From contig NZ_CP044126.1 of NCBI RefSeq assembly GCF_016864575.1, positions 310,001 to 374,000 of the forward strand: 64,000 bases of DNA, written 5' to 3'. This document shows positions 1-64,000 of the stretch, one piece after another. The notes beneath the pieces were generated by a model that saw only the letters and a list, made by a program, of their open reading frames with translations, had not been told where the DNA came from and did no database searches. Origin of the DNA: Rhizobium sp. BG4 (lineage in GTDB: Bacteria; Pseudomonadota; Alphaproteobacteria; Rhizobiales; Rhizobiaceae). Numbering within the stretch: the first letter of the stretch is position 1; each line of letters opens with the position of its first letter. Both the position numbers and the translations under genes were made by a program.

Positions 1-25
1 GCGGATCAAAGGCTGAATCTGTCAT
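1..25 (-). CDS. 5' end of an unidentified gene (partial)
   Basis: Only the first eight codons (MTDSAFDP) are inside the window and the gene continues past the left edge. The start is supported by a good ribosome binding site, GGAGG, seven bases upstream of the ATG at 25. It lies 80 bp downstream of rhaK on the same strand, so it may be a further gene of the rhamnose operon. Eight residues are too few to name a product. Confidence 0.45.
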
Positions 26-104
26 GGTATTTCCTCCACCTGATGTGTGCGCGCAAACTAAACGCCTGAGATAGATGGGGTAAAGCGCGCCCTTGGAAAG
101 ACTG

Positions 105-1472
105 TTATTCCGTCAGCGCATACCAGGCGGTGCGATAAACCGCGAGCCCGGCGATATCGGACGGCGCGAAACGCGTTTCCTTGGTCGGCGCCGGCTTGAC
201 GCCCGTCAGCAGCGAAGCGCCCTGACTGGTGCCGGTCGAGCCGGGAAGTGCGATGACTACGCGCTGCGTCAATGCTGCCACGAGCTTGAGATAAAGACCG
301 TTCGTCGAGAACGGTCCCTCGACGATCACGGGCCCTTTTGCGCCGATCAGATCGAGGCAGGCTTGGCTCATCAGCGCGAGATAGAGACACGCGGCCGCGT
401 TGCGCTCGGCAGGGCTCGCCGCATCGGCATTGATCCATTGCCTTTCGCGACCAGGGAAGGGACCGGAACCTGGCGCGACATTGGGAAGCAGCATGATCTT
501 GCCGGAGACGACGGATGGCAGGGCAGCGATCGCGTCTTCCTCGGAAACCTTGCCGATCTCGGCCGAAAGTATCTCGAACTCACGCCCGCCCATGAAGCGG
601 GAGGAGGGGACGGCGCGGCCATACGCATCGACATTGGCCAGCGCATCGCGCTTTGCATCGAGATGTTCCAGATCACCACCGACGCCGAAATTGACCACCC
701 AGGTGCCGGTCGAGACGACGGCGAAGGGCGCTTCGCGGGCGACCAGATGCGGCAGCAGCGAGGCGTTGGAATCGTGGATGCCGCAATAGACCGGGACGGA
801 GATACCGATCTCCTCGGCAATCTCCGGCAGCAGCAGGCCGAGCGCATCGAAGGCCGAGCGGATCGGCGCCATCAGATCGCGAATGCCGAGTGTATCGACA
901 AGCGTCGAATATTGCCCGGTCTTCGGGTTCCACAGATCGGTATGGCAGCCGAGCGACGTCGCCTCGTTGGCGGCAACGCCGGTCAGCCGCGCTGCCCAAT
1001 ATTGCGGGTAGGTGACGATGGCGGCGACCTTTGCGAACTCCTCCGGAAAGGCCGTCTTCTGATAATGCAACTGCGCGCCGATATTCAGGCCCATCGTCTG
1101 GCGCGGCGAATAGGTCTCGGCGAAGGGCGGGCGGAGCGCGGTATAGGCGTCGCGGATTGCGGCGGGATATTCGTGTTCGTAGTCGAGCACCGGCATGGCC
1201 AGATTGCCACCGGCATCGAGAAGGGCCGCCGATGCACCATGGGTGGTGATCGAGATTGCCTCGAAACCCGGCTCCCTGGCGAAGCGCCGGAAGGCATCGA
1301 GCATGAAGGACCAGAGCGCTTCGACATCGTAATGCGGATAGACCCCGTCCTTCAGAACGGTATTCGCCATCTTGGCGGAGGCGATCTCGGCGCCGGTTTC
1401 GGCGTCGAGGACGACGACCTTGGCGTTGGTCTTGCCGATATCGAGAACGGCGATGCGGCGGTAGCTGCTCAT
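105..1472 (-). CDS. rhaK: L-rhamnulose kinase (FGGY family)
   Basis: Carbohydrate kinase of 455 aa. The N-terminus ([17 protein letters not shown]) is the phosphate-1 motif of the FGGY/actin-like ATPase fold, and [11 protein letters not shown] and [14 protein letters not shown] occur further on. It phosphorylates the sugar of the rhamnose pathway in the cytoplasm. In R. leguminosarum RhaK is also needed for ABC-mediated rhamnose transport (established for that species). It is the last recognised gene of rhaRSTPQUK, and its ATG overlaps the rhaU stop (ATGA). Assignment is secure from sequence and context. Confidence 0.93.
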
Positions 1473-1789
1473 GGCATATGGAAGACGGTGACGAGATCGC
1501 TTTGGACGGGCGAATTGTCGGGGTTACTAGCCATGATGTCGGCCATATGCGCCCACCACTTCTTCATCACCGGATGCTCCGGCAGGCTCGCCATCGTGTG
1601 ATCGGCCGGGCGCGTCAGCACGCCGAACAGCGTGTTGGTCTCGCGGTCGAGATGGATCGAGTAATCGCTCGCGCCGGATTTATGCAGGAGATCAACCAGT
1701 TCCGGCCAAATCTCGTCATGCCGCTTGATGTATTCGGCTTCCATGCCCGGATTGAGCTTCATCTTGAAGGCGTGTTTCTGCATGGTCAT
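1469..1789 (-). CDS. rhaU: L-rhamnose mutarotase
   Basis: Small cytoplasmic protein of 106 aa of the RhaM/RhaU family, which interconverts alpha and beta anomers of L-rhamnose. The family hallmarks [11 protein letters not shown] near the N-terminus and RHDEIWPEL are visible. The frame is open far upstream, but the ATG at 1789 overlaps the rhaQ stop (AAATGA) and gives the normal family length. Translational coupling on both sides (ATGA with rhaQ and rhaK) fixes it in the operon. Confidence 0.92.
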
Positions 1790-2799
1790 TTGGAGCTCAT
1801 CAGCTTGATGCGGCGGGCGATGATCGGGATGGCGATGGTGATGATCAGGAGCAGGCCGATGAAGATCGACATGACGATGCCGGGAACATTGAGCAAGCCA
1901 AGGCCGAAGGTCACCAGACCCATGACGAAGGCGGCGATAACGACGCCGCCGATCGTGCCGGAGCCGCCGAGGATCGATACGCCGCCGAGCACCACCATGG
2001 TCACCACTTCGAGCTCCCATCCCTGGGCGATCGAGGGGCGCGTCGAGCCGAGGCGCGAGGTCAGGCAGACGGCTGCGATGCCGCTCATCACGCCTGTCAG
2101 CACGAAAAGGATGAACTTGATGCGCTCGACCGGGATGCCGGAGAAGCGGGCGGCGAACTCGTTATTGCCGATCGTGTAGATCTGGCGGCCGAAATTCGTG
2201 GCATGCAGCAGGATCGCGAAGGCAATCGCCAGCACGATGAACAGCACGAATTCGAACGAAAACACCCAGAAGACATAGCCCTGGCCGAAATAGGCGAAAT
2301 CGGCCGGATACTTGCCGTAGGCCTGGTCGCCGAGCACGATATAGGAAATGCCGCGGAACAGGCTCATCGTGCCGATGGTCACGACGATCGACGGCAGTTT
2401 CATTACCGAAACGAGGAAGCCGTTGAAGATGCCGCAGAGGAGGCCGGTTCCGATGCCGATCAGCACGATGACGGGCGTTCCGAAGCCTGCCTGAACGGCT
2501 GCGCCCATCGCCGTCGAGGCAAGCGCGATGATGGCGGCGACGGAGAGGTCGATTTCACCGGCGATGACGAGCAGCGCCATGGCAAAGGCGATCATCGCCT
2601 TTTCGGTGAAGTTGAAGGTCGCATCCGAGAGGTTCCAGGCATCGAGGAAATAGGGTGACGCCACGGAATTGAAGATGAAGATCAGCACGGCGACGCCGAA
2701 GAGCAGGACTTCCCAGCTCGACATGATGCGGCGCAATGGCGTGCCCAGACGATCGGGAATGACGCGCTTTTCAGGCGCTGCTGACGAAACGGTGCTCAT
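1786..2799 (-). CDS. rhaQ: Rhamnose ABC transporter permease
   Basis: Inner-membrane permease of 337 aa of the ribose/AraH type (BPD_transp_2), with about eight to ten hydrophobic segments starting near residue 33. The family motif region [17 protein letters not shown] is near residues 250-270. It pairs with RhaP as a heterodimeric channel for L-rhamnose. Its start overlaps the rhaP stop (ATGA). P and Q are assigned by gene order as in R. leguminosarum. Confidence 0.9.
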
Positions 2800-3785
2800 G
2801 CTGCCACCTCTGCTGCTGCCTTGTCCCGCAGGATGATGCGACCGCGATTGCGTTCGCGGCGGGCGTTGAAGACGACGGCGAGGATGATGACCGTCCCCGA
2901 GATCGCCATCTGCGTGAAGGGCGAGATGCCGATAACGGGAAGGGCGTTCTTGATGACGCCGAGGAACAGCGCGCCGAGCACCGTGCCGATGACCGAGCCG
3001 ACGCCACCAGCAATCGAGATGCCGCCGATGACGCAGGCCGCGACGCTGTCGAGCTCGAAACCGTTGGCGATATCGACATAGGCTACGGCATAGCGCGAGA
3101 CCCAGAGATAGCTGGAAAGGCCCGCCAGCGCGCCCGAGAGCACGAAGGCGAGGAACTTCGTCCAGCCGGTATCGATCCCGGCATAGACGGCAGCCGTCGG
3201 ATTGCCGCCGGTCGCATAGGCCGAGCGGCCGAACTGCGTGTATTTCAGGAGCATGTACATCAAGAGCACGATGATGATGCCGACCCAGCTCAAGACCGGC
3301 AGGCCGAGGATCGGCTCGCGCGGGACGGAGAGGAAAGTCGGCGTCATCTGATGGGCGTTCACCCAGGCGCCGCCGGAGAGGACGAAGGCCATGCCGCGAT
3401 AGATCGTCAGCGTACCCAGCGTCACCACGATCGGCGGTATTTCGAGCGCCCAGACGAGGAAGCCGTTGATGGCGCCGAGTGCGGCGCCGATCGCGATCGC
3501 CGCGACGATCAGCACAATCAATGGGATGCCGGGATAGGCGGCGTTCAGCATGGCGATCGCCATGCCGGTAAAGGCAAGGTTGGCGGCGACCGAGAGGTCG
3601 ATCGATTTCGTCAGGATGACGGTCATCTGCGCCAGCGCCAGGATGATCAGGATCGAAGTATCGTTGAAGATGCCGGCGAGGTTCGACGGCGTCGCGAAAT
3701 CGGACGCGCGCGTCGAGAAGATGCCGATCATCACGACTATGATGACGAAAAGCAGGGTTTCGCGTTTTCTGATCAGTCTTGCCAT
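2796..3785 (-). CDS. rhaP: Rhamnose ABC transporter permease
   Basis: Polytopic permease of 329 aa related to RhaQ and RbsC. It opens with a charged cytoplasmic stretch (MARLIRKRE), then a first membrane helix, and carries VIGGISIAGGVGSVIGTVLG near residues 250-270, the counterpart of the RhaQ motif. It is the second channel half of the rhamnose importer. It lies 9 bp downstream of rhaT and is translationally coupled to rhaQ. Confidence 0.9.
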   Translation of the reverse strand: MARLIRKRETLLFVIIVVMIGIFSTRASDFATPSNLAGIFNDTSILIILALAQMTVILTKSIDLSVAANLAFTGMAIAMLNAAYPGIPLIVLIVAAIAIGAALGAINGFLVWALEIPPIVVTLGTLTIYRGMAFVLSGGAWVNAHQMTPTFLSVPREPILGLPVLSWVGIIIVLLMYMLLKYTQFGRSAYATGGNPTAAVYAGIDTGWTKFLAFVLSGALAGLSSYLWVSRYAVAYVDIANGFELDSVAACVIGGISIAGGVGSVIGTVLGALFLGVIKNALPVIGISPFTQMAISGTVIILAVVFNARRERNRGRIILRDKAAAEVAA

Positions 3786-3794
3786 GCTTTTACC

Positions 3795-5330
3795 TCACGC
3801 ATTTCCGGTCGCCGCGCGCACCAGCACTTCCGGCGAGAGTTTGTCGCGGTCGTAGAGACCGGCCGAAAGGCCTTCCTTCATCACCAGCACACGATCGGAC
3901 ATGCCGATAATCTCCGGCAGTTCCGAAGAGATCATGATGATCGACAGGCCCTCGGCCGCAAGCTCGCTGATGAAGCCATGGACGGCGGCCTTGGAGCCGA
4001 TATCGATGCCCTTGGTCGGCTCGTCGAGAATGATGACCTTCGGCATGGTGGCCAGCCACTTGCCGATGACGACCTTCTGCTGGTTGCCGCCCGAAAGCGT
4101 GCCGACGGGCACTGAGAGCGCGGCCGCGCGGAGATCCAGCCGCTCGGCATATTTGCGGGCGAGGGCGAATTCTTCCGCGGCCTTCAGGAAGCCCTTGCGC
4201 GAGGTTCGCGTCAGCGACGGCAGGGTCATGTTCTGATAGATCGGCATCGGCAGCGCCAGGCCATGGCGGCCGCGTTCTTCGGGCACATAGACGATACCGG
4301 CGCGGATCGCATCGAGCGGCGAATTGATCGACAGTTCCTTGCCTTCCAGTGTCAGGCGGCCGGAGAGCGGCTTGGTGATGCCGAACAGCGATTGGCTGAG
4401 CTCCGAGCGGCCGGCGCCGATCAGGCCGTAGACGCCGAGGATTTCGCCCTTGCGGAGCGTGAAGGAAATGTCGCGGAATTCTGTACGGTGACAGTATTTC
4501 TCGACGCTCATGACCGGAGCGCCGATCGCCACGTCGATCTTCGGGAAGGCGTTCTCGACGTCGCGGCCGACCATCATCTTGACGATCGTATCCTGCGGCG
4601 TCTCCTTGAGACGCCCGGCACCGACCGCCTTGCCGTCGCGGAAGACGGCGAAATTGTCAGCGATCTCGTAGAGCTCGTCGAATTTGTGGCTGATGAAGAG
4701 GATCGCCTTGCCCTTGGCCTTCAGGCCCTGGACGATACGGAAGAGATCGTCGATTTCCTTGCGCGAAAGGGCGGCCGTCGGCTCGTCCATGATGACGATC
4801 CGGGCCTCGATCGACAGCGCACGGGCGATCGCCACCAGATGGCGCTGCGCGATCGAGAGGTCCTTGAGGCGGATCGTCGGATCGATATTGCTTTCCAGCG
4901 AGATCAGCAGCTCCTTCGAGCGCTCGTTCATCGCCTTCCAGTCGATGGTGCGGAAGCGGGTTTTCGGCGCATGGCCGAGAAAGATGTTTTCGGCAACCGT
5001 CAGCTCGTCGAAGAGCACGGTTTCCTGGTGGATGGCGGTGACGCCTGCGTCGATCGCGGCCTGCGCGCTCGTAAAGCTGACAGTCTGCCCATCGACGATA
5101 ATCTCGCCTTCGTTCGGGCGATAGATGCCGGTGAGGATCTTGACGAGCGTCGACTTGCCGGCGCCGTTTTCGCCGATCAGCGCCGTGACCTTGCCCGGAT
5201 AGAGCGCAATACTGACATTATCGAGCGCCTTCACGCCCGGGAATATCTGCGAAATGCCGCGCATTTCGAGAATGGCGGGCGCGTCATCGGGCCTTGTGGC
5301 CTGGACTGGTTCTTGAAGGGCAGTCGTCAT
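3795..5330 (-). CDS. rhaT: Rhamnose ABC transporter ATPase (two ABC domains)
   Basis: Duplicated sugar-type ATPase of 511 aa (RbsA/MglA architecture). Domain 1 has Walker A GENGAGKST, signature LSIAQRH and Walker B IVIMDEPTA. Domain 2 has a degenerate Walker A (GLIGAGRSE), LSGGNQQK and VIILDEPTKG, as is usual for this family. The frame is open to 5366, but that region contains the intercistronic hairpin, so I prefer the ATG at 5330 (MTTALQEP); no clear ribosome binding site decides this. It energises rhamnose uptake with RhaS, RhaP and RhaQ. Confidence 0.9.
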   Translation of the reverse strand: MTTALQEPVQATRPDDAPAILEMRGISQIFPGVKALDNVSIALYPGKVTALIGENGAGKSTLVKILTGIYRPNEGEIIVDGQTVSFTSAQAAIDAGVTAIHQETVLFDELTVAENIFLGHAPKTRFRTIDWKAMNERSKELLISLESNIDPTIRLKDLSIAQRHLVAIARALSIEARIVIMDEPTAALSRKEIDDLFRIVQGLKAKGKAILFISHKFDELYEIADNFAVFRDGKAVGAGRLKETPQDTIVKMMVGRDVENAFPKIDVAIGAPVMSVEKYCHRTEFRDISFTLRKGEILGVYGLIGAGRSELSQSLFGITKPLSGRLTLEGKELSINSPLDAIRAGIVYVPEERGRHGLALPMPIYQNMTLPSLTRTSRKGFLKAAEEFALARKYAERLDLRAAALSVPVGTLSGGNQQKVVIGKWLATMPKVIILDEPTKGIDIGSKAAVHGFISELAAEGLSIIMISSELPEIIGMSDRVLVMKEGLSAGLYDRDKLSPEVLVRAATGNA

Positions 5331-5355
5331 CAGCAAAACCATGAAGAAAGAGAAG

Positions 5356-5378
5356 CCCGGCGGCATGGAGCCGCCGGG
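5356..5378 (-). terminator. Intercistronic hairpin between rhaS and rhaT
   Basis: A perfect 9-bp stem (CCCGGCGGC/GCCGCCGGG) with a 5-base loop lies just after the rhaS stop. It is followed in the transcribed direction by a pyrimidine-rich stretch (CTTCTCTTTCTTC) rather than a pure U-run. Such hairpins after a binding-protein gene usually cause partial termination or protect the 3' end, giving more binding protein than ATPase. That role is inference. Confidence 0.6.
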
Positions 5379-5399
5379 TGTCCGGATGTTTTCGTAGGA

Positions 5400-6395
5400 T
5401 CAGAAGACCTTGGAGAACTGGTCGATGTTCGAAGCGTTGTAGACGAACGGATCGGACATGGCGGCTTCGCCCTTGTCGTCGATCTTGATCTTGCCCATGC
5501 GGCCGGCTTCGATTTCCGTGCCCGGCTTGCCATCGGCATCACCCTTCACGAGGTGATAGGCGATCTGCGTTGCGGAGTAGCCGAGATCGATCGGGTTCCA
5601 GATCGCGAATTCCTTGGTCGCGCCAGACTTGATCGCGCCGGCCATTTCGGACGGCAGGCCGAGACCCGTCACGTAGACCTTGCCGACGAGGCCCTTGTCT
5701 TCGACAACCTTGGAAGCGGCGAGAACGCCGACCGTCGTCGGAGCGACGATGACCTTGACGTTCGGGTTGGACTTCAGGAGACCTTCAGCTTCGCGGTAGG
5801 ACTTGTCCGAGAGGTCGTCGCCGTACACGGTGGTGACGAGGTTCAGACCGGCGAAGTCCTTCAGCTGCTTCTTCATCTGGTCGATCCAGATGTTCTGGTT
5901 CGTCGAGGTCGTCGTTGCCGACAGGATGGCGAAATCGCCCTTGCCGCCTTCGAGGTGATCCTTGACGAGCGTCAGGCACATCTTGCCGATCAACTCGTTG
6001 GACGACGGGTTCAGCTGGAGGATACGGCCTTCAGGTGCAACGCCGGAGTCCCAGGAGATGACCTTGATGCCGCGCTGCGCGGCCTTCTTGAGGGCCGGAA
6101 CGACAGCGTCCGGATCGTTTGCCGAGATGGCGATCGCATCGACGCCCTGGGCGATCAGCGAGTTGATGACTTCGATCTGGCCTTCTGCCGTCGTCGAGGT
6201 CGGGCCGGTGTAAATCACTTCCACGCCGCCGAGTTCCTTGGCTGCTTCCTGCGCGCCCTTGTTGGCGGCGTCGAAGAAGCCGTTGCCCAGCGACTTCACG
6301 ACGAGACCGATCTTGATGTCCTTGGCGCTGGCCGAGCCGGCCATCACGGCGACGGCAAATGCCACGCCGATTGCAAGTTTCTTTGCTAGTTTCAT
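5400..6395 (-). CDS. rhaS: Rhamnose-binding periplasmic protein
   Basis: Substrate-binding protein of 331 aa of the ribose-binding type (Peripla_BP_4). It has a clear Sec signal peptide (MKLAKKLAIGVAFAVAVMAG, cleavage after ASA near residue 24), then the family start KIGLVVKSLGNGFFDAANKG. It delivers L-rhamnose to RhaPQT. It is the first transport gene after rhaR, 51 bp downstream. In R. leguminosarum this symbol denotes the binding protein, not the E. coli activator RhaS. Confidence 0.93.
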   Translation of the reverse strand: MKLAKKLAIGVAFAVAVMAGSASAKDIKIGLVVKSLGNGFFDAANKGAQEAAKELGGVEVIYTGPTSTTAEGQIEVINSLIAQGVDAIAISANDPDAVVPALKKAAQRGIKVISWDSGVAPEGRILQLNPSSNELIGKMCLTLVKDHLEGGKGDFAILSATTTSTNQNIWIDQMKKQLKDFAGLNLVTTVYGDDLSDKSYREAEGLLKSNPNVKVIVAPTTVGVLAASKVVEDKGLVGKVYVTGLGLPSEMAGAIKSGATKEFAIWNPIDLGYSATQIAYHLVKGDADGKPGTEIEAGRMGKIKIDDKGEAAMSDPFVYNASNIDQFSKVF

Positions 6396-6446
6396 GCTTT
6401 CATCCTCCCACGTTGATTAAGTCTAACGACATCCGGCCGGCGCCCC

Positions 6447-7259
6447 TCAGGCGACCGACGAGGAATCCTCCCTTGCCGCCTGTGCGGCTGCGCTCGCGAT
6501 CACGAGCTTGATACCTGCATCCTCGATCATGCGGACGGCCTCCTCCGGGATGCCATCGTCCGTGATGATCGTCGAAACGCGCTCGAGCGGGCACAGAATG
6601 AGGCTCGAGCGGCGGCGAAACTTGCTTGAGTCGACCATGACGACGAGCTCGTCGGCTTGATGCATCAGCTTCTGTTCGCTCTGAATGATCTGCGCATCGG
6701 CTTCCATGATGCCGTGCGGGCCGACGCCCTGGGCACCGAAGAAGAAGCGGCGTGCATAGAAATGACGGATCGCGTCATTGTCGAAAGGCGACAGGATCAG
6801 GCTCTGCTCGCGATAGATCACGCCGCCCGGAACCGTCACCGTATTCTTCGAGTGCTTTACCAGATGTTCGGCGATCGCGAAGGAATTGGTCATCACCTGC
6901 ATCCGGTGGCCGGACATGAAGTGAACCATCTGGAATGTCGTCGTGCCGCCATTGATGATGATGGCGTCGCCGGGATCGCAGAGATCGACGGCTGCGCGGG
7001 CAATTGCGCGCTTCTTATCGATATTGACTGATTCTGACACCCGGAACGGACGGCCGGCAAGATTGCCCAGCTGCGGCGGGTGAACGGCCTCGGCGCCGCC
7101 GCGAACGCGACGGATCTTACCCTGCACGTGAAGGGCCGCAATGTCACGACGGATCGTGGCCTCGGAAGCCTCGGTCAGTTCAGCGATATCCTGAATCGTG
7201 ACGACAGACTTTTCCTGTACCGCGCTCATGATGATGCGATGGCGTTCGCGTTCGTGCAT
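6447..7259 (-). CDS. rhaR: DeoR-family rhamnose regulator
   Basis: Regulator of 270 aa. The N-terminal DeoR winged helix-turn-helix (TIQDIAELTEASEATIRRD, about residues 21-40) is followed by the sugar-phosphate sensing DeoRC domain (INGGTTTF near residue 100, NDAIRHFYARRFFFG near 165). In R. leguminosarum the DeoR-type RhaR represses the rha transcripts. It is the first gene of the minus-strand operon. The long inverted repeat in the divergent promoter region is its probable operator. Confidence 0.92.
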   Translation of the reverse strand: MHERERHRIIMSAVQEKSVVTIQDIAELTEASEATIRRDIAALHVQGKIRRVRGGAEAVHPPQLGNLAGRPFRVSESVNIDKKRAIARAAVDLCDPGDAIIINGGTTTFQMVHFMSGHRMQVMTNSFAIAEHLVKHSKNTVTVPGGVIYREQSLILSPFDNDAIRHFYARRFFFGAQGVGPHGIMEADAQIIQSEQKLMHQADELVVMVDSSKFRRRSSLILCPLERVSTIITDDGIPEEAVRMIEDAGIKLVIASAAAQAAREDSSSVA

Positions 7260-7277
7260 TGGGTCCTCCGTGTCATA

Positions 7278-7306
7278 TTTATTTCGTATCGGTTAAAAGC
7301 TGTCAA
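7278..7306 (-). promoter_or_regulatory. Probable sigma70 promoter for rhaRSTPQUK
   Basis: On the minus strand a consensus -35 TTGACA (7306-7301) is followed after 17 bases by an AT-rich -10 element (AATAAA/ATAAAT near 7283-7277). It lies about 20-45 bp upstream of the rhaR ATG. The -35 box is inside the left arm of the inverted repeat, so bound repressor would cover it. Confidence 0.6.
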
Positions 7307-7375
7307 TCAAAAACGATCACGAATTTTCATATTGCGCTGCACAATAATTGTTTTTGATCGTTTTCGATTGACAGC
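7299..7375. promoter_or_regulatory. Probable RhaR operator: 21-bp inverted repeat
   Basis: Arms at 7299-7319 (GCTGTCAATC AAAAACGATC plus A) and 7355-7375 are reverse complements with one mismatch, separated by 35 bp. The arms contain the -35 boxes of both divergent promoters. DeoR-family regulators bind inverted repeats in such positions, so this is the obvious site for coordinated RhaR control of rhaR-K and rhaDI. That RhaR binds here is inference. Confidence 0.65.
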
Positions 7376-7396
7376 GCGCATTTTCATGAGCGATAT
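7368..7396 (+). promoter_or_regulatory. Probable sigma70 promoter for rhaDI
   Basis: TTGACA at 7368-7373, a 17-base spacer, and CGATAT at 7391-7396 as -10. The -35 box lies in the right arm of the inverted repeat. The predicted transcript has a leader of about 50 bases before the rhaD ribosome binding site. Confidence 0.6.
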
Positions 7397-7453
7397 CGGT
7401 CACGACAACAGCGTGGATTTCTCCGCGCAGAAGAACTCATATGGGAGGATGAC

Positions 7454-9550
7454 ATGGCGGCCAACGTCCGGCTTCTTGATAACCGTTGGGATGACAGCTA
7501 CGCGGCGAAACTCGATGAGCCGGGCAAGCTGCTCTACCGCTCGAACCTCCTTGGCGCCGACAAGCGCATCACCAATTACGGCGGCGGCAATACCTCTGCA
7601 AAGGTGATGGAAACCGATCCGCTGAACGGCGAAAAGGTCAAGATTCTCTGGGTCAAGGGCTCCGGCGGCGACGTCGGCACCATCAAGCTCGATGGCTTCG
7701 CGACGCTTTATCAGGACAAGCTCGACTCGCTGAAGAGCATCTACAAGGGTGTCGAGGACGAAGACCGCATGGTCGGCTTCCTGCCGCATTGCACCTTCAA
7801 CCTGAACTCCCGCGCCGCGTCGATCGATACGCCGCTGCACGGCTTCGTGCCGTTCACCCATGTCGACCACATGCATCCTGACGCGATCATCGCGATTGCC
7901 GCCTCCAAGAATTCCAGGGAATTGACGCAGCAGATCTTCGGCGCCGACATCGGCTGGCTGCCCTGGCGCCGCCCGGGCTTCCAGCTCGGCCTCGATCTCG
8001 AAGCCTTCGTCAAGGCCAACCCGAATGCCAAGGGCGTCGTTCTCGAAAGCCACGGCCTGTTCACCTGGGCGAACGATGCCAAGGCCTGCTACGAGCTGAC
8101 GCTCGATATCATCAACAAGGCGATCGAGTGGTTCGCGCAGCAGACCGAAGGCAAGACGATCTTCGGCGGTGCAGCGACCGAGAGCCTGCCGGTTGCCGAG
8201 CGCCGCGCCATTGCCGCCCGACTGATGCCGGAAATCCGCGGCCGCATCGGCAAGCAGGAGCGCAAGCTCGGCCATTTCGACGATCAGGATGCCGTGCTCG
8301 AGTTCGTCAATTCGAAGAACCTGCGCCCGCTCGGCGCGCTCGGCACCAGCTGCCCCGACCATTTCCTGCGCACCAAGATCCGCCCGCTGATCGTCGACTT
8401 CGATCCGTCCAAGCCGGATGTCGATGCCATCATTTCCGGTCTCGATGCGGCGCTCGAAGCCTACCGCGCCGATTACGCCCGCTATTACAATGACTGCAAG
8501 CATGACAATTCGCCCGCCATGCGCGATGCGAACCCGGTCATCTTCCTGGTGCCCGGCGTCGGCATGCTCTCGTTTGCCCGCGACAAGGCGACGGCCCGCA
8601 TCGCCAGCGAGTTCTACGTCAACGCCATCAACGTCATGCGCGGCGCTTCGACGGTTTCCGAATATCAGGGCCTGCCGGAGCAGGAAGCCTTCGATATCGA
8701 ATATTGGCTGCTTGAAGAAGCCAAGCTGCAGCGCATGCCGAAGCCGAAGAGCCTGGCCGGCAAGGTTGCCTTCGTCACCGGCGGCGCCGGTGGCATCGGC
8801 CGTGCAACGGCCGCCCGCCTGATGGGCGAGGGTGCCTGTGTGGTGCTCGCCGATATCGATGCCGAAGCGCTCTCTGCCGCCGAAGCCGATTTCGCCAAGA
8901 AGTACAGCGCCGACGCGGTTCGCAGCGTCAAGCTCGATGTCACCCGGGAAGATGCGGTCATCTCGGCCTTCGCCGAATCCTGCGTCGAATTCGGCGGCAT
9001 CGACATTCTCGTATCCAACGCCGGTATCGCATCCTCGGCGCCGATCGAAAGCACCGAGCTTTCGATGTGGAACAAGAACATCGACATCTTGGCGACCGGT
9101 TACTTCCTCGTTTCGCGCGAGGCCTTCCGCCTGTTCCGCAAGCAAAATCTCGGCGGCAACGTCGTCTTCGTCGCCTCGAAGAACGGCCTTGCCTCGTCGC
9201 CGAATGCCGCAGCCTATTGCACGGCAAAGGCTGCGGAAATCCATCTCGCACGCTGCCTGGCGCTCGAAGGCGCGGAAGCCGGCATTCGCGTCAACACGGT
9301 CAACCCGGATGCCGTTCTGCGCGGCTCGAAGATCTGGAATGGCGAGTGGCGCGAACAGCGCGCGGCCTCCTCGAAGATCGAGGTGGACGATCTCGAGGAA
9401 CATTACCGCAAGCGTTCGATGCTGAAGCTCAACGTCTTCCCGGAAGACATCGCCGAAGCCATCTACTTCCTGGCGTCCGATCTCTCGGCCAAATCGACCG
9501 GCAACATCATCAACGTTGACGCCGGCAACGCGCAGAGCTTCCCGCGGTAA
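7454..9550 (+). CDS. rhaD: Bifunctional rhamnulose-1-phosphate aldolase / short-chain dehydrogenase
   Basis: Fusion protein of 698 aa. Residues about 30-400 are a class II aldolase/adducin domain (GGGNTSAKVM near residue 40; FTHVDHMHPDAI near 135). Residues about 430-695 are a Rossmann SDR with TGGAGGIG, the NAG motif, and the YCTAKAA catalytic Tyr/Lys. Families of this layout cleave rhamnulose 1-phosphate to dihydroxyacetone phosphate and lactaldehyde and oxidise the lactaldehyde. It starts 5 bases after GGGAGGATGAC and is divergent from rhaR. In R. leguminosarum the symbol rhaD is used for this gene. Confidence 0.9.
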   Translation: MAANVRLLDNRWDDSYAAKLDEPGKLLYRSNLLGADKRITNYGGGNTSAKVMETDPLNGEKVKILWVKGSGGDVGTIKLDGFATLYQDKLDSLKSIYKGVEDEDRMVGFLPHCTFNLNSRAASIDTPLHGFVPFTHVDHMHPDAIIAIAASKNSRELTQQIFGADIGWLPWRRPGFQLGLDLEAFVKANPNAKGVVLESHGLFTWANDAKACYELTLDIINKAIEWFAQQTEGKTIFGGAATESLPVAERRAIAARLMPEIRGRIGKQERKLGHFDDQDAVLEFVNSKNLRPLGALGTSCPDHFLRTKIRPLIVDFDPSKPDVDAIISGLDAALEAYRADYARYYNDCKHDNSPAMRDANPVIFLVPGVGMLSFARDKATARIASEFYVNAINVMRGASTVSEYQGLPEQEAFDIEYWLLEEAKLQRMPKPKSLAGKVAFVTGGAGGIGRATAARLMGEGACVVLADIDAEALSAAEADFAKKYSADAVRSVKLDVTREDAVISAFAESCVEFGGIDILVSNAGIASSAPIESTELSMWNKNIDILATGYFLVSREAFRLFRKQNLGGNVVFVASKNGLASSPNAAAYCTAKAAEIHLARCLALEGAEAGIRVNTVNPDAVLRGSKIWNGEWREQRAASSKIEVDDLEEHYRKRSMLKLNVFPEDIAEAIYFLASDLSAKSTGNIINVDAGNAQSFPR

Positions 9551-9561
9551 GGCGTGAGGTT

Positions 9562-9721
9562 CCCTTCTCCCCAGCGGGAGAAGATGCCCGTCAGGGCAGA
9601 TGAGGGGGATGCCGAGCAACGCGAGGCGTGCCTTGAGCGAATTGCGAAAGGCCAGAAGTGACGGTGCGGGTAGCCCCCTCATCCGACCCTTCGGGCCACC
9701 TTCTCCCCGAGGGGAGAAGGG
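9562..9721. repeat. RIME-like palindromic intergenic element
   Basis: The rhaD-rhaI spacer holds two roughly 50-bp imperfect inverted copies. Left: TCCCTTCTCCCC, GGGAGAAG, GATGAGGGGG. Right: CCCCCTCATC, CCTTCTCCCC-GA-GGGGAGAAGG (9699-9720). Each half can also fold locally. The sequence matches the pattern of rhizobial intergenic mosaic elements (RIME1), which are abundant in Rhizobiaceae. It would be transcribed between rhaD and rhaI. Confidence 0.75.
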
Positions 9722-9745
9722 AGGAATCGAGATCGGGAGGAAATC

Positions 9746-11038
9746 ATGACTGAACAGAAGATCGCGCGGGATGTAATCGCGCAGCAGAACGACAAGCGCG
9801 CGACCGCGCTCAAAGAAGACTACGACGCGCTCGGCGCCACGCTTTCGCGCCGCGGCATCGATATCGAAAACGTCACCCGCAAGGTGTCCGAATTCTTCGT
9901 CGCCGTTCCCTCCTGGGGCGTCGGCACGGGCGGCACGCGCTTTGCACGCTTCCCCGGAACCGGTGAGCCGCGCGGCATCTTCGACAAGCTCGACGATTGC
10001 TCAGTCATCAACGAGCTGACGCGGGCGACGCCGAATGTCTCGCTGCATATTCCGTGGGACAAGGCCGATGCCAAGGAGCTGCGCGCCAAGGGCGATGCGC
10101 TCGGCCTCGGTTTCGATGCCATGAACTCCAACACCTTCTCGGACGCGCCCGGCCAGAAGCATTCCTACAAGTACGGCTCGCTCAGCCACACCGACGCGGC
10201 AACCCGTGCTCAGGCCGTCGAGCACAATCTCGAATGCATCGAGATTGGCAAGTCGATCGGATCCAAGGCGCTGACCGTCTGGATCGGCGACGGCTCGAAC
10301 TTCCCGGGCCAGAGCAACTTCACCAAGGCTTTCGAGCGCTATCTCGCTTCGATGGGCGACATCTACAAGGCGCTGCCCGACGACTGGAAGCTGTTCTCCG
10401 AGCACAAGATGTACGAGCCGGCCTTCTACTCGACCATAGTGCAGGATTGGGGCACCAACTACCTGATTGCCCAGACGCTCGGCCCCAAGGCGCAGTGCCT
10501 CGTCGACCTCGGCCACCACGCGCCGAACACCAATATCGAGATGATCGTCGCCCGGCTGATCCAGTTCGGCAAGCTCGGCGGCTTCCATTTCAACGACTCG
10601 AAATACGGCGACGACGATCTCGATGCCGGTTCGATCGAGCCCTACCGCCTGTTCCTCGTCTTCAACGAGCTCGTCGATGCCGAACAGCGCGGCGTCAACG
10701 ACTTCAATCCGGCCCATATGATCGACCAGTCGCATAACGTCACCGACCCGATCGAGAGCTTGATCAACAGCGCCAACGAAATCCGACGCGCCTATGCGCA
10801 GGCTCTGCTCGTCGACCGCAAGGCGCTCGCCGGTTATCAGGATGAGAACGACGCGCTAATGGCAACCGAAACGCTAAAGCGCGCCTACCGCGCCGATGTC
10901 GAGCCGATCCTCGCCGAAGCCCGCCGCCGCGCCGGCGGCGCCATCGACCCGGTCGCAACCTACCGCGCCAGCGGCTACCGCAAGAAGGTCTCGGCCGAGC
11001 GCCCGGCTTCGGCTGCCGGTGGTGGCGGCATCATCTAA
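9746..11038 (+). CDS. rhaI: L-rhamnose isomerase
   Basis: Enzyme of 430 aa of the Pseudomonas stutzeri-type rhamnose isomerase family (xylose-isomerase-like TIM barrel), longer than typical because of its C-terminal tail. Metal- and substrate-binding segments are visible: FSEHKMYEPAFYST near residue 220, LVDLGHHAPNTNIE near 250, GFHFNDSKYGDDDLDAGS near 280. It interconverts L-rhamnose and L-rhamnulose in the cytoplasm. It is co-directional with rhaD across the RIME element and has its own ribosome binding site (GGGAGGAAATC). Confidence 0.93.
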   Translation: MTEQKIARDVIAQQNDKRATALKEDYDALGATLSRRGIDIENVTRKVSEFFVAVPSWGVGTGGTRFARFPGTGEPRGIFDKLDDCSVINELTRATPNVSLHIPWDKADAKELRAKGDALGLGFDAMNSNTFSDAPGQKHSYKYGSLSHTDAATRAQAVEHNLECIEIGKSIGSKALTVWIGDGSNFPGQSNFTKAFERYLASMGDIYKALPDDWKLFSEHKMYEPAFYSTIVQDWGTNYLIAQTLGPKAQCLVDLGHHAPNTNIEMIVARLIQFGKLGGFHFNDSKYGDDDLDAGSIEPYRLFLVFNELVDAEQRGVNDFNPAHMIDQSHNVTDPIESLINSANEIRRAYAQALLVDRKALAGYQDENDALMATETLKRAYRADVEPILAEARRRAGGAIDPVATYRASGYRKKVSAERPASAAGGGGII

Positions 11039-11060
11039 GAAAGACTGGCCTCCCAAGGCT

Positions 11061-11088
11061 CGGCCGCCGCAGATCGATGCGGCGGCCG
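11061..11088 (+). terminator. Terminator hairpin after rhaI
   Basis: A perfect 11-bp stem, CGGCCGCCGCA/TGCGGCGGCCG, with a 6-base loop starts 22 bp after the rhaI stop. It is followed by GAAGATTTCTAG, which has only a weak T-run. From 11089 to 11250 I see nothing else. Confidence 0.6.
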
Positions 11089-11250
11089 GAAGATTTCTAG
11101 AGAATAAGCTCAACATATCCGTCTAAGCCATTGAATATATTTCAACAAAACTGACAAGCCTAAAGCGAATAATTTTAAACCACTCTATCAGAAACGATCG
11201 TTAAGAAGCTGTTTTTGAAAAGATTTACGCACCACCAATGGCGTACGCAC

Positions 11251-12996
11251 TTACCCGACAGGCTGCGCCTGCGGGCAATCTTCGGGAGCGTCGCGATCTC
11301 CTGCCAGATTGCGCTGGCCGAGGCCGACGGTTGCCGCGGCTTCCAAGGCCTGCCGGCGATAGGCGATCAGTCCGGACAGGTAATGCTCGACATCGTCGAT
11401 GCGCACCCGGAAGGCGTGATGGCGGATGAAGAATGAGCCTGCGATCCGTGCAGGGTTCTTCATGAACATTGCCAGTTCCGGCCAGAAGTGACCGTTCAGC
11501 AGATAGAGGGCCCGGCGTTCGAGGGCCGCGCCGAAACGACTCCGGTCGATATGTCCAAGCAGATGCGCGTGTTCTCGGTCACCCTCCAGCCGGGTCAGCA
11601 CCTGCCGAGACGCCATCATCAGCTCCAGCAGAGTAGGGAAGGTGGTGACCCGGTTGGCGACGAAATCCAAGTGACCGGCGACATTGGCAATCGCGAAGCG
11701 GTAGTAGTCCTCCCGCGGGCAATGGCGGGTGAGTTCGTTGGCGGCATAAGCCAGCCAGTGATCGTGATGCCTCTCATAGCCGGCTGCGATGAAATGCGAG
11801 AAGGACCGCTGGACCGCTGCCAACAACGCCCCGTTTCCGGTGAGATCATAAAGGCGCATCAACGCGAAGGCAGCCTCGCCCTCGTAATAGATCGTCCGGA
11901 ACGCATCCTTGGTGGCGACTGATGGGAAATCGAGAACGTGACGGAATGCGCCGCTCTCCGCGTCCTGCATAAAGGAGATGCCGGCTGCGAGCCGCGACAT
12001 CAGCCCGTGATCAGCATCGCCGCCTTCCACCTCAGCCAGCTTGGCGAGCGCAAGGATCGCCAGCGCATTGCCACCAAGCTTGATCTCGGAATTCGCCTCG
12101 ACCAGAAACGCGGCAGGGCGCCCATCCGGCAAATCCGTGCGGACGATGAAATCGTCTCTCATGCGGGTCAGAGAACGCTCGATCGCGTCGCGCAACGACT
12201 GGCTGCGCGTGACTTCGTAGGCCTCGATCATCGCGTAGGTCGCGCTGGCGTGTCTGAGCGTATTGTAGCTATCGATGCTCCGGTCGAAGCATGGATGCAG
12301 GCCGTAGACGAAACACCCGTCCGCACCGACCTGATCGGCGAGAAAATCGGATCCGGCCGCAATCAGCGAATTGAGCAACGGTATGCTCAGCGCATCGATG
12401 ATCCGCCGGCCGGCATTGCGGCCCGTCGGATAGAGATCGTGCAAGGTATCGCCATCGAAGAACGCGCCCTTGCTGGTGAAGAGATGCACTCGCGTATCGT
12501 CCCCAAAGGCTGGCAGAGGAGTGATCGGGAAGCGGCTTTGAAAATAGGCGCGGAAGTTGCCCTCGTTGAATTCGGCCGTCGGGTTATGATTGCCGCCGTA
12601 GAGCATCGCATTGGCGTTCAGCTCCTGCTCAAGGAGGGCATGCTCGAAATTCTCATCGAAGCTGATGCCGAGCCGGAAATAGTTTCGCTTGGTGCCCGCG
12701 AGCATGCGGTGAAGCTCAGCGAAAGTCGTCGCCTCGACGGCCATCGGCCAATCGATGCGGAGCCAGAAGTTCTCACCCGTTTGCTGCTCCGCAAGCTCGC
12801 GTATCGCCGCGACCCCGGCCTGCCAAACGGCGTTGTACGTTGCGCCGCGCACCATCCGGACCGCCGCGCGCTCCTTGCCGGAGGAGAAGGAGATGAACAG
12901 CACGAAGGCAGGGTAGGGGTGTTGAAGCTCCTGGCAGCCTCGCCGCACCTGCTCGCGCAGCGCCGCGAGATCGGCGTCGGAGATGAACCCCATCAT
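11251..12996 (-). CDS. Unidentified, possibly alpha/alpha-toroid (glycosidase-like) enzyme of the secretion operon
   Basis: Protein of 581 aa, not confidently recognised. Residues about 1-190 look like a mixed alpha/beta domain (FVLFISFSSGKERAAVRMVRG). Residues about 200-540 show helix pairs and motifs such as DGCFVYGLHPCFDRSIDSYN, LRHASATYAM and YYEGEAAFALMRLYDLTG, typical of alpha/alpha-barrel enzymes (six-hairpin glycosidases, epimerases, cyclases). There is no signal peptide, so it is probably cytoplasmic. It begins 3 bp after the HlyD-type gene stop and is the last gene of the adhesin export operon, so it may modify the adhesin or a surface glycan (inference). Confidence 0.6.
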   Translation of the reverse strand: MMGFISDADLAALREQVRRGCQELQHPYPAFVLFISFSSGKERAAVRMVRGATYNAVWQAGVAAIRELAEQQTGENFWLRIDWPMAVEATTFAELHRMLAGTKRNYFRLGISFDENFEHALLEQELNANAMLYGGNHNPTAEFNEGNFRAYFQSRFPITPLPAFGDDTRVHLFTSKGAFFDGDTLHDLYPTGRNAGRRIIDALSIPLLNSLIAAGSDFLADQVGADGCFVYGLHPCFDRSIDSYNTLRHASATYAMIEAYEVTRSQSLRDAIERSLTRMRDDFIVRTDLPDGRPAAFLVEANSEIKLGGNALAILALAKLAEVEGGDADHGLMSRLAAGISFMQDAESGAFRHVLDFPSVATKDAFRTIYYEGEAAFALMRLYDLTGNGALLAAVQRSFSHFIAAGYERHHDHWLAYAANELTRHCPREDYYRFAIANVAGHLDFVANRVTTFPTLLELMMASRQVLTRLEGDREHAHLLGHIDRSRFGAALERRALYLLNGHFWPELAMFMKNPARIAGSFFIRHHAFRVRIDDVEHYLSGLIAYRRQALEAAATVGLGQRNLAGDRDAPEDCPQAQPVG

Positions 12997-12999
12997 GCC

Positions 13000-14196
13000 T
13001 CAGCGCTCTCTCATCGCTTCACGCGCCTTGTTGAAGGGCTTGATCAGATAGTCGAGCACGCTCTTCTCGCCTGTATGGATGTCGACGGTTGCGATCATGC
13101 CCGGCGAAATCGGGAATTGCTTGCCGGCCGCGTTGCTCAGCGCATCCTTCTCGGTCTTCACGAAGACGCGGTAATAGTAGATTTCGGGATCCACCTCGTC
13201 CTGGATCGTATCCGGCGAGATCGTCACGACCTTGCCCTCCAGGCCGCCATAGATCGCGTAGTCATAGGCGGTGATTTTCACCGTCGCCCGCTGATCCGGG
13301 TGCACGAAGGCGATATCGCGCGGTGACATGCGCGCTTCGATCATCAACTGATCGCCGAGCGGTATGATATCCATCAGCTTGCCGTTCGGCGGCACGACGC
13401 CGCCGATTGTCGAGACCTCGATATTCTTGACGATGCCGCGCACCGGCGAGCGCAGCGTCAGGCGCGCTAGGCTGTCGGAACGGCCCTTGATCACCGAGCG
13501 CAGCGAGGCGACGTCGGCATTGGCCTTTGAAAGCTGCTCGCGGGCCTCGACGACATATTGCGTCGTCGCCTCGACCTTCTTGAGCTCGAGTTCAGCCTGC
13601 TCGCGTTTCAGCCGGATGATCTCGACGCTGCTTGCCGCTCCCATCTCGCTCAGGCCTTCGTTAACGCTGAGCTCCTGGCGGCTGAGCGCCAGGGACTCGT
13701 CCAGCCATTTCAGCGTCTGTTTCAGGTTTCCAAGCCGCGCATCGTAGAGCTTGGTTTCGGTGGCGATCAGATCGGGATCGCTTTTCAGCTCGTCGGGAAA
13801 GACAAGCGGGGTCTGATTGACCTCTGCCGTCAGCCGCGCCGAGCTTGCCAGCGCTGCACGATATTTGGCCGTCGATTCACCGACATCGGATTCGGTCAGC
13901 GTCGGGTCGAGCTGCGCCAGCAGCTGCCCGGCCTCGACGATCTGGTTCTCCTGAACCTTCAGCGTCGAGACGATACCGCCCTCCAGCGACTGGATGACCT
14001 GCTCGCGGCGGATCGGGACAACCTTGCCGTCGCCGGTCGAGACCTCGTCGAGAACAGCGAAACTCGCCCAGCCGATCGCCACGATGAGGAGCAGCAGGAA
14101 GAGCTTGACGACGCGCGTTGCCTTGGAGAGGCGGACGGCATCTTCGCCGCCGAAATGCCAGCTATCGTCGATGGCGCGGGAAAAAGAGGTGCTCAT
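13000..14196 (-). CDS. Type I secretion membrane fusion protein (HlyD family)
   Basis: Protein of 398 aa with a short cytoplasmic tail, one membrane helix (KLFLLLLIVAIGWASFAVL, about residues 29-47) and a lipoyl/barrel-sandwich half (QSLEGGIVSTLKVQENQIVE). A long coiled-coil follows (about 110-270), then the C-terminal beta domain. It bridges the ABC exporter to the outer-membrane TolC protein. The frame stays open upstream into the ABC gene, but the ATG at 14196 overlaps the exporter stop (ATGA) and gives the normal HlyD/LapC length. Confidence 0.9.
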   Translation of the reverse strand: MSTSFSRAIDDSWHFGGEDAVRLSKATRVVKLFLLLLIVAIGWASFAVLDEVSTGDGKVVPIRREQVIQSLEGGIVSTLKVQENQIVEAGQLLAQLDPTLTESDVGESTAKYRAALASSARLTAEVNQTPLVFPDELKSDPDLIATETKLYDARLGNLKQTLKWLDESLALSRQELSVNEGLSEMGAASSVEIIRLKREQAELELKKVEATTQYVVEAREQLSKANADVASLRSVIKGRSDSLARLTLRSPVRGIVKNIEVSTIGGVVPPNGKLMDIIPLGDQLMIEARMSPRDIAFVHPDQRATVKITAYDYAIYGGLEGKVVTISPDTIQDEVDPEIYYYRVFVKTEKDALSNAAGKQFPISPGMIATVDIHTGEKSVLDYLIKPFNKAREAMRER

Positions 14197-16466
14197 GGGC
14201 TGCTCCGCTCCTGAACAGGACGTTGCTCGAAGGCTCGCTCGAGGCGCTCGCGCTGGGCGATCGCCGTCTCCGGTGTCTGCGGCGCCGGTTCGCCTCTGAG
14301 AGCCCGCAACGCCTGCTCCTTCGGCGCGTCGAGCACGATCCGGCCCTGATCGAGCGCCACAACACGCTCGATCAGATCGAGAACCCGCATCCGGTGCGTG
14401 GCGATCACCACCGTCTTGCCGCGGCACCAGACGGAAAACCGCCGGATGAAAAGCCGCTCGGTCGCTTCGTCCATCGAGGCCGTCGGCTCGTCGAGCAGCA
14501 CGACGGATGGATTACGGATCAGCAGCCGCGACAGGAGCAACGCCTGCTGCTGGCCGCCGGAAAGACCTCGCCCGCCTTCATCGATCAGGTGATCAAGGCC
14601 CTTCGGCATGATGCGGATGAAGTCGTCGGCGCCGGTCATCTGGAGGGCGTCAAGCAGCGCTTGTTGAGAGGCGCTCTGCGCACCGAGCAGGATGTTTTCG
14701 CGTATGGTGCCGTGAAACAGCCGCGAGTTCTGCGTCAGCAAACCGACTTCGCGGCGGAGATCGTTGGGATCGATCTGCTCCATGGCGAGATTGTCGATCA
14801 GCACCTCGCCGGAGGCAGGTTCGATCTGCCCTGACAAGGCCTGAAGCAGGGTCGATTTTCCCGCGCCATTCTTGCCGAGCAGGGCAATCGTCTCGCCGGC
14901 ATCGATCTTCAGTTCCGCCACCGAAAGCGCCGGTTTGCCGACGGGCTGGCCGTAATAATAGAGCGTATTGCTGAGCTGGTACTGCCCGAGCAACGAGCCG
15001 ACCGAGAGCCGCGTTTCCGCCGGCGGATGATCAACCGGCATCTTCATGATCGTATTGAGGCTGTGCAGACCGAGCTTGGCATGCTGAAACCGGCTCAAGA
15101 CCTGCGTCAGCTGCGCCATCGGCGCCATCATCCGCGAACCGAGGATCGAGCAGGCGACCAGCGAGCCAGTGCTCATGTCGCCCTTCATGACGATCGGCGC
15201 GCCGCAGAAGACGATGACCGCAAAGACGCTGGTCTGGATGCTGTGGCCCCAGCCGGTGAGGATGCTGGTGATGTAGCGCAGCCGGACTTGGGCATCAGCG
15301 CTTGCCGTATTGAACGTATTCCACTTTTCCTGAAACACGCTTTCGGCCTGCAGCGCCTTGATATCCTCGATGCCCTGAACCGCCTCGACCAGCATCGCAT
15401 TGCGCAGCGACGCCTCGCGCATCGCCTGGCCGGCGCATGCCCGCAGGCGGCGCTGGGCGAGCAATCCGGGAGCGATCATCAGCAGCAGCGCCACCGCGGG
15501 GATGACCGCAAGCCATCCGCCGATCAGCGCCATCAACGCCAGGAAGAGGAAGAAGAAGGGGAGATCGGCGATCGCCGCGACGGTCGTCGAGGTGAAGAGA
15601 TCACGGACCTGCTCGAGATCGCGCAGCTGCGCGATGAAGGTTCCGGTCGCCTTCGGCCGGTTCTGGTTGCGCACCCGTAGCGCATGACCGAAGACCACGT
15701 CCGAAATCTTGATATCGGCGCGTTTTCCGAGCACGTCGATGATCAGCGTCCTGATCTTCCGCATGATGAAATCGAAGACCACGGCGAGCATGACGCCGAT
15801 GAACAGCACGACCAGCGTGCTCATCGAATTGGCGGGCACGACGCGGTCATAGACCTGCATCGAGAAGATCACGCCGGTCACCGACAACGCGTTGGCGATC
15901 AGCGAGGCAAGCAGCACATAGCCGTAGGGGCGAAGATCATTGAGCGCCAGCTTGCGGAACCAGCCATGCGTATCGGGCGCGATATAGGCATCCACCCGTT
16001 CGTCGGTCCGTGTGCGGGCGTCTCGCGCGATCAGCAGATGGGCAATGCCATCCTGCAGATAGGATGTCTCGATCCATGTCCACTGGCCGTTATCCTCGGC
16101 AAAGGTGATCTTGGCCTCACCATCCCTGATCTCCGTGATCAGGCCAACCGCGCCGTCCTTCAATTCCAAAAGCAGCGGCAGGCGCCGGCCGGTGATGCCG
16201 CTGACCACCGGTTCAACCGGCTTCACATCCAGGCCGAAGCGGCGAGCGAGCTTCTCGATGCGGCGCAACGGCGACGCCGTCTCCTGCATGATCGGCAGGT
16301 AGCTGTTGGCAGACCGGGAATGCGTGATGCCGTAGTGCTGCGCGAGCCTGCCGACGATCTCGATCCAGCGCAGGCCACGCGGATCATCTGCTGTGTTCGA
16401 TGCGACTGCGGCCGTGGCCCCGCTTCGCTGTTCGAATGCTGCGGGAGTGTCGTCTGCAAGAGCCAT
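14193..16466 (-). CDS. Type I secretion ABC exporter (LapB/HlyB-like)
   Basis: Exporter of 757 aa: an N-terminal peptidase C39-like domain (about residues 40-160), six membrane helices (about 185-470) and an ATPase with Walker A GKNGAGKST, signature LSGGQQQ, Walker B VVLLDEPTA and switch His in IATHRM. I see no catalytic Cys in the C39-like domain, as in the non-cleaving CLD exporters that handle large adhesins. AGGAG seven bases upstream favours the ATG at 16466 over an upstream GTG at 16487. It is 17 bp after the adhesin gene. Confidence 0.9.
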   Translation of the reverse strand: MALADDTPAAFEQRSGATAAVASNTADDPRGLRWIEIVGRLAQHYGITHSRSANSYLPIMQETASPLRRIEKLARRFGLDVKPVEPVVSGITGRRLPLLLELKDGAVGLITEIRDGEAKITFAEDNGQWTWIETSYLQDGIAHLLIARDARTRTDERVDAYIAPDTHGWFRKLALNDLRPYGYVLLASLIANALSVTGVIFSMQVYDRVVPANSMSTLVVLFIGVMLAVVFDFIMRKIRTLIIDVLGKRADIKISDVVFGHALRVRNQNRPKATGTFIAQLRDLEQVRDLFTSTTVAAIADLPFFFLFLALMALIGGWLAVIPAVALLLMIAPGLLAQRRLRACAGQAMREASLRNAMLVEAVQGIEDIKALQAESVFQEKWNTFNTASADAQVRLRYITSILTGWGHSIQTSVFAVIVFCGAPIVMKGDMSTGSLVACSILGSRMMAPMAQLTQVLSRFQHAKLGLHSLNTIMKMPVDHPPAETRLSVGSLLGQYQLSNTLYYYGQPVGKPALSVAELKIDAGETIALLGKNGAGKSTLLQALSGQIEPASGEVLIDNLAMEQIDPNDLRREVGLLTQNSRLFHGTIRENILLGAQSASQQALLDALQMTGADDFIRIMPKGLDHLIDEGGRGLSGGQQQALLLSRLLIRNPSVVLLDEPTASMDEATERLFIRRFSVWCRGKTVVIATHRMRVLDLIERVVALDQGRIVLDAPKEQALRALRGEPAPQTPETAIAQRERLERAFEQRPVQERSSP

Positions 16467-16483
16467 CGGCAATCTCCTAACCG

Positions 16484-19400
16484 TCACACGACAGGAAGCT
16501 TATGCGTGGTCAGATCGTCATCCGGCTTGATCGGCTCGAACGGATCGATCGTCACAGTCGCAGCAGTCTCGACGGGAGCCGCGACCTCGTGCGTCTCCAC
16601 AGCTACCGGGGCCGCCGATCCCGTGTCCGTTGCCGGGGCATCGTGCGAGATGGCCGAAAGACCACTGAGATCGATCTCCTGGCCACCTTGATCCGGCACC
16701 AGCCCCGCCGTCTCGTCGCCGGTGGCATGGCTGGCTGAATCGCCGGTATCATGGGTGGAGCTATCAGTGCGTTCGGCCGTCGCATGCGTCGTCGCGCTGC
16801 TTGCGTCCACCGCATCGGTCTCGGCAAAAGCAAGGGTCGAGATGCTGGATGCCGCAGCCGTGGCGGACGAGGCGTCATGGATATCGACATCGATGCTCAG
16901 ATCGGCGGTCAGCGCATTGCCGGTATCGGGGTCGAAGACCGTCACCGCGAAATGATCCGTACCGCCCGCCGCGACGCCGGTATCCGGCGTGTAGGTGTAG
17001 CTGCCGTCGGCATGGATCAGCAGTGTGCCGAAATCGCCGGTGACGCTGACGCTGCCATTGACCATCGCGTGCGCATGGCCGTCGAAATTGACCGAGCCGA
17101 CCTGGAGGTCATCGACGCTGCCGGTCGCGGAGCTGGCGATGAAATTGCCGGTCGCCTTTTCTCCGACGCTGACATTGACCTGTTCCGTCAGATCCGTTGC
17201 CACCACGGATATGTCGCGTGTCAGGGCAACACCAATATTGACCCCGGCGTCGGGAACCAGCGTTGCGCGGTAGGTGCCGGCCGGTATGTCGTCGAGGCTG
17301 ATCACGGCATGGGTGCTGCCCAGACCGAGCAGATCGAGATCGAGGATGCCGTTATGCACCTGATTGCCGAGATCGCCCGGACGCACCCAGGCGCCATTCT
17401 GGAAGCGCTCGATGATGACTGTGTAGCTGCTCAGCAGGCCGATCTGCAGCGCGCCCGATATCCCGAGATCGAGGGCGACATGGTTGTTTGCCCCACCGAG
17501 ATTGAAGTTTACGACCGGCTGGTTTGCCGAGCCGAGGTTGACGCTTGCAAGATTTCCAATGTTGAGCCCGAGTAGATCGAACTGCGTATCGGATGCAGTG
17601 GAGGGCCTCGCTTCGGGGATATCCGTCACGGTGCGATCGAGCGTCGCCGTGGCGCTGGCATCGGTGAGCTGGAAGTCGAGCCCTGGCGCGAGAATGCTGC
17701 CGGGAAGCGAGATGTTGCCGGCGGTATCCCTGAGCTCGATCTCCAGAGCGCCGCCATCGACCTGCGCCGGCGACAGGCCGATACTAAAGGTGCCGTCGGC
17801 GTGAACCACGCCGGTACCGACGACATTGCCATCGGTATCAACGACGGTGACCGTGGTTCCAGCCTCGCCCGTGCCCGTCAGCTCGGTGCCCGATGCATTG
17901 ACGGCAAGGCCTGTCGGCGCATCCGGTGGCAGCAGGTCCGGTGTCAGGATCGATCCGGGATCGGAGATATTGTGTGCGGCATCTTCGAGCACCACCGTCA
18001 GCGCGCCGCCATTGGCTTGTGCCGGGGACAGAGTGACGCTGAAGGCACCGCCTGCGGCCACGATCGCCGTGCCGACGGCGATGCCAAGGGCGTTATAGAC
18101 CGTCGCCGTCGCACCTGCTTCGCCCTGGCCGGTGAGCAGGGTGCCGGTAGCGTTGACCGTAAGCCCGGTGGGCGCGGCCGGATCGACGAGATCGGGGTAG
18201 CCGCGGTGCCGGGATCGGAGATGTTTCCAGCGATATCCTTCTGCACCACCTGCAGGTCACCGCCATCGATCTGCGCCGGGGAGAGGCCGATCGTGAAGGC
18301 GCCACTGGCGCCGACAACGCCGGTGCCAACGACAGTGCCGGCGGCATTGGTCACGGTAACCGTTGCACCGACTTCGCCTTCGCCGGTCAGCGACGTCCCG
18401 GTCCCGTTGACGCCGAGCTCGGTCGGCGCGTCCGGGGCAGTGGTATCGGTGGTGGCTGTGCTTGCCGGATCGGAGTCGTTTCCGGCCGCATCCGAAAGCA
18501 CGACGGAAAGGTTGCCGCCATCGGCCTGCGCGGGCGAGAGCGCCACATTGAAGACGCCGTTGGCGCCGACCGTGCCGGTGCCGACTTCGATACCGGCAGC
18601 ATTGGTGACGGTGACGAGCGCGCCGGGCTCGCCTCTGCCCATCAGCGTTGCCCCGCCATCGTCGACGGAGAGATTGGTCGCCGCATCGGGCGGCGTCAGG
18701 TCGGGCGTCTCGGCAAAGCCCGGCTGCGATGTTCCGCCGGCTCCGGTCAGCACCACCTTGAGGTCGCTGCCATCGACCTGTGCCGGATCAAGCGGGATAT
18801 TGAAGGTGCCATTGCCGCCGACCGTGCCCGTGGCGATGACCGTGCCGTCGGCACGCGAAACCGTGACCGTGCTGCCGGCGAGGCCGTCGCCAGTCAAGGC
18901 AGTTCCCTCGGCATTGACGATCAGATTGTCCGGTGCGGGCGGGGCATCAGGATCGGGCGCGAGCACCGTAGCCGCCGTGGAATCATTCCCTGCGGCATCC
19001 TCCTGCGTGACACTGAGTGTCTGCCCGTCGAGCTGTGCCTGCGAGAGCGCAACGCTGAAGGCGCCGTTGGCACCGACGAGGGCAGTGCCCAGCACGGTGC
19101 CGGAACCATTGGTCACTGTGACCGTGGCACCAACTTCGCCGACACCGGTGAGCTGCAGCCCACTGGCGCTGACCAGCAAACTGGTCGGCGGCTCCGGCGG
19201 CTGAATATCCGTCAAGGGCAAGGCCGTCGCCTGCGAGGCATTGCCCGCTGCGTCGGCCTGCACGATCTGCAGGGTGCCGCCCGCGGTTTGCGCCGGGCTG
19301 AGATTGATCGAGAAGCTGCCATCAGGCGCAACGAGCCCGGTGCCAACGGTAACCCCGTCGGCATCCTTGACGGTGATGGTCGCGCCGGCCTCGCCGTCGC

Positions 19401-22338
19401 CGGTCAGCACCGTCCGGGCGCCGTTGATCGCGACGTCGAGAGGAGCATCGGGAGCCGCGAGATCAGGTGTCGTTATCGAGGCTGTCTCGGACTGGTTGCC
19501 GGCGGGGTCGTCGAGCCTGACGGTGAGGTCGTCGCCATTGGCTTGCGCCGGATTGAGCGGGATTGTGAAGGTACCGTCGGTACCGACCGTACCGGTCGCC
19601 ACCTCAGTGCCGGCTTCATTGGTGACGATCACCGTCGCCCCAGCTTCGCCGCGGCCAGTGAGCACAGTGCCGGTGGGATTCAGCGAGAGATTGGTCGGGG
19701 CGTCGGGCTCCAGCAGGTCGGTCGACGGCACCTGTTCGGGCGCCGAGGCATTGCCATCGGCGTCGGTCAGCGTGACGTTGAGATTGCCGCCATCCGTCTG
19801 CGGCGGCGCTAGTGCGACGGTGAAATTGCCGTCGGTGCCAACTGTTGCCGTGCCGATGGGATCACCACCGGCGTTGGTGACCGTAACGGTCGAGCCGGGC
19901 TCCCCCTTGCCGGTGAGACTGCCGCCATCGGCCGCGACGGCGAGATCGGTCGGCGCGTCAGGAGCGAGGAGATCGGGCGATGCGACGGTGGCTGCGGCGG
20001 ATTGATTGCCCTGAGCATCCGTCAAACGGACTTCCAGGTCGCCGCCATCGGTCTGCGCCGGGGAGAGGCCGATCGTGAAGGATCCATCCGGCCCAACCGT
20101 CGCGGTGCCGATCACGGTACCCGCGGCATTGGTCACAGCCGCCGTTGCTCCGGGTTCGCCCTGGCCGGTGAGCACCGTGCCGGCATCATTGACATCGAGT
20201 CCGGCGACGGCTGCAGGCGGCGTTGCATCCACCGTCGCGGCAGTGCCAGGCTCTGACGTGTTGCCGGCCGTATCCTGAAGGGTGACCTCCAGTGGCCGCC
20301 CGTCGGCCTGCTGCGGGCTCAGCGGAACGGTGAAAGTGCCGCCCGCGCCGACAAGCGCGGTGCCGACGAGGACGCCGTCAGCGGTCGTGACCTTGACCGT
20401 CGTTCCGGCCTCGCCGCGGCCGGTGAGCACGGAGCCGGCGGGATTGACGACGAGATCGATCGGCGCATCGGGGGCGAGGTGATCCTGCGTCGGCGTCGAG
20501 GCGGCTGCCGACATATGGCCGGCAGCATCCGAGAGAGTGACCTGCAGATTGCCGCCATCCGCTTGGGCGGGTGCCAGCGCTATGTTGAAGGACCCATCCG
20601 GCGCCACAGTGCCGGTGCCGACGACATCACCGGCAGCATTCCTGACGCTGACAGTCGCGCCGGGCTCGCCACGGCCGGTCAGGGAGACGCCGGTGTCATC
20701 GACATGCAGATTGGTCGGAGCATCGGGCGCGATCAGATCGGGCGAGAAGACGATGCCGGGCTGCGACGTGCCATTGGCATCGGTCAGCACGACATGCAGC
20801 TCCCCGCCATTCGTCTGCGCGGGATTGAGCGTCACCGAGAAAGTGCCGTCTCCAAGAACGGTACCGGTACCGACCGTATCACCGGCGGCATTGGTCACCT
20901 TGACCTGAGCGCCCCCAGTGCCTTCGCCGGTCAAACCCGTCCCTTGCGCGTTGATGACGAGGCCGGTCGGAGCGGCCGGGGCATCCGGATCAGGTGCGAG
21001 GACCGAGCCCGGATCGGATGTGTTGCCCGCAGCATCCTTCAACACGACGCTCAGGGGCACGCCGTCGCTTTGCGCCGGGTCGATGGTCACGCTGAAGGTG
21101 CCGTCGGGATTGACCGTATTGGTACCGAGCACCGTGCCGGCGGCGTTGGTGACCGTGACGGTCGTCCCAGCCTCGCCGTGGCCGGTCACGACCGTTCCGG
21201 CATCGTTGACGAGCAGACTGGTCGGCGTACCCGGCGCCTCGGTGTCGGTGATCGTCAGGCCCTGCGGTGTGGAGGAATTGCCGGCCGCATCCTTCAGCAC
21301 GACGTCGATCTCGCCACCATTTGCCTGCGGCGGCGCCAGCGATACCGTGAATGTCCCATTGTTTCCGACCGTTGCCGTGCCGATCGTGACGCCATTCGCA
21401 TCGGTGACCGTGACGGTAGCGCCGGCTTCGCCGCGGCCGGTGAGCGTTGCGCCGCCATTGCTGACGGCAAGCTCGGTCGCGGCTTCCGGCGCCGCGAGAT
21501 CGGGCGTCGTGACGTTTGCCGCCACCGAGACGTTATGCGCCGCATCCTCCAGGGTGACGGAGAGCGCGCTGCCATCTGTTTGCGCCGGATCGAGAGCGAT
21601 GGAGAAGGCGCCGTTCGGGCCGACTGTGCCCGTCCCGACCACATCGCCATTCGCATCCTTCACCGTGACGGTGGCACCGGCTTCACCCAGCCCGCTCAGC
21701 AGCAATCCGGATGCGTTGACCGTCAGATTGGTTGCGGCTGAAGGCGGATCGGTATCCGCATCGGAGTCGGAATCTGCGTCGGCATCCGCATCCGCGTCCG
21801 CATCGGCATCAGCGTCCGCATCGGCGTCTGCGTCAGCATCCGCGTCGGCATCCGCATCTGCATCAGAATCCGCGTCGGAATCGGTGTCGTCATCCGAGCT
21901 GCCGCCACCACCACCCCCGCCGGCGGCGAGCGCGACACCGCCCGCGGCAAGAGCAAGAGGCAGCGCGATGCCGAGGAGGGATCCCGCGCCGGCACCACCA
22001 GCCGCCGCCCCGGCGCCGACGAGCTGGTCGACTGCGCCTGCGGGCGTGAAGGTGATATCGCCGGCTGCATCCGCATAGTCGCCCATCCAGACGTTTCCGG
22101 AGGAATCCTCGAGAACGAGTTCGCTCTGCTCGCCACCCTGGCTGTGATAGAAGCCCTGGACGTCGACTTCCTGGCCGTTCTGCAGATGGATGATGAGGTC
22201 GTCGCCGACGCGCGCGGTGGAGGCGATGTCACTGGGCGACAGGGCGAGCTTTACTGTGCTTGGCCCCTCGAGGACAATCTTGTCCTCCGCCACGGTTTCT
22301 GTCTTACCGCTCACCTTGTCCGAGACGATTGCGACCAT
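16484..22338 (-). CDS. Bap-type giant repeat adhesin (frameshifted in this sequence)
   Basis: Predicted 1951 aa if one base is restored. N-terminal BapA-prefix-like domain (MVAIVSDKVSGKTETVAEDK), a Gly/Ala-rich segment, a long Asp-Ala/Asp-Ser tract, then about 16 Ig-like repeats of about 85 aa with the core LTGRGEAGATVTVTNAAG. The C-terminus has a beta-rich domain and an acidic/Thr-Ser region. The frame breaks at the GGGG run 18194-18197; one extra base there joins repeat 14 to repeat 15. GAGGAG before the ATG at 22338 supports that start. It is likely secreted by the downstream ABC/HlyD pair and TolC and acts in surface attachment or biofilm. Confidence 0.85.
21748..21897 (-). repeat. Hexanucleotide-based Asp-Ala/Asp-Ser coding tract
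   Basis: Degenerate 6-bp units (GCATCC/GCGTCG/GCATCG on the plus strand) encode about 45 residues of alternating Asp with Ala or Ser. The tract separates the N-terminal anchor-like domain of the adhesin from the Ig-like repeats, probably as an acidic flexible spacer. The sixfold repetition could permit length variation by slippage. Confidence 0.85.
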
Positions 22339-22604
22339 CGATAGGCTCCTCAACAGCTTGGCGCCGCGTCATGCGGCCCCGATCCACCACCGCCTTGGCG
22401 GATGATGGCGTTCAAACATGTTGCCCTTGAGCGTTTTGCAGCCGCCTCCCACAGCGACGGACACCTGCTGCTCCATCGCCGCGTTGATGTCCACGTATGG
22501 TCAAAAACTGCCACAACCAGCGGAAGCTTCAACCGCGAGTCGGTGCCGGATTTCACTTAAAATTTAGGATCGGTGAAAGTTGCTGCTCAGTTTGAGAGCA
22601 TTCC

Positions 22605-22619
22605 GTACCAAAATGGTAC
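22605..22619. promoter_or_regulatory. Short palindrome in the 22339-22757 upstream region
   Basis: GTACC-aaaat-GGTAC is the most symmetric element in the 420-bp gap between the adhesin start and the tolC-like stop. This gap must hold the promoter of the adhesin export operon, but I find no convincing -35/-10 pair. The palindrome could bind a regulator; this is a weak suggestion. The rest of the gap shows no gene. Confidence 0.25.
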
Positions 22620-22757
22620 AATCTGCAGCCGTGTCTGCGGCGATTGTCTTGCCGCAACGACCCGCTTTGAGCCACTTTCGCCCTTGATATCAAGGCGATC
22701 GGCCGTCCGGAGCCGGATTGTTTCAAAAAAATTCGCAGGGAATTTCAATACGTCAGC

Positions 22758-24176
22758 TCAGATCGGCTTGGCGGAAGCGACTTTCTTAATGTTAGCGCTT
22801 TCATCACTCACTCCCGGTGGCGTGAGCCCAAAGACCTCTCTTAGTCGGCCTGATGCATAAGCACATTCTACATTCAACTTATAGAGGTCGAAACGCGTGT
22901 TGATTTCATCGAAGCGCGCCGAGTGAAGTTCCTGATCGGCATTCAGCACATCGAGCAATGTACGGGTGCCGAGATCGAGGAACTGCTTCTGATAGAGATC
23001 GCGTGTTTCGCGCATCATCGGCTGGCGCGACGCCAGCGATTTCTGCAGCGCCTCGAGGCTGATGACCTGGGCACTCGATTCATTCCAGCTCTTCTGCACA
23101 TCGAAGAGCGCGGCGGCGACCGCCGCTTCCGATGACTGCGCCGCATATTTCGCGGCGTTCTGGCGGGCCTGGAACGAGCCGCCGTTATAGAGGTCGCCCT
23201 TGATCTTCAGACCGACGACGTAGTCGGGATCCTCGTTGCTGTCCCACATGTTGAATTCGCCGGATGCCTCGAGCGCCAGCGTCGGCAGCATCTCGGCACG
23301 GGCGAGCTTGACGCGGGCATCGGCCTCGCGCTTGCGGGATTTGGCAGCGACGACGGCCGGAACGATCTCGAAGATCGGCGTCGCCCCGGCGCAGGCCGTC
23401 TGCAGCTTCGAGGGCATCGATGCGCCGAGCTGCACGGGCGAGGTGGCGCCCACCAGTGCATTCAGGGCGCTGGCCCAACGCTGCTTCTGCGCGCCGATCT
23501 CGATCGCCCGCGATTCAGCCGATTGCACCCGGGCCTCGGCCTGCAGCTTGTCGGAGCGCGTGCTTGCGCCCTGATCGGTGCGTGCGGCCACAAGCTTCCC
23601 GATCGCCTGGACGTCGCCGATCTGATCGTTGGCGACGACAGCGAGCTTTTCGGCCCGTAGCACCTCGACGGATGCCAGCGCCGTTTCCCGGATGACATCG
23701 TCGACGCTCGCCAGGAACTCGGCCTTGCGCGCATCCTCAAGCGCCGATTCCGCCTCGACGCGCCCGGAGACCTTGCCGAAATCGTAGATCATCTGCGTCG
23801 CCGTCAGATTGAAGCGCGGCGCCCAGTCTCCGCGATCGTTGTTCTCGGCTCCGAGATTCACGCCGCCGCCGACCGAAGGCAGATAGCCGGACTTCGCATC
23901 GGCGATCAGCTCGCCCTGTTCCTTGATCTTGCCCGCAGCCTCGCGAATTGCAGGATGCCAGTTGATTGCGCGCCGAACAGCCGATTCCACATCCGTCACC
24001 GGCTCCAGCGAACGGCCGGTCGTGGCTGGCGGCGGCGATGACACCGTGCTGTTGCCACTCGAGATAGACCCGGTCGTACGCGGGTCCGTTGCCGGCGGCT
24101 TCTGGGCGCAGGAGGCTTGGGTAAGGGCAATCGCAGCGAGGAGGCTGAGGGCCAGCGGCCGGCGACCTGAATGCAT
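22758..24176 (-). CDS. TolC-like outer-membrane efflux lipoprotein
   Basis: Outer-membrane channel protein of 472 aa (OEP family). The signal peptide ends in a lipobox-like LTQASC, so it is probably lipidated at Cys23. Two helical-hairpin repeats start at VESAVRRAINWHPAIREAAG (about residue 63) and near residue 270; QFLDLGTRTLLDVLNADQEL is the typical C-terminal signature. It lies upstream of and on the same strand as the adhesin, ABC and HlyD genes and completes a type I secretion system. A 420-bp gap suggests its own transcript. Confidence 0.88.
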   Translation of the reverse strand: MHSGRRPLALSLLAAIALTQASCAQKPPATDPRTTGSISSGNSTVSSPPPATTGRSLEPVTDVESAVRRAINWHPAIREAAGKIKEQGELIADAKSGYLPSVGGGVNLGAENNDRGDWAPRFNLTATQMIYDFGKVSGRVEAESALEDARKAEFLASVDDVIRETALASVEVLRAEKLAVVANDQIGDVQAIGKLVAARTDQGASTRSDKLQAEARVQSAESRAIEIGAQKQRWASALNALVGATSPVQLGASMPSKLQTACAGATPIFEIVPAVVAAKSRKREADARVKLARAEMLPTLALEASGEFNMWDSNEDPDYVVGLKIKGDLYNGGSFQARQNAAKYAAQSSEAAVAAALFDVQKSWNESSAQVISLEALQKSLASRQPMMRETRDLYQKQFLDLGTRTLLDVLNADQELHSARFDEINTRFDLYKLNVECAYASGRLREVFGLTPPGVSDESANIKKVASAKPI

Positions 24177-24417
24177 TCCGGGAGCTCCATCAACTGGAGA
24201 TCAAAATTGCAACCGGCCCACGCATTACCAACGGCTGGCGATGAATCCACGCACTTGGATGACGCAACTATAGGTGATTCGTCAATTTCTGCAAAAGCTT
24301 AGCGAAGGCCTCGTTCTGCGATCGAGCGCAACTGGCGGGCGACTGGAGCGTGCGGACCGATTTTATCCATCCGCTATCGCGCATTTTCTAATGAAACTTC
24401 CAGTCGCCGCGCCCCTA

Positions 24418-25284
24418 TCAGAGCCAGACGGCGCGGTGCTTGTCGACGAATTCTGCGAGCGTCATCGGCGCCCGGCCGGTTATCCGCTCGACAAAATCGC
24501 TGGTGCCCGCCATCAGCCCGTCACGATGCATTTCGGCAATCGCCTTGATGTGCTGCGTCAGGAACGGGATGTCCTGGCCGGCGACTTCGAGGACCCATTG
24601 CTCGCCGGTAATTGTCTCGTAGCGCACCGTCTTGCCGAGCGTATTGCCGACGGTCTCGGCGATCTCGGGCGGCGTCAGCTCAACAGGACCGGTCAGCGGA
24701 TAGGTCTTGCCAGCGTGACCGGTGGGATCGGCAAGAATGGCGGCGATGACGGCGCCCTGATCTTCGGCGGCGATCGGTGCGAAGCGGCCCGTTGGCTGGA
24801 AGGCGACGGCGTAGCGGCCCTCGCGGATCATCTTGCGCATGTAGAGCAGCCATTCGCAGAAGGCGGTCGGATGCAGGTGGGCGACCGGCGTTCCCGCCCG
24901 ATCGAAGATGCGTTCCGCCAGCCAGTGCTGCTGCGCCGAGTCGCTCGGCGCGTCGGAGCGCGCAGTCTTCTGTGACATGTTGACGATGAATTCCGCGCTG
25001 GCTTCCAACGCGGCCTGTGCGAAATGCGCCGTGGCCTGCACCAGGCCCGGCCGCATCGGATAGACGAAATAGGCACGCTTGATCCCGTCAAAAGCCCGGC
25101 GGACAGCACGGAAATCCAGAAGATCAGCGACGAAGACTTCAGCGCCAAGAGCCTTGAGCTGCCCAGATCGGCCATCTTCCTTGTGCGCCAAGGCCCTGAC
25201 GCCGAAGCCTTTCTCCAGGAGGATTTTCGCGGCGGCGCTGCCCGTCGCGCCGGTAGCACCGCCGATCAGGATGGTGGGTTGCAT
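24418..25284 (-). CDS. NmrA-like NAD(P)-binding protein
   Basis: Atypical SDR of 288 aa with N-terminal GGATGATGS nucleotide-binding loop and a Rossmann fold over residues about 1-150. NmrA-type proteins act as redox sensors or as quinone/isoflavone-type reductases; substrate cannot be read. No catalytic YxxxK is obvious. It is divergent from an AraC-type regulator (25509), which probably controls it. The 24177-24417 gap before tolC holds no gene that I can see. Confidence 0.8.
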   Translation of the reverse strand: MQPTILIGGATGATGSAAAKILLEKGFGVRALAHKEDGRSGQLKALGAEVFVADLLDFRAVRRAFDGIKRAYFVYPMRPGLVQATAHFAQAALEASAEFIVNMSQKTARSDAPSDSAQQHWLAERIFDRAGTPVAHLHPTAFCEWLLYMRKMIREGRYAVAFQPTGRFAPIAAEDQGAVIAAILADPTGHAGKTYPLTGPVELTPPEIAETVGNTLGKTVRYETITGEQWVLEVAGQDIPFLTQHIKAIAEMHRDGLMAGTSDFVERITGRAPMTLAEFVDKHRAVWL

Positions 25285-25508
25285 GAAATTGATCTCCGTA
25301 AGTGAAATGATGCCGGCTCGTCTGCCTGCGCACCAACCTAACTCCTGGCGAACACGTGGCTATGGGCGTAAATGCCAACTTTGATATGATTCACGCCAAT
25401 GCGCCTCGGCGATCGTGCCAGTCGGGCAGGGGAGGGTTGCGCGGCCTCTAGCCATTTCCAGCGAAAGCGCATAGTGTCGTAAAAGATAGTATCGAGGTCA
25501 TTCACGCC

Positions 25509-26474
25509 ATGCGCATTGCCGTCCTCGCCCTGGAAGGGCTGTTCGATTCCGGGCTCACGGTCACGCTCGACGCCTTTGCCACCGCAAACTCGCTGTCGGG
25601 AAAGCTGCTCGGCGGGACGCCGCGTTTCGATGTCACCGTCGTCGGCGTACGCAAGAAGGTCACCTCGGCGCAGGGGCTGATCATTCCGGTGAAGCCGATC
25701 ACACCGGATCTGAAACCCGACTGGATCATCGTGCCCGCCCTCAGGGCAACGACGCCCGAGACATTGCTGCCATCGCTGCAGCGGCCGGACGTTCGCCAGG
25801 CCAAGGCCCAACTTCTGCAATGGCATCAGGAAGGTGCGCAGGTCGGCTCGTCCTGCATCGGAACGTTCCTGATTGCGGATGCCGGTCTTCTCGACGGGCG
25901 GGAAGCGACGACATCGTGGTCGCTCGCGCCGTTCTTTCGCCAGCGCTATCCGAAGGTTCTGCTCGATGAGACCCGTATGCTCGTTCCCTCGGCAATCGGC
26001 GTCACGGCCGGTGCCGCCATGGGGCATCTCGATCTCGCCCTTTGGCTGATCCGCAAGGCCAGCCCGGAATTGGCGTCGCTGGTATCGCGCTATCTTCTCG
26101 CAGATATCCGCTCGTCACAGGCCTTCTACATCATTCCCAATCATCTGGCGCAGGCCGACCCGCTGATTTCGCATTTCGAGCGATGGTCGCGCGATCACCT
26201 ACAGGAAGGCTTCTCGCTGCAGGAGGCCGCCAAGGCGCTCGGCACCAGCACCCGTTCGCTTCAGCGGCGCTGCCAGGCGGTGCTCGGCAAGTCGCCGCTC
26301 GCCTATTTCCAGGATCTCCGGGTCGAGCGGGCACAGGCGCTCCTTCATGGCAGCGGTATGGATGTGGAAGCCATCGCCACCGAGGTCGGCTATGTCGACG
26401 GCGCTACGTTGCGTACACTGCTGCGAGACCGGTTGGGGCGAGGGGTCCGTGAACTCCGGGCCGATCTGCGCTGA
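25509..26474 (+). CDS. AraC-family regulator with DJ-1/PfpI-like sensor domain
   Basis: Regulator of 321 aa (GlxA/FtrA architecture). Residues about 1-190 form a class I glutamine amidotransferase-like domain, with SSCIGTFLIADAGLLDGREA holding the nucleophile-elbow Cys position. Residues about 215-315 carry two AraC helix-turn-helices (FSLQEAAKALGTSTRSLQRR; VEAIATEVGYVDGATLRTLL). It is divergent from the NmrA-like gene across a 224-bp gap, the natural place for its binding site. Confidence 0.87.
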   Translation: MRIAVLALEGLFDSGLTVTLDAFATANSLSGKLLGGTPRFDVTVVGVRKKVTSAQGLIIPVKPITPDLKPDWIIVPALRATTPETLLPSLQRPDVRQAKAQLLQWHQEGAQVGSSCIGTFLIADAGLLDGREATTSWSLAPFFRQRYPKVLLDETRMLVPSAIGVTAGAAMGHLDLALWLIRKASPELASLVSRYLLADIRSSQAFYIIPNHLAQADPLISHFERWSRDHLQEGFSLQEAAKALGTSTRSLQRRCQAVLGKSPLAYFQDLRVERAQALLHGSGMDVEAIATEVGYVDGATLRTLLRDRLGRGVRELRADLR

Positions 26475-26644
26475 GTTTGCGGCTCACATTTAAAGCCGGA
26501 AAAGGCAACGATTGGCCGGGCCCAGCTCAACAATCACGAAATGCTTATCGGCAAAGATGCGCCCGCCCGGTTGCGAAAAAGCCATAATTGTTCCACCTAC
26601 ATCATTGTTTCGAAACGCGGCACCCAGAGTTGGATCAGAGCGGA

Positions 26645-28738
26645 ATGCGCATACACTACGGAATATTCGGTCTTTTCCTTGCAGTTGCGCCGTCCGCGTA
26701 TGCCCTGGAAGCTGCCCCGCCTGTCCTTGAGCCGCTGAAGCAGCAGGGCCAGGCAGCCCAGATGAGCGCGCAATTTCTGACGCGCTACAGCTACCGGCCG
26801 GTTCCGCTCGACGATGATCTCTCGGCCAAGATCATGGATAGCTACATCAAGGCGCTCGATCCCGACCGGACGATTTTCCTGCAGACGGACATCGATAAAT
26901 TCATGGCCGACAAGGGCAAGATCGATGATGCGATCGCCCAGCAGAACCTGCAGATCCCGTTCTCGATCTTCAATACCTATGAGAAGCGGGTCGTCGACCG
27001 CATGAATTATGCGCGCGGCCTCCTCAAGCAGAATTTCGATTTCAACGCGCACGAGGATTTCGCCGTGCTGCGCGACAAGGCGCCGTGGCCGAAATCCGAG
27101 GCGGAGGCCGATGATCTCTGGCGCAAGCGCGTCAAGAGCGACTGGCTGCGCCTTAAGCTCGGCGGCAAGGATGACGCGGCGATCCGCGATACGCTCGACA
27201 AGCGCTACGAGAATACGCTGGAGCGCGCCTACAAATACAAGAGCGAAGACGTCTTCCAGACGTTCATGGACGCCTATGCGACCTCGGTCGATCCGCACAC
27301 CGATTATTTCGGCGCGGCGGCTTCCGCCGATTTCGATATTTCGATGAAGCTTTCCCTGGTCGGCATCGGCGCCGTGCTGCAGGAGCGCGACGACTATACG
27401 ACGATCCGCGAGCTCGTTCCCGGCGGTCCGGCACAACTGTCCGGCAAGCTTGCCGTCGGCGACCGTATCGTCGGCGTAGGGCAGGGGGAAAAGGGTCCGA
27501 TCAAGGACGTGATGGGCACGCGCCTCGACGAGGTCGTGCAGATGATCCGCGGCGAGAAGGATTCCGTCGTGCGGCTCGATATCCTGCCGGCTGAGGCCGG
27601 CGCGGAGGGCAGCCATCACATCATCAGCCTGGTGCGCGACAAGATCAGTCTCGAAAAGCAGGCTGCCCGCAAGGACATTCTCACAGTCAAGGACGGCGAC
27701 GCCACGCGCAAGGTCGGCGTCATCACGCTGCCGGCCTTCTATGAGGATTTCGAAGCGCGCCGGAAGGGCGACAAGGATTACAAGAGCGCCAGCCGCGATG
27801 TCGCGAAGCTTCTGCTTGAGCTGAAGCAGGAGGGCGTCGACAGCGTCCTGCTCGACATCCGCAACAATGGCGGCGGCTCGCTCAGCGAAGCGATCGACCT
27901 GACGGGCCTGTTCATCGGCAACGGCCCGGTCGTGCAGCAGCGCGGCAGCGACGGCAAGGTGGCCGTGCAGAAGGCAGACTTCAAGGCTCCGGTCTGGAGC
28001 GGCCCGCTTGGCGTGCTGATCAATCGCGGCTCGGCTTCGGCTTCCGAAATCTTTGCAGCGGCCATCCAGGATTACGGCCGTGGCGTGATCATCGGCGAGC
28101 AGAGCTTCGGCAAGGGCACGGTGCAGACCGTCGTCGACCTCGACGAAATGGCCAATAACAGCAAGCCGAAGTTCGGCGAACTGAAGGTCACCATCGCGCA
28201 GTTCTTCCGCATCAATGGCGGCACGACGCAGCTGCGTGGCGTAACCCCCGATATCAGCCTGCCTGGTCTTTCGGACCCGTCGACCTTCGGCGAGACGAGC
28301 TATGACAACGCGCTGCCCTGGACGCAGATCAAGGCCGCGAAATATTCGCCGGAAGGCGACGTCACGGCGATGCTGCCGGAATTGCTGAGCCGACACGACG
28401 CGCGCGTGAAGAACGATCCTGATTACAAGAGCCTGCTGGAAGACATTGCCGACCTGAAGGCGCAGCGCGAGAAGGGCACCATTTCGCTGAACGAGGCCGA
28501 GCGCCGCAAGGAGTTGGCAGCCCGTGAGGCCCGGCTGAAGTCCCGCGCAGCGGTGACCGGTGGCGACGACCCCGATGCCGACGACGGCCTGCAGTCGAAC
28601 GAACGCAGTCTGAGCGCCGATCTCGCGATCGAAAATGCCCGCAAGAAGGCAAAGGACGTGCTCTTGACCGAAGCTGCCGCCATCGTCTCCGACGAAGCGG
28701 ATCTGCTGCAGGCGTCGCCGAAGGCCGCTCAGAAGTAA
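26645..28738 (+). CDS. prc: Carboxy-terminal processing (tail-specific) protease Prc
   Basis: Periplasmic S41 protease of 697 aa. The start at 26645 (MRIHYGIFGLFLAVAPSAYA) gives a clean signal peptide; the frame is open slightly further upstream without one. An N-terminal Tsp domain is followed by a PDZ domain (about 225-310, VGIGAVLQERDDYTTIREL) and the S41 catalytic core with the Ser in GSASASEIFAAA and Lys in EQSFGKGTVQ. A Lys/Glu-rich C-terminal extension matches long Prc proteins. It degrades or trims envelope proteins from the C-terminus. It stands alone. Confidence 0.9.
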   Translation: MRIHYGIFGLFLAVAPSAYALEAAPPVLEPLKQQGQAAQMSAQFLTRYSYRPVPLDDDLSAKIMDSYIKALDPDRTIFLQTDIDKFMADKGKIDDAIAQQNLQIPFSIFNTYEKRVVDRMNYARGLLKQNFDFNAHEDFAVLRDKAPWPKSEAEADDLWRKRVKSDWLRLKLGGKDDAAIRDTLDKRYENTLERAYKYKSEDVFQTFMDAYATSVDPHTDYFGAAASADFDISMKLSLVGIGAVLQERDDYTTIRELVPGGPAQLSGKLAVGDRIVGVGQGEKGPIKDVMGTRLDEVVQMIRGEKDSVVRLDILPAEAGAEGSHHIISLVRDKISLEKQAARKDILTVKDGDATRKVGVITLPAFYEDFEARRKGDKDYKSASRDVAKLLLELKQEGVDSVLLDIRNNGGGSLSEAIDLTGLFIGNGPVVQQRGSDGKVAVQKADFKAPVWSGPLGVLINRGSASASEIFAAAIQDYGRGVIIGEQSFGKGTVQTVVDLDEMANNSKPKFGELKVTIAQFFRINGGTTQLRGVTPDISLPGLSDPSTFGETSYDNALPWTQIKAAKYSPEGDVTAMLPELLSRHDARVKNDPDYKSLLEDIADLKAQREKGTISLNEAERRKELAAREARLKSRAAVTGGDDPDADDGLQSNERSLSADLAIENARKKAKDVLLTEAAAIVSDEADLLQASPKAAQK

Positions 28739-28782
28739 ATGAAATGGCGCGCCGGTGGAAAGCCACCGGCGCCGCTTCCAAC

Positions 28783-29961
28783 TCAGACGCCGAGCGCCTC
28801 GCATGCCACCTTGGCAATCGTCTCGGCGCCGATTCTCAGCGCGGCTTCATCGACCCGGAATTGCGGATGGTGCAGCGGGTATATCGAGCCCTCGGTCTCG
28901 TTGCGAATGCCGAGCCTGAAATAAACCGATGGCTGCTTCTCGCTGTAGAAGCCGAAATCATCAGCCGCAGTCCAGCCGGGCGCCGCAATCGACGTGCCCG
29001 CCCCGAAAAGCTGATCAGCCGCCGACGAGACGAGCTGCGCCAGCGCCGCGTCATTGACGACAGGCGGCTCTCCCTCGATCAGCTTGAACTCGACCGTTGC
29101 GCGGTGGGCGGCGGCAAGCCCCTGCAGGATTTCATGAACCCGCTCGCGGGCCCGAAGCCGGGTAGCCGGGCTGCCGCTGCGGATCGTTCCCTTCAGCCGC
29201 ACGGTATCGGCAATGACGTTATAGGCGCCACCTCCCTCGATACCGGTGATCGACACCACCAGGGGATCATAGGCATCAGTTTCCCGAGCAACGATCTTCT
29301 GCAGTTCCGAGACCATGGCGCAGGCCGCGGCAATCGCATCGACTCCTTCCGCCGGTTTCGCGGCATGCGCGGAGGTGCCCCTGACGATGACATCGAAAAT
29401 ATCGCTCGCCAGCGTATAGGGTCCGCCAGAGACCGAGATCTTGCCGGTCTCGGTATAGGGATCGACATGGATGCCGATCGCCGCGTCGATATCATCAAGC
29501 AGGCCTTCCTCCACGATACGCCGCCCGCCGAGCGGCTCGGCTTCCTCAGCCGGCTGGAAGATGAAGCGGACCGTCCCGGCAAAGCTGTCACGATGCCGGT
29601 GCAGGTGAGTGGCCGCGGCAAAGACCATCGCCGCATGCGCATCGTGCCCGCAGGCGTGCATGACACCGGATTTCGCCGAAGAGAACGCAACGCCCGAGCG
29701 CTCCTCGATCGGCAGCGCGTCGATATCGGCGCGCACCGCGACCTTGCGGTTGGAGAAGCCGCCGGTACCTGCAATGTCGACCGAAAGGCCGTAACCCGCG
29801 ACATCACGGATATCAGCCAGTCCCTCGGCCTCAAGCTGTGCTCGAAGATAGGCCTGGGTTTCGGCCTCCTCGTTGGAAAGCTCGGGATTGACGTGGAGGT
29901 GCCGGCGCACGGCAATCATCCGCGCGACAAGCTCGGCAGCCAGCTGATCAGGCCTTGGCAT
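28783..29961 (-). CDS. M20-family amidohydrolase (hippurate/IAA-conjugate hydrolase-like)
   Basis: Metal-dependent amidohydrolase of 392 aa, subfamily M20D. Zinc-site motifs are visible: MHACGHDAHAAM near residue 98 and FIFQPAEEAEPLGG near 132. A bacterial dimerisation domain lies at about 185-300. It removes acyl groups from N-acyl amino acids; the true substrate is unknown. It overlaps the upstream M24 gene by 14 bp, so the two probably act in sequence on one compound. Confidence 0.82.
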   Translation of the reverse strand: MPRPDQLAAELVARMIAVRRHLHVNPELSNEEAETQAYLRAQLEAEGLADIRDVAGYGLSVDIAGTGGFSNRKVAVRADIDALPIEERSGVAFSSAKSGVMHACGHDAHAAMVFAAATHLHRHRDSFAGTVRFIFQPAEEAEPLGGRRIVEEGLLDDIDAAIGIHVDPYTETGKISVSGGPYTLASDIFDVIVRGTSAHAAKPAEGVDAIAAACAMVSELQKIVARETDAYDPLVVSITGIEGGGAYNVIADTVRLKGTIRSGSPATRLRARERVHEILQGLAAAHRATVEFKLIEGEPPVVNDAALAQLVSSAADQLFGAGTSIAAPGWTAADDFGFYSEKQPSVYFRLGIRNETEGSIYPLHHPQFRVDEAALRIGAETIAKVACEALGV

Positions 29962-31129
29962 GGATTTCTCTCGGCAGGTTGGTCAGCGTCTCAGCGCCGG
30001 TCGCGGTCACCAGAATGGTCTCGCTGACCTCGATGCCCCATCCATCCATCCACATGCCCAGAATGGAGTGGATGACATTGCCGGGCTGCAGCACGCTCTT
30101 GTCGCCGGGGCGAAGGCTGATCGTGTGCTCGCCCCAATCCGGCGGGTAGGCGACGCCAATCGAATAGCCGATGCGCGACTCCTTCTTCAGACCATAGCGC
30201 TCGATGACCCCGCGCCAGGCGAGCTCGACATCTTCAGCCAGCACACCCGGCCAGATTGACGCGAGAACGGCTTCCATGCCCTCAAGCACCGCCTTTGCCG
30301 TCTCGGTCACCTGAGGAGACGCCTTGCCGAGCTGCATGGTGCGCGCCAGACCCGCCGTATAGCGGCGGCAGACACCGGCAAGCTCAAGCGCAATGGTCTC
30401 GTCCTTGCCGAAACGGCGGTCGCTCCACATGATGTGCGGCGCCGAGGCGTTCTCACCGCCGAGGATGGTCGGGGGCAGGGCAGTGATATCGCCTGCATAG
30501 TCGGCACTTCCGGCCACCTGCGCGGTCTGGATCTTGGCGATTGCATCGCATTCGCGCACACCCGGCGCAATCGCATCATAGGCCGCCGTCACCGCCGCTT
30601 CCGCCAGACGCGATGCCTTCCTGAGATAGCCGATTTCGGCCGGGCTCTTCACCGAGCGTATCCAGTTGACGAGGAGATCGGCATCGACGAACGTCGCGTT
30701 CGGCAACCCGGCGACAAGGCGCGCATGCGCCTTCGGCGAATAGTAATAGGCCTCCAGCTCGATGCCGATCCGGCGTCCACCCCAGCCTTTCGAGACGATC
30801 CATTGCGCGATCCAGTCCATCGGATGGCGATCGGCCTGTTGCACATAAGGTTCGGGGAAGCCGACGACATTTTCGGGCTTCATCCAGGCCGTCAGCAAGC
30901 CGCCCGCCGCATCCATGGCACGCCCGAGCCAGACCGGCTCGGCGCCATCTTCGACCGGCACCAGCACCGTCTGCGGCGTATAAAAAGACCAGCCGTCGTA
31001 ACCGGTTATGTAATGCTGGTTCGCGACGTCGTTGATCACCAGAAGCTCAAGCTCGCGCCTGCGCATCTCGACGCGGATCTTTGTGAGCCGCTCCTGGTAT
31101 TCCTGCCGTTCGAACGGTAGCTGGATCAT
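29948..31129 (-). CDS. M24-family creatinase/ectoine-hydrolase-like enzyme
   Basis: Protein of 393 aa with the creatinase N-terminal domain (about 1-140) and pita-bread C-terminal domain (about 160-390). HYITGYDGWSFYTPQ near residue 41 resembles ectoine hydrolases (DoeA/EutD). The neighbour is M20D rather than the DoeB/EutE deacetylase, so an ectoine pathway is not established. It could instead be an Xaa-Pro-type dipeptidase. A good ribosome binding site (GAGGGG) precedes the ATG at 31129. Confidence 0.75.
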   Translation of the reverse strand: MIQLPFERQEYQERLTKIRVEMRRRELELLVINDVANQHYITGYDGWSFYTPQTVLVPVEDGAEPVWLGRAMDAAGGLLTAWMKPENVVGFPEPYVQQADRHPMDWIAQWIVSKGWGGRRIGIELEAYYYSPKAHARLVAGLPNATFVDADLLVNWIRSVKSPAEIGYLRKASRLAEAAVTAAYDAIAPGVRECDAIAKIQTAQVAGSADYAGDITALPPTILGGENASAPHIMWSDRRFGKDETIALELAGVCRRYTAGLARTMQLGKASPQVTETAKAVLEGMEAVLASIWPGVLAEDVELAWRGVIERYGLKKESRIGYSIGVAYPPDWGEHTISLRPGDKSVLQPGNVIHSILGMWMDGWGIEVSETILVTATGAETLTNLPREIHAKA

Positions 31130-31328
31130 TCTTGCCCCTCTCTATGACTGCCGTTGCGCTGCCTCGCGCACCATACCCGATGACAAGAGCTTGGCACCTG
31201 AGCCGCAAACTTTTGGTCTAAAATAGTGGCGCCGCATAGACGATCTCTCTTTTCGCGCCGGCGCTTCTTGAGAAGGCGGAGACCAAAGGCTACCGTTCGA
31301 GACCTTCAAGACGCAGAGAGAATCTCCC

Positions 31329-32150
31329 ATGGAAAACCGCTCCTACTATTCCCCGCCAGGCGGACTTCCGCCGCAGACCGATCTGCTCTCCGGCAAGGCC
31401 GTGTTCACGACGGCATATGCGGTTATCCCGAAGGGCGTGATGACCGATATCGTCACCAGCTATCTGCCGCACTGGACGAAGACCCGCGCCTGGATCATCG
31501 CCCGCCCGATGACCGGTTTCTCCGAGACCTTCTCGCAATATATCATGGAAGTGGAACCCGGCGGCGGCAGCGCAAAGCCGGAATCCGAACCGCGCGCCGA
31601 AACGGCAATCTTCGTCGTGGCGGGCACGCTGGCGATCGGCCATGAAGGACGAGTCCATCACCTCAACGCCGGCTCCTTCGCCTTCCTGCCTGCCGGAAGC
31701 GCCTGGACGCTGCAGAACAACGGCGCCGATGCCGCGACCTTCCACTGGATCCGCAAGGCCTTCCAACCCGTCGAGGGACTGGAGCCGCCGCCCGCGATCT
31801 TTACCCACGAAGACGAACACCCGCCGGGCGCCATGCCGGGCACCGAAGGCAAGTGGGCAACGACCCGCTTCATCGACCCCGCCGATATCCGCTACGACAT
31901 GCATGTCACCATCGTGACCTTCGAGCCGGGCGCCGTGATACCCTTCATGGAAACCCACGTCATGGAACACGGCCTCTACGTCCTCGAAGGCCGCGCCGTC
32001 TACCGCCTCAACCAGGACTGGGTGGAAGTCGAAGCCGGCGACTTCATGTGGCTGCGCGCCTTCTGCCCGCAAGCTTGCTACGCTGGCGGTCCGGGCAAGT
32101 TCAGGTACTTGCTCTACAAGGACGTCAACCGGCATGCGCCGCTTTGGTAG
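31329..32150 (+). CDS. (S)-ureidoglycine aminohydrolase (bicupin)
   Basis: Cytoplasmic bicupin of 273 aa of the AllE/UGHY type. The first cupin covers about residues 60-135 (ETAIFVVAGTLAIGHEG) and the second about 180-260 (MHVTIVTFEPGAVIPFMETH, EHGLYVLEGRAVYRLNQDW, the metal-binding side). The family releases ammonia from ureidoglycine in purine/allantoin catabolism. It is divergent from the M24-M20 pair, which might be related in nitrogen salvage (inference). It ends 107 bp before the prophage. Confidence 0.85.
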   Translation: MENRSYYSPPGGLPPQTDLLSGKAVFTTAYAVIPKGVMTDIVTSYLPHWTKTRAWIIARPMTGFSETFSQYIMEVEPGGGSAKPESEPRAETAIFVVAGTLAIGHEGRVHHLNAGSFAFLPAGSAWTLQNNGADAATFHWIRKAFQPVEGLEPPPAIFTHEDEHPPGAMPGTEGKWATTRFIDPADIRYDMHVTIVTFEPGAVIPFMETHVMEHGLYVLEGRAVYRLNQDWVEVEAGDFMWLRAFCPQACYAGGPGKFRYLLYKDVNRHAPLW

Positions 32151-32257
32151 GGGTGAAGCTTCAAGGGTTTAGGGCCATTTGATGAGTGAGGTGAATGTGG
32201 GCCTCTAAGCACATACCGCAGTTGATGTTTTTGAATATCGGCTCAATCCGTCAGGTG

Positions 32258-32280
32258 GTTCCATAACGTATATTATGCGA
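32258..32280. repeat. Left attachment site, dif-like
   Basis: The 23-bp element reads, on the minus strand, TCGCATAA-TATACG-TTATGGAA. This is the dif plan: XerC-like arm, 6-base centre, XerD-like arm; compare E. coli GCGCATAA-TGTATA-TTATGTTA. It matches the right repeat with one difference (32266). This copy keeps the TTATG sequence of the canonical XerD arm. Confidence 0.85.
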
Positions 32281-32471
32281 CACTACGGAACAAAGCGTGA
32301 ACACGCTCTACCTTTACGCGAGCTATTGAACGTGTGAGAGCTAAGAGTGGTTTACCCGCGACCACTCAGGAACGAACAACGTCTAGGGACTTTTCTTGTC
32401 CTACGGACCGGCAGCCTTAATGCCGCCCCTGCTCTCACGTAACGAGCGATGCACTGATTTGCCCGCTCTTG

Positions 32472-32509
32472 CCAAGGGGGTACGCAATACTTCCCCTTGG
32501 ACTTTTTTT
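32472..32509 (+). terminator. Plus-strand rho-independent terminator inside the left end of the prophage
   Basis: CCAAGGGG (32472-32479) pairs with CCCCTTGG (32493-32500), followed after AC by seven T residues (32503-32509). It points rightward, against the phage genes, and would stop host transcripts entering from the ureidoglycine aminohydrolase gene. The remainder of 32281-32515 holds no gene; in circular phage DNA this stretch lies upstream of the holin-like gene and may carry the phage promoter. Confidence 0.65.
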
Positions 32510-32515
32510 GGTGTT

Positions 32516-33034
32516 TTACCGTTTGCGGTCGCACCACGGTACAAACGACCTACTGCCGCCACTTCCACGATTATGTTCTGGCCTTGGTTTACACGTAGGA
32601 GCTTCGCGCACCTTTTCTTCGTTTGGTGACCTTCTTGCGTCGGGCTCAGCGTATTTGTTTTTGGCCGTCACTTTTTGGAGGCTCATAGAGCCTAGATCGC
32701 TGAACCGGACCTGATTAGGTCGCGGTTTTTGTGGCGCAGTTACCGCCGCCATATGGGCGTCGTTTAGCCGCCCAAGGGCGTCTCTTTTCCGATCAAGGAA
32801 TGCATCCATACGGGCTTGCTGTCGCCGCCGCGCTGAATCCTCGACATCGCGAGCTTCCAGCGTCCGCGAAACTCTGTCGAGCTTGATCGTATCCAGACCA
32901 CCTTTGATCGGTCGAGCCGATCTAGCTCCGATCGCAGTTGCTCCCTTTGCGATCGGGTCATGGGTGGTCTTTCGGTCGGGCCGAGCGGTGTCCGCCACGG
33001 CCTTCCCTCGGGTACGGGACCTATGTCTTGCCAT
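32516..33034 (-). CDS. Basic phage protein overlapping the 3' end of rep
   Basis: A 172-aa frame starts inside rep in another reading frame and extends 248 bp past its stop. The start ATG at 33034 has an excellent ribosome binding site, GAGGAG, eight bases upstream, inside rep coding sequence. The protein is very rich in Arg and Lys (MARHRSRTRGKAV..., ending DRKR) with a probable helix (DSARRRQQARMDAFLDRKRD). Microviruses often nest genes (B within A in phiX174); it could be a scaffolding or DNA-binding (VP5-like) protein. I recognise no family, so function is open. Confidence 0.6.
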   Translation of the reverse strand: MARHRSRTRGKAVADTARPDRKTTHDPIAKGATAIGARSARPIKGGLDTIKLDRVSRTLEARDVEDSARRRQQARMDAFLDRKRDALGRLNDAHMAAVTAPQKPRPNQVRFSDLGSMSLQKVTAKNKYAEPDARRSPNEEKVREAPTCKPRPEHNRGSGGSRSFVPWCDRKR

Positions 33035-33954
33035 CTCGTTTTCTCCTCTTTGCCAAGCATTGACGGGATGCGCACATAGCGCCCCCTGCCCTGATATTCA
33101 TAGTCGCCGCTTTCCTCACGGAGGCGGCGATCCATACATTCATCCAGCCAGTCGCTTTGCGGCCAGTGTTGTCCCGGCCGTCGCTCATTCCATGTCCGGA
33201 TGAAATGTTCGCAGAAGATTTCGCCGGTCTTCCCGGCAAGCCGGAACCGCAAAGGCGTTCCGTTCTTCTGCTTTGCTTCGTGGGGGAACTGATAAAATCT
33301 GTCCTGGGGGCTTATGCCCTCATGCACGAAGCGCTCCGCTCTACGCATGAAGTAATCCGCGCCAAGCGGCGGGTCCTTTGACATGGTGAGCTTTGATTGC
33401 GCCGCAGCGTCATTCACATCCTTATGAATGTACTTGCAGGCGTAGGCGATTGATCCCCGCATATGGCCGGGTTTCACCGGCTCCCAATGGCTGAAGCCAT
33501 GCGGCCATGCGGGAAAATGAATTCGCTTGTCCCATTCCATGAAACGCTCGACAGGCTTGTCGAGAGGCTTCCAATCCGACCACGAATTGTTGCCGTAATC
33601 CATCATGGAAACGGGAACTTTCTTCTTCCAGAAGATTATGCCGTGCCAATGGGTTCTACCCTTTTTCGATCCCATCTCACCGGTAAACAAATACCGGCAG
33701 GGAAACCCGGCCTTGCGCAGGCGCTTAAGGAACTTCTGCACGTCAGAGTAAGTCAGGATCGCCGCCCGCGCGTGAGAGACGTTGTCATCCTCATCGCGCC
33801 CGTAGGTCAAGGTCACGGCGGTGGCAGCGACACATGTCTTACTTTCAGCAATGCACCGGCCCACCCAATCCATAGTTCGGTGGTCCTTACATTGCTCGCA
33901 TTTTCGACACGCGACCAATTGCCCGTCGCTAAGCAAATTTGGTGCTGTGCACAT
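32764..33954 (-). CDS. Microvirus replication initiation protein (VP4, HUH endonuclease)
   Basis: Rolling-circle replication protein of 396 aa. Near the N-terminus it has CRKCEQC; the HUH motif is THWHGIIF (about residues 101-108), and the catalytic tyrosines lie in YACKYIHKD (about residues 170-178, YxxKY pattern). The N-terminal motif order (CxxC...HWHG...YxxKY) is that of gokushovirus-like VP4. It would nick the phage origin and start single-strand synthesis. Its 3' end overlaps a second gene in another frame. The upstream 33955-34292 region carries no gene but dense hairpins. Confidence 0.93.
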   Translation of the reverse strand: MCTAPNLLSDGQLVACRKCEQCKDHRTMDWVGRCIAESKTCVAATAVTLTYGRDEDDNVSHARAAILTYSDVQKFLKRLRKAGFPCRYLFTGEMGSKKGRTHWHGIIFWKKKVPVSMMDYGNNSWSDWKPLDKPVERFMEWDKRIHFPAWPHGFSHWEPVKPGHMRGSIAYACKYIHKDVNDAAAQSKLTMSKDPPLGADYFMRRAERFVHEGISPQDRFYQFPHEAKQKNGTPLRFRLAGKTGEIFCEHFIRTWNERRPGQHWPQSDWLDECMDRRLREESGDYEYQGRGRYVRIPSMLGKEEKTRWQDIGPVPEGRPWRTPLGPTERPPMTRSQREQLRSELDRLDRSKVVWIRSSSTEFRGRWKLAMSRIQRGGDSKPVWMHSLIGKETPLGG

Positions 33955-34018
33955 ATCGAACGCTCCTGTTTTTGGTCGGTGTCAGTAAATGCACTCTTGG
34001 ACAAGGGAGACCGTGGGC

Positions 34019-34250
34019 GCGCGCCTACGCACATACGAGAATGTGCGATAGGCGCGCTTGTGCGAGCGCCCAACGAGGATTGGGCGTTCGCTTTGCCTTG
34101 AGGCGGGAGTGAACCTTAGCGGTTCTTGCTACCGTAAACGGTTCTGCGCCGCTTTGCAGCAGGCACAGCCGCAGGGTGCGGGGGGCGGCGCTACGCCCCC
34201 CTTTGGCTCGCTACGCTCCACGTCCCAGACGCGCAGTGCGGCGTCTGGAA
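34019..34250. other. Hairpin-dense non-coding region, candidate phage replication origin
   Basis: Between the M15 peptidase and rep genes (33955-34292) four stem-loops crowd together. (1) 34019-34057, a 16-bp stem with one bulge (GCGCGCCTACGCACAT arm). (2) 34063-34090, 11 bp (CGAGCGCCCAA arm). (3) about 34180-34202, GGGGGGCG/CGCCCCCC. (4) about 34225-34249, CCAGACGC/GCGTCTGG. Microviruses keep an intergenic hairpin for complementary-strand synthesis or termination. Assigning this as origin is inference. Confidence 0.5.
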
Positions 34251-34292
34251 CCGTGACGCATGAGCCGCGGACAGGCGCTTGAAGGCGGTCGC

Positions 34293-34835
34293 TCACAGAT
34301 CGCTCCTGTTGAGCGCGAACGTGCCGTCAGCGTTTTTGCGCCAATTGCGCCAGCCCGCCATTTCGAAATGAGCGGGATCGTATTTACGAGGCGGGAAATC
34401 ACCGCCCCATACGATCTTAAGCCCCATCGATATGGCGACCTGTTTACCGACATGGCCGACAACGTCCCATGCGTAGGGAATGGCTGGCTTATCCATCCAG
34501 CCTAAAACACCATGGATGAGGTCCACAGCGCCGAAACGATGCGGCCAAAGGCCATCGTCCGGGCTATCCCAAGAGACGCCGCTTTGCACCGCTTGCCGCT
34601 GCTCTTCTTCCGTCCTGACAATGCAGTGCGGAAAAAACGGGATGCCAAGCATCCCGAGCCGTTTCACGGTCTTATCAGCGAACTCAAGGATAAAGGGATG
34701 CGCCCCTTCCCTGTTCGCGCGGTGCTGTTGCTCCGTGTAGCGCGCGGACTTCAAAAAGCCCGCGTTCTGCATGGCAGCAATCGCCCTGGGGAATTTGGTA
34801 GCCGGATCGACATTCGTCAGATCAGGCACCATCAT
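34293..34835 (-). CDS. M15-type peptidase, probable phage endolysin
   Basis: A 180-aa protein from the ATG at 34835 (the frame is open further, but GCAGGGGAACAG precedes this start and it overlaps the previous stop by 14 bp). It has both zinc-site motifs of L-Ala-D-Glu/D-Ala-D-Ala M15 peptidases: PHRFGAVD (HxxGxxxD, about residues 96-103) and IVWGGDF with DPAHFE about ten residues on (about 143-158). It has no signal peptide. It would cleave host peptidoglycan peptides. Microviruses of the phiX174 type have no such enzyme and lyse with protein E. Confidence 0.82.
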   Translation of the reverse strand: MMVPDLTNVDPATKFPRAIAAMQNAGFLKSARYTEQQHRANREGAHPFILEFADKTVKRLGMLGIPFFPHCIVRTEEEQRQAVQSGVSWDSPDDGLWPHRFGAVDLIHGVLGWMDKPAIPYAWDVVGHVGKQVAISMGLKIVWGGDFPPRKYDPAHFEMAGWRNWRKNADGTFALNRSDL

Positions 34836-35490
34836 TCTGTTCCCCTGCAGCTCCTGTTCCAGCCGGTGGCGTTGCTGGCGGATCGCCAGCAGGTGCGCCG
34901 GTGGACACGCCCGACTGATCGCTTGCCGTTCCACTTGCTGCATCAGTCTTAGGCGCAGTGACATTCGCGGCATACCTCGCTTCCAGTGCTGCCGCATGAG
35001 CGGCAAAGTCTTCCATCATTTGGCGCTTAAGCGCCTCCTGATTGTGCCGCGCAGCACGCTCGATCTCGAGGATGCGCGGGTCACGTTCTTCGCGCTCCCA
35101 AAGGCGCGCGTAGTTGGTAAAGTCGCTAGGCGTCGTATCCACGAACGCGCTATCGAACGTCGACAACCAAATGTCGCCGCCGAGCAGGTTCAGGGCAAAG
35201 GTGCCCTGATAATAAAACTCGACTTCATCGAAGCCCTTCGTGACACACGTCAGAAGCCGCGTATTACGCGGGTTCTCGACCACGCGTGGCTGAATGACCT
35301 CACCCGTTTCCGGGTCGATAATCTCCGGCGCGTAGTCCACATCACTAACCTGAAGGACTACGTCCTGCTCAGTGATGATACGAAACTTGACGAGACGCGC
35401 CTGCTCGGCGTTATCCGGCGATGCCACGAACACAACGGAGTTGGTTTCTTCAAGATGGCGATACGCCTGAATCATGTTGAGCTTCTGCAC
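34822..35490 (-). CDS. Unidentified microvirus protein downstream of the major capsid gene
   Basis: A 222-aa protein, not recognised. GGGAG six to seven bases upstream supports a GTG start at 35490 (MQKLNMIQAYRHLEE...); an ATG follows at 35475. Residues about 1-110 appear beta-rich; about 120-165 are helical and charged (LWEREERDPRILEIERAARH); the last 50 residues are Ala/Gly/Pro/Thr-rich and probably disordered. It begins 1-2 bp after VP1 and overlaps the peptidase gene. Position suggests a structural, scaffolding or lysis-related role. Confidence 0.75.
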   Translation of the reverse strand: MQKLNMIQAYRHLEETNSVVFVASPDNAEQARLVKFRIITEQDVVLQVSDVDYAPEIIDPETGEVIQPRVVENPRNTRLLTCVTKGFDEVEFYYQGTFALNLLGGDIWLSTFDSAFVDTTPSDFTNYARLWEREERDPRILEIERAARHNQEALKRQMMEDFAAHAAALEARYAANVTAPKTDAASGTASDQSGVSTGAPAGDPPATPPAGTGAAGEQNDGA

Positions 35491-35491
35491 A

Positions 35492-37150
35492 TTAAACTCC
35501 CTTCGTGAGGCGGCTCTGATCGACCTGCGCAAGAACCTCAACGTACGCGTTGTCGTTCTCCAGCAGACGCGTACCGAACTGCGTGTTGCCTTCAATGATC
35601 GCCGTGCCGTGGATTTGGACTTCGCCAACATCCTGATTGGTCACGACGAAGGGAAGCGTGTTGAACGTTTCCGAAATCATGAAGTCCGAGTTGTATGACG
35701 GATCGGTAACTTCGACCGTCCAGAAGTGCTGTCGATCTTCGTTGAACGCCGTAGACGGCGCCGACTTGAACCACTTGCCGCCGATACGCGTGTTGGACGC
35801 CTGCCACATCCAATTGAGCGGTCGATAGCCAAACAAACCGTTCGGGTCGCTATGCGACGTATCAACCTCGCCCTTGGACATGCGCTCGACCTTCTGCGGA
35901 TCGAGATCATCACGCAACGCGTTCGGAAGCTTGGCGGGGTCAGTGATAAACAACAGCGGATCGCGCATACGCTCGAACAACTGTTCGGGCATGATCTCAG
36001 CCACGATCATGACAATGCCGCCAGTCGGGCAACGTGGGAGAACCATGTCGAGATCAACAAGAGCGGACCCGTTAACAACCGCGTCCGTCAGGTTTGCACC
36101 ATCAGTTGCCCACCGCTTTTCAATACCAAAGACCTGCGTCTTGTCGGCAATAAGGATCGGCTGCTTCCACATCTGATCGGGAACGTTCACGCCCTGCATC
36201 AGCAGGTCGATGACGTAATTATCCGGGATGCCTTCGAACTGCGCTTTCAGTTCCGCATACCACTGCGTCTTCTTGGCAAGCTCAATATTCGCAAGCGAAA
36301 TCTTGACCCCCGCCGCGGCGAGATTAGCGAAGACTTGCGGGACACCCGCTGCAAGCTCCATAAAATTCGCTGAACTGGCGTCCCGGAACATAGAGGCGCT
36401 AGCGTAGGTCCGCGTACCGCCCCCCGTCTCTTTCACGTTCGCGATATTCGCTTGAGCATTCGGCACAGTCGTACCCAAGCCCTTAATAGGGGCAAGCGCG
36501 TTAGTGAAGGTCAGATCAACCTGCCCTTCCATGGCGATATCGTCCCAATCAGGAACGACATACTTGAACTGTTCGTGCTGCCAGAACGCGGGCGCAAGAG
36601 ACGTCGCCGTCTCAAGCCGCTTCTTCGCCTGAAACAGCGTTTCAGAGCGATTGCGAGCGCGGAAATTCCAAATGATGTTATAGGCCTCGATATAGGCCGT
36701 ATTGATCGTATCCGCCGCACCGGCATGAAAGCCAAGATACTTATGGATCGGGATCGATCCAGCGGCACCCGCTACCTGGCTGTTGAAGAACGGGGTCACC
36801 GTCGCACCATCCGCAATATTCTGCTTCATGTACGACCGGTTGAACTCATCCATGCCGCCGTTAAATCGCGCAAACGCGAGGAACGGCACAAAGTACGCCA
36901 TGACGCGGCACTGGATGGCGTTCTTGATGATTTCCGCGGTTTCCATGAGATCGACCCGAACGGTCATCATGGAATTGCGCAGCGCGTCTTCGCGCAGAAG
37001 TGGAAACGCATCGAGCGGAACCATCTTGCCCGCAGGCATCGAGGTAGCCGCATTCTGATTAACCTGCCGCGTGGAACGCGGAATGTTAATCGGTGTCGTA
37101 TTGGTGCGCGAGATATCCTTGATCTCGCGGGCGCTAAGCTGTCTATTCAA
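35492..37150 (-). CDS. Microvirus major capsid protein (VP1)
   Basis: A 552-aa capsid protein. The N-terminus (NINIPRSTRQVNQNAATSMP is its approximate context) leads to MVPLDAFPLLREDALRN and MTVRVDLMETAEIIKNA, matching the gokushovirus-like capsid entry into the jelly roll; MAYFVPFLAFARFNGGMDEF follows. The start is a TTG at 37150 whose last two bases overlap the TGA of the preceding small gene. It forms the T=1 icosahedral shell and is the best marker for phage classification. Confidence 0.93.
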   Translation of the reverse strand: MNRQLSAREIKDISRTNTTPINIPRSTRQVNQNAATSMPAGKMVPLDAFPLLREDALRNSMMTVRVDLMETAEIIKNAIQCRVMAYFVPFLAFARFNGGMDEFNRSYMKQNIADGATVTPFFNSQVAGAAGSIPIHKYLGFHAGAADTINTAYIEAYNIIWNFRARNRSETLFQAKKRLETATSLAPAFWQHEQFKYVVPDWDDIAMEGQVDLTFTNALAPIKGLGTTVPNAQANIANVKETGGGTRTYASASMFRDASSANFMELAAGVPQVFANLAAAGVKISLANIELAKKTQWYAELKAQFEGIPDNYVIDLLMQGVNVPDQMWKQPILIADKTQVFGIEKRWATDGANLTDAVVNGSALVDLDMVLPRCPTGGIVMIVAEIMPEQLFERMRDPLLFITDPAKLPNALRDDLDPQKVERMSKGEVDTSHSDPNGLFGYRPLNWMWQASNTRIGGKWFKSAPSTAFNEDRQHFWTVEVTDPSYNSDFMISETFNTLPFVVTNQDVGEVQIHGTAIIEGNTQFGTRLLENDNAYVEVLAQVDQSRLTKGV

Positions 37151-37269
37151 CGACGTCTTCCTTTTCTAAACGCTGACTTCACCGAACGCCATGTCTTCAC
37201 GGCGGTCGCCTTGATATTCTCGGCCCGGCGTTGACAACCGGGGCATTTCACTTTTTTATCGTCGGCCAT
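37147..37269 (-). CDS. Small basic CxxC protein, possible J/VP8-like DNA packaging protein
   Basis: A 40-aa frame with an ideal ribosome binding site, AGGAGG, nine bases before the ATG at 37269. It contains KCPGC and a strongly basic C-terminus (SAFRKGRRR). It sits immediately upstream of the capsid gene and its TGA overlaps the VP1 TTG start. In phiX174 the tiny basic protein J occupies the same position and packs DNA in the capsid; chlamydiaphages have a similar VP8. The analogy rests on size, charge and position only. Confidence 0.65.
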   Translation of the reverse strand: MADDKKVKCPGCQRRAENIKATAVKTWRSVKSAFRKGRRR

Positions 37270-37363
37270 TAACTGGAGCCTCCTAAATGAACGTGATCTT
37301 TACTTCCGCCCTCGCCCTCCTCCTGATCTTCCTCGCAACAGGATTGCTCAGCTACCTACAGGC

Positions 37364-38109
37364 CTAACGGGCGTACCGCCCCCAACGGCCTGTACCGGAC
37401 GGCGCAACCGGCTTCCTCGGCCCAATAAATGGCCGATCATATCGACCCTCGCGCCGCGCCTCTGACTTCTCCCGATAAATCAGCTTGTCCTTCTCCTCGT
37501 TGAACCTGCCCCCCGCATCCGAGACGGCACCCGCCAATTGCGCGTCGCCGTCCGGGAAATTCGGATTGTAGGTGTACATCAGCGAGTTGTCCGACCGACG
37601 CCACGCCACCACGGCGGGCTGTATCTCTCCGTTCGGCCCAGCACCCGGAGGCAGGTTAGGACCAAGCGCACCGACAACATGCGGCGGCTTTTTCGCCGAC
37701 GGCCCAACCGCTGGCGATGCCTGCCCGTCACTTTCGTGCCGGTGTAGGTGCTCCCGGGATAAAACATACCCGGACCCTGTTTCAGCTGTCGCAGCTGATA
37801 ATCCACAAGAGCAGTATCAAGCTCCCGCTGCTTCTTTTTCAGCGGGTCGATCTTGTTTTCGAGGGCGTCACCAAGGACGCCCCCGAGACTGCCGAGAGCT
37901 TCCGGCAGATTCGAGAGAGTCGGGCCGGTGGTTGTTGTGAAACCAGCCGACCCGCCATTGCGAAGAGCGGTCAGCGGATTGAACCCTGCCGCCGTCGCGT
38001 CTTTTACCATCCGCCCGTAATCAACACGGGTGGTGGTAGTCTGCTTCTTCTTGCTCCCGAAAAGGGAGCCAAGCAGACCCGCGCCAGCCGTGATCAGTTC
38101 CCCGATCAT
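37364..38109 (-). CDS. Microvirus DNA pilot/minor capsid protein VP2 (frameshifted in this sequence)
   Basis: Predicted 248 aa if one base is restored. Part 1 (from the ATG at 38109) has the hallmark AAGFNPLTALRNGGSAG near residue 35 and a glycine-rich N-terminus (LITAGAGLLGSLFG). After YTGTKVTG the frame must shift at the CCC run 37724-37726; one added G on the coding strand continues sensibly with QASPAVGPSAKKPP, then MYTYNPNFPDGDAQ, ending RWGRYAR. Without it, translation gives an Arg-rich tail that stops at 37579. The start overlaps the preceding stop (ATGA). Confidence 0.85.
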
Positions 38110-38474
38110 AGCGGCGCTCCGTTACGCTCCGCCCACGAGGGCGGATCGCTGTTGCGGAGACCCTTTACTATAGCCGCTGGCTTCTCGCCGTCCGCCACCA
38201 ACGCCCGAAGAAACTCGGACGTATAAGAGGGCGTTATCTGATCAAGGATCAGCTTCGCGCCCTTCTCTTCCGCCTTCTTACGGTCGACCAACTCCCAACC
38301 GATGTTGAAGGCTACCACGCCGAGCGCGCCACAGGCTGCAACAGCCTGTTCAAGCGCGTCGGCGGGTGCACCCTTGCTAGCAAGGTACCCCACGAGAGCC
38401 GACAGCGCGGCCCGTGCGAGGGGCGTAACGACCATCAAGACAAGCTTGCGGTCGATCATTCCCTTCAGCGTCAT
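38106..38474 (-). CDS. Small two-helix membrane protein, holin-like
   Basis: A 122-aa protein from the ATG at 38474 (AGGGGG upstream; a TTG at 38495 is a less likely start). Two probable membrane helices lie at about residues 10-32 (LVLMVVTPLARAALSALVGY) and 45-65 (ACGALGVVAFNIGWELV). A charged cytoplasmic tail follows. It is the first gene of the phage array next to the right att repeat and overlaps VP2 by ATGA. Size and topology fit a holin partner for the M15 peptidase; that function is inference. Confidence 0.65.
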   Translation of the reverse strand: MTLKGMIDRKLVLMVVTPLARAALSALVGYLASKGAPADALEQAVAACGALGVVAFNIGWELVDRKKAEEKGAKLILDQITPSYTSEFLRALVADGEKPAAIVKGLRNSDPPSWAERNGAPL

Positions 38475-38526
38475 TTCGCCCCCTTTCGTGCTCAAAGAGC
38501 ACTTGCAGAAGCTCGCCTAAAGGTTT

Positions 38527-38549
38527 GTTCCATACCGTATATTATGCGA
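38527..38549. repeat. Right attachment site, dif-like
   Basis: Second copy of the 23-bp repeat (minus strand TCGCATAA-TATACG-GTATGGAA), differing from the left copy at one position (38536). Recombination between the two would release a 6269-bp circle and leave one site. From 38550 to 38694 I see no feature other than weak stems after the FAD oxidoreductase gene. Confidence 0.85.
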
Positions 38550-38694
38550 TCCTTGGATGGACGTTGGTACATTCTATTTCGTAAAGCGACAGGTGTGCCA
38601 GTTAGAGATGCGACAGTCTCGCTCGGCCGCCGTACTCTCCGCAGTATCACCGTCCATGTCGGCCGTCGACGATACCGGCGCCTGTTGCCGGCGG

Positions 38695-39948
38695 CTAAAG
38701 GAAGCGTTGCGGATGGAATGGTTTGGGGTCCGCAAAGGTTTCTCCGCCAACCATCTGCTCCGCGAGGAGCCGCCCGCCGGCAGGCCCGAGCGTGAGGCCG
38801 TGATGCGCATGGCCGAAACTGAACCAGAGGCCCGCATGGCGCGGCGCCGGGCCGATGACCGGGCGCATGTCCGGGAGGCACGGACGAAGGCCGAGCCAGG
38901 GCGTTGCCTCCACCTGATCACCAAGCGGAAAGAGTGCGCGTGCCATCGTCTCGGCCCGGCCGAGCTGGATTGTGTTGACCGGCGCATCGGGTGCAGCGAA
39001 CTCGATACCGGTCGTCAAGCGAATGCCCCGGGCCATCGGTGCCAGAACGTAGCCGGCTTCTTCGTCAACGACCGAATGGCCGAGTGGCTGGCCGCCGCTC
39101 TGGGCGTAGTGCCGGTGATAGCCCCGCTTGACGGCCATCGGCAGAGCGTAGCCGAACTTTCGAAAGATCAGGCCGGATTGCGGGCCGAGGGCAACGACGA
39201 CCTCCCTCGCCTCCAGGATCGAGCCGTCTTCTGCCGCCAGTGACCAGCCGTTCTTCTCCTCGCACAGCATCGCCGCGTCAGCGCGGACGATCCTGCCGCC
39301 CGAGGCAGTGAAGGCTCCCGCATAGGCGGCTGTCAGCGCTTGCGGATCGATCACTGTTTTCGGATCGAGCCAGTGAATGGCGCCGGCGATTTCCGTGTCT
39401 GTTGCCGCGAAAGCCGGTTCGAGCGCCTGAAACGCCGGACCATCAAGGATCCTGATCGCCAATCCATATTTCGATAGACTTGCGGCCTCCGCCCGGGCGG
39501 CATCAAACCGCCGGGTGTCCTTGTAAAAAGAGATCCAGCCGTCAGAGCGGATCAGGCGAGACGCCCCTGCCCGCTCGATCAGCTTGTCATGTTCGCTGAT
39601 ACTGGCCTCGACCAGAGGAAGAAGCGCGCGGGTCGATATCTCCAGATTGGCAGGTGAGGAATGCCACCAGTAACGTGCTAGCCAGGGCGCGATCCGGGGC
39701 AGATAGAAAGGGTCGTAGCGGACGTCGGACGCGCGGTTCAGCGCGTATTTTGCGATCGTCTTAAATTGCCGCGGAAAGGCGTAAGGGATGACCGAGGAGC
39801 GCTCGATCAGCCCCGCGTTGCCGTAGCTGGTCCCGCCCCCCGGCTCACCGCGGTCGGCAAGCACGACCGAGCGGCCGCGATCCTGGAGATGTATGGCCGC
39901 ACTCACGCCGACGATGCCGGCACCGAGAACGAGGATGTCTGTTTTCAT
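38695..39948 (-). CDS. FAD-dependent amino acid oxidase/dehydrogenase (DAO family)
   Basis: Flavoprotein of 417 aa related to D-amino acid dehydrogenase DadA. N-terminal dinucleotide-binding motif ILVLGAGIVGVSAAIHLQ, substrate-domain segment GGTSYGNAGLIE, and C-terminal PVIGPAPRHAGLWFSFGHAH typical of the DAO fold. It probably oxidises an amino acid delivered by the neighbouring transport protein, 63 bp upstream on the same strand. Its transcript would run directly into the prophage, which lies downstream in the same orientation. Confidence 0.85.
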   Translation of the reverse strand: MKTDILVLGAGIVGVSAAIHLQDRGRSVVLADRGEPGGGTSYGNAGLIERSSVIPYAFPRQFKTIAKYALNRASDVRYDPFYLPRIAPWLARYWWHSSPANLEISTRALLPLVEASISEHDKLIERAGASRLIRSDGWISFYKDTRRFDAARAEAASLSKYGLAIRILDGPAFQALEPAFAATDTEIAGAIHWLDPKTVIDPQALTAAYAGAFTASGGRIVRADAAMLCEEKNGWSLAAEDGSILEAREVVVALGPQSGLIFRKFGYALPMAVKRGYHRHYAQSGGQPLGHSVVDEEAGYVLAPMARGIRLTTGIEFAAPDAPVNTIQLGRAETMARALFPLGDQVEATPWLGLRPCLPDMRPVIGPAPRHAGLWFSFGHAHHGLTLGPAGGRLLAEQMVGGETFADPKPFHPQRFL

Positions 39949-40011
39949 CGGATAGCTGACAGGGTTGGCGCAGAGGCTTTTGGACCTCTGCGCGACTGGA
40001 TCGCCCGGCGA

Positions 40012-40767
40012 TCAGTAGATGTCGAAGGGGAAATACTTCCTGGTGATTTCCTGGTACTTGCCGTTGGCGACGAGCGCATCGATCGCCTTGTTGAAGCGCT
40101 CCTTCAGCTCGGTGTCGCCCTGGCGAATGCCGATGCCGGCTTGCGTTTCGGTACCGGGAACGTCGCCAAGCAGCTTGCAGCAATCCTTGCCGGCCTTGTT
40201 CAGCCAGTCCACGACAACGAATTTGTCGGAAATCAAAGCGTCCATGCGGCCATTCTGCAGATCGGCGACCGCTTCGTCCTGGGTCGGATACATCTTCGCT
40301 TCGGCTCCACCCTTGGCATAGTGGTCGTTGAGATAGTCAGCCTGCGTCGTCGATGCCTGGGCGCCGACGATCTTGCCCTTCATGTCCTCGATAGAAACGC
40401 CTTTGAGGTCGCTATCCTTAGGCACCGCAACGGCAAGCGGCGTCGTATAGTATTTGTTGGTGAAGTCGATCTGCTTCTTGCGTTCGTCGGTGATGCTCAT
40501 TGATGCGATGATGGCGTCGTATTTCTTCGCGAGAAGTCCCGGGATGATGCCATCCCAGTCCTGGGCGACAATCTTGCACTTGGCTTTCATTTCCTGGCAA
40601 AGCGCATTCGCCATGTCGACATCGAGACCTTCGAGGCTGCCATCCGATTTGACATAGTTGAACGGAGGATAGGCGCCCTCGGTTGCAATGCGGATCGTGT
40701 CGTCCGCGCAGGCAAGATGTGTTGCCGCCAGCAAGGCTGCGGCAGCCAGGAGGATGGTCTTTTTCAT
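40012..40767 (-). CDS. Polar amino acid ABC transporter, substrate-binding protein
   Basis: Periplasmic binding protein of 251 aa (SBP_bac_3), Lys/Arg/Orn-binding type. Signal peptide MKKTILLAAAALLAATHLACA; then IRIATEGAYPPFNYVKSDGS, the family start, and DWDGIIPGLLAKKYDAIIAS. No permease or ATPase genes are adjacent, so it must work with an importer elsewhere. The downstream DAO-family gene suggests a shared amino acid substrate. Confidence 0.87.
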   Translation of the reverse strand: MKKTILLAAAALLAATHLACADDTIRIATEGAYPPFNYVKSDGSLEGLDVDMANALCQEMKAKCKIVAQDWDGIIPGLLAKKYDAIIASMSITDERKKQIDFTNKYYTTPLAVAVPKDSDLKGVSIEDMKGKIVGAQASTTQADYLNDHYAKGGAEAKMYPTQDEAVADLQNGRMDALISDKFVVVDWLNKAGKDCCKLLGDVPGTETQAGIGIRQGDTELKERFNKAIDALVANGKYQEITRKYFPFDIY

Positions 40768-40800
40768 TGCTGTTCCCTTTTTGGAATTATTCGCCTGCTG

Positions 40801-40828
40801 AGTGTAGCAATTCCGACCTGCTTCACAA
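40801..40828 (-). promoter_or_regulatory. Possible promoter of the binding-protein gene
   Basis: On the minus strand TTGTGA (40828-40823), 16 bases, then TACACT (40806-40801), about 35 bp before the ATG at 40767. The ribosome binding site AAAGGGAA follows. The match is moderate; no operator is evident. Confidence 0.4.
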
Positions 40829-40925
40829 CCCTGAACAGGCCACGGCGTGCGCCGCCGGGCGCAGCCGCGCTTCGGCTACGGCTGCCAAGTCCGATATACG
40901 GCTACTCCTGAAGATGAGACTTGAT

Positions 40926-41672
40926 TCAGCGCTCCGCGATGCGCTCCTCAAGCGCGAGCAGGCCCAGAAAGACGGCGATCGAAAGCAGCAGGCCAAGCGT
41001 TGCATCGGACGCGTAATGCGCGCCGACGGCCACCCGAAGTCCGGCTGTCGCAAGCGAAGCCAGGATGACGGGAGGTGCCATCCACATGCGGTAGCGGGGT
41101 GGCAACACAAAGAGAACGCATATCAGCCAGCCTGCGCCGGATGCTTCTCCCGATACGAACGAGCAGTTTCGTTCGCAGGCTCCATTGAACGATCCCGCCG
41201 GCATGAATTGGAGCTTGCCGCCGAAGAGATCCGTATCAAACGGACGCGGCCGGCCGGAATGCGCCTTGAGGAACAGATTGGTGATCAACCCAGTTCCGAT
41301 GCCGAGGCTGAGGAGCGATATCCAAAGCCGCTGTACCGGCATCCGATAGCGAAGCCTCGGCGAGTATCCCGCAACCAGCAACGCAATCACGACCGCCGCG
41401 GCAGCCAGATAGGGCAGCGCATAGAGAAGCCACCGAAGGGTCGTGATCCACGCAACCTTGCTGAGTGTGAAATGTCCGCATTGCGGCACCGTGGCTCGGT
41501 CCATACAGAGCGCAGAACTGAAGAAACTCTGCGAAATCCTGACATCGATCATCGGCCATGCATGGAATATCGCCAGCAACAGAAACCAGAACGCCGTCAG
41601 AACGAGGAAGGAATCGAGATAGGTCCGTTGGCGGGAGACAGCATGTAGGGTGGTCATCGCGGCGCTCTTCAT
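40926..41672 (-). CDS. PAP2-family membrane phosphatase (LpxE/LpxT-like)
   Basis: Integral membrane phosphatase of 248 aa with about six hydrophobic helices. It has the three PAP2 active-site motifs: KAHSGRPRP near residue 137, CSFVSGEAS near 170, and GLRVAVGAHYASDA near 212. Family members dephosphorylate lipid A, phosphatidylglycerophosphate or undecaprenyl pyrophosphate on the periplasmic face. The palindromic motif at 41740 lies about 70 bp upstream, suggesting control by the nearby two-component system. A stem at 40861-40885 may end its transcript. Confidence 0.85.
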   Translation of the reverse strand: MKSAAMTTLHAVSRQRTYLDSFLVLTAFWFLLLAIFHAWPMIDVRISQSFFSSALCMDRATVPQCGHFTLSKVAWITTLRWLLYALPYLAAAAVVIALLVAGYSPRLRYRMPVQRLWISLLSLGIGTGLITNLFLKAHSGRPRPFDTDLFGGKLQFMPAGSFNGACERNCSFVSGEASGAGWLICVLFVLPPRYRMWMAPPVILASLATAGLRVAVGAHYASDATLGLLLSIAVFLGLLALEERIAER

Positions 41673-41739
41673 GGAAATGAGACGTCGCCGCCATTTTCCG
41701 GTTGCGCCTGACAGGAACCTGAACGGATCCCGCTGAATT

Positions 41740-41756
41740 CTTTACGGATCCGTAAA
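41740..41756. promoter_or_regulatory. Palindromic motif, copy 1 (probable response-regulator site)
   Basis: CTTTACGGATCCGTAAA, of which TTTACGGATCCGTAAA is a perfect 16-bp palindrome, upstream of the PAP2 gene. It matches four other copies at 43075, 43098, 46804 and 46835; shared core TACGGAT-N-CGTAA with variants. Confidence 0.6.
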
Positions 41757-41920
41757 AAATCCAAACCCTGCGAGCGGGACCTGTTTCGAGCGTAGCAATG
41801 TTGATGCCGCGGACCGAAGCACTTCCAGGCTCCAACCTCCCATTTGCGCCAGGACTTCCTCGAAGCCGAGCGGATCGGCTTGGAGCCGAGATCGCGCCCG
41901 GTACGAAGGCTGCCTCTCGT

Positions 41921-42703
41921 TCAGCGGGAAAGCCCGGTTGTTTCACGCTGATCCTGGTTGGCCGTCATGTAGATGACGATCAGGATTATCGCTCCAAGAA
42001 AAGCGAAGCTTGTGTAGATCGTCCCGAAACCAAGGCCACCATATTCACTCGGCTGCGATAGCAGATCGCCGAACGAAGCGCCGAGCGGGCGGGTGAAGAT
42101 ATATGCCAGCCAGAACGCCGCGATGCCGTTCACCTTGACGATGAAGTACGCCGCAGCAATCGGCACGATCAGTGCCAGAAAGATCAATGCGGTCGCCAGA
42201 TACCCGAAGTCGAACTTCTCGGCCACCAGATCGCCCGCGGCCGTTCCGAGCGCGAATGTGAACAGGATTGCCAGCCAATAGAAGCCTTCGCGGCGGTTGG
42301 TGAAAATCGTGTGGATCGAAAGCGTTCGCTCCGTCAGATGCCATCCGAGGAACGTGGCGCCGAGCGCGACCGTGAAGAAGATCGTCGATGCCTCCAGTGA
42401 AACGCCGAAATTGTCCGTGAGGTTGTCGGTCACCAACGTCCCGACGACGCTGATAAGAACCACGGCGGCCCAGTAGGCGGCAGGCACATAGCGCTTCTGC
42501 GCAAATTGTGCTCCGACCACGACGACGAGGACGATGGTCATGATGATGGACGTCAGCGTCAGGCCGAGGCCGAGATTGACGGCCAGGTAGTCGGCTGCGG
42601 TCTCTCCCATGGTGACCGCCATGAGTTTGATGAGCCAGAAATCGACGGTCACCTCGGGCACGCGGTTTTCCGGCCCGGCAAGCTGCTGGTTTGCCATGGT
42701 CAT
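41921..42703 (-). CDS. Multispanning membrane protein (COG4705/DUF347-like)
   Basis: A 260-aa protein with about eight hydrophobic helices and internally similar segments (VTMGETAADYLAVNLG; FALGTAAGDLVAEKFDFGY; RPLGASFGDLLSQPSEYGG) characteristic of the DUF347 repeat. Function of the family is unknown. GGAGG seven bases upstream supports the ATG at 42703. It follows a small secreted protein gene by 14 bp, forming a two-gene operon divergent from the two-component system. Confidence 0.8.
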   Translation of the reverse strand: MTMANQQLAGPENRVPEVTVDFWLIKLMAVTMGETAADYLAVNLGLGLTLTSIIMTIVLVVVVGAQFAQKRYVPAAYWAAVVLISVVGTLVTDNLTDNFGVSLEASTIFFTVALGATFLGWHLTERTLSIHTIFTNRREGFYWLAILFTFALGTAAGDLVAEKFDFGYLATALIFLALIVPIAAAYFIVKVNGIAAFWLAYIFTRPLGASFGDLLSQPSEYGGLGFGTIYTSFAFLGAIILIVIYMTANQDQRETTGLSR

Positions 42704-42717
42704 GGTCTATCCTCCGC

Positions 42718-42981
42718 TCACTTGCCGATGATCTGCATGGCTTCGGTGAGGAACTTGTCCGCGCGCGCGTCGTCGTCGGCATTGCACCTTTCGACCGCCT
42801 TGGTCTCGAGTTCCTCGACCTTTTTCATGTCGGCGCCTGAAAGCTTTGCGGACGCTTTCGCAGCACGCATGTCCTTCAGCATGTCTTCGCAAGGTACGGC
42901 AGCCTGAACGGGCACGGCGATTGCGATGAGCCCGAGAGCCACGACGGAGTTCAAAGCGGCGGCGGCTACAATTGTCTTCAT
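42718..42981 (-). CDS. Small secreted protein of unknown function
   Basis: An 87-aa protein with signal peptide (MKTIVAAAALNSVVALGLIA, cleavage after VQA near residue 27). The mature part is a short charged helical protein with two Cys residues (PCEDMLKD, AVERCNADDD), probably disulfide-linked in the periplasm. It is first in the minus-strand operon facing the palindromic sites at 43075-43114. I recognise no named family. Confidence 0.75.
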   Translation of the reverse strand: MKTIVAAAALNSVVALGLIAIAVPVQAAVPCEDMLKDMRAAKASAKLSGADMKKVEELETKAVERCNADDDARADKFLTEAMQIIGK

Positions 42982-43074
42982 GATTTTGGTCCTCTCGCTG
43001 GAGCGGTTTTGATGCAGCAGGATTGCAGCGAGGGGGACGATATTGACCGGGACATACAAGCGCCTTGCCGGAAC

Positions 43075-43114
43075 CATACCATTTGGTAAGGCCGCGACTT
43101 TACGAAACCGTATG
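43075..43114. promoter_or_regulatory. Palindromic motif, copies 2 and 3, in the divergent two-component promoter region
   Basis: CATACCATTTGGTAAGG (43075-43091) and CTTTACGAAACCGTATG (43098-43114), opposite orientation, centres 23 bp apart. They sit between the small secreted protein gene and the response regulator gene, so they could control both and allow autoregulation. Confidence 0.6.
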
Positions 43115-43177
43115 TTGTAGGATGCGCATCATCGCGGTTACATTTTCGCTCGAACATCAATCTGGTGAAAACCTCAA

Positions 43178-43855
43178 ATGCGCCTTCTCCTGGTCGAGGA
43201 CGATCGCAAGACGTCGGAATACGTGGCCAAGGGCTTCGCAGAGGCAGGGCATGTCTGCGATGTCCTCGCCGATGGACGCGACGGGCTCTTCCAGGCTCAG
43301 CGCGAAGCCTATGACGTGATCGTCGTCGACCGGATGCTGCCCGGCCTCGACGGCCTGTCGCTCGTGCGGTCTCTGCGCGCAGCCCGCGTCGGCACCCCTG
43401 CCCTGTTCCTGACCTCCATCGGCGGCGTCGACGATCGCGTCGAGGGACTGGAGGCAGGCGGCGATGACTATCTGGTCAAGCCATTTGCATTCTCCGAGCT
43501 GCTTGCTCGGGTAAACGCGCTCGCCCGGCGCCCGCCGGTTCAGGAGCAGAAGACAGTTCTGAGGGTCGCAGATCTCGAACTGGATCTGATCCGCCGCGAG
43601 GCCCGCCGCGCCGGTCAGGCGATTGAGCTTCAGCCGCGGGAATTCACCCTCCTGGAAGTGCTGATGCGCGGCGAAGGACGGGTGTTGACCAAGACCATGC
43701 TGCTCGAACGCGTCTGGGATTTTCATTTCGATCCCAAGACCAGCGTCGTCGAGACCCATGTCAGCCGGCTGCGCGCCAAGATCGACAAGCCGTTCCAGAC
43801 GCAGCTCCTCCATACGGTGAGGAACACCGGATATAGCCTGCATGCGCCTCGCTAG
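43178..43855 (+). CDS. OmpR-family response regulator
   Basis: Regulator of 225 aa: receiver domain (about 1-115; acidic pair ED at 7-8, phospho-acceptor Asp51 in VVDRMLPG, Thr/Ser near 79, Lys near 101 in LVKPF) and winged-helix DNA-binding domain (about 130-222; ELQPREFTLLEVLMRGEG, VSRLRAKID). It resembles QseB/PmrA/CusR-type regulators. It is coupled to the sensor kinase by a 14-bp overlap. The palindromes around it are its best candidate targets. Confidence 0.92.
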   Translation: MRLLLVEDDRKTSEYVAKGFAEAGHVCDVLADGRDGLFQAQREAYDVIVVDRMLPGLDGLSLVRSLRAARVGTPALFLTSIGGVDDRVEGLEAGGDDYLVKPFAFSELLARVNALARRPPVQEQKTVLRVADLELDLIRREARRAGQAIELQPREFTLLEVLMRGEGRVLTKTMLLERVWDFHFDPKTSVVETHVSRLRAKIDKPFQTQLLHTVRNTGYSLHAPR

Positions 43856-45209
43856 CCTGCGCCGTAGCACGCCCTTCCGACTGGCCATGACCTTTGGGGT
43901 GCTGTTCATCCTGACGTTCGTCGTCAGCGGCGCTGTCATGTATCACATGCTGCGCACGGGCCTCGCCCATGAGATGGATGCGTCTCTTCAGGAGATGAAT
44001 TCCGTCATTGCGTCGACCTATGCGCCCGATGACATGGAAGATCTGATCGCGACGCTGAACAGCTACGTCAATCTGCAGACGACCAAGGACGGGCTCTATT
44101 CGCTTGTCGATGCGAGGGGGAACAGGCTCGCGGGCAACTTCACAGCGATCAAGATGCCGCCGGGCGTCTACACCATCAATCCGGAAGACATCGGCCAGCC
44201 CGGTTCCGGCAGATTCAGGATCCAAGTCACCGAACTTGGACCGAACCTCCTGGTGGTCGGAGAAAGTTTCTCCGACATGGATGACCTCTTGAAGATCGTG
44301 CTGGTGAGCCTTGGCTGGGCTGCCCTTCTGGTTGTCGTCGCGGCGCTGGGGGGCGGCATCTTTCTGGCAGCCAGAGCCCAACACCGCCTTGATGCGGTCG
44401 CCCGCACGATGCTCGACGTTTCCAACGGCCGGCTCGAAAGCCGGATTCCGCTCAAGAGAAAAAGCGATGATCTCGATCTCGTGGCGATGCAGATCAACAG
44501 CGCTCTCGACCGCCTTTCGGGCTTGGTCAAGGGGATGCGCCAAGTCAGTGCCGATATCGCCCATGAACTCAAGACGCCGCTCAATCGCCTGAAGATGACG
44601 CTCGGCGATGCGATTGAGGGTGCCGCCGGCGGTCGCGATGTCCGCTCGCTTTTGGCCGATGCGCGCGCCGAAAGCGACCAGATCAATGCGACTTTCGAGG
44701 CCCTGCTGCGCATCTCGCAGATCGAAGCCGGCGCGCGCCGGCAGCGCTTCCAGAAAGTCGACCTTGCCGGGATCCTGACCTTCGTCGAGGAGGTCTATGC
44801 CAGCGTGGCCGAAGACAATGGCCAGGTACTCGAGTTGCTCCCCTCGCCTTCGGTCGAGATTATGGGTGACAGAGAACTCCTCACCCAGATGGTGGTCAAT
44901 CTCGTCGAGAATGCCATCACCCATTGTCCCGAAGGGACACGGATCGTTATGGCTCTGCTGCAGGCCGACGGTGAGACGGTTCTTCGCGTGGTCGATAACG
45001 GAGCGGGTATCCCTTCGGACGAACGAGACAATGTGTTCAGGCGCCTCTACCGCATGGACAAGAGCCGAACGACATCAGGAAGCGGACTTGGCCTCACCCT
45101 CGTAAGGGCCATTGCGGATCTACATTTTGCGCATATCGAGCTTGGCGACAATCGCCCGGGACTGGCAGTTGCCGTGTCGTTTCCAGATCCGCCGCCATCG
45201 GCCGGATAG
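43842..45209 (+). CDS. Sensor histidine kinase
   Basis: Kinase of 455 aa with two membrane helices (about 17-37 and 150-172) flanking a periplasmic sensor of about 110 residues. A HAMP domain follows, then DHp with phospho-acceptor His near 241 (DIAHELKTPLNRLKM) and a catalytic domain with N box NLVENAITHC, G1 DNGAGIP and G2 GSGLGLTLV. All catalytic elements are intact. The cue is unknown; the surrounding envelope genes suggest membrane or cationic-peptide stress. Confidence 0.92.
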   Translation: MRLASLRRSTPFRLAMTFGVLFILTFVVSGAVMYHMLRTGLAHEMDASLQEMNSVIASTYAPDDMEDLIATLNSYVNLQTTKDGLYSLVDARGNRLAGNFTAIKMPPGVYTINPEDIGQPGSGRFRIQVTELGPNLLVVGESFSDMDDLLKIVLVSLGWAALLVVVAALGGGIFLAARAQHRLDAVARTMLDVSNGRLESRIPLKRKSDDLDLVAMQINSALDRLSGLVKGMRQVSADIAHELKTPLNRLKMTLGDAIEGAAGGRDVRSLLADARAESDQINATFEALLRISQIEAGARRQRFQKVDLAGILTFVEEVYASVAEDNGQVLELLPSPSVEIMGDRELLTQMVVNLVENAITHCPEGTRIVMALLQADGETVLRVVDNGAGIPSDERDNVFRRLYRMDKSRTTSGSGLGLTLVRAIADLHFAHIELGDNRPGLAVAVSFPDPPPSAG

Positions 45210-45291
45210 AAGGTTGCTGGCCCCTCGGCAGTCACAAATCTGACATTCAGGTGGCCGTCAGGAAATCACATCATCAGCTTCGCAACACGCC

Positions 45292-45876
45292 ATGCTGCGA
45301 GACACGATGAAGAACCACGCCAAGCTATCCATTGCCGTCGGAACCGTTCTCTCCATCGGGGGAGCTCTCGGCGGCTATGCTGCATACCTGCAGGCCGTTG
45401 GAAATTTCCATACTGTCATCAAGGGGCAGCTTTACCGTTCGGCGCAGCCGACCCCGGCGCAGCTCGACACCTATGTCAAAGATCACGGCATCAAAACGAT
45501 CATCAATCTGCGTGGTGAAAAGCAGAATGCCGCCTGGTACCAGGCGGAAATCAGAACCGCCGCCGAACTCGGCGTCGAGCATATCGATTTTGCAATGTCG
45601 GCCTCCCGGAAGCTGACACCGGACCGCGCCGACGAGATCGTGGCGATCATGGCGGCAGCGCCCAAGCCGATCCTTGTCCACTGCCAGTCGGGATCCGACC
45701 GCACCGGGCTCGTCTCGGCGATCTATACCGACAGGATCGCTGGTGAAGGTGAGGACAGAGCCGAAAGGCAACTTTCCTTCTACTATGGCCACGTCGCGCT
45801 CCCCTTGATTTCGGCTGCCTGGCCGATGGATGCAAGCTGGGAAGATCTCGAAGCGCATTTCGAGCGCAAGGGCTGA
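45292..45876 (+). CDS. Membrane-anchored/secreted protein tyrosine phosphatase
   Basis: A 194-aa protein (or 189 aa from the ATG at 45307; neither start has a strong ribosome binding site). An N-terminal hydrophobic segment (LSIAVGTVLSIGGALGGYAA) should place the enzyme in the periplasm. The active-site loop HCQSGSDRTG (Cys near residue 131) is the CX5R motif, and LYRSAQPTPAQLDTYVKDHG is the usual N-terminal fold element of the dual-specificity/DUF442-like group. It follows the kinase gene by 82 bp and may be co-transcribed. Confidence 0.85.
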   Translation: MLRDTMKNHAKLSIAVGTVLSIGGALGGYAAYLQAVGNFHTVIKGQLYRSAQPTPAQLDTYVKDHGIKTIINLRGEKQNAAWYQAEIRTAAELGVEHIDFAMSASRKLTPDRADEIVAIMAAAPKPILVHCQSGSDRTGLVSAIYTDRIAGEGEDRAERQLSFYYGHVALPLISAAWPMDASWEDLEAHFERKG

Positions 45877-45923
45877 CCAGCGGATCGCTTTCCGGATGAA
45901 AGCGCCAGCAAAGCGCGGTTCTT

Positions 45924-46733
45924 TCAGCGTCCCGGCCAAAGATTGCGCAAAAGGAGACTTGAGCGCGCGATAAAACGCGACACCTCATAAAACGCCCGCC
46001 ACAGCAAGACGGTCAGGTAGTGGTCAGCGGGCAGCTTGAAGCGCTTGAGACCGTTCTGGATCAGGGAGCCGCGTTCCGCGCTCTGGCGTATCGGCTGCGG
46101 ATCGACAAACAGGCCCCGCAGGCCAGAAAGATGCTCGAGATCGAAGGCCAGATCATAGGGCAGCCGCATCGGAACGAGTTCGTCGACGATCCATCTCGCC
46201 GCCTTGCGATTGATGAGATAGGCACCGGATCCCTTTTCCCTCGTCAAAGACACGGCAAGCCTACGGCAGCGGGTGAGGTGCTGAAGTTTGAACTTCTTTC
46301 CGTGATTGACGGTCGACAGCCGGAGGATGTCCCATTTCCGCTGTTCGTCGAGCGCGGCACCGAGCACCTCCACGATATCCTCCTCGAATATCAGGTCGTC
46401 CTCGAGGATCAGTGCGTGTCCGGCGTCCGACCGGAGCATTCGCCGCGCACATTCGACGTGGCTGAGAAAGCAGCCGATCTCGTAGGGATTCGGCATGCGC
46501 CCGTGACGCAGGCGATATCCCGCCTCGTCGAAACCTGGCACCGGAAACGCAAGGTCGCGGCCGTCGATTGCAGAGACGCGTTCGAACTCCAGTCCCTTGG
46601 TGTGGATCCGCGCTTCCATCCGCAGACGCCGCTCCGGCGAGCGATCCAGGTTGATCAGATAGACTGAAAGCCTAGCGTTAAGTGTGGCGCTCAGGTCGCC
46701 GCGGTCTGCCGTGGCGGCGGTGTGCATGTTCAT
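45924..46733 (-). CDS. Glycosyltransferase family 25 (lipooligosaccharide-type)
   Basis: A 269-aa protein. SVYLINLDRSPERRLRM at the start, GCFLSHVECARRM near residue 87, and ALILEDDLIFEED (the EDD metal/nucleotide motif) near 110 are diagnostic for GT25, which adds sugars to LPS/LOS in Gram-negatives. It is cytoplasmic, no signal peptide. GAGG before the ATG at 46733 supports this start. Two palindromic motif copies lie 71-118 bp upstream, shared with the PepSY gene on the other strand. Confidence 0.87.
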   Translation of the reverse strand: MNMHTAATADRGDLSATLNARLSVYLINLDRSPERRLRMEARIHTKGLEFERVSAIDGRDLAFPVPGFDEAGYRLRHGRMPNPYEIGCFLSHVECARRMLRSDAGHALILEDDLIFEEDIVEVLGAALDEQRKWDILRLSTVNHGKKFKLQHLTRCRRLAVSLTREKGSGAYLINRKAARWIVDELVPMRLPYDLAFDLEHLSGLRGLFVDPQPIRQSAERGSLIQNGLKRFKLPADHYLTVLLWRAFYEVSRFIARSSLLLRNLWPGR

Positions 46734-46803
46734 GGGAAGCCTCGAAGTGCAATGATCAGGCCCGAACGTTGCGCTTCGAATTTCACCGGCTGCTGACCGC
46801 AGC

Positions 46804-46851
46804 CATACGGATTTGTAAGGTCAGGGCACTCGGTCTTACCGATCCGTAAAG
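46804..46851. promoter_or_regulatory. Palindromic motif, copies 4 and 5, between GT25 and PepSY genes
   Basis: CATACGGATTTGTAAGG (46804-46820) and CTTACCGATCCGTAAAG (46835-46851), opposite orientation, centres 31 bp apart (about three helical turns). They lie in the divergent promoter region, so one regulator could control both genes. Confidence 0.6.
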
Positions 46852-46927
46852 TTCGGGACAGGAAACCCCAAACTTAACGTTGCAGCCTCCTCACCGGCCC
46901 AATAACGGGCACTAGAAGGAGAAGAAA

Positions 46928-47287
46928 ATGAACCGTTATCGCTCATTCAAGACCGCCATGGCGGCGATGATTGCTGCTGGCGCCATCGGGTTTGCCGTCC
47001 CGACGCCCGGCCAGGCAGCCGACCAGCAGAACGGCAAGGACGATCGCGCCGAATATTCCAAACTGTTGACGGCGAAGATCAGCCTCTCCCAGGCCATTGA
47101 TGCTGCGGAAAAGAAGTTCGGCGGTAAGGCCGTCAACGCCGCGCTCGACAACGAGCAGGCGAACGCTGCCTTCGAGGTCGAACTCATGACGGCCAACGGC
47201 TCTCAGACCGTTGCAGTCGATGGCATCAGCGGCGCGGCGACCGCCGCGCCCGACCAGCAGGACAACGGCGGCGAAGACGTCGAATAA
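46928..47287 (+). CDS. Periplasmic PepSY-domain protein
   Basis: A 119-aa protein with a signal peptide (cleavage after GQA near residue 30) and one PepSY-like domain (ISLSQAIDAAEKKFGGKAV ... AFEVELMTANGSQTVAVDG). An acidic tail follows. Such small PepSY proteins are commonly targets of envelope two-component systems and may bind peptides or inhibit proteases. AAGGAGAAGAAA gives an ideal ribosome binding site. Confidence 0.85.
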   Translation: MNRYRSFKTAMAAMIAAGAIGFAVPTPGQAADQQNGKDDRAEYSKLLTAKISLSQAIDAAEKKFGGKAVNAALDNEQANAAFEVELMTANGSQTVAVDGISGAATAAPDQQDNGGEDVE

Positions 47288-47352
47288 CTCCCCTCCTTGC
47301 GGCTGCGGGGCGATGGCACCGTGGCCGCTCATCAGCTTGCCCGGACCCCGCA

Positions 47353-47655
47353 ATGACACTTCCCATGTTTCCGCTACTCCTCGAAATCCACTATCGATGC
47401 GCCGATAGCCCCGACAACCAGTGGATCGTTCTGGACGCGGCGTTCGCCGAGGCTGAGTTGGAGCTTCTGCAGACCGGCATCGAACAAGGTTTCATCGCGT
47501 GCGATACCAAGACCGATGTCGCCGATTACTACCGGCTATCCCTCACCGAGCGGGCCAGAAGGCAATTTGGTCTTCCGAAGCCAGCTGTTCAAACCGGTCT
47601 CCTGCGCCAGCTGGCACGTCGTCTCTTTGCGCGATCTGACAAGCTTGGAGGCTGA
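47353..47655 (+). CDS. Hypothetical protein, possible small winged-helix
   Basis: A 100-aa protein, not recognised. It has a predicted beta-start (LLLEIHYRC), helical middle (AFAEAELELLQTGIEQGF) and YRLSLTERARRQFG near residue 57, a pattern seen in small winged-helix-like proteins. No signal peptide. It follows the PepSY gene by 65 bp and may be in the same transcript. Confidence 0.6.
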   Translation: MTLPMFPLLLEIHYRCADSPDNQWIVLDAAFAEAELELLQTGIEQGFIACDTKTDVADYYRLSLTERARRQFGLPKPAVQTGLLRQLARRLFARSDKLGG

Positions 47656-47725
47656 CGCTATTGCCCTTGAGGCGTGCGGCGCTCAGCATGCAGAGGCGCC
47701 ATTCGTCCGACTTGCCTTTCGAGAC

Positions 47726-47947
47726 CTATCGCATGCCGGCTTTGCGCGCAGCGCGCCAAAGGCTTTCCAACAAGATCAGGATGCAGCCGATCAGGAGGAT
47801 GACCCCACCTGCTAGAGCATCGAGATGAGCATACTTGACGGCCGCGGTGATGATGAGGATGAGACCGAGCGCCAAGATGGCAAGGGCGCCGTCGTCGACG
47901 AACATGCCGGCGACTTCCTCGAAGGCGATCTTGAAAAGGTGCTTCAT
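47726..47947 (-). CDS. Small two-helix inner-membrane protein
   Basis: A 73-aa protein from the ATG at 47947, which overlaps the upstream gene stop (ATGA). Two strongly hydrophobic segments (ALAILALGLILIITAAV; LAGGVILLIGCILILLESLW) and a basic C-terminus (RAARKAG). Probably a partner of the upstream membrane protein. No family recognised. Confidence 0.7.
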   Translation of the reverse strand: MKHLFKIAFEEVAGMFVDDGALAILALGLILIITAAVKYAHLDALAGGVILLIGCILILLESLWRAARKAGMR

Positions 47948-48695
47948 CGCACAGCCCCTTCGTCCGCGATGCGATGCTGGCGAAGGCCTTTCACGGCGAG
48001 CCAGGAGAAAGCAGCAAGCGCAGCAAAGATCGGGATCAGCGACAGATCGGCACCGGGCCACCGAGCGCCGATCCCCTCTCCGGTCCAGAAGATGCCGAAG
48101 GCGCTGATAAGCAGGCCAACGACAAACTTCAGGCTGTTTTCCGGAACCGACGACAACGGCTTATGGACGAACAGCCCGACGATCAGGACCAGAATACAGG
48201 CTGCGGCAGCGCCGATGCTGGCATACCCCATCATTCCCTGCCCTGCTCCGGTGGCGATCACGATGAAGACGACCTCGATGCCTTCAAGCAGGACAGCCTT
48301 GAAGGCGGCAATACCTGCAAGCAGATTGGCTCGCTGGTCGGCCGAGTGCCGGCGAAGGCTCTCGCTCTCCTTTGCAAAGGCCTTTTCCTCGTCATGACGC
48401 GCAATGTAGCCGGAGGCTCGAAGAATAGCTTTGCGGAGCCAGCGCAGGCCGAAAAGGATCAGAAGCGTGCCAATGGTAAACTGCAGCGCCTCGATCGGGA
48501 TGAGGCCGAGTAACGGCCCAGAGTTATCGTCAAAAGGCCGAGGACGACAAGGGCAGCACCGCTCCCGATGAACGCCGGTTTCCAACTCTGCGTCACACCG
48601 ACGGCCAGAATTATCGTGAATGCTTCGACCACCTCGACCAGCGAGCCGAGGAATGCAGCACTGATCGTTGAGGCAATGCTTGTGAGGGATGTCAT
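47944..48695 (-). CDS. COG4280-like membrane protein (frameshifted in this sequence)
   Basis: Predicted 250 aa if one base is restored. Part 1 (from 48695) is MTSLTSIASTISAAFLGSLV..., ending TLG; part 2 continues PLLGLIPIEALQFTIGTLLI in another frame. The break is at GGCCC, 48515-48519. There are about six membrane helices. LVEVVEAFTIILAV and LLEGIEVVFIVIATG resemble the REGxE helices of FTR1-type iron permeases, which hints at cation transport, but identity is not secure. It is coupled to the small 73-aa membrane protein. The 48696-48908 gap holds no visible gene. Confidence 0.7.
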
Positions 48696-48908
48696 TTCAA
48701 CTTCTGCCTGGTGTAATCTCGAAGACCGGCGTCTGCACTTCGGCGCTGCCGATGCGCGCTACAGCGCACCTATTCACGAAGGCTGACGATCACCTGAACG
48801 TGCTCGCGATGATCGCCGCGACGGGCGCTGTTTGTCTCCTGCCGATCAGTTTGATCCCTCAGCAAACGCCGACGCCGGCAAACTCGATCCTCCCTTGAGG
48901 GCCTGAAC

Positions 48909-49904
48909 TCACAAATCGAGCTCTCTGCGCAGCGTCTCCAGCCGCTCCATCGCGATCACACCGTCCGCAATGCTTGGCGCCGGAGTTGTTGCACCGGCCA
49001 GTGCAGGAACGACGTCTGCCAGCAGTGAGTGGTAGCCTTTCGGGTCCTCGTTGGCGGCGGCCGTAAAATTCGGCTTCCACGTCAGAGTGTCGCTATCGTC
49101 CTTGAGCGTCGCAGCCAGATCGTCGATCTTGAATGGAGGATTCCTGTGCCATTTGATCTCGATCACGTCGTCGACCTCGATGCGCTGGTGATCGCTCATC
49201 AGCTCGATGCGCTCCACCGGCGTTCCGCGGGACTGAATGGTTCCCATCGCGATGTTGCCGATCGCGCCGCATTCGAATTCGAAGCCGACATGGAAGAGTA
49301 CGCGGCCGGGCGTCTTTTCGACCTTTCGCGCCGAGATCGTCCGTACGGGCGACACCAGGAATGACACGAGGTCCATATAGTGGACGCAGTGGTGCAGGAA
49401 GAAGCCGGTGTAATCGACGTTCCCGGCAAAATATCCGGGCGCCGTCATATAATAGCCGGTCAGTCCCATCACCTCGCCGAAACGGCCGGACCTGACGATG
49501 TTCGCGGCCATCCGGTTGCCGATCGAGTATCGCTTCATGAACCCCAGCAGAAGCGGCTTCTTCGCCTTCTCGGAGGCGGCCAGCAGTTCGCGTGCGCCTG
49601 CGGCACTTCCGGATGGCGGCTTTTCCATGAAGACGGGCAGGCCCCTCTCAAGTGCCGCCTTGCCGAAGGCCAGATGCTGGTCCGGGCCGACCGCCATGCC
49701 GATGGCGTCGAGGCCAGGCGTGCGCAGCAGATCTTCGACGTCGGTCACGAGATTGGTGACACCGAACTGGCGGCCAGCGCTCTTCAGGCGCGCGCCGTCG
49801 ATATCGCACAGTCCGACCAGCTGGACGTCATGACGGACGAGCTGCGGGAGAAGCATTTGGGTTGCGTGGATGCCGCAACCGATCCAACCGATTTTCATAG
49901 TCAT
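48909..49904 (-). CDS. Gfo/Idh/MocA-family oxidoreductase
   Basis: A 331-aa NAD(P)-dependent sugar or inositol-type dehydrogenase. Rossmann start MKIGWIGCGIHATQMLLPQL; the catalytic EKP motif is in PVFMEKPPSGS near residue 98. The frame is open far upstream in the epimerase gene, but the ATG at 49904 overlaps the epimerase stop (ATGA). As last gene of the operon it probably oxidises the imported sugar or polyol. Confidence 0.87.
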   Translation of the reverse strand: MTMKIGWIGCGIHATQMLLPQLVRHDVQLVGLCDIDGARLKSAGRQFGVTNLVTDVEDLLRTPGLDAIGMAVGPDQHLAFGKAALERGLPVFMEKPPSGSAAGARELLAASEKAKKPLLLGFMKRYSIGNRMAANIVRSGRFGEVMGLTGYYMTAPGYFAGNVDYTGFFLHHCVHYMDLVSFLVSPVRTISARKVEKTPGRVLFHVGFEFECGAIGNIAMGTIQSRGTPVERIELMSDHQRIEVDDVIEIKWHRNPPFKIDDLAATLKDDSDTLTWKPNFTAAANEDPKGYHSLLADVVPALAGATTPAPSIADGVIAMERLETLRRELDL

Positions 49905-50782
49905 CGACGATATTCCGTAAGCAGGAGGTGGGATTTCATGAAGGCGCTCGACGCCGAGAGGCGATCGCTCTCGTCTTCGTGCGGCGCGCGCCACTGGGCA
50001 AAGGGCACGCCGAAGCGGTCGTCGGTGCGCCGGAAAGGCTCGAGCGATATCGGGCCGGTATAGCCAACCTCGTGCAGCGCCCGGCAGACTTCGACCCAGT
50101 CGGTCATGCCGGTGCCGGGGAAGCCGCGATGATTTTCGTTCGCCTGGAAATGCACGATGCGATCGCCACCGAGCCGGATAGCCTCGGCCAGAGAGCTCTC
50201 CTCCATGTGCATGTGGAACGTGTCCAGCATAAGCTTCACGGCAGGATGATCGACAGCGTCGAGCAATTCCATCGCCTGCTGCGTCGTGCAAAGGACGTCG
50301 CTTTCGAACCGGTTGAGCGGCTCGACCGCCAGGGTAACGCCGGCATTCCGGGCATACTCCCCTGCTTCCTTCAAACCTCTGACGCAGCGATCCTTGCGCG
50401 CCAGCCGCTCGGTTTCGTCGACAGGCTGCGGCGGCCGGCCGGCGAAGACCAGCGGGTTGCCGGTCAGCGGGCCGCCGACGATCTTCGCGCCGAGCCCCGC
50501 GGCGCAATCGACCGTGTATTTGAGATATTCGACCCCGGACCGATGAGCCTGGATTTCGGCTGATGCGAGATTGCGCTGAAGGTTGACGCGGGCTGCGAGC
50601 ACTACGCCGAGCCCGGCATCATCAAGAGCCTTGCGCGTCTCCTTGATGTCGAGCTCGCCGACCTCGGGAACGAGAAGCTCAACGAAATCACAACCGTGTT
50701 CCCGCATCTTCGCAAACAGCGGAAAGTGCTCGGCTGTAAAGGGCCGCGCATATTGCATCGAAATCAACCCGATCGGGTTCAT
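49901..50782 (-). CDS. Sugar phosphate isomerase/epimerase (TIM barrel, ketose 3-epimerase-like)
   Basis: A 293-aa AP-endonuclease-2-like barrel. Metal-site segments: VTLAVEPLNRFESDV near residue 150 (Glu), KLMLDTFHMHMEE near 183 (Asp, His), VHFQANENHRGFPGTG near 210, SLEPF near 246 (Glu). This set matches D-tagatose/D-psicose 3-epimerase-type enzymes. It sits between the permease and oxidoreductase genes. The exact sugar is unknown. Confidence 0.83.
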   Translation of the reverse strand: MNPIGLISMQYARPFTAEHFPLFAKMREHGCDFVELLVPEVGELDIKETRKALDDAGLGVVLAARVNLQRNLASAEIQAHRSGVEYLKYTVDCAAGLGAKIVGGPLTGNPLVFAGRPPQPVDETERLARKDRCVRGLKEAGEYARNAGVTLAVEPLNRFESDVLCTTQQAMELLDAVDHPAVKLMLDTFHMHMEESSLAEAIRLGGDRIVHFQANENHRGFPGTGMTDWVEVCRALHEVGYTGPISLEPFRRTDDRFGVPFAQWRAPHEDESDRLSASSAFMKSHLLLTEYRR

Positions 50783-50843
50783 CTGCCATTCCTTTTTAAG
50801 AGCGAGGTTCGAACTGCCGAACCCGATTGAAAATCGATAGACG

Positions 50844-51677
50844 TCAGCCTTTGACCGCCCCCTGGGTCAGCCCGCCGATGAGGCGCCGTTGCACGAGAAG
50901 GAAGAGGATGGTCGCCGGCATGGCGCCGACGACGGCACCCGCCGCGAGCAGACCCCATTCGATCTGGTATTCTCCGATCAGGGTCTGGATCGCCACGGTG
51001 ACTGGGCGCACGTTGCGGCCGCCGAGCGTCAGGGCGTAGAGATATTCGTTCCAGGCGGTGATGAAGATATAGATGCCGGTCGAGATGATCCCCGGCATGG
51101 TCAGCGGCAGCACCACCTTCCGCAACGCCGTCAGCCGCGAGGCGCCATCGGTCATCGCCGCTTCGTCGAGGCTCTTCGGGATCGCCCCGATGTAGCTCGT
51201 CAGCATCCAGACGGCAAAAGGAATGGCGACGGTCGCGTTGGCGAGGATCAGGCCAAGATGCGTGTCCAATATTCCGAACTTTCTCATCAGCACGAATAGC
51301 GGAAGAATGAGGAGCACGATCGGGAACATGTTGATCAGTAGGAACTGAAGCATCAACAGTTTCCGGCCGGGAAAGCGAAACCGCGAAAAGGCATAGGCCG
51401 CGGTGACCGAGACGATCAGGCCGACGACGACGGTCCCGCCGGCGATGATCAGGCTGTCCATCATGTTCTTCAGGAACGACGTCTGCTCGAAAAGCCTGAC
51501 GTAGTTGTCGGCACTCCATCCGGCCGGCGAAAGCGACACTCCGCTGGCGTTGAGCGCCGCGGTAGGTGTCAGGGACGTCAGGATCATCCAGGCGAAGGGT
51601 GCCATTGCGAAGATCGCCAGCAACGCGACCGGCAGGTCGGTCGTCAGGATACGCTGAAGGGTTCCGGGCTTTTTCAC
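50844..51677 (-). CDS. Sugar ABC transporter permease (MalG-type)
   Basis: A 277-aa permease with six membrane helices. The EAA loop is at EAAMTDGASRLTALRKVVLP near residue 172, the docking site for the ATPase. It forms the channel with the MalF-type permease, whose stop it overlaps. Family CUT1 (di-/oligosaccharides, polyols, glycerol phosphate). Confidence 0.88.
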   Translation of the reverse strand: MKKPGTLQRILTTDLPVALLAIFAMAPFAWMILTSLTPTAALNASGVSLSPAGWSADNYVRLFEQTSFLKNMMDSLIIAGGTVVVGLIVSVTAAYAFSRFRFPGRKLLMLQFLLINMFPIVLLILPLFVLMRKFGILDTHLGLILANATVAIPFAVWMLTSYIGAIPKSLDEAAMTDGASRLTALRKVVLPLTMPGIISTGIYIFITAWNEYLYALTLGGRNVRPVTVAIQTLIGEYQIEWGLLAAGAVVGAMPATILFLLVQRRLIGGLTQGAVKG

Positions 51678-52597
51678 TTCTGCACCTCCCGCATCGTCCG
51701 GGCCAGATAGACGGCGACGAATGCGCCGAGGAAAATGGTGAAGGTCACGGCGATCGACGTTCCGTAGCCGAAATCAAGATTCTGGCGCGCCTTGATGAAG
51801 GCATAGAGAGGCAGCGTATACGTCGCGTAGCCCGGGCCGCCGCCGGTCATGACGAAGATCACGTCCATCGAATTGGCAACCCAGATCACCCGGAGCAACC
51901 CGGCAGTCGCCAGAACCGGCGCGATACCGGGCAAGGTAATGTGCAGGAACTGACGCCAGGGCGACGCGCCGTCGATCGACGCGGCCTCGTATTGGCTTTT
52001 CGGAATGCCCTGCAGGCCAGCGAGGATCATCACCGCGAAGAACGGAAATCCCTGCCAGGTCAAAGTGGCGATGATCGCGTAGATCGCAACATTGGGGTCG
52101 GCAAGCCACGGAACCGCTGCCTTGACGATCGAGAGATAGATCAGGATGTCATTGAGAACGCCGGTATTCGGATCGTAGATCCAGCGCCACATGAGCGCGA
52201 TGACGACACTCGGCAGAGCCCAGGGAATGATGATCAAAGCGCGCGCGAGACCACGCCACGGAAATTCGCGATTGAGCAGCAGCGCCGTCAGCAGGCCGAG
52301 CCCCATCTGCAGCGGCACCGTCAGACCGATCCAGATGATCGTGTTCCAGAGCGCCGCCCAGAAGACCGGGTCGTTGAACAGCTTCACATAGTTTGCGAAG
52401 CCGACGAACTTGCTGGCATTCGGCCTGAAGAGCACGAGATCGTAGAAGCTCGTCCACACCGCCTGGATCATCGGCATGAAGACGATGACGATCGTGACGA
52501 AGACGGCCGGCGCCAGGAGCATGTAGGGAAGGATGCGTTCCGAACGCCATTGAATTCGGCTTCGGCGCATCGGGGTAGAGGTCGTCGATAAAGACAT
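51674..52597 (-). CDS. Sugar ABC transporter permease (MalF-type)
   Basis: A 307-aa permease from the ATG at 52597 (MSLSTTSTPMRRSR). The upstream open frame is probably not translated. The first helix is LLAPAVFVTIVIVFMPMIQ and the EAA loop is YEAASIDGASPWRQFLHITL near residue 205. It is 64 bp downstream of the binding-protein gene and coupled to the MalG-type gene by ATGA. Confidence 0.87.
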   Translation of the reverse strand: MSLSTTSTPMRRSRIQWRSERILPYMLLAPAVFVTIVIVFMPMIQAVWTSFYDLVLFRPNASKFVGFANYVKLFNDPVFWAALWNTIIWIGLTVPLQMGLGLLTALLLNREFPWRGLARALIIIPWALPSVVIALMWRWIYDPNTGVLNDILIYLSIVKAAVPWLADPNVAIYAIIATLTWQGFPFFAVMILAGLQGIPKSQYEAASIDGASPWRQFLHITLPGIAPVLATAGLLRVIWVANSMDVIFVMTGGGPGYATYTLPLYAFIKARQNLDFGYGTSIAVTFTIFLGAFVAVYLARTMREVQK

Positions 52598-52661
52598 GAT
52601 CGGCTCCGGGGACGAACTGCGGTGGACGGCCCCGGAATAAACCGGAGCCGTCGCCCATGGA

Positions 52662-53864
52662 CTACTCGGCAAAAAGCGTCTGCAACTGTTCCATCATCTG
52701 CTTTGCAGTGATCTGTCCGGTGAGAGCCTGCTGCATGTTGGTCTGCCACGCCGTGTTGACGAACTCGGTCACGGCGGACGTCTGCGGCAGCACCTTGGCG
52801 AAGGGCAGCGACTGCACCGTCGCATCGACAAAGCGGCGCTCATGCAGTTTCCAGTTCGCCGAACCACTCTTGGTCACGGTCATCTGGCCGGTCGCACTGT
52901 TGAACGCCACATTGTTTTCGCCCTCGGCGAGGAAGGAGATCCACTTCCATGCCGCATCCTTCACGGCCGATGATGAGAAGATCGCCAGGGATTCGTCGCC
53001 ATAGGATGTCCACTGTCCCTTGCCGCACTTCGGCACCGGCACGGCCGATACCTTGTCACCCAGCGCCGCCACGAGATCCTTGGAGGAGCCGATGTGATGG
53101 ATGGTCATTGCCGTCTTGCCGGATTTGAAGGCCGCGATGATTTCCTGGAAGCCGTCGTTCGGTGCCGAGGGCGGAATGACCTTGTCCTTCTGGAAGAGAT
53201 CGACGAGCCACTGGTTGGCAGCGATCGCTTCAGGGGTCGTCAGACCGCCCGGCTTCAGCTCGGCGCCCTGCGACATGACGAACGAGCCCCACTGGTCCCA
53301 TCCACCCTTACCGCCACGCAGCCCAAAGCCATAGGTATCCGGTGCCTTCGTCAGCTTGATCGCGTCGTCCCTGAATTCCTCGCAGGTGGTCGGCGGCTTC
53401 AGGCCTGCGGCCTGAAAGAGATCCGTGCGATAATAAAGATAGAGAACGACATACTGGATCGGCAGGTAATACTGCTGGCCGTCAGGTCCCTTGTTCAGCT
53501 CGAGCAGGTTGTCGAGCAGATCGGCCTTGCCCTTCCAGGCATCGATCCGATCGCCGAGCGGCTCCAGCGCGCCCATCTCGACGAGCCGCGGCTGCGCAAA
53601 CAGCTTCACCATCGCGGCGTCAGGCGCGTTGCCGCCCACGATCGACGTGTAGAGATTGTCGTAATAGCTGTTCCACGGAACGTTTTCCGCTTCGATCTTG
53701 ATATCCGGGTTTGCCGTTTCGAACTTCTTCACCAGGTCCGACATAGGGTTGGCGGGATTGTCGAAATGGTACCAGAAGCGGACGGTCTCCGCCGCCATGG
53801 CGTGACTAAAGGCGGCCGAAGCTGCCAGGGCGGCGCCGAGCGCCAAAGTCTTCAGAATTTTCAT
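52662..53864 (-). CDS. Sugar ABC transporter substrate-binding protein (CUT1)
   Basis: A 400-aa extracellular binding protein (SBP_bac_1, UgpB/MalE-like). Signal peptide MKILKTLALGAALAASAAFS with cleavage after AMA near residue 24; then VRFWYHFDNPANPMSDLVKK, the family start. Captures the substrate in the periplasm for the two permeases and the divergent ATPase. GAGGAGG precedes the ATG. Confidence 0.88.
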   Translation of the reverse strand: MKILKTLALGAALAASAAFSHAMAAETVRFWYHFDNPANPMSDLVKKFETANPDIKIEAENVPWNSYYDNLYTSIVGGNAPDAAMVKLFAQPRLVEMGALEPLGDRIDAWKGKADLLDNLLELNKGPDGQQYYLPIQYVVLYLYYRTDLFQAAGLKPPTTCEEFRDDAIKLTKAPDTYGFGLRGGKGGWDQWGSFVMSQGAELKPGGLTTPEAIAANQWLVDLFQKDKVIPPSAPNDGFQEIIAAFKSGKTAMTIHHIGSSKDLVAALGDKVSAVPVPKCGKGQWTSYGDESLAIFSSSAVKDAAWKWISFLAEGENNVAFNSATGQMTVTKSGSANWKLHERRFVDATVQSLPFAKVLPQTSAVTEFVNTAWQTNMQQALTGQITAKQMMEQLQTLFAE

Positions 53865-53887
53865 GCCTTCCTCCTCTTATTTTAACG

Positions 53888-54870
53888 CTATTGGCGGCCA
53901 GTCAGCCGCCTTGCTGCATTGCCCGCCGCATGAAGCGCCTCCCGCGCCGCGGCCAGTTCACGAGTGTTCTGCAAGAACCCGTGCATGACGCCCGGGACGA
54001 CTTGCAGTTCGTCGTCACGGCCGAGCGCCCGAAGGCGCCGGCCAAGCTCAAGTGTGTCGGAGAGCAGCGGATCGACGGCCGCCGCCATGAGATAAAGCGG
54101 AGGCAACGACGCCAAGGCGGCATCGTCAGCCATCAGCGGGCAAGCCAGGGGATTGCCGTCAATCGCCTGCTCGCCGGCATAAAAGCTCCAGTAGCGCTGC
54201 ATCTTCGGCCGCGTCAGGCCTGGACCATTCTCGAACCGGATATAGGATGGGGTCTCGAACGATCGGGCGTAATTTCCATAGAACAACAGGGCGCCATCGG
54301 CCTTGGCTCCGCCGGCTGCCTGCTCGTGAAGCATCGCGGCCAATGCGAGGTTCGCCCCGCCGAGTCACCCGAGATCAGAACCGGCCCGCTCCTGACGCCT
54401 GCCTCCTTCGTCGCGGCAAAGACGCTTCGCAGCGCCGAGATGACATCCTTGAGCCCGGCAGGAAACGGATCTTCCGGCGCCAGCCGGTAATCCGGCAGAA
54501 CAACAGGCATCCCGCTCTCAACAGCAAGCACCCGTGCGCAACGTTCGTGCGTCTCGGGTGAACAGAAGGCAAAGCCGCCACCGTGGACAAAAAGAATGAC
54601 ACCGGGGCGAGCGCCTTGCGGCACCAGCACCTTGAGACGGGTGCGTGCCGCTCCCAGGGCGGGGTCTTCGTCCACCCAGACATCGCCGACGAAATCCATT
54701 GCAGGCATCTCGGTGTTGCATCGCGCGTTGGCGGCAAGCGATTGAGCGCGCCCTTCCGCGGGCGGCAGCGTCGTCGGATCGGGCAGAGCACCGAGTTCGC
54801 GATAGACCGCCTCGATCAAGGCGATCGATTCCTCGGACAGTTCTCCCGACATATCCACGGACGAGCTCAC
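53888..54870 (-). CDS. Alpha/beta hydrolase (esterase/lipase, HSL family; frameshifted in this sequence)
   Basis: Predicted 327 aa if one base is restored. The N-terminal part carries the oxyanion motif FVHGGGFAFCSPETH and the nucleophile ISGDSAG. The frame breaks right there, at the CCCC run 54355-54358; one extra G on the coding strand restores GDSAGANLALAAMLHEQ. The C-terminal part has the acid and His of the triad (AAVDPLLSDT; VPGVMHGFLQ). The GTG at 54870 is chosen because GGAGG lies seven bases upstream; it overlaps the GntR stop. It may release the transported substrate from an ester. Confidence 0.82.
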
Positions 54871-55544
54871 TGCGTCGCCTCCGGAAAAACCTCGGGGCCG
54901 AGATCGACAATCGTCGCGATGTGATGCTGCATTGCCTTGGTGGCGCGAAGCGCATCGCCGCTTTCGATGCAGTCGATGATGCTGCGATGGCGCCCTGCCG
55001 TTGCCTCAAGGTCCCGGGCTGCCGGGCTGCGGGATATCTTGAAGCGGTGATTGTGAACGAGGCAGCGATGCAAGATCGGGTCGAGGGCCGGAAGGTTTGC
55101 ATCTTCGAAAATACGGCGATGGAAATCTCTGTCGAAGGCGGCAAGCTCCAGTTCATCACCGGCTTTTGCGGCCGACATCATCTTGTCGAACAGCTCGTTC
55201 AGATCCCGGATCAAAGTCCGGCTCGGCGCCCGCATCACGCGCGCCATGCCGTTTCCTTCGATCTGCTGGCGAAGGCGAAACATTTCGATCGCCTCGTCTT
55301 CGGTGCATTCCGAGACCTGCGTACCCCGCCGCCCCTTTCGCAACACGAGACCTTCTTCCTGAAGCTGCAGCAGCGCTTCGCGAACGGTGCCCTGGCTGCA
55401 TTGGAAGTGCGCGGCCAGATCCAGTTCGGTGAGCCCTGTGCCGGGCTCCAGCACGCCGAGCATGATGTCGCGCTTCAGAGCATCGAAGGCCGCCCCCGCC
55501 TTTGCGGGCCTGCTCGCTGTCTGCCTGGGAGGAAAATATGCCAT
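54867..55544 (-). CDS. GntR-family regulator (FCD subgroup)
   Basis: A 225-aa regulator from the ATG at 55544. N-terminal winged helix (LTELDLAAHFQCSQGTVREA, then LLQLQEEGLVLRKGRRGTQV) and an all-helical FCD effector domain (about 90-215). A longer start at 55583 would lie inside the palindromic site 55582-55605, so the shorter one is preferred. First gene of the operon and divergent from the ATPase; it probably represses both through that site. Confidence 0.85.
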   Translation of the reverse strand: MAYFPPRQTASRPAKAGAAFDALKRDIMLGVLEPGTGLTELDLAAHFQCSQGTVREALLQLQEEGLVLRKGRRGTQVSECTEDEAIEMFRLRQQIEGNGMARVMRAPSRTLIRDLNELFDKMMSAAKAGDELELAAFDRDFHRRIFEDANLPALDPILHRCLVHNHRFKISRSPAARDLEATAGRHRSIIDCIESGDALRATKAMQHHIATIVDLGPEVFPEATQ

Positions 55545-55581
55545 GTGCCGGTCCGAACGGTTGCCAATCCAATCAAGTATC

Positions 55582-55605
55582 ATTATCGATATTGATCTCG
55601 ATAAT
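55582..55605. promoter_or_regulatory. Probable GntR operator
   Basis: Perfect 8-bp arms ATTATCGA and TCGATAAT separated by 8 bp, in the 98-bp gap between the divergent GntR and ATPase genes. AT-rich palindromes of this size are usual operators of FCD-type GntR proteins. No clear -35/-10 pair was identified. Confidence 0.55.
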
Positions 55606-55642
55606 GAGCGTCAAGTCAGAAATTTCGATCTGGGAGGAACAT

Positions 55643-56716
55643 GTGGCCGGAATCGAACTGAAAAGAATCCAGAAGTCGTACGGCTCGCTGAAGGTCATTC
55701 ACGACATCGACGTGGACATCAGAAGCGGAGAATTCCTTGTGCTGGTCGGGCCGTCCGGTTGCGGGAAATCCACGCTGCTGCGGATGATCGCCGGCCTCGA
55801 GGAGATATCCGGAGGCGACCTGATCATCGATGGCGCACGCGTGAACGAGCTGGCGCCGGCCGAGCGGAATATCGCCATGGTGTTCCAGGACTACGCGCTC
55901 TATCCGCATATGACGGTCCGCGAAAACATGTCCTTCGGCCTGAAAATGCGGGGCGAAAAGGACGATCAGATATCGGGTCGGGTGGGACAGGCAGCCGATG
56001 TGCTGAAGATCGCCGATTATCTCGAGCGGCGTCCTGGCCAGCTCTCCGGAGGGCAGCGCCAGCGCGTTGCCATGGGCCGGGCGATCGTCAGGGAGCCCGC
56101 CGCGTTTCTGTTCGACGAGCCGCTATCCAACCTCGACGCAGCGCTTCGTGTCGAAATGCGGCTCGAAATCGCAAAGCTGCACAACCGCATGAAAGCAACG
56201 ACCGTCTATGTCACGCATGACCAGGTCGAGGCGATGACACTGGCGGATCGCATCGTCGTCATGAACGGCGGGGTCGTCGAGCAGATCGGCAGGCCGCTCG
56301 ATCTCTATCACAAGCCCTCCAGCCTGTTCGTCGCCCGCTTCATCGGCAGCCCGACCATGAATACGATACCTGCGACGCTCACAGCCGACAGCGCCGGCAT
56401 CCAAATCCTCGGCCGGCATCTGCCGCTTCAGACTCCCATTGCGTCGGGCGCCTCGACCCGGGACATCGTGCTCGGCGTTCGGCCCGAAGATCTCACCCAA
56501 TGTTCCTCGGATGACGCTTGGTTCAGCGGCGAGCTTATGGTTGCCGAGCGACTGGGCAGCCAGACTTACGGCTACGTCGAAATTGGCCACTCGAAAATGT
56601 TGAGCGTCGAATTTCCGAGAAACAGCGACCTGACTGTCGGCGACACGATGCATTTCCGCTGCACAAGCGGGAACATTCATCTCTTCGATGCGAGCAGCGG
56701 CAGGAGATTGTCCTGA
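55643..56716 (+). CDS. Sugar ABC transporter ATPase (UgpC/MalK-type)
   Basis: A 357-aa ATPase from a GTG at 55643 with GGGAGGA just upstream (an ATG two bases before is in another frame). Walker [11 protein letters not shown]-loop [10 protein letters not shown], signature LSGGQRQR, Walker [14 protein letters not shown]-loop VTHDQ; the C-terminal TOBE/OB domain (about 240-355) makes it the normal length for the family. Powers the CUT1 permeases encoded divergently. Confidence 0.9.
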
Positions 56717-56841
56717 TCGGATGCGTGAAGGGATGGCAATCAACCCACGGCCGCAGAAAGGTCAACCAGGATCGCCGGAGGCAACTCGCTGGCCAAATGG
56801 TTGAAATTTGCGCCAGATGAACAGCCTCAACCACCCAGCCA

Positions 56842-57729
56842 CTAGCTGCCGCTATCTCGCGCCAAGACGAAATCGTGCTCGACATCCCAGAATTTGTCGG
56901 CGAATTCGAGAACCCTGGCCCTGCCGGCGTCCTCCTTCAGGCGAAATTCCGCCAGCAGGCTTTCTTTGACCCCGAACACCGCATCCGAGTGGATGTAGGG
57001 ATCGTCTGGATCGAAGATGTGGGTCGTCAGGGTTTCGAAGCCATCGGCCTTGATGATGTAGTGAAGATGTGCCGGGCGATAGGGATGGCGGCCGAGTTGA
57101 GCGAGCAGTTGCCCCACGGGTCCGTCATCCGGAATCGGGTAGAACTTCGGCTTCACGGCGCGGAACCAGTAATGACCGTCAGCGCCCGTGCGGAAGATGC
57201 CCCGGAGATTGAAATCCGGCTGGATGCCCTTCTGCTGGACGTCGTAGAAACCCTCGTCATTCGCCTGCCAGACGTCGATCACGGCATTCTCGATCGGCTT
57301 TCCATCCGTGTCGAGGATACGGCCGCTGATGACCATGTCCTCGCCCTTCTGATCGAGGCAGATATTGGCGCCCATCGGTAGTTCCGGTGCGTCAGCGACA
57401 TGGAAAGGCCCGAGCACAGTGCTTTCCGAAGCGCCTGAAGGCTTGCGGTTGTTGATGGCGTCCACAAGCATCGAAACGCCGAGCACGTCCGACAGCAGGA
57501 TGAACTCCTGGCGCCAGTCGGTGCAGGTGTGGCCAGTGCGGGTGAGGAACATGATCGCCTCCATCCACTCGTCCTGCGTCGGCTCCAGTTCCTTGACCGC
57601 CTCGTGAAGCTTGCGCGTCACGACCTCCATCACCTGCTTCAGCCGCTCGCTCTTGGCGTTGACGTTCCGGCTGGTGACGACCTCGACCGAGCTTGCCTCG
57701 GTGAAATATCCTCTTTCGTCGCTGCTCAT
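56842..57729 (-). CDS. Hydroxyquinol 1,2-dioxygenase-like intradiol dioxygenase
   Basis: A 295-aa protein from the ATG at 57729 (MSSDERGY). N-terminal dimerisation helices (about 20-100) precede the catalytic beta-sandwich. Iron ligands: Tyr in KPKFYPIPDDGP (about 195), Tyr and the two His in HPYRPAHLHYII (about 215-225). The length and N-terminal domain fit the catechol/hydroxyquinol dioxygenase family. It opens a (tri)hydroxylated ring to maleylacetate if hydroxyquinol is the substrate. Last gene of the operon, 7 bp after the hydroxylase. Confidence 0.85.
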   Translation of the reverse strand: MSSDERGYFTEASSVEVVTSRNVNAKSERLKQVMEVVTRKLHEAVKELEPTQDEWMEAIMFLTRTGHTCTDWRQEFILLSDVLGVSMLVDAINNRKPSGASESTVLGPFHVADAPELPMGANICLDQKGEDMVISGRILDTDGKPIENAVIDVWQANDEGFYDVQQKGIQPDFNLRGIFRTGADGHYWFRAVKPKFYPIPDDGPVGQLLAQLGRHPYRPAHLHYIIKADGFETLTTHIFDPDDPYIHSDAVFGVKESLLAEFRLKEDAGRARVLEFADKFWDVEHDFVLARDSGS

Positions 57730-57736
57730 TTCTACC

Positions 57737-59491
57737 TCACCGGTCCAGAACGGTCTTGAGAACGCGGCGCAATTCGCCTTCGGCATCGGGTACCGCCGCC
57801 TCGGCGCGCCACGCGACATGGTGATCGGGGCGAACCAGAAGCGCGCCGGCATCACGGATTTCCCGGGCCCGCGCCCAGTCGCCGGTCAGATCTTGCCAGA
57901 CCTGCCGCGGTCCGATCTTGTGTACGTTGATCTGGATACCGAATTCCTTGGCAACGGCCTTTGCCGCAGCCTGCCATCCGTCCCCGCCGATGCCGGTCAG
58001 GATGGTAAACACCCCATGCCCCGCCAGGTCGAGGCTCGATATCTTCTCGCCGTTCTGGCCGAACAGCCAGACATGCGGCAGGCGGGCGCCCGGCCAGGAT
58101 GTCGGCTGGAAATGAAGCTCGGCGTCCTTCTCGAATTTCGGTTCGGGCTGATCGTCTTTGACTACGGCATTCGAGGCATAGCGGTGGTTCATTTCGACGC
58201 CATGCGCATCAAATTCATAAACCTTGGAGGCGATCGCTTCGCGGATGGCGGCGCGCTGGCGCTCGGCGTCTTCGGTGTCGTTGCAGCGCGCATCCATATT
58301 CTGCTGCATCTTGACCGGGTCGACGGAATCCAGAAGGCCGAGAGATTTGAAGATCGGGCCGAATTCCTCGATCGACTTGTTAGCGCGCGTGACGATCTGC
58401 TTAGCGATCGGCGCGCGCTCGGCCTGATAGCTGTCGAGCAGCCCTGCTCCGGCCTGCCCCTTGAGCACCATCGCAAGCTTCCAGGCAAGGTTGAAACCGT
58501 CCTGGATCGAGGTGTTGGACCCGAGCCCGTTCGACGGCGGATGGCGGTGCACGGCATCGCCCATGCAAAAGACCCGCCCGTTCGACATCGTCGTCGCGTA
58601 CATGTTGTTGACCGTCCAGGTCGAGACCGATTTGATCTTGGGTGTCAGATCGGGAACGCCGACGAGTTCGCGCACCACCTTGGTTGCGAATGCGTCATCG
58701 ACCTGTGGCGCCGGCTGGTTGATGTCGTAGCCCCAGACGATCAGCCATTCATTCCAAGGGCGGACCATGCGCACGAGGCCCATGCCGATGCCGCCGACAT
58801 CGGCGCCCGGCTGCAGCACCCAGTAAAGAACCGATGGGCGATGCGCGACATAACGCGAAAGGTCGGCTTCGAAGAGGATGTTCATCGAACCGGCAACACC
58901 CATCTTGCCCTCGAAGGTCAAGCCAGCATGTTCCGCAACCTTGGAATTGCCGCCATCGGCGCCGATCAGAAACTTGGAACGGATCGTCAGTTCCTTGCCG
59001 GTCAGGCGGTCGAGGCAGGTGGTCGTGACGCCCTCCCCGTCCTGAACATGGCTCAGATATTCCGTCGACATGCGCGACTGGGCGCCGCGCGAGCATGCCG
59101 TCTTGAAGAGCAGCGGCTCCATATAGGTCTGCGGCAGGTCGTTCATGCGCCCCGGCGAGGTCAGGATGTGCTCGGCCTGCGACAGCGGGTGGTTGCCCCA
59201 GCTCTGCATGCGGCCGATCTCCTCGCCCGCAACCGCCGTACAGAAGACGTTCTGGCCCATCAGCTCCTGCTCGGTCGCAAAGAGATAGGCCTCGTCCTCC
59301 ACGTCACGGCCGAGATCGCGCAGGACCTCCATTGTCCGCTGGTTGGTGATATGCGCGCGCGGCGTGGTCGCCAGCCAGCGATAGCGGTTGATGACCAGGG
59401 GCTCGACACCGTAGGTCGCAAGCAGAGCGGCCGTTGCAGAACCCGCAGGTCCGGTTCCGATGATCAAGACGTCGGTGGTTATATCAGCCAT
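57737..59491 (-). CDS. FAD-dependent phenol hydroxylase (TfdB/resorcinol-hydroxylase-like)
   Basis: A 584-aa flavoprotein monooxygenase. GxGxxG in DVLIIGTGPAGSATAALLA, the DG motif in LIGADGGNSKV (about 180), the FAD-ribityl GD motif in FCMGDAVHRHPPSNGLG (about 310), and a C-terminal thioredoxin-like domain (about 450-584). Together with the dioxygenase it would turn a resorcinol- or dihydroxybenzoate-type phenol into hydroxyquinol and then open the ring. No maleylacetate reductase is visible in the window. GGGAGGG precedes the ATG. Confidence 0.83.
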   Translation of the reverse strand: MADITTDVLIIGTGPAGSATAALLATYGVEPLVINRYRWLATTPRAHITNQRTMEVLRDLGRDVEDEAYLFATEQELMGQNVFCTAVAGEEIGRMQSWGNHPLSQAEHILTSPGRMNDLPQTYMEPLLFKTACSRGAQSRMSTEYLSHVQDGEGVTTTCLDRLTGKELTIRSKFLIGADGGNSKVAEHAGLTFEGKMGVAGSMNILFEADLSRYVAHRPSVLYWVLQPGADVGGIGMGLVRMVRPWNEWLIVWGYDINQPAPQVDDAFATKVVRELVGVPDLTPKIKSVSTWTVNNMYATTMSNGRVFCMGDAVHRHPPSNGLGSNTSIQDGFNLAWKLAMVLKGQAGAGLLDSYQAERAPIAKQIVTRANKSIEEFGPIFKSLGLLDSVDPVKMQQNMDARCNDTEDAERQRAAIREAIASKVYEFDAHGVEMNHRYASNAVVKDDQPEPKFEKDAELHFQPTSWPGARLPHVWLFGQNGEKISSLDLAGHGVFTILTGIGGDGWQAAAKAVAKEFGIQINVHKIGPRQVWQDLTGDWARAREIRDAGALLVRPDHHVAWRAEAAVPDAEGELRRVLKTVLDR

Positions 59492-60598
59492 TCGGCCCTC
59501 CCATTGTGTCGAATGATGCAGGTCCGCCCTTCAGCAGGCGGCGGACCGGAAATAGCTCCCAGCCGGTACGCCGGGAAATAAGCCCCCAGAGCCCCTGGGG
59601 TGCGAAAAGCATGGTGACGATCGCCAGTGCTCCGAGCGCCAGCAGATACCAGGAGCCGTAGCTCGAGAAGGCATTCTGCAGCGCAAAGAAGACGAGAACG
59701 CCGAGAAGCGGCCCCTCGATCGTGCCGATGCCGCCGATCACGACGATGAAGACGACGTAGGCCGTCCAGTCGGTCAGCGAGAAGGCCGCGTCCGGGGATA
59801 TCCGTGCTTTCTGAAGATAGATCAGAGCGCCGACCATGCCTGTGACGAATGCGGTCAGCAGATAGATCGCCGACTTCAACCGGAGCGCATCGACGCCGAG
59901 TGCACGGGCAGCGGTTTCGTTGTCGCGGACCGCGGCAAGGCCAAGCCCGTGCTTGCTGCGCAACAGCTTGTAGATCAGCGTGATGGTGGCGACGGCGAGC
60001 GCCAGTGCCAGCCAATAGGCGAGCGCATCTGCGGCCGCGGCGGGCCGCATGCCGAACCAGTCGCCGAGGGCGGAAAGTCCCAGCATATCGCGTGTGGCAT
60101 CGCGCGGCAGCGAGGTGCCGGTTCCACCCCAAGCGCCTTCCACTGCGCAAGCAGCAACCGCCCGACTTCGGCAATCACCCAGGTGCCGATCGCGAAATAG
60201 GGGCCGTAGAGGCGGAAGGAGAAGAAGGCAGTCGGAATGGCAACCAGTGCTGCCAGCAGGCCGGCAAGCGGGATGGCGATCAGGGGATCGACGCCCGCCA
60301 GGATGACCAGACCGAACAGGGCGTAGGCGCCGCATCCGACGAAGAGCTGTTGCCCGACCGAAATGAGACCCGCATAGCCGGCCAGCAAATTCCAGCTCTG
60401 CGCCAGCGTCAGCATCGTCAGGATGAAGAAGAGGTCCTGGACAACACCGCGCGATACGGCAAAAGGCGCAGCCGCCATCAGCACGACCACGGCGATGGCT
60501 GCGATGGAAAAGAGGCCAGACAGCTTCGTCCGCGTCTCGATCCTCCATGCGCCCTTTGCGTTGATGTCATCTGTCATCGTGTTGAAACCTGTCGTCAT
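59484..60598 (-). CDS. livM: Branched-chain amino acid-type ABC permease LivM (frameshifted in this sequence)
   Basis: Predicted 371 aa if one base is restored. The N-terminal half (from the ATG at 60598, GAGG upstream) includes GYAGLISVGQQLFVGCGAYA, the typical LivM motif. The break is at the CCCC run 60127-60130; one more G gives ...QWKALGGGTGTSLPRD. The C-terminal half has KHGLGLAAVRDNETAARALG, the EAA-like loop. It pairs with LivH. Context suggests an aromatic acid rather than an amino acid as substrate. Confidence 0.83.
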
Positions 60599-60606
60599 GA
60601 CGCGCC

Positions 60607-61470
60607 TCAATCCACTGCTCTCGGGAAAAGGCCGCGTGGCCGGAAGAGAAGCACGAGAAGGAAGGCGATATGCCCGGAAAGGATCTGCCATTCGGGATTG
60701 ATCGAAGCGCCGACCGTCTGCGCCACGCCGAGGATGACGCCGCCCGCCAGCGTTCCCCAGAGCGATCCGAGGCCGCCGATGATCACCGCTTCGAAGGCGT
60801 AGATGAGCCGGGACGGGCCGGAGGTCGGGTCGAAATTGGCGCGCGTCCCGAGATAGAGCGCAGCGACGGTGACGATCATCATCGCGAGACCTGTGGCGAT
60901 CGAGAAGATCGAGTTCGGCCGGATCCCCATCAAGCGGGCGGTGACGACGTCATCGGAGGTCGCCCGGAAGGCGCGTCCGAGAGCCGTGCGGTAGATCAGC
61001 TGATTGAGCGCCACGATGACGGCGACGGCCGACGCGAAGGTCAGCAGCGGCATGAGGCCGGCGTTTATTCCGGCAAGCTGGATCGACGCGGTTTCGAGCG
61101 CGCCTGTCGAAACACGCTTGCTGTCGGCAGTGAATGTTTCCAAAAGCCCGTTCTGGATAACGATCGAGAGACCGAAAGTGACGAGCAGCGGCGGCAGGAT
61201 ATCCTTGCCCAGCGTACGGTTCAGCAGATGATATTGCAGCAGCCAGCCGAGCCCGAACATCAGCGGAGCAGCAATGACCGCCGCCACGAACGGATCGAGC
61301 CCCAGCGTCGAGACGATCAGCAGGATCAGAAAGGCGGCCAGCACGATCAGATCGCCATGGGCGAGATTGACGAGGCGCATGATTCCGAAGACCAGGCTGA
61401 GGCCGGCGGCAAACAGCGCGTAAAGGCCGCCGAGCAGCACGCCTTGCAGGAGCGTATCAAGCCAGTTCAT
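60607..61470 (-). CDS. livH: Branched-chain amino acid-type ABC permease LivH
   Basis: A 287-aa permease. LVFGIMRLVNLAHGDLIVLA is the LivH hallmark near residue 28; FRATSDDVVTARLMGIRPN near 185 is the ATPase-docking loop; VIIGGLGSLWGTLAGGVILG follows. GGAG before the ATG at 61470 supports that start, overlapping livF by 14 bp. Confidence 0.88.
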   Translation of the reverse strand: MNWLDTLLQGVLLGGLYALFAAGLSLVFGIMRLVNLAHGDLIVLAAFLILLIVSTLGLDPFVAAVIAAPLMFGLGWLLQYHLLNRTLGKDILPPLLVTFGLSIVIQNGLLETFTADSKRVSTGALETASIQLAGINAGLMPLLTFASAVAVIVALNQLIYRTALGRAFRATSDDVVTARLMGIRPNSIFSIATGLAMMIVTVAALYLGTRANFDPTSGPSRLIYAFEAVIIGGLGSLWGTLAGGVILGVAQTVGASINPEWQILSGHIAFLLVLLFRPRGLFPRAVD

Positions 61471-62178
61471 GGATACCAGCTCCAAAATAGGCGGCGTGGA
61501 TAGCGGCCCGGTCGAGTTCCGCGGGGTGTCCGGTGAGAGTGATGCGGCCCTCCATCATGCAGTAGACACGGTCGGCGACCTTCAGCGCCTGCGCGATATC
61601 CTGCTCGACGATGACGATCGCCGCGCCCGATGCGCGGATCTTCGAGAAGGCGCCGTAGATGTCCTTGATGACGACAGGCGCAAGACCGAGGCTGAGTTCG
61701 TCGCAAAGCAGCACTTCCGGATTTGACATCAAGGCACGGCCGATCGCCACCATCTGCTGCTGCCCACCGGAAAGCGCAGTTGCCGGATTACGCCTTCTCT
61801 CCTTCAGAATCGGGAAAAGCGCATAGATCGTTTCCAGCGACCAGTAGCCGGGCGCTCTTTTGCCATAGCTGCCGATCTGCAGATTTTCTTCAACGCTCAG
61901 GGATGGAAACAACTTGCGGCCCTCGGGCACCAAGGCGATCCCGCGGCGGACGACATCGGCGGCATCGAGTGCACCGATCGGCTCCCGCGATGATGGATCA
62001 TCGCCGGCGCATTGGAAATCACGCCTGCAATCGAGCGCATCAAAGTCGATTTTCCGGCACCATTGGCGCCGATCACGGCAATGGTCTCGCCGGCCTGGAG
62101 TTCGAGATCGACACCGAAGATCGCCTGGAAATCGCCGTAGAAGGCCGTGAGCCCTCTGGTTTCAAGAAGGTTCGGCAT
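61457..62178 (-). CDS. livF: Branched-chain amino acid-type ABC ATPase LivF (frameshifted in this sequence)
   Basis: Predicted 240 aa if one base is restored. Part 1 (ATG at 62178, GGAGG upstream, overlapping the livG stop) has Walker A GANGAGKST. The break is at the CCC run 61984-61986; one added G gives HHRGEPIGALDAADVVRRGI. Part 2 has VPEGRKLFPSLSVEENL, signature LSGGQQQM and Walker B VLLCDELSLGL. The Walker B aspartate-glutamate pair is kept (DE). Confidence 0.83.
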
Positions 62179-62897
62179 CACACCTCCATTCCGAGATAGA
62201 TCTCACGCACTTCGCGGGATGCCATGATCGCATCGGGTTCACCGATGCCGATCACCCGGCCGAAATTGAGGACCAGCAGACGCTCGGCGACTGCCGTCAG
62301 CGCGTGCAGAACATGTTCGATCCAGATGATCGTCACGCCGCGGCCATGGACCCGCTTGATCGTTGCGACCAGCTGCTGGCACTCACCGTCGGTCAGGCCA
62401 CCGGCAATCTCGTCGAGCAATAGAAGCTTCGGCTTGGTGGCAAGCGCCCGGGCAAGCTCAAGACGTTTACGCTCCAGAAGCGTCAGAGACGCCGCAAGCG
62501 CGTTGGCTTTTCCGATCAAGCCTGTTTCCACGAGAATATCGGCGCAAAATGCCGCCACGTCGCCCTCGCTGGCGCGGGAGCCGAAGGCGCCGGCGACGAG
62601 CAGATTTTCATAGACGGTGAGCCTCTCGAAAGGCTGCGGGATCTGGAAGGTGCGGCCCATGCCCGCAAGGCAACGCTGCATGGGCGGAACGGTTGTCACA
62701 TCCTTTCCGTCAAAGACGATCGACCCTGAGGCGACCGGAAGGTTGCCGTTGATCAGGTTGAACAGCGTCGATTTCCCGGCGCCGTTCGGCCCGATGACGC
62801 CGAGCGCCTCGCCCTCTTTCACCGAGAATCCGATGTCTTCGGCAACGACGAGCGCGCCGAAGGACTTCGAGACACCTTTGAGTTCCAGTATGGACAT
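62178..62897 (-). CDS. livG: Branched-chain amino acid-type ABC ATPase LivG
   Basis: A 239-aa ATPase. Walker A GPNGAGKST, Q-loop RTFQIPQPF, signature region LTLLERKRLELARAL (non-canonical, as often in LivG), Walker B LLLLDEIAGGL, H-loop WIEHVLHAL. Second ATPase subunit of the importer. It follows the binding-protein gene by 52 bp. Confidence 0.9.
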   Translation of the reverse strand: MSILELKGVSKSFGALVVAEDIGFSVKEGEALGVIGPNGAGKSTLFNLINGNLPVASGSIVFDGKDVTTVPPMQRCLAGMGRTFQIPQPFERLTVYENLLVAGAFGSRASEGDVAAFCADILVETGLIGKANALAASLTLLERKRLELARALATKPKLLLLDEIAGGLTDGECQQLVATIKRVHGRGVTIIWIEHVLHALTAVAERLLVLNFGRVIGIGEPDAIMASREVREIYLGMEV

Positions 62898-62949
62898 GGA
62901 TCACCTCCACTCGCCCCATCCGGCAGATCCGCCAGGTGGGTCGAGCCAG

Positions 62950-64000
62950 TTACGCCAGCGCTTCGAGCTTGCCGCCGAGCGGCACGTTGGGCGAAAGGCT
63001 GTTCTCGACGACCACCAGCTCGTAGCCGCCACCGGATTTGAGACGCCACTGGCCGCCGACAAGCGGTGTCTTCGCGACGTTCTTCTGCGCAAAGGGCGGA
63101 AGCTTGTCGCTGCCCCAGGCGACTGGACCGACAATCGTATCAAGCTTGGTTTCGCCGATCGCCTTGGCAACGGCATCGCCGTCAGCGGTATCTTCAGCCC
63201 GCTTCATGACGTCGACTGCGAGCTCGAACAGCGCATGTGCAAAGCCGATCGGCTGCGTCCACGGCCGGCCGGTCGCCTTGGTAAAGGCGTCTGCAACGGC
63301 AGCAGCGCTATCGCCCGTCAGCGATGACTTGAAAGGATGGCTCGGCGTCCACCAGACTTCGGTCGACAGGTTGTGACCCGCGTCACCCAGCGCTTCCACG
63401 GTCTGCGGGAAAAGCAGCGCCTTGCCGATCGAGGCGATCTTCGGCTTGAGGCCCTGCTGCTTTGCCTGGTTCCAGAATGTCGTCAGATCCGGCGGGATCA
63501 TGACGCCGGTCAGAATATCGGTATTCGCCTGCTTGAAGGCGTTGATCTGCGCCGAGAAGTCGTCGGTCAGGTTCTGGTAGCGGCCGGTATCCGTCAGGCC
63601 GTAGCCCAGTTTTTCGAGAACCGGCGGGAAGCCGACAACCTTGTCACCCCAGGCGTTGCCGTCTCCATCATTGGGGAAGAGGCCGCCGATCTTCTTGTTT
63701 GTCTCGATCTGTCCCCACATGCCGGTAAAGACGGCAATGATATCCTCGAGGCCCCAGAAGAAGTGATAGGCATAGTCGAACGGCTTCCATGATGCCGGGT
63801 CGCCTGGATTGCCTTGCTGGCCGATGAACCACGGCTGCCAGGGCGCGACGGTCGAGATGCAGGGCATCTGCTCGCCTTCGCAGGTTGTCGAAACCGGGTT
63901 GGTGGTCTCCGGCGTCGACGAGACCAGCATCAGGTTGATCTCGTCGTTGACGATCAGCTCCTTGGCAACCTCGGCTGCACGGTTCGGGTTGGACTGGCTG
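62950..64000 (-). CDS. Liv-type ABC transporter substrate-binding protein (partial)
   Basis: At least 349 residues of a Peripla_BP_6-type binding protein; the gene runs off the right edge, so the start and signal peptide are missing. Visible parts include VSSTPETTNPVSTTCEGEQM and a long second lobe ending NVPLGGKLEALA. Aromatic residues are frequent. As first visible gene of the operon with a phenol hydroxylase and dioxygenase, it probably binds an aromatic acid (inference). Confidence 0.82.
   Translation of the reverse strand, partial: SQSNPNRAAEVAKELIVNDEINLMLVSSTPETTNPVSTTCEGEQMPCISTVAPWQPWFIGQQGNPGDPASWKPFDYAYHFFWGLEDIIAVFTGMWGQIETNKKIGGLFPNDGDGNAWGDKVVGFPPVLEKLGYGLTDTGRYQNLTDDFSAQINAFKQANTDILTGVMIPPDLTTFWNQAKQQGLKPKIASIGKALLFPQTVEALGDAGHNLSTEVWWTPSHPFKSSLTGDSAAAVADAFTKATGRPWTQPIGFAHALFELAVDVMKRAEDTADGDAVAKAIGETKLDTIVGPVAWGSDKLPPFAQKNVAKTPLVGGQWRLKSGGGYELVVVENSLSPNVPLGGKLEALA

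What the first reader, a model, noticed from the sequence alone, without database searches (positions are those of the whole stretch)
32258..38549. Complete microvirus prophage in a rhizobial genome, integrated at a dif-like site without its own integrase
Rep with HUH and YxxKY motifs, a VP1 capsid, a VP2 with the FNPLTALRNGG motif and flanking 23-bp dif-type repeats define a 6269-bp ssDNA phage unit. Integrated microviruses are known from Bacteroidetes and enterobacteria, but a rhizobial one with this gene set would extend the range. The size is at the upper end for the family.
Basis: partly seen in the sequence, partly recalled or inferred. Interest (0 to 1): 0.85.

Follow-up and report, generated by a model that had tools for sequence, protein, structure and literature searches.

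The report
Rhizobium microvirus prophage at a replicon dif
A small single-stranded-DNA phage sits inside the second-largest replicon of a Rhizobium genome, at the site the cell uses to separate joined chromosome copies; it is a real and nearly intact example of a kind of dormant phage already known from related bacteria.

Summary
A 6,269-bp microvirus provirus lies between two dif-type sites (22 of 23 bases identical) on a 1.6-Mb repABC-type replicon of a Rhizobium genome. Gene set and order match the plaque-forming Rhizobium phage RHph_TM24 (VP1 78% identical), i.e. the chaparrovirus branch of the proposed Occultatumvirinae. No phage ORF tested looks like an integrase; the host has XerD plus a second Xer-like recombinase, and no other dif core was found on that replicon. 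In 12 of 12 other genomes with a full VP1 relative, the provirus also sits beside a dif core (about 0.6% expected per genome). Best model: XerC/XerD insert the double-stranded circle at a dif with a matching central hexamer; host XerD arm plus phage XerC arm rebuild a good dif on one side, and the phage's weaker XerD arm lands on the other. Two corrections: it does not extend the range, since rhizobial microvirus prophages and Xer/dif lysogeny of microviruses are in print; and 'complete' is doubtful, since VP2 is frame-broken, by mutation or by assembly error (0.2-0.8 indel errors expected in 6.3 kb). New here: the secondary-replicon location, a conserved 40-aa CxxC protein, and att-like sites in lytic relatives.

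The parts
32258..32280 (+). attL-type junction: host XerD arm GTTCCATAA, hexamer cgtata, phage-side XerC arm TTATGCGA; 17 of 17 core arm bases, a full-strength dif
32281..32515 (.). phage intergenic region without an assigned gene, between the left junction and the 172-aa ORF
32516..33034 (-). 172-aa ORF overlapping the 3' end of rep; conserved (42% to RHph_TM24 1151-1678), function unknown
32764..33954 (-). replication initiator (VP4, HUH endonuclease)
34293..35006 (-). endolysin (longest ORF; true start probably further in)
   Evidence: phrog_465 E 5e-12; 69% to RHph_TM24, whose homologous gene is annotated endolysin
34822..35493 (-). VP3-like protein downstream of the capsid gene; start uncertain
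   Evidence: 61% to RHph_TM24 4895-5527; the name VP3 is by gene position and recall, not by a family match
35492..37150 (-). VP1 major capsid protein, 552 aa
37147..37269 (-). 40-aa basic protein with a CxxC motif, its stop overlapping the VP1 start; possible small DNA-binding (J/VP8-like, recalled) protein
   Evidence: tblastn E 1e-8 to 1e-3 in 10 of 31 relatives searched, each in the gap before VP1; no CDS there in the RHph_TM24 record, one in Tbat2_43
37579..38109 (-). VP2 (DNA pilot protein), N-terminal part; homology ends about 37725
37364..37612 (-). VP2, C-terminal part, in another frame
   Evidence: 57% to the VP2 C-terminus of Tbat2_88
38106..38495 (-). 129-aa membrane protein, holin-like; start about 30 bp from the right junction
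   Evidence: Pfam PF23987 Phage_holin_10, 27.8 bits against a cut-off of 27; 71% to RHph_TM24 1872-2111
38527..38549 (+). attR-type junction: phage XerD arm GTTCCATAC (imperfect), hexamer cgtata, host XerC arm TTATGCGA

Best explanation
A temperate microvirus of the chaparrovirus branch (proposed Occultatumvirinae) integrated at the native dif of a secondary repABC-type replicon (C2). Shown: the gene set, the flanking sites, one dif core per contig, the presence of XerD and a second Xer-like recombinase in the host, and the recurrence of the same arrangement in relatives. Inferred: the double-stranded replicative circle carries one dif-like attP about 20-40 bp upstream of the holin-like gene; XerC and XerD synapse it with a dif whose central hexamer matches, and XerC-side strand exchange inserts the circle. 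The left junction then joins the host XerD arm to the phage XerC arm and remains a full-strength dif, so dimer resolution of C2 should survive; the right junction carries the phage's imperfect XerD arm, which should make FtsK/XerD-driven excision between the two sites inefficient but leave excision possible. After excision, Rep starts rolling-circle replication, VP1/VP2/VP3 and the small basic protein build virions, and holin plus endolysin lyse the cell. Whether this copy can still do so depends on whether the VP2 break is real.
For: Flanking sites. One intact dif core per contig in this genome, hexamers tctatc (C1), cgtata (C2), gataga (C3). C2 carries repC at 1,069 kb and dif at 342 kb; 20-kb GC-skew samples are positive in 4 of 4 at 0-260 kb and negative in 9 of 9 at 420-1,060 kb, so the site lies near a skew turning point. 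XerD above its NCBIfam cut-off and a second Xer-like recombinase on C1. In 12 of 12 provirus genomes other than this one, VP1 lies within 5 kb of a GTTCCATAA-N6-TTAT site, against about 0.6% expected per genome for +/-7 kb; the reversed-pattern control gave 0 in 13 of 13 genomes. In 13 of 13 loci the two flanking sites share the hexamer 6 of 6, and the phage-derived XerD arm is imperfect in 12 of 13. Seven of 18 circular named relatives have a dif-like site of the same form in the matching intergenic gap. XerC, XerD and both phage arms were needed for gokushovirus lysogeny, and phage motifs there vary most in spacer and XerD arm (PMC7062461, passages).
Against: No reads, PCR or excision data. 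VP2 is frame-broken here. Skew samples of C2 from 1.12 to 1.52 Mb are mixed (3 of 5 positive) and values beside the site are near zero, so the skew evidence is soft. The left neighbour, the ureidoglycine aminohydrolase gene, is not beside dif in the five relatives whose loci were fetched (G098, G106, G109, G116, G120), so the empty site was not recovered by synteny: joined flanks matched the C2 dif region of G109 only over 96 bp at 78%, part of which is an IS-like repeat. Hexamer identity within pairs is partly by selection, since the pair searches asked for at least 5 of 6. Phage XerC arms are also imperfect in 7 of 13 loci, and Devosia YR412 shows the opposite pattern, perfect XerD arm and poor XerC arm, so XerC-first exchange does not fit all loci. 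In the cited gokushovirus work the xerD mutant was not restored by complementation.
Confidence: 0.88

Rival explanations
1. Cryptic remnant: the provirus integrated through Xer/dif but has lost VP2 by a frameshift and can no longer form infectious particles. (This differs from the best explanation only in the state of this copy.)
For: VP2 N- and C-terminal parts lie in different frames although continuous in Tbat2_88 and Tbat2_43. Indel differences between the assembly's duplicated contig ends cluster: 7 of 9 lie within about 4.3 kb of a contig end, leaving 2 in about 32,100 aligned bases, or roughly 0.2 errors expected per 6.3 kb in one copy (my arithmetic).
Against: No other phage gene is visibly broken. 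The VP2 C-terminal part is still open and 57% identical to a relative, so the change is recent or not real. Counting all compared columns there are 9 single-base indels and 0 mismatches in 34,508 bases, each in a run of two or more equal bases, i.e. about 0.8 errors expected per 6.3 kb in one copy, so a false frame break is plausible.
Confidence: 0.4
2. Integration by homologous recombination, transposition or another recombinase, the dif position being coincidental.
For: No experiment here excludes it; C3 carries three further XerD-like recombinase genes at 561-564 kb.
Against: 13 of 13 proviruses with full VP1, in Rhizobiaceae, Phyllobacteriaceae and Devosiaceae, sit at a dif core.
Confidence: 0.03
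3. Assembly artefact: a free phage circle joined to the bacterial contig by the assembler through its dif-like site.
For: The contigs are untrimmed and carry indel errors; free circles accompany such phages in published work (PMC7062461, passages).
Against: The element is bounded by two different hybrid sites, not one, and the arms sort into host-type and phage-type as recombination predicts; the same arrangement occurs in assemblies of 12 other genomes.
Confidence: 0.04

Closest known systems
Rhizobium phages RHph_TM24 and TM1_7A (chaparroviruses; R. etli)
   Same: Same seven annotated genes in the same circular order; VP1 78%, Rep 68% over 281 aa, endolysin 69%; dif-like site in the same intergenic gap. 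TM32 has the same VP1 identity but its att site was not examined.
   Different: Isolated as plaque-forming phages (TM24: PMC9512667); their site has hexamer gacaga and a weaker XerD arm (GTTCCAGAT).
Proviruses in Rhizobium sp. CSW-27, Neorhizobium tomejilense, Rhizobiales AFS011520
   Same: VP1 77%, 72% and 68% identical, same clade (100/100 support), flanked by dif-like sites.
   Different: Other hexamers (gatgcc, tctatc, tctatc); N. tomejilense carries two tandem copies.
Enterogokushovirus EC6098 and relatives (PMC7062461)
   Same: Integrase-less microvirus provirus at dif; XerC/XerD dependence shown there; spacer and XerD arm the variable part of the phage motif.
   Different: Gokushovirinae, 4.3-4.7 kb, in enterobacteria.
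Rhodobacter phage Ebor (proposed Tainavirinae, PMC11980548)
   Same: Alphaproteobacterial microvirus with an annotated XerCD attP and transient integration.
   Different: VP1 match not significant (26% over 37%, E 0.06); integrated inside the cbbII operon of R. capsulatus.
Vibrio filamentous phage VGJphi (PMC4246890)
   Same: Single dif-like attP, dsDNA circle, XerC-side exchange, reversible.
   Different: Unrelated filamentous phage; assigning the Rhizobium element to this class is an inference from site structure only.

Membership tests
Microviridae | VP1 major capsid protein homologous to microvirus VP1 | tested here: met
   tblastn: 72 of 50,697 phage records at E 1e-5, top hits 78% over 99%; phrog_514 E 1e-10; no Pfam match
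Microviridae | HUH-type replication initiator VP4 | tested here: met
   phrog_942, PF23343
Microviridae | VP2 DNA pilot protein | tested here: inconclusive
   present by homology but in two frames
Microviridae | circular ssDNA genome of about 3.5-8.3 kb in an icosahedral particle | not testable with these tools
   unit length 6,269 bp fits (size range from PMC9239249); particles and circle not observable
Chaparrovirus group / proposed Occultatumvirinae | VP1 clusters with RHph_TM24-type capsids | tested here: met
   11-row clade with TM24, support 100/100; that chaparroviruses, chicoviruses and related prophages were classed as Occultatumvirinae is reported in PMC9512667
Xer-dependent integrated elements (IMEX) | flanked by dif-type sites with a shared 6-bp centre | tested here: met
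Xer-dependent integrated elements (IMEX) | no integrase of its own | tested here: met
   no recombinase match for 8 of 8 phage ORF pieces in Pfam or PHROGs; the 40-aa ORF and other short ORFs were not scanned
Xer-dependent integrated elements (IMEX) | integration lost without host XerC or XerD | not testable with these tools
   needs mutants
VGJphi-type attP | good XerC arm, poor XerD side, one attP | tested here: inconclusive
   fits the window (phage XerC arm 8/8, XerD arm 8/9); phage XerC arm perfect in only 6 of 13 loci; Devosia YR412 is the reverse

The most novel reading that the evidence does not exclude
In bacteria with several replicons, the dif central hexamer acts as a replicon address for microviruses: each phage's attP hexamer decides whether it settles on the chromosome, a chromid or a plasmid, and a phage arm completes the dif that it occupies. 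Here the provirus hexamer cgtata is found at C2 alone among the 150 listed intact sites of the genus; 46 of the 50 genomes with two or more listed sites had all-different hexamers (listing capped, many genomes are drafts); another provirus lies on a 211-kb contig with hexamer cataga while the other contig of that 2-contig genome carries tctatc.
Probability: 0.35. Interest if true: 0.5.

Novelty: new member of a known kind. Interest (0 to 1): 0.3.

Why it matters
It is a near-finished-genome example of a chaparrovirus-type microvirus as a provirus, on a secondary replicon rather than the chromosome, and it links a group known from plaque-forming Rhizobium isolates to lysogeny: RHph_TM24 and TM1_7A carry a dif-like site in the same place, so their temperate potential is directly testable. 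That dif hexamers steer integration is known in principle from vibriophages, and multi-chromosome bacteria are known to have distinct dif centres (PMC4246890, PMC2731167; passages); this phage group would let the idea be tested in rhizobia.

Tried and rejected
A viral-contig scan with VP1 alone found nothing; the alignment query found 9 loci, of which one (L031) has a strong dif-like site (17 of 17) and the other eight none above 12. A + strand mini-ORF near 37288 seen was set aside without a conservation test; the - strand 40-aa ORF in the same gap is conserved. Arm naming: GC skew cannot orient dif, because a terminus looks the same on both strands. I took TTATGCGA as the XerC arm because Table 1 of PMC2731167 (section 5, part 1 of 2) lists Agrobacterium, Mesorhizobium and Brucella chromosome I dif as TCGCATAA-N6-TTATGGAAC (Bartonella is listed the other way round), and because IS related to ISAjo2 (IS1202 family) lie 5 bp from the XerC arm in Acinetobacter (PMC10132070, abstract and passages): on C1 and C3 an ISNCY-type element, its start taken as where the two flanks become identical, begins 5 bp beyond the 11-bp arm. 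Recovery of the empty site by synteny failed; the dif loci fetched were not used in the end, nor was the G254 stretch (a 74-residue VP1 fragment, left out of all provirus counts). Literature searches; Microviridae+Rhizobium+prophage+dif as whole words found 0 papers. Zucker et al. 2022 (Occultatumvirinae) was not read; I know it from PMC9512667 and recall. No structure prediction was run. On re-checking I raised the 'cryptic' rival from 0.35 to 0.40, because the indel differences cluster near contig ends, which lowers the error rate expected inside the contig.
Full report
What is there. The window is G000:C2:310001-374000 of a three-contig, 6.42-Mb genome. Between 32258 and 38549 lies a unit of 6,269 bp bounded by GTTCCATAACGTATATTATGCGA and GTTCCATACCGTATATTATGCGA. 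The assigned phage genes all read on the minus strand: 129-aa holin-like protein, VP2 (in two frames), a 40-aa CxxC protein, VP1, a VP3-like protein, endolysin, Rep and a 172-aa ORF. In 1-kb windows GC is 55-61% from 32 to 38 kb, against 62-64% just to the left and 63% falling to 58-59% to the right.

Relatives. VP1 matches 72 of 50,697 phage records at E 1e-5, led by Rhizobium etli phages RHph_TM1_7A, TM24 and TM32 (78%), then four Flyfo microviruses (70-73%), then other Flyfo and tortoise microviruses and chicovirus-type Rhizobium phages (49% and below) (40 of 72 rows listed). In a 39-row maximum-likelihood tree the window falls in an 11-row clade with TM24, TM1_7A, four Flyfo microviruses, one IMG/VR contig and the proviruses of Neorhizobium tomejilense, Rhizobium sp. 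CSW-27 and Rhizobiales AFS011520 (support 100/100; order within the clade partly open; Ebor, Tortoise 38 and one IMG/VR row are long branches). Circular gene order equals that of TM24.

How common. VP1 homologues: 1 of 148 genomes of the genus, this one; 6 of 394 sampled genomes of the family including this one, one of the six being a 74-residue fragment at E 1e-8; 9 distinct loci in genome contigs, a pattern-seeded scan that can miss divergent members.

The site. This genome has one intact dif core per contig: C1 (tctatc), C2 (cgtata, the left junction) and C3 (gataga). C2 is a repABC-type replicon (RP-C at 1,069 kb; C3 has RP-C too, C1 has none). GC skew in 20-kb samples of C2 is positive in four of four at 0-260 kb and negative in nine of nine from 420 to 1,060 kb; it is near zero beside the site and mixed (3 of 5 positive) from 1.12 to 1.52 Mb. 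So the provirus most likely sits at the terminus of a secondary replicon. XerD (332.1 bits, cut-off 329.6) and a second Xer-like gene (235.6 bits to the XerD model) lie on C1.

Recurrence. In 13 genomes holding a VP1 provirus the pattern GTTCCATAA-N6-TTAT occurs 30 times in all, with no reversed-pattern match, and in each of the 13 one match lies next to the provirus (positions compared by hand). Leaving out this genome, from which the pattern was taken, VP1 is within 5 kb of such a site in 12 of 12, with about 0.6% expected per genome for +/-7 kb. Flanking pairs for all 13 loci are: host XerD arm 9 of 9 in 12 of 13 (in N. tomejilense the listed site is the internal junction of two tandem copies; its host-type site is G534:C11:485296); phage XerD arm imperfect in 12 of 13; phage XerC arm 8 of 8 in 6 of 13; hexamer identical in 13 of 13, though pairs were sought with at least 5 of 6 alike. 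The orientation of the att site relative to VP1 differs between loci.

att sites in circular relatives. With both arms scored (17 bases), 100 shuffled genomes gave a best score of 13 in 11 and never 14 or more. Of 18 circular named phages examined, seven score 14 or more; six of these (TM24, TM1_7A, Tbat2_88, Tbat2_83, Tbat2_110, Tortoise 77) have a perfect XerC core and lie in the gap upstream of the small gene before VP2, 19-42 bp from its start. Tortoise 47 (13) has the same form in the gap before VP2. Tortoise 82 (14) lies inside an annotated gene and has an imperfect XerC core. Tbat2_105 (13, hexamer tctatc, XerC core 7 of 8) and Tbat2_91 (11) have weaker candidates in the right gap. The other eight, including chicoviruses TM23 and TM1_20A, have no convincing site (gene positions).

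VP2 and assembly quality. N-terminal VP2 homology ends near 37725 and C-terminal homology resumes, in another frame, by 37612. All three contigs have duplicated ends, as left by untrimmed circular assembly. Comparing the copies gave 4 indels in 20,000 bases (C3), 1 in 4,761 (C1) and 4 in 9,747 (C2), with no mismatches, each in a run of two or more equal bases. Over all columns this means about 0.8 indel errors per 6.3 kb in one copy; but 7 of the 9 lie within about 4.3 kb of a contig end, and the remaining 2 in about 32,100 columns give about 0.2. The VP2 break therefore cannot be read as inactivation, nor dismissed as error, without raw reads.

Mechanism. The gene set implies an ordinary microvirus life cycle. 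Xer-mediated integration is inferred from sites and from published experiments in an enterogokushovirus, where deleting xerC or xerD or either arm abolished lysogeny (xerC was complemented, xerD was not; PMC7062461, passages). The VGJphi-like XerC-side exchange best fits an intact XerC arm with a weaker XerD arm, as in the window (PMC4246890, passages including its Table 2). It is not shown here, and Devosia YR412 does not fit it.

What is known and what is not. Prior art covers rhizobial microviruses, prophages of this group, and Xer/dif lysogeny of microviruses (PMC9512667, PMC9239249, PMC11980548, PMC7062461, PMC3091885; passages only). In the listings I saw no paper on dif use by chaparrovirus-type proviruses or on secondary-replicon insertion, but I opened only the papers named here, the library lacks most subscription papers, and I did not read Zucker et al. 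2022. I therefore file this as a new member of a known kind.

Noticed in passing
L003:1501-3000 and L004 (G000 C1:3966314, C3:288729): On C1 and C3 an ISNCY-type element (NF033594, 490 bits for the C1 copy; IS1202-like dif-hunting IS) begins 5 bp beyond the XerC arm of dif. In one search, 23 of 150 listed sites of the genus (hand count) lie within 1 kb of the low end of a contig, all 23 with the XerC arm facing that end, which suggests the same kind of repeat there.
   Followed up: partly
window 38550-38622; L131:5355-5442; L008:2914-2962: The host side of the right junction carries an IS-end-like sequence (GCCAGTTAGAGATGCGACAGTCTCG) also found beside the C2 dif of G109 and elsewhere in this genome; possibly a remnant of a dif-targeting IS.
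   Followed up: partly
L021:3244-15103 (PVBG01000001.1, Neorhizobium tomejilense): Two tandem microvirus provirus copies, 6,427 bp apart, sharing dif-type junctions.
   Followed up: partly
G000 C1, C2, C3 contig ends: All three contigs carry duplicated ends (about 19-23 kb by extrapolation of the compared stretches), so the replicons are untrimmed circles; copies differ only by single-base indels in base runs, mostly near contig ends.
   Followed up: yes
window 37147-37269 (-): Conserved 40-aa basic CxxC protein between VP2 and VP1, without a CDS in the RHph_TM24, Tbat2_91, Tbat2_88 and Tbat2_83 records; Tbat2_43 has a hypothetical protein there.
   Followed up: partly
G215:C1:67759-73416 (L166:7760-13417): Related provirus on a 210,842-bp contig, likely a plasmid, with one in-frame stop in VP1.
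   Followed up: partly
L009:1820-1842: The plaque-forming isolate RHph_TM24 has a dif-like site GTTCCAGAT-gacaga-TTATGCGA; its hexamer is not among the 150 intact dif sites listed for the genus.
   Followed up: partly
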